The position numbers and the translations under genes are program-made. Positions 1 to 40,430 of a DNA stretch of 40,430 nt are shown piece by piece. The notes below the pieces were generated by a model, which did no database searches, was not told the DNA's origin, and saw only the letters and a list, made by a program, of their open reading frames with translations. The stretch is taken from positions 1 to 40,430 of the forward strand of contig NZ_CALMGQ010000167.1 of assembly GCF_937863595.1 (NCBI RefSeq), in the 5' to 3' direction. Position 1 is the stretch's first letter; each line of letters begins with the position of its first letter. The stretch is from an uncultured Cytophaga sp. GTDB taxonomy: Bacteria; Bacteroidota; Bacteroidia; Cytophagales; Cytophagaceae.

Positions 1-1
1 A

Positions 2-151
2 GAAAAAAGGGCACAAAATAAACTTGTGTTGGATAGAATATTTTCAGATAAACAAGATTTTTGGAAAAGGAAAAAGAAAGATTTGTTGCTATTCTCTTTA
101 ATCTTTATTTTGCTAATTGTATTTAAAATTTTAATAGTAAGGTATTTTTAA
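2..151 (+). CDS. C-terminal end of an unknown membrane protein (partial)
   Basis: An open frame enters from the left edge and ends at a TAA at 149-151, giving the last 49 residues of a protein. A Lys/Arg-rich stretch (WKRKKKD) is followed by about 20 hydrophobic residues (LLLFSLIFILLIVFKILIV) and a short basic tail. This looks like a C-terminal transmembrane anchor with the positive side before it. The family cannot be recognised from this fragment. It could also be a chance open frame, but the membrane-like composition and clean stop make a real gene end more likely. Confidence 0.5.
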   Translation, partial: EKRAQNKLVLDRIFSDKQDFWKRKKKDLLLFSLIFILLIVFKILIVRYF

Positions 152-236
152 TTAACGATCCAATAAATTAACTATTTGCAAAGTAGTCAGTCCAATTTCT
201 AATGGTTCTACAAATTATTTAAAAGAACATCATACT

Positions 237-272
237 AAACCCTACAATAGTTTTAAAATTATTGTAAGGTTT
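237..272 (+). terminator. Possible terminator hairpin after the partial gene
   Basis: AAACC and TACAATA at 237-249 (one mismatched base between them) pair with TATTGTA and GGTTT at 260-272 around a 10-nt AT loop. The sequence ATATTTT follows. It lies 85 nt after the stop of the partial gene. The stem is AT-rich, so its strength as a terminator is uncertain. Confidence 0.35.
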
Positions 273-409
273 ATATTTTGGAATAAGTATACAATATTTA
301 TCAGGTAATGAACAGGCTATGGAACAAAGTATGCCTTTATTTACCTTTAAAGTACTTGTAGCACCAATACATTGTATTTAGCATGATGATTTGATTTTGA
401 ATTTTCGGA

Positions 410-456
410 TTTCAATATAGCTCATTTATTTAAATGTGAAATGACTCATATTGAAA
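410..456. repeat. 18-bp imperfect inverted repeat upstream of the small membrane gene
   Basis: The arms at 410-427 and 439-456 match at 15 of 18 positions when one is reverse-complemented; the three mismatches are adjacent. The spacer is 11 bp. It sits about 60 bp before the ATG of the 47-aa membrane protein, where an operator for a dimeric regulator would be expected. The regulatory role is inferred. Confidence 0.35.
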
Positions 457-518
457 TGTCATTTTAAATATCTATATTATATATAGAATTTTTTCAAAAC
501 CTTAAACAAAAAAATATT

Positions 519-662
519 ATGGGAAATTTACTTTATTTAATTGCAGTAATACTTATTGTTGCATGGTTGGTTGGCTTTCTTGGTTTTCACCAAGGTGGCA
601 TCATTCATATTTTACTAATTATAGCTGTTATAGCAGTTTTATTACGAGTAATACGAGGTTAA
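519..662 (+). CDS. Small membrane protein of the lmo0937/DUF5670 type
   Basis: This 47-aa frame starts at an ATG at 519 and ends at TAA. The protein is almost entirely hydrophobic. One helix spans about residues 4-22, followed by a short turn containing HQGG, and a second helix spans about 28-42, ending in a basic tail (RVIRG). The layout of two helices around a Gly-rich turn and the terminal I-H-I-L-L-x-I-A pattern match my memory of lmo0937-family peptides, which are short two-helix membrane proteins of unknown function and often stress-related. A hairpin terminator follows within 25 nt, and an inverted repeat lies upstream, consistent with a self-contained unit. Confidence 0.75.
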   Translation: MGNLLYLIAVILIVAWLVGFLGFHQGGIIHILLIIAVIAVLLRVIRG

Positions 663-686
663 AACCAATAGGAGATAAGTAAAAAG

Positions 687-719
687 CTCCCGTCTCGATT
701 TATCGGACGGGAGTTTTTT
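687..719 (+). terminator. Rho-independent terminator, probably bidirectional
   Basis: CTCCCGTC at 687-694 pairs perfectly with GACGGGAG at 706-713. Inside it CGA and TCG pair around a TTTA loop. A T6 tract follows, and A5 precedes it on the other strand. It can serve the 47-aa gene on the plus strand and the large convergent gene on the minus strand (stop at 745). The first 20 bases recur in the terminator at 5206. Confidence 0.85.
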
Positions 720-744
720 GTTATTGGGGAATGTATTATATTTT

Positions 745-3700
745 CTATAAAATTTTTATTAATCTTTCTCTAATTAGTAATTCATTATTTTTAAATATTT
801 CAATAATATAAGTGCCAGAAACTAAATCAGCAATGGATAAAATATTGGTATTATTTTTATTAAGAATTTGCGTATTTATTAAAACTCCTTGAATCGAATA
901 TATATTTACCTTACAGTTTCCAGTTTGAGTTAAATTAGATTGAATATGTAAATTATCTGAACATGGGTTAGGAAACAACTCAATGTTTTTTGTTTGAATG
1001 TAATCAATACCTGTAGATGTTCCAGATATTATTAAATCTTGCAAAATAGAAGTTGCTGCGTTATAATTTTCATTGCCAATTTGCATCGCTGTAATGCTTG
1101 TTGTTCCAACTCCTACAATGGTTACAATATTATTGTTTGTTGTAGCAACGGCAGTATTAGAACTTGTGTAACTTATGGGTAGTCCTGAAGATGAGATTGC
1201 AGTTAAATTAAAATCAGCATCACCAGTATTTTTAGGAGATAAAATTTCAAAAGAAATTATTTGATCTAATTTAGAAACAGTTAATTCATACGAAACATCG
1301 GAAGCAGCATTATAATTTTCATTGCCAATTTGTGATGCAGTAATCGTTGTTGTTCCAGCACCTGTAATTGTAACTATATTATTTGTAACTATTGCAACGT
1401 CTAAATTTGAACTAACATAACTGACGTTAAGTTCAGAGGAAGCTGTTGCCGTTAAGTTGAAATTAGTATCATTGATTTTCTTACTATCTATTGGTTCAAA
1501 ACTTATTGTTTGATTTATTTTATCAATAATGATTCCAGTTACAGTATAAGACTTATTATAAGCACCAGCGGATGAAATGTCTATTGTACCATTGTAATTG
1601 CCTGCTATTGCAGTAGCAGATAGACGTATATAAATGGGAGTAGAAGTTACAATACCTGCACTTTGAATCACGCTAAGAGAATTTGCAAACCCAGTAGATT
1701 GATCGAATGAAATTTCATATCCGATAGGTGCTGTAACAAGTAGATTTTCTGTAAGATCGTTTCCACTTACATAGAATAATTGAACATCAGAAGCTGAACT
1801 CGAAGCTGTTTTGAATGGACTTAGACCTACTGGAGAAATTTTACTTATAGTATTTCTAAATTGATTTGTAACATATAAATTATTTAGTTTATCTAGACAC
1901 ATTGCAGTTGGTCCATACAATATTGCATTTGCTCCTAAATAATCAGGATAAGCAGCTCCTCCGTTTCCAGCAATTGTACTTACTAACCCATCCGTTGAAA
2001 TTAAACGGATACGATCGTTGCTCACATCGGCAACAAATATATTACCAGAGGCATCCGAAAGTACATCGCGTGGACTTGCAAATTTTGCTAAAGCAGATGG
2101 ACCGTCAATGTAACCAATTGTAGAACCGGCATACGTGCTAACAACAACTGTAGTAGGAGTTATTGTTCTAACACGTGTATTGGCATCTACAACAAATACG
2201 TTTCCAGAAGGGTCAACAGTTAATCCTGATATTCCTAGAAATTTAACAGCACTGTTTGTAGAGGTCCCGTTTCCAAATCCTTGATTTCCTGAGCCAGCCC
2301 AAGTGGAAACATTACCTAAAGGAGTAATTTTTCGGATTCTGTTAGCCGCTCCAACGTAAAGGTTTCCGAGTGCATCAATTGTGATTTCAGTAGGGTAGCT
2401 TACTGTAGCACTTGATAGTGGACCATTAGCAGAGTCATTGGTACCAGTACCCATAAAAGTGGTTACTTCACCATCAGGTGTAATTTTTCTGATACGATGG
2501 TTGTTTTGATCTGCTACATAAATATTACCCGCTGTATCAATTGTCATACCTGAAGGCCAGTCAAATTTGGCTGCAGAGCCAGTCCCATTTGCAAAGCCTG
2601 ATGTGCTTCCTGCTAAAGTAGTTACTTCTCCTGCAGGAGTAATTTTTCTAATCAAGCCACTATATTGGTCACTTACATAAACATTGTTTGATTTATCACA
2701 TACGATTCCATAGGGGGTACTGAACGTTGCTGCAGTGCCAGTTCCATCGAGGGTTCCTCTGGTTCCGTTCCCCGCAAGCGTTGTTACCTTTGCCCAATCA
2801 AATGAAATTTTAGTTGTTTTATCAATAACAAGTGTACGAATTACATCTGTTGCTGGTAAATAATTGGTATTGCCAGCTTGTTGTGCTGAAAGTGTTGCAA
2901 TGCCTTGCCCAAGAATTGTTGCAGTAGTTCCAGAAACAGAAACAAGAGAAGTATTGTTGCTGATGAAAGTAACAACTAAGCCAGAGGAAGAAATAGCAGT
3001 CAATGTAAATGCTGGATCACCAATGGCATGTTCTGATAATGCAGCAAATGAAATTGTTTGTGGTGCTTTTGCAACGGTAAGAATCTTTGTTACAGTTGCT
3101 GCATTATATATACTATTACCTGCCTGAGTAGCAGTGATGGATGCGGTTCCTGCAGCAATAATTGTTACTGTGTTGCCTGAAAGTGTTGCTGCCGTATTAG
3201 TTGAAATGCTGTACGTAATAGGTAATCCTGAATTTACGGATGCAGTAAGTGTAAAGGCAGCATTACCAAAAACTTTATCAATATTATCAAAGGTAATAAG
3301 CTGATCTAATTTTGAAACAATAATAGTTTTTACAACAGATGTTGCGGGGGTATAAATATTGTTACCTATTTGTTGGGCTGTTATTGTAGCTGTACCAGCA
3401 CCAATAATGGTGATGGTATTATTATCTGTTACAGTAACTACGTTTGTATTACTGCTAACAAATGTAACAGGTAAACCTGAACTAGATGTTGCTGTAACAT
3501 TAAAATTTGGGTCATTTAAACGAACAGTTGGTGTAAATGGATCAAATGTTATAGTTTGACTTTCTTTCGTAACTGTAAGTATTTGGATGGCGTCTACAGC
3601 TGCTTTATATGAAGCGTCTCCTGCTTGTGATGCAATTATGCTTGTTGTCCCCGGTCCAACAATTGTTACAATATTATTTGTAATGGTTGCAACTTCACTA

Positions 3701-5043
3701 TTTGTGCTTTGGTATGAAACAGCCAGATTGGAACTTGCAATTCCAGATAACGTAAATGTACTTTCCAACATTGTTTTGGTAGGTAACGTGTTAAATGTTA
3801 TTGATTGAGAAGTAAGAGAAGGATTTTCGTATGTGCATGTTATGGATGCTTTAAATCCTGGATAATTTGAAAATGGGTCTGTCACATACTGAACTTCAAT
3901 TGCTCCATCTAAAGCTTTAGAAGTGTAAGTTGAAGTTATTGTATTTAAGGGTGAATCTTTTTTGAATGTTCTTACAGGTGTTGTTCCATATGCTGCGTCA
4001 TAAATATATAAAGCATCAAAATCCCATATATCTAAGTTATTCAAAGTAATGGTTACTTTATTATTAGTTCCTGAAGGATATATTTTCAATTTCCCATTTA
4101 CTCCATAAGATGCTTTTCCATTTGGGCCACCATCATCATATAATAGGGCATTACAGGTTTGTATGGTTTGGTGTCCAGAAGTATTCATTAGAAAAATAGG
4201 ATTCGGATCAACAGGTGAATTGGTATATACAAAGGGAACAGACTTTATATTGTTGGTTTCATTAGTTTCTGTTAAAATATTATCTGGGTCAATTTGTAAG
4301 AAAATAAAATAATTTCCATTGGGTAGATTTAATGGAAATAAATCCACTAATTGAGTTTGAATCATCTCAATCTTTGAAGTAGATATAGTAGGTATGGTAT
4401 ATTTTTTACTATAAACAGATTGTGAAATATCGGAGGCATTTGTTCCTATAATTACAGCATATTCTAAATTTGATAAATCTGTTGATCCTGAATTTATGAT
4501 TGTTGCATCAAGAGTTATTATTGGTTGTGAACTAGTATATTCACTTTTAGTATTAGTAATACTAATTGCTGCGGCATCTGTTCCTGGCTTTGTATAATAA
4601 AACGGCGAAGAACTAATATTATCCGTTTCGTCACTTTCTACGATAACATTTGTTACGTCTAATATTGTAATATAATATAACCTGCCGGTAGGCATTGTCA
4701 GGTTGGAAGGGAATGTAACATTATAAACAACGCCTCCATTCTCAATAGTTGTTGGGGGTAAATTAACTATTGTTTTAGTTGCGAGTAAGATATCTACCCC
4801 GGGTTGATAAATTTGATCTTCTGAAATATACGTAGAGATTGCAAAGGTGATGTTTGAAGTTGTACCATTGAAATTAGTTCTATAATAATCATAGTACATA
4901 TCAAAGGTCATTCCAGGAGTTACTTGATTAGGACCGGTAAATGATCCAGTATGTAGGTTATGAATATTAACAGAAAAAGATTGGAAATTGAAAAAGAGTA
5001 TTAATGAAATAAATACTAGAATGCGTTTTAATAAGCTGTGCAT
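745..5043 (-). CDS. Secreted multidomain T9SS cargo: CARDB-like, CUB-like, Ig-like and NHL domains
   Basis: A 1432-aa exported protein. Residues 1-24 are a signal peptide (basic start, hydrophobic core). Residues about 30-280 hold two CARDB-like units, each with an E-T/S-D/N-E-T-D/N-N pattern near its end. Residues about 290-405 look like a CUB domain (LYDDGG, DALYIYDG-like segment). Six Ig-like (BIg2/MBG-type) repeats of about 80 residues, each ending in ITA-S/Q-QxGNxxYxxA, flank the middle: four at about 412-750 and two at about 1165-1330. Residues about 753-1071 are NHL repeats (TLAG, GxIYVADxxxxRIRKI), predicted to form a beta-propeller. The tail from about 1353 (ELFPNP, ending in a basic strand) is a type A T9SS sorting domain. 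It is predicted to be secreted or surface-attached through T9SS. The ligand is unknown; adhesion or polysaccharide binding is possible. Confidence 0.85.
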   Translation of the reverse strand: MHSLLKRILVFISLILFFNFQSFSVNIHNLHTGSFTGPNQVTPGMTFDMYYDYYRTNFNGTTSNITFAISTYISEDQIYQPGVDILLATKTIVNLPPTTIENGGVVYNVTFPSNLTMPTGRLYYITILDVTNVIVESDETDNISSSPFYYTKPGTDAAAISITNTKSEYTSSQPIITLDATIINSGSTDLSNLEYAVIIGTNASDISQSVYSKKYTIPTISTSKIEMIQTQLVDLFPLNLPNGNYFIFLQIDPDNILTETNETNNIKSVPFVYTNSPVDPNPIFLMNTSGHQTIQTCNALLYDDGGPNGKASYGVNGKLKIYPSGTNNKVTITLNNLDIWDFDALYIYDAAYGTTPVRTFKKDSPLNTITSTYTSKALDGAIEVQYVTDPFSNYPGFKASITCTYENPSLTSQSITFNTLPTKTMLESTFTLSGIASSNLAVSYQSTNSEVATITNNIVTIVGPGTTSIIASQAGDASYKAAVDAIQILTVTKESQTITFDPFTPTVRLNDPNFNVTATSSSGLPVTFVSSNTNVVTVTDNNTITIIGAGTATITAQQIGNNIYTPATSVVKTIIVSKLDQLITFDNIDKVFGNAAFTLTASVNSGLPITYSISTNTAATLSGNTVTIIAAGTASITATQAGNSIYNAATVTKILTVAKAPQTISFAALSEHAIGDPAFTLTAISSSGLVVTFISNNTSLVSVSGTTATILGQGIATLSAQQAGNTNYLPATDVIRTLVIDKTTKISFDWAKVTTLAGNGTRGTLDGTGTAATFSTPYGIVCDKSNNVYVSDQYSGLIRKITPAGEVTTLAGSTSGFANGTGSAAKFDWPSGMTIDTAGNIYVADQNNHRIRKITPDGEVTTFMGTGTNDSANGPLSSATVSYPTEITIDALGNLYVGAANRIRKITPLGNVSTWAGSGNQGFGNGTSTNSAVKFLGISGLTVDPSGNVFVVDANTRVRTITPTTVVVSTYAGSTIGYIDGPSALAKFASPRDVLSDASGNIFVADVSNDRIRLISTDGLVSTIAGNGGAAYPDYLGANAILYGPTAMCLDKLNNLYVTNQFRNTISKISPVGLSPFKTASSSASDVQLFYVSGNDLTENLLVTAPIGYEISFDQSTGFANSLSVIQSAGIVTSTPIYIRLSATAIAGNYNGTIDISSAGAYNKSYTVTGIIIDKINQTISFEPIDSKKINDTNFNLTATASSELNVSYVSSNLDVAIVTNNIVTITGAGTTTITASQIGNENYNAASDVSYELTVSKLDQIISFEILSPKNTGDADFNLTAISSSGLPISYTSSNTAVATTNNNIVTIVGVGTTSITAMQIGNENYNAATSILQDLIISGTSTGIDYIQTKNIELFPNPCSDNLHIQSNLTQTGNCKVNIYSIQGVLINTQILNKNNTNILSIADLVSGTYIIEIFKNNELLIRERLIKIL

Positions 5044-5197
5044 TTGAAGAGGTTTTAAATTTAGAAATAAATATAAAAAATTGAATTTAAATATAAAAAT
5101 AAGAAAATTTAAGGGATTTTTAATTTTAAAGTATTATATATCAAAACATACTTAATGCATCCCAAAACCAAGAATACTTAATTAAACGTATATGTAT

Positions 5198-5239
5198 AAA
5201 AAAAACTCCCGTCTCGATTTATCGGGATGGGAGCTTTTT
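5198..5239 (-). terminator. metE terminator
   Basis: A 12-bp stem runs from CTCCCGTCTCGA at 5206-5217 to TCGGGATGGGAG at 5222-5233, with a TTTA loop and G-T wobbles at two positions. On the minus strand it follows the metE stop by 9 nt and ends in eight T residues (plus-strand A tract 5198-5205). On the plus strand a T5 tract follows, so it may work in both directions. The core is nearly the same as the terminator at 687. Confidence 0.85.
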
Positions 5240-5242
5240 GTT

Positions 5243-7570
5243 TTATACAACAGCTGTAATTTCTTTGCGAATGTGCTGAGCAGCTGCAACCATATTTATC
5301 AAGGCTGCTTCTGTTTCTGGCCATCTGCGTGTTTTCAATCCACAGTCGGGGTTTACCCAAATATTTCGAACAGGCAGTACGTTCATGGCTTTGTTTAACA
5401 AGTCAATCATCTCATCTGTTGAAGGTATGCGCGGACTGTGAATGTCGTACACACCTGGTCCGATTTCATTCGGATAATTAAAGTCCACAAAGGCCTCGAG
5501 TAATTCCATTTGTGAACGAGAGGTTTCGATGGTGATTACATCTGCATCCATGTCTGCAATATTTTTAATGATATCATTAAATTCAGAATAGCACATGTGT
5601 GTGTGAATTTGCGTTTCATCTTTTACACCAGATGCAGATACACGGAAACATTCAACAGCCCAATTCAAATACGCTTCCCAGTTTTCTCTACGTAAGGGTA
5701 GACCTTCACGAATAGCAGGCTCGTCAATCTGAATAATTTTAATACCAGCGGTTTCTAAATCTACTACTTCATCGCGAATAGCTAAAGCCAATTGCATACA
5801 GGTATCTTTACGTGGTTGATCATCACGCACAAAAGACCACTGCAATATTGTTACAGGTCCTGTAAGCATTCCCTTCATGTATTTTTTTGTAAGCGATTGC
5901 GCAAGTGCTGTCCATGTAACGGTCATTGGATGTGCGCGCTCGATGTCACCATAGATGATGGGTGGTTTTACACAACGAGAACCATAACTCTGTACCCAAC
6001 CATTTTCTGAAAATACATACCCTTCAAGCTGCTCTCCAAAATATTCAACCATGTCATTGCGTTCAAACTCTCCATGAACCAATACGTCGATGCCAATTTT
6101 TTCTTGCCATTCAATCGCCTTCGTCATTTCTGTTTTTACAAAGTCTTCGTATTGCGTTATGCTGATATCACCCTTTTTATATTTCGCACGATTTGCACGT
6201 ACTTCATCTGTTTGTGGGAAAGAGCCAATCGTTGTCGTTGGCATCAAAGGGAGTTTTAATGCTTTTTCTTGAATCTGTTGGCGAGTAGCGAACGTATTTA
6301 AACGTTTTGAATCTTTTGGCTGAACTGCTTTAACACGTTCTTTTACATGTTGCTTGTGAATTAATTTAGACGTAATTCTATTTTCAATTGCTGCAGTATT
6401 TACGCGTAGCAATTCCAACTCTTCCGATTGTAAAGCTGCAGTATTTAATTTTTTTAATGCGCCCACTTCATGTAATTTTTGTTTGGCGAACGCCATCCAA
6501 TTTTTAATTTCAGGAGTAAGTACTTGTGTATTGCTCTCGTTTTCTAAATCACACGGCACGTGCAATAAGGAGCAAGACGGTGCTATCAAAATCCGGTCCT
6601 TACCAATTGCAGAAATTGCTTTGGTAATAAATGTATTTGATTTTGCATAATCGTTTCTCCAAACGTTCCGACCATCTACTAGTCCTAATGATAGTAGTGT
6701 TTTAGATGCAATAAATGCAGGCGTAAGAATGTCAGTTAACTGAGATGGGCAACGTACTAGATCTAGATGCAATGCATGTACAGGAAGTTTAGAAGCCAAA
6801 TCAATATTCGTACCTGTGCATTCAAAATAAGTTGCAACAATAAATTTTAACGAAGGGAACAAATTACTTAATGCTGTATATGTTGTTTCGTAGGCCTTAC
6901 GTTCTTGAGCGCTAAGATCCATCACCAAAAAAGGTTCATCTAATTGAATCCATTCAGCGCCGCTTGATTCGAGTGATTTAACGAGTTCAAAATAAACAGG
7001 TAATAATTGATCCAACAATTCAATACGATTGAAGCCTGATTCTTTTTCTTTGCCTGCTAATAAATAACTTACAGGTCCTAACAATACTGGTTTCGCGGCT
7101 TTTCCTAAAAGTGCTTTTGCTTCAGTATACTCACGTACCGCTTTATCAGAAATGGCAGAAAACTTTTGATTTTTCTTGAATTCGGGAACGATGTAATGAT
7201 AATTGGTATCAAACCATTTTGTCATTTCCATTGCAGTGATATCGTATCCATCTTTTTGGTAACCACGTGCCATTGCAAAATAGATATCTAATTCGGTAAG
7301 ATCTTTCTTTTGTAATAAAGGAGAAAAACGATCGGGTATGAGCCCGAACATAAAAGACATGTCCAATACTTGATCGTAAAATGAAAAATCGTTACAAGGA
7401 ATCAAATCCAAACCTGCTTCTTTTTGTGTAAGCCAATTATTGGTGCGAATAGCCTTTGCAGTATCTTGTAACTTCTGTTGTGTGATGGTACCCGCCCAAT
7501 ACTGCTCGGATGCTTTTTTAAGTTCTCGGTTGTTCCCAATACGTGGGTAGCCTAAATTGTGTGCAATCAT
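5243..7570 (-). CDS. metE: Cobalamin-independent methionine synthase MetE
   Basis: This enzyme transfers the methyl group of 5-methyltetrahydropteroyl-tri-L-glutamate to homocysteine, the last step of methionine synthesis, in the cytoplasm. At 775 aa it is near the usual 750-770. The N-terminal LGYPRIGNNRELK motif and the C-terminal catalytic domain are both present. All four zinc ligands are visible by spacing against the E. coli enzyme: His658 and Cys660 (HMC), Glu682 (TIETS) and Cys743 (NPDCGLKTR). The gene starts with ATG at 7570, has a consensus -7 promoter box 32 nt upstream, and diverges from an Lrp/AsnC-type gene that is the obvious candidate regulator. I saw no SAM or B12 riboswitch in the short upstream region. 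Confidence 0.97.
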   Translation of the reverse strand: MIAHNLGYPRIGNNRELKKASEQYWAGTITQQKLQDTAKAIRTNNWLTQKEAGLDLIPCNDFSFYDQVLDMSFMFGLIPDRFSPLLQKKDLTELDIYFAMARGYQKDGYDITAMEMTKWFDTNYHYIVPEFKKNQKFSAISDKAVREYTEAKALLGKAAKPVLLGPVSYLLAGKEKESGFNRIELLDQLLPVYFELVKSLESSGAEWIQLDEPFLVMDLSAQERKAYETTYTALSNLFPSLKFIVATYFECTGTNIDLASKLPVHALHLDLVRCPSQLTDILTPAFIASKTLLSLGLVDGRNVWRNDYAKSNTFITKAISAIGKDRILIAPSCSLLHVPCDLENESNTQVLTPEIKNWMAFAKQKLHEVGALKKLNTAALQSEELELLRVNTAAIENRITSKLIHKQHVKERVKAVQPKDSKRLNTFATRQQIQEKALKLPLMPTTTIGSFPQTDEVRANRAKYKKGDISITQYEDFVKTEMTKAIEWQEKIGIDVLVHGEFERNDMVEYFGEQLEGYVFSENGWVQSYGSRCVKPPIIYGDIERAHPMTVTWTALAQSLTKKYMKGMLTGPVTILQWSFVRDDQPRKDTCMQLALAIRDEVVDLETAGIKIIQIDEPAIREGLPLRRENWEAYLNWAVECFRVSASGVKDETQIHTHMCYSEFNDIIKNIADMDADVITIETSRSQMELLEAFVDFNYPNEIGPGVYDIHSPRIPSTDEMIDLLNKAMNVLPVRNIWVNPDCGLKTRRWPETEAALINMVAAAQHIRKEITAVV

Positions 7571-7602
7571 AAGGTGTGCTGTTGTTAGATTATATTTCTT
7601 TG

Positions 7603-7610
7603 CAAATGTA
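7603..7610 (-). promoter_or_regulatory. -7 box of the metE promoter
   Basis: The minus strand reads TACATTTG, an exact match to the Bacteroidota -7 consensus TAnnTTTG. Transcription would start about 27 nt before the metE ATG. No clear TTTG is seen at the -33 position, so the promoter is half-supported. It lies in the 163-bp gap shared with the divergent Lrp-type gene. Confidence 0.55.
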
Positions 7611-7733
7611 TATTAGTAGAATTATATTCCATAATATTTAAAAATATTAAGTAATAATTACTAAATTGGCTCATATTTAAGAAAATTCAGCTAAAAATAC
7701 TGCTATTAAATCCTTCTTTTAGAAAAAATCCCT

Positions 7734-8195
7734 ATGCAAGCCTTAGACGAAATCGATTTAGCCATTTTGCGTTCTTTACAAGAGAATGCACATATCACCA
7801 CAAAAGAATTGGCGCATCAATTACATTTAACAACTACGCCAATATATGAGCGTGTAAAGCGCTTGGAGCGCGAAGGCTATATTAAAAAATACATTGCCAT
7901 ACTTGATAATCAAAAATTAAAAAGAGGCTTAACCGTCTTTTGTAACGTATCGTTAAAACAACATACAACAGATATCGGTAAAAAATTCGTGGAAGAAATT
8001 TGTGCGATTCCAGAAATAGTAGAGTGTTACAATATTTCGGGTGAGTATGATTTTATGTTAAAAATATTGGTGGAAGACATGCCGCATTATCAAAGCTTTG
8101 TAATGAATGGCTTGGGCTCCATAAAAAATATCGGTAGTGCACACAGTATTTTTGTGATCGGGGAGATTAAGCATTCTACGGCCATCCCGATATAA
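7734..8195 (+). CDS. Lrp/AsnC family transcriptional regulator
   Basis: A 153-aa protein of the usual family length. Residues about 4-60 form the winged helix-turn-helix (LDEIDLAILRSLQENAH, then TTKELAHQLHLTTTPIYERVKRLEREGYI). Residues about 65-148 form the RAM ligand-binding and oligomerisation domain (VECYNISGEYDFMLKILVED). These proteins form dimers to octamers and sense amino acids. Being divergent from metE with a shared 163-bp control region, it probably regulates metE and itself in response to methionine or a related amino acid; that is inference from position. A degenerate copy of its 3' portion lies 1.5 kb downstream at 9699-9873. Confidence 0.9.
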   Translation: MQALDEIDLAILRSLQENAHITTKELAHQLHLTTTPIYERVKRLEREGYIKKYIAILDNQKLKRGLTVFCNVSLKQHTTDIGKKFVEEICAIPEIVECYNISGEYDFMLKILVEDMPHYQSFVMNGLGSIKNIGSAHSIFVIGEIKHSTAIPI

Positions 8196-8251
8196 TTTAG
8201 ATTACGTTTTATGAGTATGTAAACCTACGCTGTAGCTAGTTTTAGTGTAAC

Positions 8252-8332
8252 TGGTGTCTTTTATTTTGCAGTCTTTGACTCTGTGTTATTTTATTAAACA
8301 AGCAACCAAAGACTGCAAAATGATAGACACCA
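8252..8332. repeat. Palindromic intergenic repeat, copy A
   Basis: Two 26-bp arms at 8252-8277 and 8307-8332 are inverted copies of each other with three mismatches (GGTGTC at the outer end, GCAGTCTTTG at the inner end). The 29-bp centre contains TTTTATTAAAC. A related element with the same arm and centre motifs lies at 35934-36083 inside the trp operon. Here it sits between two convergent genes, so it could act as a bidirectional terminator, although no strong T tract follows it. Confidence 0.7.
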
Positions 8333-8377
8333 ATAATAGAATTCCGGTATAGGAATTTTATTATTGGATTAGGAACG

Positions 8378-9541
8378 TTATTCAATAACGATCTTCTGAA
8401 TTAAAATTGTATTTTGAGTAGTCACTTTTACAAGGTATACTCCTGGTTGTATATTTGATGTAGGCAATTCAGTTACATCAGAAACACTTAGTAATGAATG
8501 GCCTTCCATAGAAGTTATTTCTATACGCATGACAACTTCATTGTCGGCTCGCACAAACAACCGATCGCTTGAGGGGTTGGGATAAACAATGATAGAATTA
8601 TCAATTGCTTTTTTTATTGGCGTACTTATTAAGGGATTTGGGCCTTCCACTTTTATGCGTGAACAACCATTCGCGGAAATACATTTTTTTCTATTTGTAA
8701 ATTGCATATTAAAAAATGCTCCATACTGTCCAAACTGAGCATGTGAATTTTGTGAAGCAATTGCTTTAGCAAGAGGTATCGTAGAATCATCAAGCTGAGG
8801 TATCTCCCATAAATCAGTGCCTGAAATCATATTGAGATTGCAATCTAAATGTACAAATAGTGAGTTATTGTCATAAGGTAAATCAATCCAATACTTGCCA
8901 GCAGTTAAAAATAAATAGTTTACTGGTATTTTAATAAATTGTTTGGTATTGGGAATATTATCTTTGGAAACCGCAGGTATGGTTGCGAGTAAAGGGCCTG
9001 GTCCGTTTGAATTTGTGGTACAACCTGGACACCAAGAGCCAGTAGGGTCATTCTCTTTAATTAATAACTGATAACTTTGTGTATTACTCAATACGTATGA
9101 AATAGAGGGCTGAATAATTTGAAGCGTGTCTAAAGAAACGCTATCGGATAAGGTTTCAATCAGTAAAGAAAATCCTTTCGTTGTATTTTCAACAGTGCAA
9201 ATAGTGGATAGATCAGATAATTTCTGAAGCGGGCGCATGATGCCTCTTCTGCCTGCAAGATCTACTGCATACATACACACATTACCAGAAGCGCACTCAG
9301 CAGTTGGACCTACAATGTATTCGCCTGAATTTGCACTATAAAAACTGGTATCATAAGAATTCAATTTAACAGCACTACTTTCTGAACTGTACCACTCGTA
9401 ATGGCCTTCAGGTATAATCTTAAATATGGGATTGTTTGCAGGACCTTTAATAACTTCTGTTGTGTAACTTGTCTGTGAAAAAGAATTTAAAAGAGATAAA
9501 AAGAAAAGTGAAATAAATAGAGTAGCTGTTTTGAGTTTCAT
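8378..9541 (-). CDS. Secreted protein with T9SS sorting domain, function unknown
   Basis: A 387-aa exported protein. Residues 1-22 form a signal peptide (hydrophobic core, SFSQ before the likely cleavage site). The central region of about 290 residues matches no family I recognise. It is rich in Ser, Thr and Pro and contains six to eight cysteines, some in close pairs (CPGC, and the CISANGC segment near 280), suggesting disulfides. Residues 317-387 (VYPNPSSDRLFV, then GVYLVKV and a final QKIVIE strand) form a type A T9SS sorting domain. It is therefore predicted to cross the outer membrane by T9SS. It converges on the Lrp-type gene with repeat copy A between them. Confidence 0.8.
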   Translation of the reverse strand: MKLKTATLFISLFFLSLLNSFSQTSYTTEVIKGPANNPIFKIIPEGHYEWYSSESSAVKLNSYDTSFYSANSGEYIVGPTAECASGNVCMYAVDLAGRRGIMRPLQKLSDLSTICTVENTTKGFSLLIETLSDSVSLDTLQIIQPSISYVLSNTQSYQLLIKENDPTGSWCPGCTTNSNGPGPLLATIPAVSKDNIPNTKQFIKIPVNYLFLTAGKYWIDLPYDNNSLFVHLDCNLNMISGTDLWEIPQLDDSTIPLAKAIASQNSHAQFGQYGAFFNMQFTNRKKCISANGCSRIKVEGPNPLISTPIKKAIDNSIIVYPNPSSDRLFVRADNEVVMRIEITSMEGHSLLSVSDVTELPTSNIQPGVYLVKVTTQNTILIQKIVIE

Positions 9542-9698
9542 TTGAAAAACGGTTTAAAAGTAAAAAGAATAGTTTTGGCAATTATATCTGTTCTATACAA
9601 TAAAAAGTTAATAGGTAACCTGTAACCAGAAAAATAGTCGGTGCGTCATATTTGCAGGTGATAATTTAGTTCAAAAGTCAATGTTCGGATTTACAGAT

Positions 9699-9873
9699 TT
9701 CTGCAACGTTTCGTTAAAATGGTATACTACCTAAATAAAATCGTTCAAAAAATTTGTACAATCTTAGAGGCAGTAGCATGTTACAATATTTCGAGCTCTA
9801 TAAAAATATTGGTAGTGCACACAGTATTTTTGTAATTAATGAGATTAAATATTCACCGGCGATCCCGATTTGA
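9699..9873 (+). pseudogene. Decayed remnant of the Lrp/AsnC regulator 3' end
   Basis: This stretch aligns with 7938-8195 of the intact regulator gene. Shared blocks include CAACGT/AACGT plus TCGTTAAAA at the start, TGTTACAATATTTCG in the middle, and GGTAGTGCACACAGTATTTTTGT near the end, followed by AIPI and a stop in both. Relative to the intact gene, about 76 bp between the TTTCG and CTC(T/C)ATAAAAA blocks are missing, and about 7 more bases are lost before that. The reading frame is broken by stops (for example TAA in the CTAAATAAAA segment). No helix-turn-helix part remains. It is most simply a partial duplication, or the end of a former second paralogue, now non-functional. Confidence 0.85.
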
Positions 9874-9918
9874 TGGAAGTTTGATATATTGTGTTTAGAG
9901 TGTATTAAAGAAAGTGTA

Positions 9919-10020
9919 ATGGAATGGAAATCATTCTCAATTGAATCTAGAATATTGTCGGTTGTTTATATATTCTTATTACTAAGCCCTCTTTGGTTCT
10001 TCCTTTTTATTATATTGTAA
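9919..10020 (+). CDS. Possible 33-aa single-helix membrane peptide
   Basis: An ATG at 9919 opens 33 codons ending in TAA. The product has a short polar start (MEWKSFSIESR) and then about 20 hydrophobic residues rich in Leu, Phe and Ile with one Pro and Trp, predicted as a transmembrane helix. It ends 22 nt before xseA. No homologue is recognised, and no start signal beyond the ATG is evident. It could be a chance frame; its membrane-like composition is the only support. Confidence 0.35.
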   Translation: MEWKSFSIESRILSVVYIFLLLSPLWFFLFIIL

Positions 10021-10042
10021 AATATAAAGAGATGCATTTAAA

Positions 10043-11206
10043 ATGAAAATCATCAACAAATCCATACCAAGCATTCGTCTCTCCGAATTTATTTCAGAAA
10101 TAGAAGATTGCTTGAACGAAACATTTTACGGCGATACCTTTTGGGTTACAACCGAAATAAGCGATGTAAATAAGAAGCCCGATAAGCGTTGGTGTTATTT
10201 AAAACTTATTGAAAAAGAAGGAAAGAATGTTACCGCAGAAATTGGTGCAGTCTTCTGGACGGCAGGCTATGCCTTCATTGAAAAGTTTGAAAAAGAAACC
10301 AAACAACTTTTTAAAGATGGCTTAGAAATTACCTGCAGAGTAAAAGTAACGTTTCATAAACGTTGGGGTTTAAAATTAGAAGTTGTAGAAATTGATTATG
10401 CCTACACGCTTGGAAAATTAGAAGCAGAGCGACAAGAAACCTTGGATCGCTTGGTAAAAGAAAATCCGGATCATGTAAAGCTTGTTGGCGAACAATATTA
10501 TACCTATAACAAATCACTTCCGATACCAACGGTGGTGCAGCGCATTGCATTAATCACCGCTCCAGAATCAGACGGACAGCGCGATTTCAAGCAAGAGCTC
10601 ATAAACAATCCCTTTGGATATGCCTTTCGCGTAGAAGAGTTTGTAACGCAAATACAAGGTGATAAAGCGCACGAATTTATTTTAGGAAAACTACTATTAA
10701 TTGAAGCCCAAAAAGACAAATACGATGTGGTTGCCATTGTTCGGGGAGGTGGTTCTCAGCTTGATCTTAAAGCTTTTGATGCCTACGAATTAGCTCGCAC
10801 TGTAGCTTCCTTTCCAATTCCAATACTAACAGGAATTGGTCACGATCGCAATACCAGTATTGTAGATTTAATGGCGCGACAAGAAAAAACACCCACAAAA
10901 GTGGCTAACGTTTTGATTCAACGAAACTATCAATACGAACAGCGCATTGTTGAATTGAAAGATCGCATGCTGTATTCGGTAGACACCTTATTCACGAATG
11001 CGAAAAATAATTTAAAAGAAATCAAACGCTTTGTGAAAGCATCCAATCCGCTTACGATCTTAAAAAAAGGTTTTGCAATCGTAAAAATGGAAGGTGTGAT
11101 TATTACCAATCCGGCCGATATTGCTATTGGTTCAAGCATTGACATTCAATTTGATAAAGAGACAATAGTTACAACCGTTACTAAAAAGAAAAAAAATGGA
11201 AAATAA
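10043..11206 (+). CDS. xseA: Exodeoxyribonuclease VII large subunit XseA
   Basis: The large subunit of exonuclease VII, which degrades single-stranded DNA from both ends into oligonucleotides and helps in repair. The 387-aa protein has an N-terminal OB-fold region (residues about 10-110, with FWVTTEISD and CRVKVTFHKRWGL) and the catalytic region (ALITAPESDGQRDFKQEL, VAIVRGGGSQLDLKAFDAYELA, TGIGHDRNTSIVDLMA). It is shorter than the 456-aa E. coli subunit mainly in the C-terminal coiled-coil part. Its end overlaps the xseB start by 11 nt, indicating coupled translation of the two subunits. Confidence 0.95.
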   Translation: MKIINKSIPSIRLSEFISEIEDCLNETFYGDTFWVTTEISDVNKKPDKRWCYLKLIEKEGKNVTAEIGAVFWTAGYAFIEKFEKETKQLFKDGLEITCRVKVTFHKRWGLKLEVVEIDYAYTLGKLEAERQETLDRLVKENPDHVKLVGEQYYTYNKSLPIPTVVQRIALITAPESDGQRDFKQELINNPFGYAFRVEEFVTQIQGDKAHEFILGKLLLIEAQKDKYDVVAIVRGGGSQLDLKAFDAYELARTVASFPIPILTGIGHDRNTSIVDLMARQEKTPTKVANVLIQRNYQYEQRIVELKDRMLYSVDTLFTNAKNNLKEIKRFVKASNPLTILKKGFAIVKMEGVIITNPADIAIGSSIDIQFDKETIVTTVTKKKKNGK

Positions 11207-11381
11207 ATTATCCTATACCGAAGCACTAACAAAATTGGAAGAAATTGTAGAACAGATCGAAGACGATTCCATCATGCTCGATACTCTTACCGAAAAAGTT
11301 GCACAAGCCAATGAACTGATCAAAGTATGCGAAGCTTCACTGCGAACGATTGAAGGAGATGTGCGCGATGTATTAAAATAA
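11196..11381 (+). CDS. xseB: Exodeoxyribonuclease VII small subunit XseB
   Basis: A 61-aa small subunit that binds in multiple copies along the coiled coil of XseA and is needed for activity. The family signature is clear: SYTEALTKLEEIVEQIEDD near the start, then a heptad-like helix (LDTLTEKVAQANELIKVCEASL). Its ATG lies inside the last codons of xseA, an 11-nt overlap, which fixes this start. Confidence 0.92.
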   Translation: MENKLSYTEALTKLEEIVEQIEDDSIMLDTLTEKVAQANELIKVCEASLRTIEGDVRDVLK

Positions 11382-11440
11382 TAGTTTAAACTACCGTTAA
11401 AAAGACGTTTTTTATGAAATAAATTTAAACGCATACCGTC

Positions 11441-11968
11441 ATGCAAGAAGGTTATATTGAAAATATAAAAAAGGAATTTAGTAACTATAAGGTTATAGGT
11501 GAAAAAGCAATTGCGCTGATCCCTGATGATAAACTTTTTTGGCAATTTAATTCTGAAAGCAATAGTGTGGGTATAATTGTAACACATTTGTCGGGTAATA
11601 TGCAATCGCGTTGGACTGATTTTTTAACATCAGATGGAGAAAAGGATTGGCGGAATAGAGATACTGAATTTGAAAATAAGGTGTGCGACAGAATCGCTTT
11701 AATGCACATGTGGAAAACCGGTTGGGATTGTTTATTTGTAGCATTGAATGGACTTAATATAGAAGACTTGAATAAATTTATTTCTATACGAAATCAAAGC
11801 CATACCGTATACGAAGCAATTAATAGGCAACTTGCCCATTATCCCTATCATATAGGTCAAATTGTGCAACTTGGTAAAATGACAAGTGAAAATTGGCTCA
11901 GCCTATCCATTCCAAAGGGAGAATCAGTACAGTATAATTCTAATATATTTTCAAAAGCTAAGCCATAA
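11441..11968 (+). CDS. DinB-like protein (DUF1572 type)
   Basis: A 175-aa cytoplasmic protein predicted to adopt the DinB/YfiT four-helix fold. The metal-site pattern is visible: His49 (VTHLSGN) and the pair His133/His137 (HYPYH) near the C-terminus, the spacing typical of the family. The segments NSVGIIVTHLSGNMQSRWTDFL and RNRDTEFE resemble DUF1572. Members bind a divalent metal, and some transfer thiols such as bacillithiol; the substrate here is unknown. It follows xseB by 59 nt and may share its transcript, but no functional link is evident. Confidence 0.8.
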   Translation: MQEGYIENIKKEFSNYKVIGEKAIALIPDDKLFWQFNSESNSVGIIVTHLSGNMQSRWTDFLTSDGEKDWRNRDTEFENKVCDRIALMHMWKTGWDCLFVALNGLNIEDLNKFISIRNQSHTVYEAINRQLAHYPYHIGQIVQLGKMTSENWLSLSIPKGESVQYNSNIFSKAKP

Positions 11969-12305
11969 CAGTTTTTGTAATTAATAAATTAGGTGCTGCT
12001 AGTTGTATGTCATTTTGATCATGGGCACATTATTTACATCGCACTGCCTTTCATTTAAATCGTTTGCAATCATTCTTTGTGTATTTTTAAATTCTTATCT
12101 GTGAAGTATTAATTTTTTTTATAATTGCATTTAAAGAAGAAGTATTTTTAGTTTAAATAGTATTAATATGCTATTAGATCATTTATTTTTATCCATTTTT
12201 TCAATTATAGTATTGTTTTTTGACAAAATGAGTTTAATTTTGATGCATAATTAAAGAATAACCACTTTAATCTATCAATAAACCGAATAATCGACTCGTA
12301 TTTTC
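11969..12305. other. AT-rich gap before amtB
   Basis: These 337 bases hold no gene I can support. They are strongly AT-rich and must contain the amtB promoter, but I find no clear TAnnTTTG box. A 28-codon hydrophobic frame at 12168-12254 was considered and not accepted. Confidence 0.4.
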
Positions 12306-13640
12306 ATGTTAAAGAGATTTGCGCCACTTATTGTACTTCTAGCAGTTTGCGCGCTAGCATTTGTTTTCCCAGGGTATCCAAAATCCATCGCAACAGAAGG
12401 ACTTGATTCTGGAGATATTGCTTGGATGCTGACAGCATCTGCCATGGTTTTAATAATGACACCTGGACTAGCATTTTTTTATGGTGGTATGGTAAACCCC
12501 AAAAATATTATTTCTACCATGTTGCAAAGTTTTGTAGCCATGGGCGTTATCAGTATTTTATGGGTAGTAGTAGGGTTTAGTCTTGCTTTTGGAGATTCCT
12601 TTCATGGTTTTGTTGGCAATCCCTTAACCTTCTTTATGTTTAAGGGTGTGTTGGAACATACACCTTGGGCAAGTGCCGCTACCATTCCTTTTATATTATT
12701 TGCATTCTTTCAATTAAAATTTGCTGTGATTGCACCTGCACTTTTTACAGGTTCTTTTTCGGAACGCATCCGATTTACGTCCTATGTATTATTTATGATT
12801 TTGTTTTGCTTATTTATCTATGCACCAATTGCTCATTGGACATGGCATCCAGACGGTTTTCTATTTAAGTGGGGGGTATTGGATTTTGCTGGTGGTACGG
12901 TAGTCCACATCTCTGCAGGTTGTGCAGCTTTGGCCGGTGCGATATATTTAGGAAAACGGAAAGATAAAAACCATCCGACATCCATCAATATTCCTTACAT
13001 ACTTTTAGGTACAGGCTTGTTGTGGTTTGGTTGGTTTGGATTTAATGCAGGATCTGCAGTATCTGCTGGGCCCTTAGCTGCTTCTGCTTTTGCTGCGACC
13101 AATATTGCCGCCGCCGCCGCTGGTATTGCATGGTTGTTTGTTGAAGTAGCACGAGGTAGAAAGCCATCCGCTATGGGATTTTGTATTGGTGCTGTGGTTG
13201 GTTTGGTTGCAATAACTCCAGCAGCAGGTTTTGTAACGATTTCTCAAGCCTTATTTATAGGAACTATAGCTAGTATTATTTCTGCATTTGCAGTTAAGTT
13301 ACTTTCTAAAACGAATAAAATTGATGACACATTAGATGTGTTTCCATGTCATGGAGTAGGGGGTATGACGGGTATGGTTATGACTGGCTTATTTGCAACA
13401 ACTGCTGTAAATACTAGCGTGTTAGAACAAGGTTTTTTTGTAGATGGCACAACAGATTTACTTTTCAAACATCTTGCAGCTATGGGTATCGTAGTAGTAT
13501 ATTCCTTAGTAGGCTCTTACATTCTATTGATGATTACGGATAAAATATCGCCTTTGCGCGTTACGGAAGAAGAAGAAGCGATGGGTTTGGATATTACGCA
13601 GCATAATGAAAAATTTGTAATAGTGGATTTAATTAAATAA
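12306..13640 (+). CDS. amtB: Ammonium transporter AmtB
   Basis: An inner-membrane trimeric channel that conducts ammonia/ammonium for nitrogen uptake. The 444-aa protein has an N-terminal hydrophobic segment of about 25 residues that may be a cleaved signal, then the eleven-helix core (DIAWMLTASAMVLIMTPGLAFFYGGM, PIAHWTWHPDGFL). The pore His pair is present at His201 (VVHIS) and His349 (FPCHGVGGMTG). The C-terminal cytoplasmic tail (RVTEEEEAMGLDITQH) is the conserved PII-contact region. There is no glnK (PII) gene next to it, unlike the common glnK-amtB pairing. A strong hairpin terminator follows 56 nt after the stop, so it is probably transcribed alone. Confidence 0.96.
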   Translation: MLKRFAPLIVLLAVCALAFVFPGYPKSIATEGLDSGDIAWMLTASAMVLIMTPGLAFFYGGMVNPKNIISTMLQSFVAMGVISILWVVVGFSLAFGDSFHGFVGNPLTFFMFKGVLEHTPWASAATIPFILFAFFQLKFAVIAPALFTGSFSERIRFTSYVLFMILFCLFIYAPIAHWTWHPDGFLFKWGVLDFAGGTVVHISAGCAALAGAIYLGKRKDKNHPTSINIPYILLGTGLLWFGWFGFNAGSAVSAGPLAASAFAATNIAAAAAGIAWLFVEVARGRKPSAMGFCIGAVVGLVAITPAAGFVTISQALFIGTIASIISAFAVKLLSKTNKIDDTLDVFPCHGVGGMTGMVMTGLFATTAVNTSVLEQGFFVDGTTDLLFKHLAAMGIVVVYSLVGSYILLMITDKISPLRVTEEEEAMGLDITQHNEKFVIVDLIK

Positions 13641-13696
13641 TTAAGGAAGCTGTAATATTTGGTCTCAAAATCATAGTAATAGTATTTCTGAATTTT

Positions 13697-13724
13697 AAAA
13701 AGGAAGCATGAAGCTTCCTTTTTT
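13697..13724 (+). terminator. amtB terminator
   Basis: GGAAGC at 13702-13707 pairs with GCTTCC at 13713-13718 around the loop ATGAA. An A5 run before the stem pairs with part of the T6 tract after it. It lies 56 nt after the amtB stop. The symmetrical A and T runs could let it work in both directions. Confidence 0.85.
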
Positions 13725-13841
13725 CTTTGTACTTCGCGATAGATAGTATCTATAAAGCTTCATATAAAATAGTGATGTTCGGAAGGACATCTCTTTTAAT
13801 GAAAATTCTGTTGCTTCTTGTGTTCCGAGCCTTGCATTGTG

Positions 13842-13849
13842 TATCTTTA
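13842..13849 (+). promoter_or_regulatory. Likely -7 box directly upstream of the DUF2520 gene
   Basis: TATCTTTA matches seven of eight positions of TAnnTTTG and ends only 4 nt before the ATG at 13854. A TTG lies about 21 nt upstream, near the expected -33 position. If used, the transcript would begin at or next to the start codon, so the mRNA would be leaderless. Confidence 0.4.
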
Positions 13850-13853
13850 CTGA

Positions 13854-14633
13854 ATGAGAATTGGTATCATCGGTTCGGGGAATGTTGCCTATCATTTGAT
13901 TCGCGTGTGTGTTCAATCTGGCGCAAGCATTTTTGTTCATGCCAGAAATCAACTGAAATTAGCGGATTTAAAAAGTGAATTTCCAACAATTACGTGTTTG
14001 GAAAGTGCTGATTTTACTGCGCTTGACATAGATCTTGTTTTGATTTCAGTCAAAGACGATGCGCTAAATACCGTATTTAATTCTTTTACGTATCACCCAA
14101 ATACACTTGTAGCCCATACTTCAGGCAATCAAGTTATTCAACCAAATGGACGACATTCAAACGTTGGTGTTTTTTATCCTCTTCAAACATTTAGTAAATC
14201 CAATCCCATTGATTGGAATACGACACCCATTTTAATTGAAGCAGGTTCAGAAGTTGGAATTGATTTATTGGAGAAAGCTGCAACCTTAATACACGCACCT
14301 TTTTTTGAAACGAATAAAGATCAACGTAAAGCTATACATGTAGCAGCTGTGTTAGCGAGTAATTTTGTAAACCATTTAATTGGCAAAGCAGATTCTTTTT
14401 TGAAAAGTCAAGATGTAGATTATCATATCTTGCAACCACTGGTTAAAGAGACCATTCGTAAGGCATTTGCAAACCCTCCATTTGACGTGCAGACTGGTCC
14501 TGCGATACGACATGATCGGTTAACACTAGCGCAACACTTAAAACAATTGGATGCGGATCCCTTGCTTCAAAAAATATATACCGATATTACGGAAAGCATA
14601 CAGAAAACAAGTAATTTAGACACGAATAAATAA
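13854..14633 (+). CDS. Rossmann-fold DUF2520 protein, putative NAD(P)-dependent oxidoreductase
   Basis: A 259-aa protein. Residues 1-95 form a dinucleotide-binding Rossmann domain with the glycine motif GIIGSGNVAYHL at 4-15, resembling ProC and F420-dependent reductases. Residues about 125-250 form the helical DUF2520 domain (VGVFYPLQTFSK, then HVAAVLASNFVNHLIGKAD and the GPAIRHD motif). The reaction is unknown. It begins a likely three-gene operon: 9 nt separate it from the KdsC-like phosphatase, then 46 nt to the UbiA gene. The grouping with a KdsC-like gene is one I recall from other Bacteroidota. Confidence 0.85.
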   Translation: MRIGIIGSGNVAYHLIRVCVQSGASIFVHARNQLKLADLKSEFPTITCLESADFTALDIDLVLISVKDDALNTVFNSFTYHPNTLVAHTSGNQVIQPNGRHSNVGVFYPLQTFSKSNPIDWNTTPILIEAGSEVGIDLLEKAATLIHAPFFETNKDQRKAIHVAAVLASNFVNHLIGKADSFLKSQDVDYHILQPLVKETIRKAFANPPFDVQTGPAIRHDRLTLAQHLKQLDADPLLQKIYTDITESIQKTSNLDTNK

Positions 14634-14642
14634 TAAAAGCGA

Positions 14643-15143
14643 ATGGCTGAATTTTCAGATATTAATACATTCATATTTGATGTGGATGGTGTACTTACAG
14701 ATGGTTCTATAATTGCTTATGAAACGGGCGAGCAACCTCGAACATTCAATATTAAGGATGGCTATGGTATAGAACGGGCGTTACTTGCGGGTTACCACAT
14801 AGTGATTATTAGTGGCGGAAAGCAAGAAAGTGTACGCAAAAGGTTGAATTTTTTAGGAATTAAGGATGTGTTTTTGGGTGTAAAGGATAAGGTTAGTGTA
14901 TTTGCAGAATATACCGCTACACGCAGTTTAGATCCGAAAACAATTTTGTATATGGGTGATGACATACCCGATTATAAAATGTTGCAATTGGTAGGCCTGC
15001 CAACGTGTCCGGCAGATGCATCAATCGATATAAAACCTATTTGCAAATATGTTTCTTCATTCAACGGCGGACAAGGCGCGGTGCGTGATGTCATTGAAAA
15101 AGTAATGCGTGCACAAGGCAAATGGGATCATAAAAACTGGTAA
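14643..15143 (+). CDS. HAD phosphatase of the KdsC (KDO 8-phosphate phosphatase) type
   Basis: A 166-aa capless HAD enzyme. Motif I is FDVDGVLTDGS with nucleophile Asp13 and acid/base Asp15. Motif II is ISGG, and motif IV is MGDDIPDYKML. The compact length and the DVDGVLTDG signature place it with KdsC/YrbI, which removes phosphate from 3-deoxy-D-manno-octulosonate 8-phosphate for LPS inner-core synthesis. The LPS genes kdsA and kdsB are not nearby, so the exact sugar phosphate (KDO8P or a related nonulosonate) is not settled. It lies in an operon-like row with the DUF2520 gene and the UbiA gene. Confidence 0.82.
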   Translation: MAEFSDINTFIFDVDGVLTDGSIIAYETGEQPRTFNIKDGYGIERALLAGYHIVIISGGKQESVRKRLNFLGIKDVFLGVKDKVSVFAEYTATRSLDPKTILYMGDDIPDYKMLQLVGLPTCPADASIDIKPICKYVSSFNGGQGAVRDVIEKVMRAQGKWDHKNW

Positions 15144-15189
15144 CATTTAATAGAGTTTCCTTACAATCTCTAAACTAAAAATACAGCAC

Positions 15190-16065
15190 ATGTCAAATTC
15201 TAAAATACACATTAAGACATCCGTATTAGCTTTTTTAAAGCTAATACGAAGTGTTAATTTAATTATTTTAGCATTTACACAATACATGGGTCGGTATTTT
15301 ATTATTGGTAAAGGAGAGGATTCTATTGCCACAATTATAGGTGATGGAAGATTCTTTATACTTGTATTATGTACCGTGTTTGTTGCTGCAGCGGGTTATA
15401 TCATCAATGATTATTACGATATTAAAATTGATTTAATCAATAAACCCAAGCGGGTAGTATTGGGGAAAATTTTACACAGACGCATTGCATTGATTTCGCA
15501 CACCATTCTGAATGTGTTGGCATGCGTGCTTGCAGTTTTTTTAGGCAAAGAAATTTTTATCATTATTTTAAGTACAACAATATTGATGTGGTTTTATGCA
15601 AACCAATTAAAACGCATTGCATTGTTGGGTAATATATTAATTGCTGCCCTTACTGGCATCGCGGTATATTTACCCGCCTTGCTGTATACTCCTTACCAAC
15701 AGATTTTATTGTTATATGCCAGTTTTGCTTTCTTTATTTCTCTTATTCGTGAAATTATTAAAGACATGGAAGATGTAAAAGGCGATGAAGAATTTGGTTG
15801 CAAAACCTTACCCATTGTTTGGGGAATACGAAAAACGAAAAACTTCATTTACCTTATAGGGCTGCTGTGTATATGTAGTATTTGTATCATACTGTATTTT
15901 GCAGATTCTACCATTCAGTTGTATTTCTTACTACTTCCTGCACCATTATTTGTATGGTTGGGCATTCGCTTGTTTTATGCCGATACAAGTGCTCAGTTTT
16001 TATCATTGAGCAATTTTTGTAAATGGATTATGTTGGTAGGCGTAATTAGCATGGTTTTTCTTTAA
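15190..16065 (+). CDS. UbiA-family membrane prenyltransferase
   Basis: A 291-aa inner-membrane protein with about eight or nine helices. Both Asp-rich motifs that bind magnesium and prenyl diphosphate are present: NDYYDIKID at residues 73-81 and KDMEDVKGDEEFG in the second half. Family members attach isoprenoid chains to aromatic or polyol acceptors. Bacteroidota proteins like this are often named geranylgeranylglycerol-phosphate geranylgeranyltransferase, but the acceptor cannot be read from sequence; it could also serve quinone or other lipid synthesis. It closes the row that starts at 13854, and a new promoter box for purN appears about 85 nt after its stop. Confidence 0.85.
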   Translation: MSNSKIHIKTSVLAFLKLIRSVNLIILAFTQYMGRYFIIGKGEDSIATIIGDGRFFILVLCTVFVAAAGYIINDYYDIKIDLINKPKRVVLGKILHRRIALISHTILNVLACVLAVFLGKEIFIIILSTTILMWFYANQLKRIALLGNILIAALTGIAVYLPALLYTPYQQILLLYASFAFFISLIREIIKDMEDVKGDEEFGCKTLPIVWGIRKTKNFIYLIGLLCICSICIILYFADSTIQLYFLLLPAPLFVWLGIRLFYADTSAQFLSLSNFCKWIMLVGVISMVFL

Positions 16066-16148
16066 AAAATACAATTATAGCATAGAAAATATCTTTAAAA
16101 AATACCTTTTTTATTTCCACATATACCCGCTAAAAGGGTAAAATTCAT

Positions 16149-16156
16149 TATCTTTG
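16149..16156 (+). promoter_or_regulatory. -7 box of the purN-purH promoter
   Basis: TATCTTTG is an exact match to TAnnTTTG and ends 17 nt before the purN ATG. No TTTG is seen at -33. The position predicts a short 5' UTR of roughly 10-12 nt. A small ACCC...GGGT hairpin lies just upstream. Confidence 0.6.
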
Positions 16157-16173
16157 CCTCTTAAATACGTTTC

Positions 16174-16761
16174 ATGCAGGCCGTATCACCTATTAGAATA
16201 GCTATATTTGCATCCGGTTCCGGAACAAATGCACAAAGAATTATGGATTATTTTAGCAAAAGCAACACCATTGAAGTTGCGCTCTTGCTATCAAACAATC
16301 CAGATGCATACGCACTTACACGTGCAAAAAACTCGAATATCCCTACACGTATTTTTTCAAAAGCAGAATTTAAAGATTCTACTATTATTGTAGATGAGTT
16401 AAAAGCGGCCAAAATTGATTGGATAATTTTAGCAGGGTTTTTATGGCTTATTCCCAATTCACTTGTTCAAGCATTTCCAAGTTCTATACTCAACATTCAT
16501 CCAGCTTTGTTACCTAACTTTGGGGGTAAAGGCATGTATGGGATGAATGTGCACAGAGCCGTTATTGAAACAGGTGCTAAAGAAACTGGTATTACTATTC
16601 ACTTAGTAAATGAAGAATATGATAAAGGCGAAATTGTATTTCAAGCACGTTTTGAAGTTGTCTCAGACGACACTCCAGAAACTGTAGCAGAAAAGATACA
16701 TGCCTTGGAACAGGAGCATTTCCCTAGAGTTATTGAAGAACAAATAAATAAATCGGTATAA
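16174..16761 (+). CDS. purN: Phosphoribosylglycinamide formyltransferase PurN
   Basis: This enzyme adds a formyl group from 10-formyltetrahydrofolate to GAR, step three of purine synthesis, in the cytoplasm. The 195-aa protein carries the phosphate-binding loop ASGSGTNAQRI and the catalytic residues Asn107 and His109 (LNIHPALLPNFGGKG), with Asp150 in NEEYDKGEIVFQ. Its length is close to the usual 190-215. It lies 17 nt before purH, so the two purine genes probably share a transcript starting from the TATCTTTG box. Confidence 0.96.
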   Translation: MQAVSPIRIAIFASGSGTNAQRIMDYFSKSNTIEVALLLSNNPDAYALTRAKNSNIPTRIFSKAEFKDSTIIVDELKAAKIDWIILAGFLWLIPNSLVQAFPSSILNIHPALLPNFGGKGMYGMNVHRAVIETGAKETGITIHLVNEEYDKGEIVFQARFEVVSDDTPETVAEKIHALEQEHFPRVIEEQINKSV

Positions 16762-16778
16762 AAATTTCTATACACATC

Positions 16779-18299
16779 ATGACAAGAAAGAAAATTACAT
16801 CTGCATTAATATCCGTTTTCTACAAAGATAATTTAGATTCATTGGTTAAGAAATTGCATGCAAATGGTGTTAAAATATATTCTACTGGCGGCACGCAAAG
16901 CTTTATTGAAGCCTTAGGCGTACCAGTTATAGCTGTTGAAGATTTGACTGGATACCCATCTATTTTAGGTGGTAGAGTAAAAACATTGCACCCAAATGTG
17001 TTTGGTGGAATTTTAAATCGTCGTGAAAACGCCAGCGATCAAGCTGAAATTGCACAATACAAAATTCCTGAAATTGACTTAGTTATTGTGGATTTATATC
17101 CATTTGAAGAAACGGTTGCTTCTGGCGCTGAAAAGCAAGCCATTATTGAAAAGATTGATATTGGTGGTGTATCGTTAATTCGTGCGGCTGCTAAGAATCA
17201 CAAAGATGTTGTAATTGTAGCATCTAAAGATCAATATGGCGTATTGGAAAATATGTTGGAGGAGAAGGCGGGCGCTACCGATATTGAAGATCGTTTCAAA
17301 TTTGCGGGCGAAGCGTTCGACATTACTTCTCATTACGATACTGCTATCCATCGTTGGTTTGCAGGGGATGACATAACAGGTTTCAAACACAGCATTCGCA
17401 CTTCTCAAACCTTACGTTATGGAGAAAACCCGCATCAAGCAGGTACGTTCCATGGTGATTTGAATAGTATGTTTGATAAATTAAATGGCAAAGAATTATC
17501 GTACAACAATTTATTGGATGTAGATGCAGCCGTTGCATTGATTGATGAATTTACAGATACTACCTACGCGATTTTAAAACATAATAATGCATGTGGTATT
17601 GCAACAGCCGCAACGGGTAAAGAAGCATACTTGCAAGCATTTGCATCGGATCCGATATCTGCATTTGGTGGAGTGATCATTACCAATACGAAGGTAGATA
17701 AAGGTACTGCTGAAGAACTGAATAAATTATTTTTCGAGGTTTTGATTGCTACAGAATACGATCAGGATGCCTTGGAAGTATTAAAAAGTAAGAAAAATAG
17801 AATCTTGTTGTTGCGTAAACCTGTTACGTTTGCTAAAAAACAATTTAAGACCTTATTGAATGGTGTAATCGAACAGGATGCAGATTCTAAAACGGAAACA
17901 GTAGAAGATTTTAAAACGGTTACAACACGTATCCCGACAGAAGCAGAGAAAAAGGCCATGTTATTTGCCAACAAGCTTGTGAAACATACAAAGTCAAATG
18001 CAATTATTTTTGCAACTGAAAACCGTATGATTTCAAGCGGCGTAGGCCAAACATCACGTGTAGATGCTTTGAACCAAGCGGTTGAGAAGGCGAAAGCTTT
18101 TGGGTTTAGTCTTGAAGGAGCTGTCATGGCATCGGATGCATTCTTCCCTTTTCCAGATTGTGTAGAATTAGCGAACCTTGCGGGTATAACTGCCGTTATA
18201 CAACCTGGCGGATCAATTAAGGATCAGGAATCCATTGACTATTGCAATAACCACAATATGGCAATGGTTTGTACAGGCTTCCGCCACTTTAAACATTAA
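16779..18299 (+). CDS. purH: Bifunctional AICAR transformylase/IMP cyclohydrolase PurH
   Basis: It performs the last two steps of IMP synthesis. Residues 1 to about 195 form the IMP cyclohydrolase domain (STGGTQ, GRVKTLHPNVFGGIL). Residues about 200-506 form the AICAR transformylase domain (SQTLRYGENPHQAG, SYNNLLDVDAA, and the catalytic pair Lys267-His268 in LKHNNACGIA). The end has ASDAFFPFPD and IQPGGSIKDQ as expected. At 506 aa it is slightly shorter than the 529-aa E. coli protein. It is co-directional with purN, and a gap of 105 nt separates it from mreB. Confidence 0.97.
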   Translation: MTRKKITSALISVFYKDNLDSLVKKLHANGVKIYSTGGTQSFIEALGVPVIAVEDLTGYPSILGGRVKTLHPNVFGGILNRRENASDQAEIAQYKIPEIDLVIVDLYPFEETVASGAEKQAIIEKIDIGGVSLIRAAAKNHKDVVIVASKDQYGVLENMLEEKAGATDIEDRFKFAGEAFDITSHYDTAIHRWFAGDDITGFKHSIRTSQTLRYGENPHQAGTFHGDLNSMFDKLNGKELSYNNLLDVDAAVALIDEFTDTTYAILKHNNACGIATAATGKEAYLQAFASDPISAFGGVIITNTKVDKGTAEELNKLFFEVLIATEYDQDALEVLKSKKNRILLLRKPVTFAKKQFKTLLNGVIEQDADSKTETVEDFKTVTTRIPTEAEKKAMLFANKLVKHTKSNAIIFATENRMISSGVGQTSRVDALNQAVEKAKAFGFSLEGAVMASDAFFPFPDCVELANLAGITAVIQPGGSIKDQESIDYCNNHNMAMVCTGFRHFKH

Positions 18300-18404
18300 T
18301 TACAAAAAGGAGATATCTGAGATAATTAATTGAATATATCGAAGATATAATATAAAATTTGTAATTTAACATACTGAACTTATAGAAATTAAATAGATAT
18401 ATAC

Positions 18405-19433
18405 ATGGGAATGTTTGATTTTTTCACGAGCGATATTGCGATAGATTTGGGTACTGCAAACACCTTAATTATTTACAAAGACAAAATAGTTGTTGATGAA
18501 CCTTCAATTATTGCCTTAGACAAAATTACAGGCAAAGTAAAAGCAATCGGTCGTGAAGCCATGCAAATGCATGAAAAAACACACGAAAATATTAAAACAA
18601 TTCGTCCACTTAAGGATGGTGTAATTGCTGATTTCCACGCTGCCGAAGAGATGATACGCGGCTTGATTAAATTAATCGATAAAGGGAAAAGTTTTTTAGC
18701 ACCTACTTCATACCGTATGGCAATTTGTATTCCATCTGGTATTACGGAAGTTGAAAAGAGAGCTGTGCGTGACTCTGCAGAACACGCAGGCGCGAAAGAA
18801 GTATATATGATTTATGAGCCAATCGCAGCAGCAATTGGTTTAGGTATTGATATCGAACAACCGATTGGTTCTATGATTGTAGATATCGGAGGTGGTACTA
18901 CAGAGATTGCTGTCATTGCATTGTCTGGTATTGTTTGTGAACAATCCATTCGTATTGCGGGTGATGTATTCAGTAAAGATATTTTAGATTACATGCGTCG
19001 CCAACACAACTTATTGATTGGTGAGCGTTCTGCGGAACGTTTGAAAATCGAAGTTGGATCTGCCTTAACAGAATTAGATAATCCTCCTGAAGATTTTGAA
19101 ATTCGTGGTAGAGATTTGATGACAGGTATTCCGAAAGTAATTAAGGTTTCATATTCTGAAATTGCATTTGCATTAGACAAGTCTGTTTCAAAAATTGAAG
19201 AAGCTGTTTTAAAAGCATTGGAAATTGCGCCACCCGAATTGTCTGCTGATATTTATGATAATGGTATTCATTTAACAGGTGGTGGTGCATTGTTGAGAGG
19301 TTTAGATAAGCGTCTTGCAATGAAAACAAAATTACCTATACACGTTGCTGAAGATCCATTGCGCGCAGTAGTTAAAGGTACTGGCATTGCAGTAAAAGAT
19401 GTCAAAAAATACCGTGCGGTATTGATGGTTTGA
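18405..19433 (+). CDS. mreB: Rod shape-determining actin homologue MreB
   Basis: A 342-aa bacterial actin that forms membrane-bound filaments guiding the elongation machinery. Visible ATPase motifs are phosphate 1 at residues 14-20 (DLGTANT), phosphate 2 (VDIGGGTTEIAVI) and the adenosine motif (LTGGGALLRGL). The N-terminal MGMFDFFTSD is a short amphipathic membrane-binding start. It is the first gene of a five-gene cell-shape operon, with mreC 14 nt downstream. Confidence 0.98.
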   Translation: MGMFDFFTSDIAIDLGTANTLIIYKDKIVVDEPSIIALDKITGKVKAIGREAMQMHEKTHENIKTIRPLKDGVIADFHAAEEMIRGLIKLIDKGKSFLAPTSYRMAICIPSGITEVEKRAVRDSAEHAGAKEVYMIYEPIAAAIGLGIDIEQPIGSMIVDIGGGTTEIAVIALSGIVCEQSIRIAGDVFSKDILDYMRRQHNLLIGERSAERLKIEVGSALTELDNPPEDFEIRGRDLMTGIPKVIKVSYSEIAFALDKSVSKIEEAVLKALEIAPPELSADIYDNGIHLTGGGALLRGLDKRLAMKTKLPIHVAEDPLRAVVKGTGIAVKDVKKYRAVLMV

Positions 19434-19447
19434 TAGTATTGAATTAG

Positions 19448-20284
19448 ATGTATAAGTTATTACAATTTATAATTAATTTAAGAGTGTTCCTGGTATTTTT
19501 ATGCCTGGAACTCTTTTGTTTAGGATGTATCGTAAGATATAATCCCTATCAAGGTGCTGCATATTTTAGCACCTCTAAAAATATTGTGGGCAATGTATTA
19601 GAAGTAGATAAATCCATAACGGAGTATTTTAACTTAACAAAAATAAATGCACAACTCGCACATGATAACGCAGTTTTAAAAAATCAGTTATCTCAAGAAA
19701 TTCAAAAAAATGCACTTAATCAAGATACTTCTGTTTCTATATTAAAGGTAAAACAATTTGAATATTCTGTTGCTCGTGTAATTAATAACAACACCTTATA
19801 TTCAAATAATTTTTTTACGCTTGACAAAGGTACAAGGGATGGTCTTGCTGTAGGCATGGGTGTTATTTCACCAAATGGAGTGGCTGGACAAATAAAAGCA
19901 TGCTCTGAAAATTTTTCAACTGTAATATCTGTATTGAATACGAAATGGTCTATCTCAGCTCGTATAAAAAATACAAAAGCAGATGGTATTGTTCAATGGG
20001 ATGGCAATGATCGTTCTATCGTGCAGTTTACCAATGTTGGTAGACATCATAAATTAAAAGTTGGTGATACGATTGTAACATCTGGCTACAAAGAAACCTT
20101 GTTTCCAGAAGGCTTGTTAATTGGTACTGTAAAAAGTATTGAAGAAGAAGGCGGAGCCTATTGGAATATTGATGTAAAACTAGCTACCGATTATACTGCA
20201 ATGGATTATGTCTTTGTGATAAAGAATAATTTAAAAGTAGAAAAAGATAGCTTGGAAGCTCCATTCATAAAAGACATTAAATAA
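19448..20284 (+). CDS. mreC: Rod shape-determining protein MreC
   Basis: A bitopic inner-membrane protein that links MreB filaments to the periplasmic wall synthases. The 278-aa product has one helix at about residues 9-29, a coiled coil at about 58-90 (NAQLAHDNAVLKNQLSQEIQ) that mediates dimerisation, and the two beta-domain periplasmic region (LDKGTRDGLAVGMGVISPNGVAG, VGDTIVTSGYKETLFPEGLLIG). Its stop codon overlaps the mreD start by one base, so translation is probably coupled. Confidence 0.96.
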   Translation: MYKLLQFIINLRVFLVFLCLELFCLGCIVRYNPYQGAAYFSTSKNIVGNVLEVDKSITEYFNLTKINAQLAHDNAVLKNQLSQEIQKNALNQDTSVSILKVKQFEYSVARVINNNTLYSNNFFTLDKGTRDGLAVGMGVISPNGVAGQIKACSENFSTVISVLNTKWSISARIKNTKADGIVQWDGNDRSIVQFTNVGRHHKLKVGDTIVTSGYKETLFPEGLLIGTVKSIEEEGGAYWNIDVKLATDYTAMDYVFVIKNNLKVEKDSLEAPFIKDIK

Positions 20285-20805
20285 TGAATGTACTAGATAT
20301 TGTTAAGCAAGGAATACATGCCTTACTCATTTATTTAATTCAAGTGCTGGTTTTTAGAACCACTACCTTGTGGGATGTTGCAGCATGTTTTATATACACC
20401 GGTTTTTTAATTCAAATACCCTTTACGATACCCAAAGTATATACACTTTTAATTACATTTATTTTCACCTTTTGTATAGATATCTTCTTTAATACACCTG
20501 GTGTACATACGGCTGCAGCCCTTGTTATGATGTACTTCAGACCAAATATCATTAACTTATTAAGTCCTCAAGGTGGTTATGATTCTGTTGAATCCATAAA
20601 TATTTTCAGCATGGGCATTCAGTGGCATACCTTGTATGCATTTATCATGATATTTATTCAAACGACCTTAGTTTTTGTAATTGAATCTATTGGATCTTTT
20701 AGTTTTGGAAATTCTATTGTTAAAATTTTTACAACTACGCTACTTACATTAGTCGTTGTTATATTATATCAATTTTTATTTTTATACAAACGTAATTCGA
20801 GATAA
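20284..20805 (+). CDS. mreD: Rod shape-determining protein MreD
   Basis: A 173-aa protein with about five hydrophobic helices and little polar sequence, as is typical of MreD, a poorly conserved inner-membrane partner of MreC. The identification rests on length, topology and position between mreC (1-base overlap) and the PBP2 gene (8-nt gap). A conserved-looking segment FRPNIINLLSPQGGYDSVES lies in the central loop. Confidence 0.88.
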   Translation: MNVLDIVKQGIHALLIYLIQVLVFRTTTLWDVAACFIYTGFLIQIPFTIPKVYTLLITFIFTFCIDIFFNTPGVHTAAALVMMYFRPNIINLLSPQGGYDSVESINIFSMGIQWHTLYAFIMIFIQTTLVFVIESIGSFSFGNSIVKIFTTTLLTLVVVILYQFLFLYKRNSR

Positions 20806-20813
20806 GGGAAGCT

Positions 20814-22646
20814 ATGCAAGAAAGGAAATTTATCGTGCAAGCTATTATGATTGCCATCGGCTTGATTTACGTTATTCGTTTATTCTTTCTTCAAGTACTA
20901 GATTCTTCCTATAAAATTGAAGCCGAAATCAATGCGATTGAGAAAGTTGTAGATTATCCCTACAGAGGGTTAATGTATGATCGCAATGGAGATCTTTTGG
21001 TTTTTAATACGCCCGTTTTTGACATTACAGTTGTTACAAAAGAATTTAAGCTAGTAGATACTGTTTTATTTTGCTCACGTTTTGGTGTGAGTCCAGATGA
21101 ATTTAGAAAGCTTATGTTGGATATGAAAAATCCTCGTAAGAATAGAGGGTATAGTCGTAACAAGCCGCAAACACTTTTCAAACAATTATCACTCGAAGAC
21201 TTTGCGCATGTACAAGATTACATGCAAGATTATCCAGGATTGTATACGCAAGGGCGTACGGTGCGCTCTTACACCTACGCATCAGCAGCAAATGCATTGG
21301 GTTATATCGGCGAAATTGGTGCGAAGGCACTAGAGGCACAAACAGGAAATTATTATTCGCAAGGGGATTATATTGGGTTAAGTGGACTTGAATTATTTTA
21401 TGAAAAAGAACTTCGGGGCAAGCGTGGTGTAAAATATATCATGAAAGATGTGCATGGCGTACTTAAAGGGAAATATAGAGGCGGTGCTTTTGATACAATT
21501 TCATCTCCAGGAGAAAATTTGATATCAACCTTAGATATTGATTTACAGCAATACGGAGAGCGGTTGCTTCAAAATAAAATTGGTTGTGTAGTTGCTATAG
21601 AACCCAAAACAGGAGAGATCTTATCTTTTATATCTTCACCTTCCTATGATCCAAACATCTTAACAGGACGAAAATTTTCTGAAAATTATGTTACCTTATT
21701 TAAGGATCCATATAAACCACTTTTCAACAGACCATTAATGGCGATGTACCCGCCTGGTTCTATTTTTAAACTTGCACAAGCTTTAACTGCTTTACAAGAA
21801 GGAGTGATTACAGAACGTACACAATTTCCGTGTGATAAAAGATTAGTAAATTGCCACAACCACCCTTCTCCACAAGATTTACGCGGTGCTATTCAATGGT
21901 CTTGCAATCCATATTTTTATATGGTTTTCAAAAAATTAATCAACCAAGATAAAGACCCAAATAAGTTTAAGGATACCGAGATCAATTTTGATGAATGGCG
22001 TAAAAACATGTTAAGCATGGGCTTCGGGCAAAAAATGCTTGTGGATTTGCCTAGTTCAAAATCGGGAAACATTCCGAGCAATGCATACTATGACAAAATT
22101 TATGGCGATTTGCGTTGGAAATTTTCTACCATTTATTCCTTAAGTATTGGTCAAGGCGAAATAAATGTAGTCCCTATACAAATGGCGAACCTAGCGGCTT
22201 TAATAGCAAATAAAGGTTGGTATATCACACCGCACTTTATTAAATCTATTGGCAAAGACGGGCATATTCTAGAAGAATACAAAAATAAACACATCACGTC
22301 CATCGAGCCAAAATATTTTGAACCTATTATAGATGGTATGGAACGCGTTGTATTAGGTGGAACGGCTTCTTGGTTAAAAGTGAAGGATATTGATATCTGC
22401 GGTAAAACGGGTACTGCAGAAAATCCACATGGTGATGACCACTCTGTTTATATAGCATTTGCACCAAAAAATGACCCAAAAATTGCTATCGCTGTATACG
22501 TTGAAAATGCTGGTTTTGGAGCAATGACAGCAGCACCCATTGCACATTTAATGATTGAAAAATATTTAAAGGATACGATAACCAAGAAGCCTTTGGAAAA
22601 AATGATTTTGGATAAAAACTTATTACATAAAGTTAAAACAAAATAA
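20814..22646 (+). CDS. mrdA: Penicillin-binding protein 2, elongation transpeptidase
   Basis: A class B PBP that cross-links peptidoglycan during side-wall growth, paired with RodA. The 610-aa protein has one N-terminal membrane helix (residues about 5-27), a PBP dimerisation domain (about 45-230, with YRGLMYDRNGDLL and SGLELFYEKELRGKRG), and the transpeptidase domain. The active-site motifs are SxxK with Ser316 and Lys319 (PPGSIFK), SxN (WSCNPY) and KTG (CGKTGTAENP). It lies 2 nt upstream of rodA and 8 nt after mreD. Confidence 0.96.
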   Translation: MQERKFIVQAIMIAIGLIYVIRLFFLQVLDSSYKIEAEINAIEKVVDYPYRGLMYDRNGDLLVFNTPVFDITVVTKEFKLVDTVLFCSRFGVSPDEFRKLMLDMKNPRKNRGYSRNKPQTLFKQLSLEDFAHVQDYMQDYPGLYTQGRTVRSYTYASAANALGYIGEIGAKALEAQTGNYYSQGDYIGLSGLELFYEKELRGKRGVKYIMKDVHGVLKGKYRGGAFDTISSPGENLISTLDIDLQQYGERLLQNKIGCVVAIEPKTGEILSFISSPSYDPNILTGRKFSENYVTLFKDPYKPLFNRPLMAMYPPGSIFKLAQALTALQEGVITERTQFPCDKRLVNCHNHPSPQDLRGAIQWSCNPYFYMVFKKLINQDKDPNKFKDTEINFDEWRKNMLSMGFGQKMLVDLPSSKSGNIPSNAYYDKIYGDLRWKFSTIYSLSIGQGEINVVPIQMANLAALIANKGWYITPHFIKSIGKDGHILEEYKNKHITSIEPKYFEPIIDGMERVVLGGTASWLKVKDIDICGKTGTAENPHGDDHSVYIAFAPKNDPKIAIAVYVENAGFGAMTAAPIAHLMIEKYLKDTITKKPLEKMILDKNLLHKVKTK

Positions 22647-22648
22647 GT

Positions 22649-23953
22649 ATGCGTTCAGAAGACAAAATTAACTTTACAAATAACATCGACTGGATAACAG
22701 TTGGCTTTTACATCTTGTTCGTATTTTTAGGCTGGCTAAATATTTATGCAGTTGTATACGATCCCGAATCAGTAAATACTATTTTCGATTTTTCAATCAA
22801 TTCTGGCAAGCAATTGATGTGGATCGGAGGCTCATTTATATTGATCATTATGATTTTGGTGATTGATTATAAATTCTATTTTACATTTTCTTATATCTTT
22901 TATATCCTATCCATGCTAATATTACTTCTAACCATTTTTGCTGGTAAAGAAGTAAATGGATCTCATTCCTGGCTAAATTTAGGTTTTGTAAGTGTACAAC
23001 CAGCAGAGTTTGCGAAGTTTACTACTGCACTTGCTTTAGCGCGCTATTTGGGAGGTATTAATGTTCATATAGAACGACTCGATGTAATGTTTAAAGCAGG
23101 TATTATTTTGCTCATTCCTTGCGCTTTGATTCTACTTCAAAATGAAACGGGGGGTATGCTCGTGTTTTCTGCATTTATCTTAATGATGTATCGCGAAGGT
23201 TTGCCCGGTACATTATTACTTATTGGAGTTTTTGTTACCCTATTGTTTGTATTAACATTAGCTGTTGGAGTAGATCCAATATTGATTGGATTAACAGCAT
23301 TGTTTTCATTGTTCATGTTATACTTTATCATTAACAGATTGCGTATGACGCGTAAGCAGCTTACAAATCGGTTATTCATTATACTAGCCATTTATGGCAT
23401 GAGCATTGGATTTGTTTTTGGGGTAAATAAAATATTCTTTGAAGTATTACAAGAGCACCAACGAAATCGTATCATGGTTTTATTTGATACAGAATTGGAT
23501 ATACGAGATGTGGGCTACCACGTACATCAATCAAAAATTGCAATTGGTTCAGGAGACTTCTTTGGGAAAGGGTTTTTAGAAGGCACCCAAACGAAGTATG
23601 ATTTTGTGCCAGAACAAAGCACCGATTTTATTTTCTGTACAATTGGCGAAGAGCATGGCTGGTTTGGCAGTACCGTTCTTATAGCCTTATATGTTTTATT
23701 TATGCTACGACTTATCTTTTTGGCTGAACGACAAAAAGATGGTTTTGCACGCATTTATGGTTATAGTGTTGCAAGTATCATATTATTTCACTTTATGGTA
23801 AATATTGGAATGACTATTGGCTTGTTTCCAGTTATTGGTATACCCTTACCATTCTTTAGTTATGGAGGATCCTCACTTTGGTCCTTTACCATTTTATTAT
23901 TTGTATTCTTAAAATTGGATTCCCACAGAGGGCAAGTATTAGCTGGTCATTAA
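22649..23953 (+). CDS. rodA: RodA, SEDS-family peptidoglycan glycosyltransferase
   Basis: This polymerises lipid II into glycan strands in the Rod complex. The 434-aa protein has about ten membrane helices. Family motifs are visible: NGSHSWLNLGFVSVQPAEFAK, the long periplasmic loop with the catalytic Asp in FVPEQSTDFIF followed by GEEHGWFG, and the terminal GIPLPFFSYGGSSLWS. It ends the mre operon, and a perfect 52-bp palindrome that should terminate transcription begins 5 nt after its stop. Confidence 0.96.
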   Translation: MRSEDKINFTNNIDWITVGFYILFVFLGWLNIYAVVYDPESVNTIFDFSINSGKQLMWIGGSFILIIMILVIDYKFYFTFSYIFYILSMLILLLTIFAGKEVNGSHSWLNLGFVSVQPAEFAKFTTALALARYLGGINVHIERLDVMFKAGIILLIPCALILLQNETGGMLVFSAFILMMYREGLPGTLLLIGVFVTLLFVLTLAVGVDPILIGLTALFSLFMLYFIINRLRMTRKQLTNRLFIILAIYGMSIGFVFGVNKIFFEVLQEHQRNRIMVLFDTELDIRDVGYHVHQSKIAIGSGDFFGKGFLEGTQTKYDFVPEQSTDFIFCTIGEEHGWFGSTVLIALYVLFMLRLIFLAERQKDGFARIYGYSVASIILFHFMVNIGMTIGLFPVIGIPLPFFSYGGSSLWSFTILLFVFLKLDSHRGQVLAGH

Positions 23954-23958
23954 AATAG

Positions 23959-24010
23959 TTTTAGGTATAAAAAAAACCAATGATATCATTGGTTTTTTTT
24001 ATACCTAAAA
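23959..24010. terminator. Perfect 52-bp palindrome acting as bidirectional terminator
   Basis: Every base from 23959 to 24010 pairs with its mirror: TTTTAGGTAT, A8, CCAATGAT, then the exact reverse complement ATCATTGG, T8, ATACCTAAAA. There is no unpaired spacer. As RNA it gives a GC-poor hairpin whose 3' half contains a T8 run, so it can terminate in both directions: rodA from the left and, more distantly, the minus-strand gene ending at 24098. Confidence 0.85.
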
Positions 24011-24097
24011 GCGGCAAAAGGTGACGATTAAGAAATTAATTCACACACGTTACAGAATTGTAAGGCTTTTAACTTATGAGGAATATTCGAACCCAAA

Positions 24098-25183
24098 TCA
24101 ATAAAATTTGCGTTCAATAATTTTGAAAAATTCAGCTTGTTCTTCTAAATGGGTATCCCATTTATTTTTTTTGCTGTAAGTACTCATCAATAATGTTTGA
24201 GTAGATTCAAAATCGGAGCATCCTTCGATTTGCGATAATGCTTCATTATACTCCGTTACTTTTCCATCAAAAAGAATGTTAATGAATAGAAATTTTAAAT
24301 TTAATGGAATGGATGATTTGATATCTTCAATTTTACTTTTGCTTAATCGCTCGGCAATTGAATTGCCAGATTGTTGATTTGCCGATTTTAACGTGTCATT
24401 TAACGTACGTGTTGGCTTTGAAAATTGCTCATTCAAATTTGCTTCAATTGGTTTAATCGCATTTTCAACAAGGGGGGTATTCTGTGATTCTTGAATGGGA
24501 TTTTCTTTTTTAGAATCAGGTGCTGATATTTTTATTAACTTCTCTACCGCTGGCTGCTGAGAAGGGGCACCCAGAAGTGTCAATTTTAATAATTGATTGA
24601 ATTTATCAACGATTGGGTCAGAGTATTGAACAACATGTTGTGTCGGTACAATTGATTTAAATAATTCAACTAAATCTTTAGTTCGAAGTATTTCTCCTGG
24701 CAATTGATCAGCCTTTTCAATCCATGTTTGAATACTGTCTTTATGAAGCTTAAAAAACTTTTCCTTATCTATCAAATCTGATTTGGATAGATATTCATTC
24801 TTGTTAAATTCTTGTTCAATAAATTCAGACGGACTTAACAAATATGTTAAGGTATCTGTTATGCTTTTTTGAACCAATGGTTTGAAAAATTCTTTTCGAA
24901 CGCTTATGTGTCTAGATACTTTATTGACAAATGTTTTTAATGCTATTGATACTTCTTCAACATCATAATTAAAGTATGGACTTTTTAACTTATTAATTTC
25001 TTCTTTCCAACGATCAAATAAGTTCATTAAAATAAAAAAATTCAATTGTTCAATTTCAGTAAAGTGAACAATCTCTTCTCCTTTGATAAATTCTTTTTTA
25101 GAAAAAAAATCGTTGCTTAATTTTTCAGAAAGTGCTACTCCGTAAGATTGTATGGTAGATTTATCTAATTGAAGTTGACTCAT
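24098..25183 (-). CDS. Unknown cytoplasmic protein, 361 aa
   Basis: I do not recognise this protein. It has no signal peptide or membrane segment. Residues 1-205 are predicted mostly helical and charged (LFDRWKEEINKL, KTFVNKVSRHISVRKEFF). Residues about 215-285 look disordered, rich in Gln, Asn, Ser and Pro. The last 70 residues return to a helical character (LKFLFINILFDGKVTEYNEALSQIEGC). A near-consensus promoter lies 26 nt upstream of the ATG, so it is probably a single-gene unit. It diverges from porZ. The coding frame is long and clean, so the gene itself is not in doubt. Confidence 0.8.
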   Translation of the reverse strand: MSQLQLDKSTIQSYGVALSEKLSNDFFSKKEFIKGEEIVHFTEIEQLNFFILMNLFDRWKEEINKLKSPYFNYDVEEVSIALKTFVNKVSRHISVRKEFFKPLVQKSITDTLTYLLSPSEFIEQEFNKNEYLSKSDLIDKEKFFKLHKDSIQTWIEKADQLPGEILRTKDLVELFKSIVPTQHVVQYSDPIVDKFNQLLKLTLLGAPSQQPAVEKLIKISAPDSKKENPIQESQNTPLVENAIKPIEANLNEQFSKPTRTLNDTLKSANQQSGNSIAERLSKSKIEDIKSSIPLNLKFLFINILFDGKVTEYNEALSQIEGCSDFESTQTLLMSTYSKKNKWDTHLEEQAEFFKIIERKFY

Positions 25184-25208
25184 AGCTTTCTAATTTTTAA
25201 TATTTTAT

Positions 25209-25239
25209 CAAAGTTACACTACTACCATCAATAATGAAA
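25209..25239 (-). promoter_or_regulatory. Promoter of the 361-aa gene
   Basis: The minus strand reads TTTC, 19 nt, TAACTTTG. The -7 box (25209-25216) is an exact TAnnTTTG, and the -33 box differs from TTTG by one base at the right spacing. The predicted start is about 20 nt before the ATG. Confidence 0.65.
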
Positions 25240-25358
25240 AAACTTGACACATTTTGTTCAACAACAGAATTAAATTAAGTATGTATTTTAAAAAAATGGG
25301 TATAAATACCATAAACTAATTGTAAATTCGTTGTATATGAAGGCTTAAATTAATTCTT

Positions 25359-27620
25359 ATGCGCTTTTTAGCTTGCTTGTTTCTAGTATTACAATCTTTT
25401 TGGGTAGTTGCTCAGACAAATTCAAATGTACAATTGGGTGTGTGGAGAACACATTTGCCTACAAATTCGGCGGCTACGGTATCTATTTTGAATAATAAAA
25501 TCTATGCAGCAACTACTAAAAGTTGTATAACGGTAGACATTTCTGATAATTATATTGCGCCATTATCTAAAGTAGACGGTTTAACACAAAGTGATATTGA
25601 AGTCATTCGTTTTGATGAAGCAACCCAAACTGGTTTAATCGGTTATTCTAACGGAAATATTGATATTCTCAAAAACGGTGCATTATACAATTTTGATGTT
25701 ATTTTCAGATCGAACGTGGCGGGTTCGAAAAAAATAAATAACATTATTATTTATAAAAATACCGCATTTATATCTACTGATTATGGGGTATCTGTTTTGA
25801 ATTTAAAAAAGAACGAAGTTATTGAATCGTGGCAAAGTTTGAGACCAGGAGGCTTGCCGAACATCGTGTATGCGGCAACGTTAAATGCACATCAAGACTC
25901 GGTATTTCTTGCAACAGAATACGGCCTGATGAGTGCTCCGTATGGTAAGCCAGGAATAAATTTAATGGATTTTACAAATTGGAAAGTTTACACAGATATT
26001 TCTACTACAGACGTACAATCTGTAGGCGAAGTGAATGGTCGTGTGTATGCTGGACTTAATAAAACAGGCGTGTTCGTATTAGCAGGAAATACGTGGCAAA
26101 ACATTGGCTTATCTATTGATACAACATGTTGGAATTTTGTAAAACATCAAAATCAATTATTGGTGTGCGCGCAAACCAAACTCTATTCCATAAAAACACC
26201 CTCACAGTACGATGCAATTCCTTTACCTACGGGTATTAAAAATATTCATGATGCAACAATTGATCAATCAGGTAAAATATGGGTAGCAGATACTAAAAAT
26301 GGATTAACTCAATTAAATGGCGCTGATTATAAAGAAATTTATTTGAATGGCCCACTCACCACGAACACATTCAACTTATATTACTATAAGAATAATATAC
26401 TTGCCAATTCTGGTGGCTACACGAATAGTTTTTCTAGAAGTTATATTGCAGACGGGATTTATGAATTTCAAAACCAAGATAGTTGGACAAATTATAATCG
26501 ATACAATAGTAATTTTCCGGAAGGGTTTTCAGATAATATTATTGCAAGTTATAATTCATTTGATGATACGCTCTACATTGGTTCTTATGGGAATGGCATG
26601 TTGGGGTTCAAAAAACCAAATACATTTGTAAAAACTGATGCCAATAACAGTCCTCTCAAATCTAATTATGTAACAGGTTTGGATACGGATGCAAATGGAA
26701 CTCTTTGGATTGCAACTCGATTAACACCTCAATATCAACCAGGTTTATTTGCTAAAACCAAATCCGGAATATGGTCTGCGTATACGATGAATGCGTCTCG
26801 TTCGGAGAATAGAAATATTTTACAATTAAAAATTGATTCATTAGGAAATAAATGGATGCGCTACGGAAACAATGGTATGGATTTAGGGCTAATGGTTTAT
26901 AATGAAAAGACGTATCAAGAACGTTATTTTTCAACAGGCTCTAATGGAGGTAACTTGCCTAGCAACAACATTAACTGTTTAGATATTGATAATAAAGGTG
27001 TGGTATGGATTGGTAGTGACCAAGGAATTTCAGCATTTTATGACCCTTCACTCGCGTTTAGTTCATCCTTTGTAGCGCCTATATACAATGGATTTGGTGT
27101 ATTATTCGATAAAAGTATCACGTGTATTAAAACAGATGGCGGCAATCGTAAATGGGTAGGTACAACAGATGGGCTTTGGCTGTTTAACGATAACTTTACA
27201 GAACCAATACTTTTTTTCACGACAGAAAATAGTCCGCTATCCTCAAACAATATTATTTCAATTGAAATTCATGATCTTACAGGGGAAGTTTTCATTGCAA
27301 CAGAAAACGGAATTATTTCTTACCGTTCAAATGCTACAGCAAGTAATGAGGATTTCAAATCTGCAAAAATATTTCCCAATCCAGTTCGCCCTGGCTACTC
27401 AGGACTTCTTACTATTGAAGGATTGAAAGACAATGTCATGGTTAAGGTAACAGATATGCAGGGGAAACTCTTTTATGAAGTACGATCAAATGGAGGTACA
27501 GCAACATGGAATTTAAAAAACTATGCAGGGGTGAAAGCTGAAACAGGGATGTATTTGGTGTTTGCTACAACAGAAAAAGGCGAAGAAAAATTTGTTGGAA
27601 AAATCGCAATTGTTGAATAA
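25359..27620 (+). CDS. porZ: PorZ-like type IX secretion component with beta-propellers
   Basis: A 753-aa exported protein. Residues 1-19 are a signal peptide ending VVAQ. Residues about 25-660 are made of propeller blades of the two-component-regulator type (GVSVLN, GLMSAPYG, GKIWVADTKNGLTQL, GTLWIATR, GVVWIGSDQGISAF, RKWVGTTDGLWLF). Residues about 669-753 (IFPNPVRPGYSG, ending GKIAIVE) form a T9SS C-terminal domain. This order, two propellers plus a CTD, matches PorZ of Porphyromonas gingivalis. PorZ is part of the surface attachment complex that works with the sortase PorU and binds A-LPS. The overlap with recO (ATAATG) is a pairing I recall from Bacteroidota porZ loci. Another propeller-type surface protein is the alternative. 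Confidence 0.75.
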   Translation: MRFLACLFLVLQSFWVVAQTNSNVQLGVWRTHLPTNSAATVSILNNKIYAATTKSCITVDISDNYIAPLSKVDGLTQSDIEVIRFDEATQTGLIGYSNGNIDILKNGALYNFDVIFRSNVAGSKKINNIIIYKNTAFISTDYGVSVLNLKKNEVIESWQSLRPGGLPNIVYAATLNAHQDSVFLATEYGLMSAPYGKPGINLMDFTNWKVYTDISTTDVQSVGEVNGRVYAGLNKTGVFVLAGNTWQNIGLSIDTTCWNFVKHQNQLLVCAQTKLYSIKTPSQYDAIPLPTGIKNIHDATIDQSGKIWVADTKNGLTQLNGADYKEIYLNGPLTTNTFNLYYYKNNILANSGGYTNSFSRSYIADGIYEFQNQDSWTNYNRYNSNFPEGFSDNIIASYNSFDDTLYIGSYGNGMLGFKKPNTFVKTDANNSPLKSNYVTGLDTDANGTLWIATRLTPQYQPGLFAKTKSGIWSAYTMNASRSENRNILQLKIDSLGNKWMRYGNNGMDLGLMVYNEKTYQERYFSTGSNGGNLPSNNINCLDIDNKGVVWIGSDQGISAFYDPSLAFSSSFVAPIYNGFGVLFDKSITCIKTDGGNRKWVGTTDGLWLFNDNFTEPILFFTTENSPLSSNNIISIEIHDLTGEVFIATENGIISYRSNATASNEDFKSAKIFPNPVRPGYSGLLTIEGLKDNVMVKVTDMQGKLFYEVRSNGGTATWNLKNYAGVKAETGMYLVFATTEKGEEKFVGKIAIVE

Positions 27621-28294
27621 TGCTTCATAAATCTAAGGGCATTGTTTTAAATTATATAAAGTATAGCGATACTTCAATAATTGTAAAAATATATACCGAA
27701 GCATTTGGCCTGCAATCCTACATTGTAAATAGTGTGCGAAGTAGTAAAGCAAAAAATAAAATTGCTTTGTTTCAGCCACTCACCTTAGTTGATATGGTTG
27801 TATATCATAAAAGTAATCATGGGCTACAACGAATTTCTGAAATTAGAACAGCAGAACCCTATTTTTCTATTCCGTTTGATATGCACAAAACCAGTATATC
27901 TATGTTTTTATCGGAAGTATTGATTAAAACATTAAAAGAAGAAACCGGTAATCAGGAATTGTTTGATTTTTTATTCCATTCATTTCATGCCTTGGATAAA
28001 ATTGAAAAAAATGCATTAAACTTTCACGTGTCGTTTATGCTGCGCTATTCTTTTTATTTAGGATTTTACCCTGCAGACTTAAAAAGCCTATGGGAGAATA
28101 GTTTATACGTTCCTTCTCAAGAAATTATAACCTATGTAGAGAACTGTATGAAAAATACATATTTTGAATCGTTTAAATCCTCCAATATACATAGAAGAGA
28201 GGCCTTGGATATAATCGTTGCTTTTTATAAAAACCAAATTGAATCCTTTGGAGACCTCCATTCTATGGATATCTTAAGAGAAGTATTGGAGTAA
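27620..28294 (+). CDS. recO: DNA repair protein RecO
   Basis: RecO loads RecA on SSB-coated single-stranded DNA in the RecFOR pathway and anneals strands. The 224-aa protein starts with the typical OB-fold opening (LHKSKGIVLNYIKYSDTSIIVKIYTEAFGLQSYIVNSVR) and continues with the helical domain (FLSEVLIKTLKEE). It lacks the four-cysteine zinc motif of some homologues, as is common in this phylum as far as I recall. Its ATG overlaps the porZ stop by one base. It converges on the lipoprotein gene with only 3 nt between stops and no terminator hairpin in between. Confidence 0.93.
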   Translation: MLHKSKGIVLNYIKYSDTSIIVKIYTEAFGLQSYIVNSVRSSKAKNKIALFQPLTLVDMVVYHKSNHGLQRISEIRTAEPYFSIPFDMHKTSISMFLSEVLIKTLKEETGNQELFDFLFHSFHALDKIEKNALNFHVSFMLRYSFYLGFYPADLKSLWENSLYVPSQEIITYVENCMKNTYFESFKSSNIHRREALDIIVAFYKNQIESFGDLHSMDILREVLE

Positions 28295-28297
28295 TAC

Positions 28298-29110
28298 TTA
28301 TTTTGATAAGGTAATGTTACGTTCTACAACGTTGTATTTACCAGGAATTGCTTGCTCTGTAGAATCAATCAATTCTAATTTAATAGAAGTCTCTCCCAAT
28401 GGCAAACCTTTTAATACATAACCTCTCCAGTCTGTAATCAGAAAACTTTTTCCGTTTACAGTTGCACGAACTTTATTACCAGTTTCAGATAACGTTGTAT
28501 TTACTAAGAAGAAATCCAACAATACATTTGCAGTATCTTTTCCTTTGTACTCGCCTTTTGGTCTGCTGTAAAACATCATTGGCTTTGTTAAATCAATTTT
28601 TTCAGCAGGAGCTTTTCCTACCGTAAATTGTCTTAGATCTGATGCACCAAAGTGCTTGATACTTTCATGATACGAACGAGAAAGAAAGGATAAGGCAACA
28701 TAGTTTCCGTCTTCTAGTTTTTCTTTAAAATTCGTTTCATATTTTGCTAAATAAGGTGCATTATTTAATATTAAATGAATGTGTTGTCCTTTGTCTGAAT
28801 TGGAACAGTTTATCGCGCAAGAGCCTTCTGTTGTAGGTTTTGCTAATTGATAGTTTTTGATTTCATATGCAAATGATACTTCATTTGATTTTGAAACGCT
28901 TCCTTCTGCCGGACTATTTAATTCTAAAATAGCATCTGCAAATTCGGGCGAGTCATTTAATGGAACAAGCTCTAATGTTCTTCCTAAAGCAGTAGAGTCA
29001 TTTATAATTACATCAGAAGAATCAATGTCGTTTTGCGGTGCTTCTTTTGGTTTTGTATCACAGCTTGCAAGCAGTGCAACAATGCTTAGGGATAGGATGA
29101 TTTTTTTCAT
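28298..29110 (-). CDS. Lipoprotein of unknown function
   Basis: A 270-aa lipoprotein with signal peptide and lipobox LLASC, lipidated Cys17, followed by a polar linker with acidic residues (DTKPKEAPQNDIDSSD). The mature part is predicted to be beta-rich. A GQHIHLILNNAPY segment resembles DUF4399-type domains, and two cysteines (CAINC) precede it. Similar proteins in the phylum are usually named hypothetical or phosphopeptide-binding, without proof. The gene lies 7 nt after the small membrane protein gene, suggesting a shared transcript. Confidence 0.75.
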   Translation of the reverse strand: MKKIILSLSIVALLASCDTKPKEAPQNDIDSSDVIINDSTALGRTLELVPLNDSPEFADAILELNSPAEGSVSKSNEVSFAYEIKNYQLAKPTTEGSCAINCSNSDKGQHIHLILNNAPYLAKYETNFKEKLEDGNYVALSFLSRSYHESIKHFGASDLRQFTVGKAPAEKIDLTKPMMFYSRPKGEYKGKDTANVLLDFFLVNTTLSETGNKVRATVNGKSFLITDWRGYVLKGLPLGETSIKLELIDSTEQAIPGKYNVVERNITLSK

Positions 29111-29117
29111 ATATATG

Positions 29118-29645
29118 TTAGATTTTATTTATACTAATTTGAATGGGTAGTTGAATCATTTTATCGTAGGATTTTAATTTCCTATTTAAAGGCCACCGGT
29201 CATATAGCAGCAATTCAATGGGCTTCCACATACTTACCCAACCAAATATGTACATGGATTCCTTCACAATAAATTCGAAATAATTTATGTGATCTTTTAC
29301 TTTTTCGATGATGAAATTGAGACTCAATGCAGCAATCATGATGGGTATGCCTTTACTCAATGCATCCAACGATTGTGTCTTCATGATTCTTAAATCGTTG
29401 TTGAGTTCTATAGTATGAATTTTATAAAACTCGTTTAGTTTTTCTTGAATAGCGCTTTTTTGTAGGTTTGTTAACGAGGGTGGAATATGGATGAGGATGC
29501 GAAATTCTTTTTTGTTACCATGCGCACTTATGGTGGATATGATTGTATCAATCCAATCTTCTACTTTATCATCGTCCAAATCATAATGAGGCCCGATAGA
29601 ATCGCGAATACATTTTTCCGTGATAAATAAATCGATATCAATCAT
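29118..29645 (-). CDS. Small membrane protein, unknown function
   Basis: A 175-aa protein. Residues 1-90 are soluble and acidic with a predicted alpha/beta pattern (EFRILIHIPPSL). Residues about 98-114 and 129-147 are hydrophobic helices. The segment FGWVSMWKPIELLLYDRWPLNRKL is a pattern I have seen in other bacterial hypothetical proteins, where a helix is followed by LLYxxWPxxR. No function is known to me. A perfect 9-bp inverted repeat spans its immediate upstream region. It precedes the lipoprotein gene by 7 nt. Confidence 0.72.
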   Translation of the reverse strand: MIDIDLFITEKCIRDSIGPHYDLDDDKVEDWIDTIISTISAHGNKKEFRILIHIPPSLTNLQKSAIQEKLNEFYKIHTIELNNDLRIMKTQSLDALSKGIPIMIAALSLNFIIEKVKDHINYFEFIVKESMYIFGWVSMWKPIELLLYDRWPLNRKLKSYDKMIQLPIQISINKI

Positions 29646-29646
29646 A

Positions 29647-29682
29647 AGTGAAACGGTGCTAGTTTAAAAAGTGCGTTTCACT
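29647..29682. repeat. Perfect 9-bp inverted repeat abutting a start codon
   Basis: AGTGAAACG at 29647-29655 and CGTTTCACT at 29674-29682 are exact inverted copies with an 18-nt spacer. On the minus strand the 3' arm ends one base before the ATG of the 175-aa membrane protein gene. It could fold over the translation start or be a dimeric repressor site. No T tract follows, so a terminator is unlikely. Confidence 0.5.
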
Positions 29683-29702
29683 AAGGTATAAAAAAAATAG
29701 AA

Positions 29703-30170
29703 CTACTCGGCAATCTTTCGTACTAAATACGCATCTATCACTAAACGATGTTTGCGACGGCCATTATAGTATTCCGTGCGCAGCACCATAACTTCTTTAT
29801 TTAATTTCTTTACATATACACCATGTCTAGACATAATATCGGGGCATGGACCGTCACAAACGAGTTCGCGTTCGTTATAGGTTAATTTAAGGACATTTTT
29901 AGCAGTAAAAACCCAAGTACCTTCGGTATTATTTGGACAACTATAATTATTGCCTTCCATAAAACACATGGAAACATGTTGTGTTTGATACGTGTGATTT
30001 ACTTTAAATTCAATATGACCTGCTGTATAATACGTCGTATCCATACCCTTACCGTGCGTATAAATATGGTATGATTGCAATTTCCAAGTTCCATAAATAA
30101 AAGTAGAATCTGCAGCTTGAGTAAAGACTGAAAATAATGCAATAAAAATGCTTGTTAAAATAAATTTCAT
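29703..30170 (-). CDS. Small secreted lipocalin-like protein
   Basis: A 155-aa protein with a signal peptide (residues 1-19, ending TQA). The mature part resembles the lipocalin-like families of Bacteroidota: YGTWKLQSYHIY near the start, EFKVNHTYQT, then NTEGTWVFTAKNVLKLTYNE, as expected for a small beta-barrel. Four cysteines (69, 78, 105, 109) suggest disulfides in the periplasm. The ligand is unknown. Upstream, TAACTTTA on the minus strand is a one-off match to the -7 box. It lies 57 nt before the membrane protein gene on the same strand. Confidence 0.7.
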   Translation of the reverse strand: MKFILTSIFIALFSVFTQAADSTFIYGTWKLQSYHIYTHGKGMDTTYYTAGHIEFKVNHTYQTQHVSMCFMEGNNYSCPNNTEGTWVFTAKNVLKLTYNERELVCDGPCPDIMSRHGVYVKKLNKEVMVLRTEYYNGRRKHRLVIDAYLVRKIAE

Positions 30171-30292
30171 AGCTCAATACTTTTTAATAGTAAACTGAAA
30201 TAAAGTTACGAAGGTTATGAATACGAATAGAATTATAACAGAAAAACATATCAACGATTTTGGTTCAATTCCTTGAATTTATGCATAATAGC

Positions 30293-30327
30293 AAAAAAAT
30301 AAGCCCTAGAGGATGCTAGGACTTATT
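30293..30327 (-). terminator. Terminator of the trp operon
   Basis: AATAAG and CCTAG at 30298-30309 pair with CTAGG and CTTATT at 30316-30327, with one C-A mismatch and the loop AGGATG. On the minus strand a run of seven T (plus-strand A 30293-30299) ends it, directly after the trpA stop. It can also act on the plus strand. Confidence 0.85.
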
Positions 30328-30329
30328 TT

Positions 30330-31127
30330 TTATTTTTTAATATTCTGTATAAATTGATTGATATCATCCTCTAAATTAGAACTTGCTGAGAGCATTCGGA
30401 CAAAAGCCGAACCTATAATAGCCCCGTTAGCATATGCACACGCATCTGTAAAGGTTTTTTTATCCTTAATATTAAAACCAATCATACGTGGACTTTTCAA
30501 ACCAAAACTTTTAATTCGGTTGAAATAGGCTTCGTGGTTATCTTCTGTTTTCTTCGCATCATTACCTGTTGTGCTATTTGTAGATACCATATAGATAAAG
30601 CCTTGAGTAATATTATCGATTACATGAAGCCGTTCATCAGAAGTATTTGGTGTAATCAAGGATACGTTTGATATATTATTCGATTCACAAATCACTTGGT
30701 AATGTTCGATGTATTCGTCAAGTGGTAAATCTGGAATTATAACGCCATCAATACCAATTTCGCTTATTTCTTTCATAAACGTTTCAACACCATATTGCAT
30801 CACGGTATTGAAATATCCCATCAATAATATTGGGATGGTCACTTCTTTACGAACATCCTTTAATTGCTCTAACAATTTTTTAATTGTCATGCCAGCGTTA
30901 ATAGAGTCTAAGCTGCTTTGTTGAATGATCGGTCCATCGGCAACTGGGTCTGAATAGGGCATTCCAATTTCTACCATGTCTACACCAGCCTTTTCTAAGG
31001 CTTTAAGAACGGTTACTGTGTCTTCAATTTTTGGGTAACCAGCAGTAAAATATATATTTAAGATGTTGTTGCTTTTCTTTTGAAACAACTCTGTTATTCT
31101 ATTTTTAATTTTTGTAGTTGTTTCCAT
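30330..31127 (-). CDS. trpA: Tryptophan synthase alpha chain
   Basis: This subunit cleaves indole-3-glycerol phosphate to indole and glyceraldehyde 3-phosphate, passing indole to TrpB. The 265-aa TIM barrel keeps the catalytic pair Glu53 and Asp64 in EIGMPYSDPVADGP, with the same 11-residue spacing as the enteric enzyme. The phosphate-site sequences near the end (NIKDKKTF, GAIIGSAFV) are present. It is the last gene of the operon, one base after the trpB stop. Confidence 0.97.
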   Translation of the reverse strand: METTTKIKNRITELFQKKSNNILNIYFTAGYPKIEDTVTVLKALEKAGVDMVEIGMPYSDPVADGPIIQQSSLDSINAGMTIKKLLEQLKDVRKEVTIPILLMGYFNTVMQYGVETFMKEISEIGIDGVIIPDLPLDEYIEHYQVICESNNISNVSLITPNTSDERLHVIDNITQGFIYMVSTNSTTGNDAKKTEDNHEAYFNRIKSFGLKSPRMIGFNIKDKKTFTDACAYANGAIIGSAFVRMLSASSNLEDDINQFIQNIKK

Positions 31128-31128
31128 A

Positions 31129-32325
31129 TTATTTTGTACTTAAGTATTCTTCTTTTCTTGTTATGTACGTCATTAAATCTTTATCACCGCGACCAGATAA
31201 ATTCACTACAACAACATCTGATTTTTTAAATTTTCTATGTTCCAATACAGCTAGTGCATGGGCAGATTCTAATGCAGGAATGATCCCTTCTGTACGTGCT
31301 AACATAAATGCTGCCTCAAAGGCATCTTTATCTGTAATGCTCATGAAGGTTGCACGCCCTGTTTCAAATAAATTTGCATGCATGGGCCCAATGCCTGGAT
31401 AATCCAAACCTGCAGAAATGGAATGCGGTTCTACTACTTGGCCATCTTCTGTTTGCATCAATAAGGTTTTACTACCATGTAATACCCCTGGTTTTCCTAA
31501 AGCTGTAGTTGCTGCCGAATAACCAGAGTATACGCCTTCGCCAGCCGCTTCAGCAGCAATCAATTCAACATCTGGTTGATCTAAGAAATGATAGAATGCT
31601 CCTGCAGCATTGCTGCCTCCACCTACGCAAGCAATTACATGTGTAGGATTTGGGTTGCCTAATTTCTCGGTTAACTGATCTATAATTTCTTCGCTGATTA
31701 CTGCTTGCAAACGCGCAACCATATCTGGATAGGGATGTGGTCCAACTACAGAACCAATAATATAAAACGTATCCACAGGATTGTTAATCCAATCGCGCAA
31801 TGCTTCGTTGGTTGCATCTTTCAAGGTTTTACTACCTGTCATAGAAGGGATTACTTCGGCACCCAACATGCGCATGCGCTCCACGTTTGGTTTTTGTCTT
31901 TCCATATCTATTGCGCCCATGTGCACTACGCAAGGCATGCCCATAAGTGCACATGCTGTAGCAGTAGCAACACCGTGTTGACCTGCACCTGTTTCTGCAA
32001 TAATACGGGTTTTGCCCATACGCTTTGCAATCAATATCTGACCAATGGTATTGTTGATTTTATGTGCTCCGGTGTGACACAAATCTTCACGTTTTAAATA
32101 AACGTTTGTGTTGTATTTTTCAGACAAGCGTTTTGCGAAATACAAAGGGGTAGGGCGACCTACATAATTTTTAAGTAGATCTTTGTATTCTGCTTGAAAA
32201 GATTCATCGTAGATTATTTTTAAATAATTTTCACGAAGTTCTTCTACGTTTGGGTAAAGCATTTCAGGAATGAATGCACCTCCGTAATTTCCGTAGTATC
32301 CTTTTTTATCGACGTTGTAATTCAT
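31129..32325 (-). CDS. trpB: Tryptophan synthase beta chain
   Basis: This PLP enzyme condenses indole with serine to tryptophan. The 398-aa protein has the PLP lysine at 89 ([13 protein letters not shown]) and the phosphate loop [10 protein letters not shown], plus the catalytic Glu region [12 protein letters not shown]. This is the TrpB1 type, not the longer TrpB2. The gene follows the methyltransferase-like gene after a 149-nt gap that carries AT-rich sequence and short GCTTAA-type repeats but no gene. Confidence 0.98.
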
Positions 32326-32474
32326 TTTTTTTATGCTTAAAGCTGAAGGCTTAAGGCCTAAAGCGAGTGATTTATATTTTTATAATATTATTGCTAGTAT
32401 ATGCTGCGCCATCGCTTATTTATGAATTCAGATCGGGTAGCTATACGATGAAATATGAAATAATGCATAACGTT

Positions 32475-33170
32475 TTATTTTTTAATTGAAAGAAATTGAT
32501 TTCCGTTCTTCTGAAATTCGTAATCCACTTCTTTAATTTCTACCGTATATATTTTGTTGAAGTGATCGATAATGGCATCTAATACTTCCGATTTCTCCGC
32601 ATTTAAATTTAACAGTGGAAATATTCGAACCTCATTGCAAAGACGCAACATTTCAGTAATCGATTGAATATGGAAATCTAAACCCAATTTAGAATAGAGT
32701 ATTAGAAAATGTGAACTCAATCCCAACTCAAAAGAATTGTCAGCATATTCAATAGGTATAGGCATTTCATGATATAAATATCTATTTTCAGCTTTTCCAG
32801 TATCAAAGTCTTTGATAAATTCTTGCATTGCTTTAATTCGAATACGCTCTAATTCATCTGGATTTTTAATTGTGTGCCAAATAAATTTTTCTGCATTCTG
32901 ACGCACCTGAGTCATTACTTCTTTGCGTGTTTCCTCAATCCGATGTTGAAGCTGTGCTTTCGAGAATCCATAAATGGGGTCTACAGATAATACTCGATTC
33001 CCATTTTGATGCATTTCGCTATTGAAACTTGCAGGACCGTCACCAATACTAAGAATATTTTTTTTAAGATCGTCTTCTGTTAACTGAAAGAATGCACAAT
33101 ATTCATTCAATGTCCTTCCCCAAGGCACAACGCTTTTTAATTCAAATGTAGATTTAAGAATGGTATCCAT
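32475..33170 (-). CDS. Methyltransferase-like protein embedded in the trp operon
   Basis: A 231-aa cytoplasmic protein with a class I SAM-dependent methyltransferase pattern: glycine-rich motif I ILSIGDGPASF at residues 39-49, then acidic Asp64 at the end of the next strand (VLSVDPIY). Later segments (FELGLSSHFLILYS, then EVRIFPLLNL and a final YEFQKNGNQFLSIKK) match a widespread family I recall as uncharacterised SAM-dependent methyltransferases. The substrate is unknown. Its start overlaps the trpF end by 17 nt, so it is translated with trpF and should share trp control. It is not a known step of the tryptophan pathway. Confidence 0.75.
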   Translation of the reverse strand: MDTILKSTFELKSVVPWGRTLNEYCAFFQLTEDDLKKNILSIGDGPASFNSEMHQNGNRVLSVDPIYGFSKAQLQHRIEETRKEVMTQVRQNAEKFIWHTIKNPDELERIRIKAMQEFIKDFDTGKAENRYLYHEMPIPIEYADNSFELGLSSHFLILYSKLGLDFHIQSITEMLRLCNEVRIFPLLNLNAEKSEVLDAIIDHFNKIYTVEIKEVDYEFQKNGNQFLSIKK

Positions 33171-33798
33171 GAGGAACTGTTGCTATTGCTTCTTTAAACT
33201 TTTTAATTCTATCTACATCCTTCAATCCTGGCTCCAATTCAAACCGACTGTTCACATCGAGTGCGTATATAGAAACAGTTTTCAAGTCATTAAGTTCAGT
33301 CAGAATAGATTCATCTACACCTCCACTTAAAAACAAGGGAATCTCATTATCGTATTCTTGTAGGATCTCCCAATTGAAACGCATCCCACTACCACCGTAC
33401 TCAGGAGTTTTTGTATCGAATAGAAAATAATCGGCTACTTTTTTATAGGGTTCTAAGATCGACCAATCCATTGTTTCCCCTACATGAAATACTTTGATAA
33501 CTTCTAATCCTGCATTTTTACAAGCCAAGCAAAATTCGGGTGTTTCATGTCCATGTAATTGAACGGCTTTAAATCCGTATGCAGCACAGATGCGCAATAC
33601 TTCTTCCAAGGATTCATTTACAAATACACCTGTTTTAAGTATAGAAGGAGATAGCGCTTTTACAAATTCTGGAGTAAGCGTTTCGCCACAATATCTTTTT
33701 GAAGGTTTGTAGAAAATAAAGCCCATATAATCTGGCAACAGTGCTGCCACTGCGCGTACATTATCTGGATACTTCATGCCACAAACTTTCAGTTTCAT
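33154..33798 (-). CDS. trpF: Phosphoribosylanthranilate isomerase
   Basis: TrpF converts N-(5-phosphoribosyl)anthranilate to CdRP, step three of the pathway. The 214-aa TIM barrel has the catalytic Cys6 in KVCGM, the motif AVQLHGHE, the phosphate motif LSGGV, and an Asp in ALDVNSRFE. It is separate from trpC rather than fused. Its 3' end overlaps the methyltransferase-like gene by 17 nt, while a 173-nt gap full of inverted repeats separates it from trpC. Confidence 0.95.
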   Translation of the reverse strand: MKLKVCGMKYPDNVRAVAALLPDYMGFIFYKPSKRYCGETLTPEFVKALSPSILKTGVFVNESLEEVLRICAAYGFKAVQLHGHETPEFCLACKNAGLEVIKVFHVGETMDWSILEPYKKVADYFLFDTKTPEYGGSGMRFNWEILQEYDNEIPLFLSGGVDESILTELNDLKTVSIYALDVNSRFELEPGLKDVDRIKKFKEAIATVPHGYHS

Positions 33799-33824
33799 AA
33801 TTTTAATTGGTTGATTCAGTTTTC

Positions 33825-33923
33825 AAACCTATAAGGTTTTGTACAATCAATATTTGCTTTTAACGATACTACAGTAGTTAATCTAAGAAGCAACTCTTTC
33901 CACTATAAAAACCTTATAGGTTT
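33825..33923. repeat. Perfect 16-bp inverted repeat between trpC and trpF
   Basis: The left arm AAACCTATAAGGTTTT at 33825-33840 and the right arm AAAACCTTATAGGTTT at 33908-33923 are exact inverted copies separated by 67 bp. Each arm is itself a mini-hairpin (AAACCT, ATA, AGGTTT). I recall arms of this sort as common in Bacteroidota intergenic DNA. Its place within the operon suggests a role in mRNA processing or stability, or a neutral insertion. Confidence 0.75.
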
Positions 33924-33930
33924 CGTAGAA

Positions 33931-33967
33931 TGGTTCCTCAAACCATGGTCGGTGACTGACAGACCAT
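33931..33967. repeat. Two tandem short hairpins before the trpC end
   Basis: TGGTT at 33931-33935 pairs with AACCA at 33941-33945. Next to it, ATGGTC at 33945-33950 pairs with GACCAT at 33962-33967. Together with the preceding inverted repeat they fill almost the whole trpC-trpF gap with structure. Confidence 0.5.
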
Positions 33968-33971
33968 TTTC

Positions 33972-34757
33972 TTACTTCGCTTCCGCCACTAATTTTTTTA
34001 AAGCCGCACCTGGGTCATTTGTTTTCATAAAGGATTCACCAATTAAGAAACCAGTATACCCATGCTTTCTTAATTCAACAATTGTTTTTGGGTCGTCAAT
34101 GCCACTTTCTGACACTTTAATATACCGATCGGGAATATGTTTTGCAACATCAATCGAAGTTTGTATGCTTACTTCAAAAGTTTTTAAGTTTCGGTTGTTT
34201 ACCCCTATAACATCAACCGTATCAATTAAATTTCCTTCTAATTCTTCGGCATTGTGCACCTCAAGTAACACTTCTAAATCTAGTTTGTGTGCATATTCCG
34301 ACAATTCTTTTATACGTTTCGGAGTCAAACACGCAGAAATTAATAAGATAACATCTGCTCCCATAGCACGCGCTTCTTCAATTTGGTATTCGTCTACCAT
34401 AAAGTCTTTGCGTAAAATCGGAATTTGAATCAAGGCACGTGCTTGCAATAAATCTTCCGTTGTTCCGCCAAAAAATTTGGTATCCGTCAAAACCGAACAT
34501 GCGCTAGCGCCTGCTGCTTGATATCCCGTTACAACTTGTTTCAAATCAACATTTGCGTTAATTACACCTTTAGAAGGAGATTGACGCTTATGTTCTGCAA
34601 TTACACCGCTTAAAGCAGGATTACTTAAATACTTTTTAAATGAAAGCGTTGGTCGAGTATATAATGGAGATGCACGAAGATCTTCAACCGAAACAGTTGC
34701 TTTTCGATCGGCAATTTCAATCCACTTATGTTCAATTATTTTATCGAGAATATTCAT
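33972..34757 (-). CDS. trpC: Indole-3-glycerol phosphate synthase
   Basis: TrpC closes the indole ring of CdRP, releasing carbon dioxide. The 261-aa TIM barrel has the family signature AEHKRQSPSKG at residues 54-64, containing the catalytic lysine, and the later motifs VLTDTKFFGG, RKDFMVDEYQ and GVNNRNLKTF, then KVSESGI. I place the start at the ATG at 34757; an in-frame TTG two codons upstream is less likely. A 146-nt gap separates it from trpD. Confidence 0.96.
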   Translation of the reverse strand: MNILDKIIEHKWIEIADRKATVSVEDLRASPLYTRPTLSFKKYLSNPALSGVIAEHKRQSPSKGVINANVDLKQVVTGYQAAGASACSVLTDTKFFGGTTEDLLQARALIQIPILRKDFMVDEYQIEEARAMGADVILLISACLTPKRIKELSEYAHKLDLEVLLEVHNAEELEGNLIDTVDVIGVNNRNLKTFEVSIQTSIDVAKHIPDRYIKVSESGIDDPKTIVELRKHGYTGFLIGESFMKTNDPGAALKKLVAEAK

Positions 34758-34807
34758 GTTCAATTTTATTAATCAATGAATCAAGTGCTTTTCTAAACAA
34801 CTGAAAA

Positions 34808-34838
34808 TTGCCGTGCTTGTGTCTTTTTGACCAAACAC
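34808..34838. repeat. 31-bp diverged repeat shared with the region upstream of trpE
   Basis: This 31-base stretch in the trpC-trpD gap matches 38421-38451 at 26 of 31 positions in the same orientation (both begin TTGCCGTG and contain TCTTTT and GACCAA). The other copy is part of a hairpin. It appears to be a small dispersed repeat, here reduced to one arm. Confidence 0.45.
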
Positions 34839-34903
34839 TCACTACTTTCCAACGTTAGAACTGTCATTTTAAATCTTAACTCAACGACACTCTTTTTATA
34901 AAC

Positions 34904-35890
34904 TTACTTAACAACTTTTTTAAAACAGTCGTATGCCTTGCCGCTTTCTAAGGATTCACGAGCTGTAGCAATGGCATCTAATAAAGAAATATCTGGTTTT
35001 GCTAACGCAATTGCCACACCTGCATTTGCCAACACAACTTCTTTTTGAGCGCGCGTGCCTTTATTTTCCAAAACTTCGATGAAAATTTTGGCAGCGTCTT
35101 CTACTGTTTTACCACCAGATAACTCTTCTGCTTTCCATATATTCAAACCCATATCATCTGGTTGAATAACTCGATCCATGTGATTGGATATTATTTTTAC
35201 GCCACCTGTTAACGATATTTCATCGTATCCATCAAGTGCATGTATGATTGTAAACTTGCTATGTAAACTTTGATGAATGTAACCATACAAACGGGCCAAA
35301 TCTAAATTGAACGTGCCGAGCATATGATAGGTTGGCATGGCTGGGTTTACAAGCGGTCCAAGCATGTTGTAAATGGTACGTATTCCTATTTCTTTACGAA
35401 CAGGCGCAACATTTTTCAACGCAGGGTGAAACAGTGGTGCGTGTAACATACAGAAGTTTGTTTCTTCTATTTGTTTGCGTAACGCCCCTTTGTCATTGGT
35501 AAATGTATATCCCAAATATTCAACGACATTGGAAGAACCACAACTGGATGAAACAGCATAATTACCATGCTTGGCAACTTTGATACCCGCACCCGCTACT
35601 ACAAAACACGATAAGGTGGAAATATTGAACGTATCTTTTCCATCGCCACCGGTTCCAACAATATCTATAGGGTTGTATTCCGATAAATTCGCATCCAAAC
35701 ACATATCCAATAATGCTTCTCTAAATCCTTGAAGTTCAGCAACGGTGATACTGCGCATCATATATACAGAAATGAATACTGCAACTTGAGCTGGGTTGAT
35801 GGTCCCGTTTCCGATTGCCAACATTGCATTTTTAGCCTCGTCTTTTGTTAAACGATAATGACTGGTAAGCTTCTGTAATAATTCTTTCAT
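34904..35890 (-). CDS. trpD: Anthranilate phosphoribosyltransferase
   Basis: TrpD joins anthranilate with PRPP. The 328-aa protein has the PRPP-binding loop GTGGDG at residues 79-84 within DIVGTGGDGKDTFNIST, and KHGN at 107-110 followed by SSSCGSSNVVEYLG. RKEIGIRTIYNMLGPLVNPA is also present. I take the ATG at 35890 (MKELLQKL) as the start, since the upstream frame begins only with TTG. It is not fused to trpG. The 267-nt gap to trpG holds repeat copy B. Confidence 0.96.
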   Translation of the reverse strand: MKELLQKLTSHYRLTKDEAKNAMLAIGNGTINPAQVAVFISVYMMRSITVAELQGFREALLDMCLDANLSEYNPIDIVGTGGDGKDTFNISTLSCFVVAGAGIKVAKHGNYAVSSSCGSSNVVEYLGYTFTNDKGALRKQIEETNFCMLHAPLFHPALKNVAPVRKEIGIRTIYNMLGPLVNPAMPTYHMLGTFNLDLARLYGYIHQSLHSKFTIIHALDGYDEISLTGGVKIISNHMDRVIQPDDMGLNIWKAEELSGGKTVEDAAKIFIEVLENKGTRAQKEVVLANAGVAIALAKPDISLLDAIATARESLESGKAYDCFKKVVK

Positions 35891-35933
35891 AAAATATATC
35901 AATCAAATTGATCTTGTATGTACTCTGTTCATT

Positions 35934-36083
35934 CTGGCGCCTACAGTGTGGTCTGTAACACACAGATCACCATTATTGCGTTTATTATTTCACAGTCTTT
36001 GACTACATTTTTATTAAACGATATGCAGTCAAAGACTGCTGAATGCAAGACACCAGTGACGCTTCGCTTAACACTGGCGCCAG
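35934..36083. repeat. Palindromic intergenic repeat, copy B, inside the trp operon
   Basis: A nested inverted structure lies between trpG and trpD. The outer arms are CTGGCGCC at 35934-35941 and GGCGCCAG at 36076-36083. The inner arms are CAGTCTTTGACT at 35993-36004 and AGTCAAAGACTG at 36027-36038, and the centre contains TTTTATTAAAC. The inner part and the flank GACACCAGT match copy A at 8252-8332. Each inner arm is a mini-hairpin (AGTC, TTT, GACT). A further imperfect hairpin (GTGGTCTGT with ACAGATCAC) lies at about 35948-35970. Confidence 0.7.
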
Positions 36084-36157
36084 GAAAGTTTTATCTATTT
36101 CAGTCTGTGTGTCACTAACTGAGGTGCAAATCCCTTCCGTTTGGAATTTGTTTTTTG

Positions 36158-36751
36158 TTATTTGGAATTTGTCCCCTTGGACTCGAGCCAGTTCTGCATC
36201 ATTTTTTCTCCAAATTCTGTTAAGATAGATTCTGGGTGAAACTGAACACCTACGATGTCCAATGTTTTATGTCTCAATGCCATAATTTGTCCTTGTTCAT
36301 CTACAGCAGTTACCAGTAAACTTTCAGGGAAATTTTTCTGATCCACAACCCAAGAATGATATCTACCTGTTGTTATTTCATCGGGTATGCCTTCAAATAG
36401 AATACCTTTATCCAAGATTTTTGTTTTTGTTGCTACGCCGTGGTACACTTTCTCAAGATTTGTTAGCGTGCCGCCAAAAGATTCGCCAATGGCTTGCAAT
36501 CCTAAGCATACACCAAAAATACTTTTCTTGCCCGCAAATGTTTTTATAACATTTAATAAGATACCTGCTTCGGAAGGAATACCCGGTCCTGGAGATAATA
36601 GTATTTTATCAAAACGTTCTATTTCTTTAAGGGTAATTTTATCGTTGCGATGTACTTCCACATTTTTATAACCTAATGCTTTAATTATATGCACTAAATT
36701 ATACGTGAAGGAATCGTAATTATCTAAAACCAATATGGATATATCTTTCAT
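36158..36751 (-). CDS. trpG: Anthranilate synthase glutaminase component
   Basis: TrpG releases ammonia from glutamine for anthranilate synthase. The 197-aa class I amidotransferase has the triad Cys82 (GVCLGLQAIGE), His172 and Glu174 (QFHPESIL), and the oxyanion motif LSPGPGIPSEAG. It starts 16 nt after the trpE stop, consistent with co-translation of the two subunits. The same type may also serve folate synthesis (PabA), but its operon position favours TrpG. Confidence 0.96.
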   Translation of the reverse strand: MKDISILVLDNYDSFTYNLVHIIKALGYKNVEVHRNDKITLKEIERFDKILLSPGPGIPSEAGILLNVIKTFAGKKSIFGVCLGLQAIGESFGGTLTNLEKVYHGVATKTKILDKGILFEGIPDEITTGRYHSWVVDQKNFPESLLVTAVDEQGQIMALRHKTLDIVGVQFHPESILTEFGEKMMQNWLESKGTNSK

Positions 36752-36767
36752 AGTTGTATCTGCAAAA

Positions 36768-38183
36768 TTAAATTTCTTCTGCCATTTGAATGGCTTTTTT
36801 AAGTGCGGCTAATTTATTGTTTACTTCTTCCAACTCGCTATTGATGTCAGATAAATCAACAACACCTGCACCTGCTTGATAGAATAAAATATTGTCTTTA
36901 CTCATAATGGTTCGAATCATGATAGCATGATTGAATTCTCCGTTAAAACCAATGAAGCCAATTGCACCCCCATAATACCCACGATTGCCGTGTTCGTTGC
37001 GGTCAATGATTTGCATTGCATTGTGCTTCGGTGCTCCAGACAATGTACCTGCAGGGAATGTATCACCGACAATGTTCATAAAGGCATCTTTATTATCCAT
37101 TTTGCCCGTTACTTTGGAAACCAAATGGATAACGTGTGAATAGTATTGAACTTCTTTTAATGTTTCTACTTGTACATCGTGGCAATGGCGACTTAAATCA
37201 TTACGAGCCAAATCAACCAACATAATGTGTTCTGAATTTTCTTTTGGATCATTCAATAACTGCATGGCTAAGTCGTAATCTTTTACATCATCGCCTGTTC
37301 TGCGAAATGTTCCTGCAATTGGATAAATTGTTGCTTTATCGTCTTTTACAACAATTTGCGCTTCAGGCGAAGATCCGAACAAACGGAAACTGCCGTAATC
37401 AAAATAAAATAAATACGGAGATGGATTTATAGAACGTAAACTTCTATACACGTTAAAATCATCACCTATATATTGTCTGGAGAATCTTCTGGATAGTACA
37501 ATTTGAAAAACATCTCCACGTCTGCAATGTTCTTTCCCTTTTTGCAGAACTTTTAAAAATTCTTCATCTGTAAAATTAGACTCTTCGCGATCTGCTAATC
37601 TAAATTCATACGAAGCAAAATTGCGACTATTTAAATACGCTTCAATTTGAGCAATGGAGCTGCCATCTGTATATTCCGTTCCTTCAGGATAGTTTTCAAT
37701 AATGGTTAATTCATTATTAAAGTGATTAAAAACAAGGATGAAGCGGTAAATGTGATATTGTAAATCTGGAATTTTTCGATATTCTGTTTCGAACGTTTTA
37801 ATTTTAATATCTTCAAAATAGCGTACTGCATCGTAAGAAGTATATCCAAAAATTCCACTACTAGTAAAGGGGAACTTCTTATCATCAACCTTAAAGCGTT
37901 TAACAAATTTGGTTATTTGCTCGGCAACATTTACTTCTTCAATATCTGTATCCTTAGTTGTGCCGTCTGGATAGTATTCAGAAAAATAGCCTTTATCAAT
38001 TTTAATTCCGGCGATTGGATTGCAACAGATATAGGAATAGATATCTTGATTGCCATGATAATCCGAACTTTCAAGTAACATGGTCTGCGGAAACTTATCG
38101 CGAAGTTTCAGGTACATACTTACAGGTGTAGTGGTATCGGCAAGTATTTTTTTATAAGTAAGCTTTAATGTATAAGTTTTCAT
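36768..38183 (-). CDS. trpE: Anthranilate synthase component I
   Basis: TrpE makes anthranilate from chorismate and is the committed step. I start it at the ATG at 38183 (MKTYTLKLTYKK), giving 471 aa. The longer frame from a GTG at 38270 would translate the attenuator hairpin and is rejected. The Trp feedback element LLESS is at residues 36-40, and the C-terminal chorismate-binding domain has FLKVLQKGKEHCRRGDVFQIVLSRR-type sequence (shown in part), SPSPYLFY-like NPSPYLFYF, GSSPEAQ, PIAGTFRRT and GAPKHNAMQIID. It heads the trp operon behind the leader-peptide attenuator, so it should be controlled by attenuation and by feedback. Confidence 0.96.
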   Translation of the reverse strand: MKTYTLKLTYKKILADTTTPVSMYLKLRDKFPQTMLLESSDYHGNQDIYSYICCNPIAGIKIDKGYFSEYYPDGTTKDTDIEEVNVAEQITKFVKRFKVDDKKFPFTSSGIFGYTSYDAVRYFEDIKIKTFETEYRKIPDLQYHIYRFILVFNHFNNELTIIENYPEGTEYTDGSSIAQIEAYLNSRNFASYEFRLADREESNFTDEEFLKVLQKGKEHCRRGDVFQIVLSRRFSRQYIGDDFNVYRSLRSINPSPYLFYFDYGSFRLFGSSPEAQIVVKDDKATIYPIAGTFRRTGDDVKDYDLAMQLLNDPKENSEHIMLVDLARNDLSRHCHDVQVETLKEVQYYSHVIHLVSKVTGKMDNKDAFMNIVGDTFPAGTLSGAPKHNAMQIIDRNEHGNRGYYGGAIGFIGFNGEFNHAIMIRTIMSKDNILFYQAGAGVVDLSDINSELEEVNNKLAALKKAIQMAEEI

Positions 38184-38211
38184 AAATGTATTTCTAAAGG
38201 GCGTATAAAAG

Positions 38212-38247
38212 AAAAAGAGGCTTGCCGTGAACAGCAAGCCTCTTTTT
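38212..38247 (-). terminator. trp attenuator terminator hairpin
   Basis: On the minus strand, AGAGGCTTGC at 38243-38234 pairs perfectly with GCAAGCCTCT at 38225-38216, extended by four A-T pairs, around the 8-nt loop TGTTCACG. The 3' side reads TCTTTTTCTTTT, a U-rich tail. It lies 45 nt after the leader peptide stop and 28 nt before the trpE ATG. Its loop plus two stem bases can pair instead with an upstream leader segment (38275-38285), forming an antiterminator. Confidence 0.9.
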
Positions 38248-38291
38248 TGATATATTTTCAAACAGGACACAGCAGCATGTTCACGAACCGA

Positions 38292-38339
38292 TTAGTTCAC
38301 GCACCACCACCATTGTTTTGTTCCTGTCATTGTCTTCAT
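38292..38339 (-). CDS. trpL: trp operon leader peptide TrpL with three consecutive Trp codons
   Basis: The minus strand has ATG at 38339 and 15 codons, MKTMTGTKQWWWCVN, ending in TAA. Codons 10-12 (38304-38312) are TGG TGG TGG. A peptide of this size with three tandem Trp codons just before a terminator hairpin and trpE is the hallmark of ribosome-mediated attenuation. When charged tRNA-Trp is scarce, the ribosome stalls on these codons, leaving downstream RNA free to form the antiterminator. No Shine-Dalgarno site is present, and the promoter -7 box ends 5 nt before the ATG, so the mRNA is probably leaderless or nearly so. A second ATG at codon 4 is a possible alternative start. Confidence 0.9.
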   Translation of the reverse strand: MKTMTGTKQWWWCVN

Positions 38340-38344
38340 GGTTA

Positions 38345-38375
38345 CAAAGATATGGGGGAATTTTCAATTTCCAAA
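38345..38375 (-). promoter_or_regulatory. Consensus promoter of the trp operon
   Basis: The minus strand reads TTTG (38375-38372), exactly 19 nt, then TATCTTTG (38352-38345). Both boxes match the Bacteroidota primary sigma consensus TTTG/TAnnTTTG at the usual spacing. The -7 box ends 5 nt before the leader peptide ATG, placing the transcription start at or very near that codon. Confidence 0.85.
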
Positions 38376-38419
38376 CGCAGATACCAATAATTTTTAATAA
38401 GGCTGCCAAAGAGCTTATG

Positions 38420-38474
38420 TTTGCCGTGTTTATATCTTTTCGACCAACCACTTGCTAAAAGACACAAAGGCAAA
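38420..38474. repeat. Imperfect hairpin between the trp promoter and lysA
   Basis: TTTGCC at 38420-38425 pairs with GGCAAA at 38469-38474, and TTT plus a TCTTTT segment on the left pair with AAAAGA plus AAA on the right, with a GTG bulge. Two A-C oppositions become G-U wobbles if the minus strand is transcribed. The left arm matches the repeat at 34808-34838. The role is unknown. Confidence 0.45.
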
Positions 38475-38588
38475 CCGCATAGGTATATTTTGCTGGACCC
38501 AAATTCAACCCCGAACCACTTATAACTCCATTTTTTAAATATGTATGAAAACATTCTTCTCAATTTTAACAATACGCATTATGCTTAG

Positions 38589-38596
38589 TATATTTG
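38589..38596 (+). promoter_or_regulatory. -7 box of the lysA promoter
   Basis: TATATTTG matches TAnnTTTG exactly. It ends 24 nt before the ATG at 38621, predicting a start near 38602. This argues that the in-frame TTG at 38594, which lies within the box, is not the lysA start. No TTTG is found at -33. Confidence 0.6.
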
Positions 38597-38620
38597 CAAT
38601 TCAATTTTATAATATCATTT

Positions 38621-39853
38621 ATGCAAACAACCAATAGTATGTATGCTTTTCAAGGAGTTTCCTTGATAGAATTGGCAACCGAATATGGAACGCCTTTATA
38701 TGTTTATGATAGTGAAAAAATTCTTTCCCAGTATAAACGTTTGCATAATGCTTTTTCTGGCGTAGATGTTCGTATTAAATATGCTGCAAAGGCATTAACC
38801 AATCAAACGATTTTAAAATTATTGAAAGGTGCTGGTGCAGGAGTTGATGTTGTTTCAATTCAAGAATTGGAATTGGCATTGAAAGCGGGGTTCGTTGCAT
38901 CGGATATTATGTTTACACCTAACTGCGTTGATTTTTCAGAAATCGAACAAGCAGTTACATTAGGCGTTCAGATAAATATTGATAACCTGCCATTCTTAAT
39001 GGAGTTTGGAAAAAAATATGGAAGTAGCGTTCCGTGTTGCGTTCGCATCAATCCGCATATAGATGCAGGTGGAAATATTAAAATCATGACAGGGCACAAA
39101 GGTTCTAAATTTGGAATCTCCATTGAACAAGTGAATCAGATTTATGAAATTGTAGACGAATATGCAATTGTTGTAAATGGCGTGCATGTGCACAGTGGTT
39201 CTGATTTTAAAAATGCAGAAGCCTTTGTACGCGCCGCAGAAGTAGTTTATTCTGTAGCAATGCAATTTGACACATTAACATTTTTAGACTTCGGTAGTGG
39301 CTTTAAAGTTTCATACAAAGAAGGAGATCATGTGACCGATATCGAAGAGCTGGGAAAAAAAATGAGCGAATCATTTAATGCCTTTTGTTTGAACTATGGC
39401 AAGAAATTAGATATATGGTTTGAGCCAGGTAAGTTTTTAGTAAGTGAATCTGGAATGTTGTTGGTAAGTTGTACCGTTATAAAAGAAACACCAGCGTGTA
39501 ATTTCATTGGTGTAAACTCTGGTTTAAATCATTTGATCCGGCCGATGATGTATGGCTCACATCACGATATTGTAAACGTGAGTAATCCAGATGGCGATAA
39601 ACATATGTATACCGTAGTTGGCTATATATGCGAGACTGATACGTTTGGTTCGGATTTATTTATTGAAGAAACGAAAGTAGGAGATATCATAGGTTTGAAA
39701 AATGCGGGTGCCTATGGTTTCAGTATGAGTTCAAATTATAATTCTAGATTTAGACCTGCAGAAGTTATTGTTCATAAAGGCAAACATCATTTGATTCGCA
39801 AACGCGAAACGATGGAAGATTTACTAAAAAATCAGATCGAAATCGATTTATAA
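38621..39853 (+). CDS. lysA: Diaminopimelate decarboxylase
   Basis: LysA decarboxylates meso-diaminopimelate to L-lysine, the last step of lysine synthesis. From the ATG at 38621 the protein has 410 aa, close to the E. coli length of 420. It is a fold III PLP enzyme with the PLP lysine at about residue 57 (IKYAAKALTN), the phosphate-binding region GSGFKV, HVHSGSDF, the motif EPGKFLVSESG and the substrate-contact segment CETDTFG near the end. It is divergent from the trp operon; the two promoters are about 215 bp apart. A strong terminator lies 67 nt after its stop. Confidence 0.96.
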   Translation: MQTTNSMYAFQGVSLIELATEYGTPLYVYDSEKILSQYKRLHNAFSGVDVRIKYAAKALTNQTILKLLKGAGAGVDVVSIQELELALKAGFVASDIMFTPNCVDFSEIEQAVTLGVQINIDNLPFLMEFGKKYGSSVPCCVRINPHIDAGGNIKIMTGHKGSKFGISIEQVNQIYEIVDEYAIVVNGVHVHSGSDFKNAEAFVRAAEVVYSVAMQFDTLTFLDFGSGFKVSYKEGDHVTDIEELGKKMSESFNAFCLNYGKKLDIWFEPGKFLVSESGMLLVSCTVIKETPACNFIGVNSGLNHLIRPMMYGSHHDIVNVSNPDGDKHMYTVVGYICETDTFGSDLFIEETKVGDIIGLKNAGAYGFSMSSNYNSRFRPAEVIVHKGKHHLIRKRETMEDLLKNQIEIDL

Positions 39854-39920
39854 AAAAAAAGTTTAAAATATTTTAAAATTTTTAAAAATATTTTTTAGCT
39901 TGTTTTGACATCAAAAATTT

Positions 39921-39958
39921 AAGGTCCTGTAAAAGCTTTTTTTATAGGACCTTTTTTT
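39921..39958 (+). terminator. lysA terminator
   Basis: AAGGTCCT at 39921-39928 pairs with AGGACCTT at 39946-39953, and inner TAAAA and TTTTA segments can pair too. A T7 tract (39952-39958) follows. It lies 67 nt after the lysA stop. Confidence 0.85.
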
Positions 39959-39991
39959 ATAATTCATACAATGCTTATGAGTAAAGGGGTA

Positions 39992-40044
39992 TAGAAGTTT
40001 TTTGTTTTTTCTTATGAATGTTTTTTAGAAAAAAAAAACTTCTA
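39992..40044. repeat. AT-rich inverted repeat
   Basis: TAGAAGTTTTTT at 39992-40003 is inverted at the right end as AAAAAACTTCTA (40033-40044). Further T-rich and A-rich stretches between can extend the pairing imperfectly. It lies between a terminator and the next promoter region. It may be a second, weaker terminator or a protein-binding AT element. Confidence 0.4.
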
Positions 40045-40195
40045 ACAACTATAACCTTTTAAGTTATCCACCGTTAAAGAAGTGGGAAACGTAGTTGGTT
40101 GGTTGTTTGGTATTTGGAAGTTTAAAAAAATTTATATAGTATTGAATTAACTTTTAGTCGAGTATTTTTTATATAGGATTTATTTTATTACAAAA

Positions 40196-40202
40196 AAGGA
40201 GG
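40196..40202 (+). promoter_or_regulatory. Strong Shine-Dalgarno site, unusual for this phylum
   Basis: AAGGAGG lies 8 nt before the ATG at 40211, a full-strength site at ideal spacing. None of the other genes in this window that I checked has a comparable site, which fits the general rarity of such signals in Bacteroidota. It decides the start of the following gene. Confidence 0.8.
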
Positions 40203-40210
40203 ATTACATC

Positions 40211-40430
40211 ATGGCAAAAGCAAAAGCTCCCGCTAAGAAATCAGTTGCGAAAAAAGTAGCAGCTAAAAAACCAGTAGCTAAAAAAGCAGCGGTAAAAAAA
40301 GTAGCAGCTAAAAAAGTAGCAGCTAAAAAACCAGCAGCTAAAAAAGTAGCTAAAAAAGCAGCAGCTAAAAAGCCTGCAGCTAAAAAAGTAGCTAAAAAAG
40401 CAGCAGCTAAAAAGCCTGCAGCTAAAAAAG
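40211..40430 (+). CDS. Lys/Ala-rich histone H1-like DNA-binding protein (partial, 3' end cut)
   Basis: The first 73 codons are visible and the frame runs off the window. After MAKAKAPAKKS the protein is made of AAKK, VAKK and PAAKK units, almost only Lys, Ala, Val and Pro. This is the composition of histone H1-like tails (HctB, AlgP and related proteins), which bind DNA non-specifically and compact the nucleoid. Two exact 42-bp copies (40346-40387 and 40388-40429) encode a 14-residue unit, so repeat number may vary between strains. The strong Shine-Dalgarno site suggests high or specially controlled translation. Whether a globular domain follows is outside the window. Confidence 0.85.
   Translation, partial: MAKAKAPAKKSVAKKVAAKKPVAKKAAVKKVAAKKVAAKKPAAKKVAKKAAAKKPAAKKVAKKAAAKKPAAKK

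Follow-up and report, generated by a model that had tools for sequence, protein, structure and literature searches.

A probable ribosome-mediated attenuator of the trp operon in an uncultured Cytophaga, a member of the Bacteroid-trp RNA family

The trp leader of E. coli encodes a short peptide with tandem Trp codons (two, as compared with three at the locus described here), follows a logic of competing 1:2, 2:3, and 3:4 pairings, and ends in a terminator before trpE. The same layout is found in the uncultured Cytophaga sp. considered here, but within a genome lacking TrpR, under a Bacteroidota promoter, with a predicted 5′ UTR of almost no length, and with an antiterminator apparently aimed mostly at the loop and apex of the terminator. 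A second described system, trpL of S. meliloti, shares with our locus trp attenuation without transcriptional repression, as well as a leaderless transcript starting at the ATG (in our case a prediction only); it differs in belonging to another phylum and in having trans roles of its own, in which both the trpL sRNA and the peptide act (PMC7298713). Nearer to hand are the leaders of Flavobacterium psychrophilum, from the same phylum but a different class of Bacteroidota. The parts of the literature that treat them recognize the trp element as Bacteroid-trp (PMC9723704, PMC6414381) and report strong clues, taken from transcriptome maps, for leader-peptide attenuation upstream of Flavobacterium amino-acid operons (PMC9723704); antiterminator co-evolution does not feature in those parts of either paper. 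The Bacteroid-trp family itself was described in 2010 by Weinberg and colleagues (PMC2864571), and a later paper draws the comparison with the trp leader of E. coli (PMC6414381).

A covariance-model scan places our element squarely in that family. Rfam RF01692 (Bacteroid-trp) matches positions 38233–38359 on the minus strand at 67.3 bits, against a gathering score of 49 bits, with the model aligned over its complete length (positions 1–131). This is the sole gathering-level Rfam match in the 40,430-nt window (that is, the whole stretch of DNA analysed) and the sole RF01692 match in the genome, and it lies upstream of trp biosynthesis genes as family membership demands, with trpE starting at 38183. 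Element and family have in common their place before the trp genes, the tandem Trp codons, the 1:2 hairpin, and the start of the terminator. The initial annotation had left it undecided whether such an element was on record for this lineage; it had in fact already been described for Bacteroidetes as RF01692, and because the family was catalogued in 2010, we regard the element as mostly ordinary and not new. It is nonetheless real and functional-looking, and was correctly interpreted from the outset: sequence comparison and modelling together make it very probable that it attenuates transcription of the trp operon by way of a translating ribosome and belongs to Bacteroid-trp, with every classical part present and conserved. 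The RF01692 model, by contrast, stops inside the 5′ arm of the terminator and contains no antiterminator pairing. Two features described below go beyond it: an antiterminator that, judging from sequence, seizes mainly the terminator loop and top, and a promoter so near the leader ATG that a leaderless mRNA is predicted to result.

All elements of the attenuator lie on the minus strand. The promoter that had been claimed is present and is of the Bacteroidota type, for which the published consensus is TTTG/TAnnTTTG (PMC7366714 and the relevant part of PMC9723704): a −33 box TTTG at 38372–38375 stands 19 nt ahead of the −7 box TATCTTTG (TAnnTTTG) at 38345–38352. Scanning this strand for sigma-70-type promoters yielded nothing, which fits a Bacteroidota host. 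Since the −7 box spans positions −12 to −5 in Flavobacterium (PMC9723704), the predicted start falls near 38340, leaving a 5′ UTR of about 1 nt. The −7 box recurs among related loci: an exact TAnnTTTG lies within the 60 nt preceding the leader in 52 of 146 entries (drawn from overlapping sets, some of them duplicated) versus 13 in the adjoining 60 nt further upstream, and its distances to the start codon cluster at 4–10 and 15–21 nt. Leaderless mRNAs amount to 5.5% in F. psychrophilum in the portion of PMC9723704 that reports them, and 5′ UTRs below 10 nt to about 3.7% in B. thetaiotaomicron. A leaderless trp leader would thus be unusual, but not new, given the known start-at-ATG trp leader of S. 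meliloti.

The leader peptide ORF (MKTMTGTKQWWWCVN-stop) runs from ATG to TAA over 15 codons at 38292–38339, and carries three consecutive Trp codons, TGG TGG TGG, at 38304–38312, exactly as first read; these are the putative regulatory codons. Segment 1, its partner, segment 2, and the terminator apex were likewise reproduced at exactly the positions originally assigned to them. The core of the 1:2 (pause or protector) hairpin pairs segment 1, CGTGAAC (38301–38295), with GTTCGTG (38288–38282), as had been proposed, but by the Rfam model and by folding the hairpin is predicted to be longer than those 7 bp, extending over 38261–38328 and taking the Trp codons into its lower stem. Segment 2, CGTGAACATGC (38275–38285), is the 5′ strand of the putative antiterminator, and segment 3, GCTGTTCACG (38226–38235), comprising the terminator loop and apex, is its 3′ strand; both assignments come from folding and from the swap test presented below, and the resulting 2:3 pairing comprises 10 bp and a single bulged base. 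The hairpin with a U-rich tail noted ahead of trpE is an intrinsic terminator (3:4; 38212–38247) called by a terminator search and by folding, with 16 pairs when the A-U base is counted, the loop TTCA, and a U-rich tract that continues to about 38205. For the 137-nt leader, folding predicts the 1:2 hairpin together with the terminator, with a z score of −4.4 and 0 of 200 dinucleotide shuffles equally stable. The pair formed by segment 2 and the apex was sought elsewhere in the genome, and no second copy was found outside this locus; a similar leader sought on plasmids was not found either.

In the mechanism that we infer, RNA polymerase would start about one base ahead of the leader ATG. At low levels of charged tRNA-Trp, a ribosome would stall at the three Trp codons, preventing the 1:2 hairpin; segment 2 (CGTGAACA.GC) could then pair with the nascent terminator loop and apex (GC.TGTTCACG), and this 2:3 pairing would delay formation of the terminator until polymerase is beyond the U tract, so that the trp genes are transcribed. 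With ample Trp, translation would proceed to the UAA just ahead of segment 2, where the ribosome would mask that segment or, alternatively, 1:2 would re-form after ribosome release; in either case, 3:4 would form and transcription would end ahead of trpE. Folding with the ribosome placed at different positions shows the corresponding switch in silico. With the ribosome at W10, W11, or W12, the lowest-energy fold is 2:3 as long as the transcript ends no further along than 38218; if the ribosome stands at the stop codon instead, or is left out, the change to 3:4 comes at 38222–38220. About a dozen nucleotides are covered by RNA polymerase, so an RNA ending at 38218 approximates what lies outside an enzyme standing on the U tract. 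In these calculations, the fully transcribed terminator outdoes the antiterminator in thermodynamic stability, and antitermination must therefore be kinetic, as is likewise the attenuation switch of the E. coli trp operon.

A terminator accompanied by an alternative fold would equally fit a leader whose sensor is not the ribosome but a T-box recognizing tRNA, a protein of the TRAP type, or an RNA that binds Trp, in which case the ORF would be incidental. The evidence makes such a sensor highly improbable. Bacteroid-trp is the only Rfam match in the window, and a T-box covariance model gave no match in these 40 kb; TrpR (PF01371) and TRAP (mtrB, PF02081) gave no match in the 99.9% complete genome, in searches whose controls were positive (the B. 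subtilis genome yields the PF02081 match for TRAP); and the Trp codons are kept across highly diverged leaders. Control by a T-box, by TRAP, or by TrpR was accordingly rejected. Given a genome with neither TrpR nor TRAP, ribosome-mediated attenuation may be the main control of trp expression.

The antiterminator was evaluated by a swap test, in which leaders are exchanged between terminators in an alignment-free manner over identity-filtered loci. Across 68 loci less than 75% alike, each leader paired with its own terminator at a mean of −15.0 kcal/mol, versus −10.8 kcal/mol for swapped partners (z −12.7; considering the apex only, z −13.5). The signal persists among 32 more dissimilar loci (z −9.9) and among 12 very dissimilar ones (z −5.3 and, apex only, −4.6), and at none of these three levels did any of 20,000 permutations pair as well. 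At most loci, the terminator loop and apex have a pairing partner in a segment located at the stop codon of the leader or shortly past it, and frequently a further short helix involves the 5′ arm of the terminator. The letters involved change from clade to clade: GTGAACA/TGTTCAC in Cytophaga relatives, GGGATGA/TCATCCC in Spirosoma relatives, and TTGCGAC/GTCGCA in Solitalea. The median start of the antiterminator 5′ strand lies 8 nt upstream of the end of the leader stop codon, a position at which a terminating ribosome would mask it; in the window, the strand starts a few nt past the stop. In Fulvivirga lutimaris and a Marivirga sp. (L088 and L074), two complete attenuators with WW leaders stand in series upstream of trpE, each of which has its own terminator and matching antiterminator; in both loci, a terminator pairs more strongly with the leader it belongs to than with its neighbour's.

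These results bear on the alternative that a Trp-rich short ORF merely precedes an ordinary terminator, with no working antiterminator, so that the peptide is made and read-through is constitutive. Some loci do show weak 2:3 pairing, notably the Pedobacter-type group with WxW leaders, where there is little antiterminator signal. Yet the co-evolution of leader and apex, which 0 of 20,000 permutations could equal, and the fidelity of the tandem attenuators to their own partners render that alternative very unlikely, and support an antiterminator as attenuation requires. The mutually exclusive 2:3 and 3:4 pairings of the initial annotation are thus backed by folding, the swap test, and the tandem loci, all of it sequence and folding evidence. 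The covariation check that it suggested came out strongly by the swap test and with a modest excess when pairs were counted by column in an unfitted MAFFT alignment (67% paired versus 62% in row-shuffled alignments, maximum 65%), the latter being weak because leaders vary in length. In one genus of the order (loci L153, L154, L157, L158, L161, and L169), the leader peptide is long (...WWWHYIKDIGDKS..), and its coding sequence GCGATAAGTC is similar to the 3′ arm of the terminator; the antiterminator strand may accordingly sit inside the ORF there.

To assess conservation, trpE upstream regions were gathered at the level of the family and of the whole order, as well as from named genomes; named and unnamed sets overlap, and counts over mixed sets are therefore not independent. 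The order-level count covers 110 genomes with a readable trpE upstream region, one locus per genome. A short ORF with WW or WxW is present in 87 of these and is followed by a strong terminator in 81, whereas Rfam's own model, under stricter filters, detects RF01692 in only 7 of 148 order genomes. Leader plus terminator appeared in 0 of 500 dinucleotide shuffles versus 81 of 100 real trpE upstream regions. Relatives retaining the hairpin without the Trp codons had been named as the observation that would tell against attenuation; that case did not overturn the reading, both parts being kept together in 81 of the 110 loci. Species of Cytophaga are the closest relatives, and the loci with 95%-identical TrpE include that of C. 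aurantiaca. The recognized leader-terminator arrangement was not found in 29 of the 110 relatives, so the attenuator is not universal. Eight leader-negative loci have a strong hairpin near trpE, four with a short ORF containing a single Trp codon and four without such an ORF. The former type is seen at L041, L060, L141, and L152, where a terminator near trpE follows a short ORF holding one Trp codon only, and these are possibly degenerate or single-codon attenuators. At L054, L056, L145, and L167, from one genus of a neighbouring family, trpE has no recognized Trp leader or terminator.

Within the leaders, Trp is by far the residue of choice: 60 of 110 loci contain a WWW run, and the runners-up, V and L, reach 7 each. 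Outside the Trp run, the peptide sequence is highly variable, which argues against a further role for the peptide itself. Attenuation could be real and yet be supplemented by trans action of the terminated leader RNA or peptide, like that of rnTrpL/peTrpL in S. meliloti, whose trpL the predicted leaderless leader mRNA resembles (PMC7298713); in view of the variability of the peptide, we consider such an addition improbable, and retain attenuation in cis as the preferred reading.

Downstream, on the same strand, the gene order is trpE (36768–38183), trpG (36158–36751), trpD (34904–35902), trpC (33972–34763), trpF (33154–33798), an embedded gene of unknown family (32475–33170, overlapping trpF by 17 nt), trpB (31129–32325), and trpA (30330–31127), with Pfam matches for all of the trp genes. 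The leader transcript may extend over all eight of these genes; gaps of 255 nt between trpG and trpD and of 149 nt ahead of trpB could hold internal promoters. The embedded gene gave no Pfam, NCBIfam, or PADLOC match at an E value of 0.001, and its structure model is of low confidence (pLDDT 53); a GDGPASF motif suggests a possible methyltransferase-like fold. Within the genus, one genome (G003) has the gene at a matching distance from trpE, another (G015) has it on a different contig from trpE, and it was not detected in C. aurantiaca (G002).

What our analysis adds to the described family is evidence for antiterminator co-evolution, an order-wide distribution missed by the Rfam model, and a predicted leaderless leader. 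We put forward only tentatively, as possible and not as the favoured view, the broader proposal that the Cytophagales-type Bacteroidota trp attenuator constitutes a distinct and largely unrecognized architecture, with a leaderless leader mRNA, ribosome loading as the 5′ end emerges, an antiterminator that targets the terminator loop and apex and not most of the 5′ arm, and occasional duplication in series. The current Rfam model misses most instances, which an antiterminator-aware model would find; if transcription starts at the ATG as predicted, these tractable bacteria offer a setting in which to test how ribosomes load on leaderless attenuators. Classical ribosome-mediated attenuation appears to be the common form of trp control across a Bacteroidota order whose bacteria hardly use Shine-Dalgarno sequences, here in a genome without TrpR.
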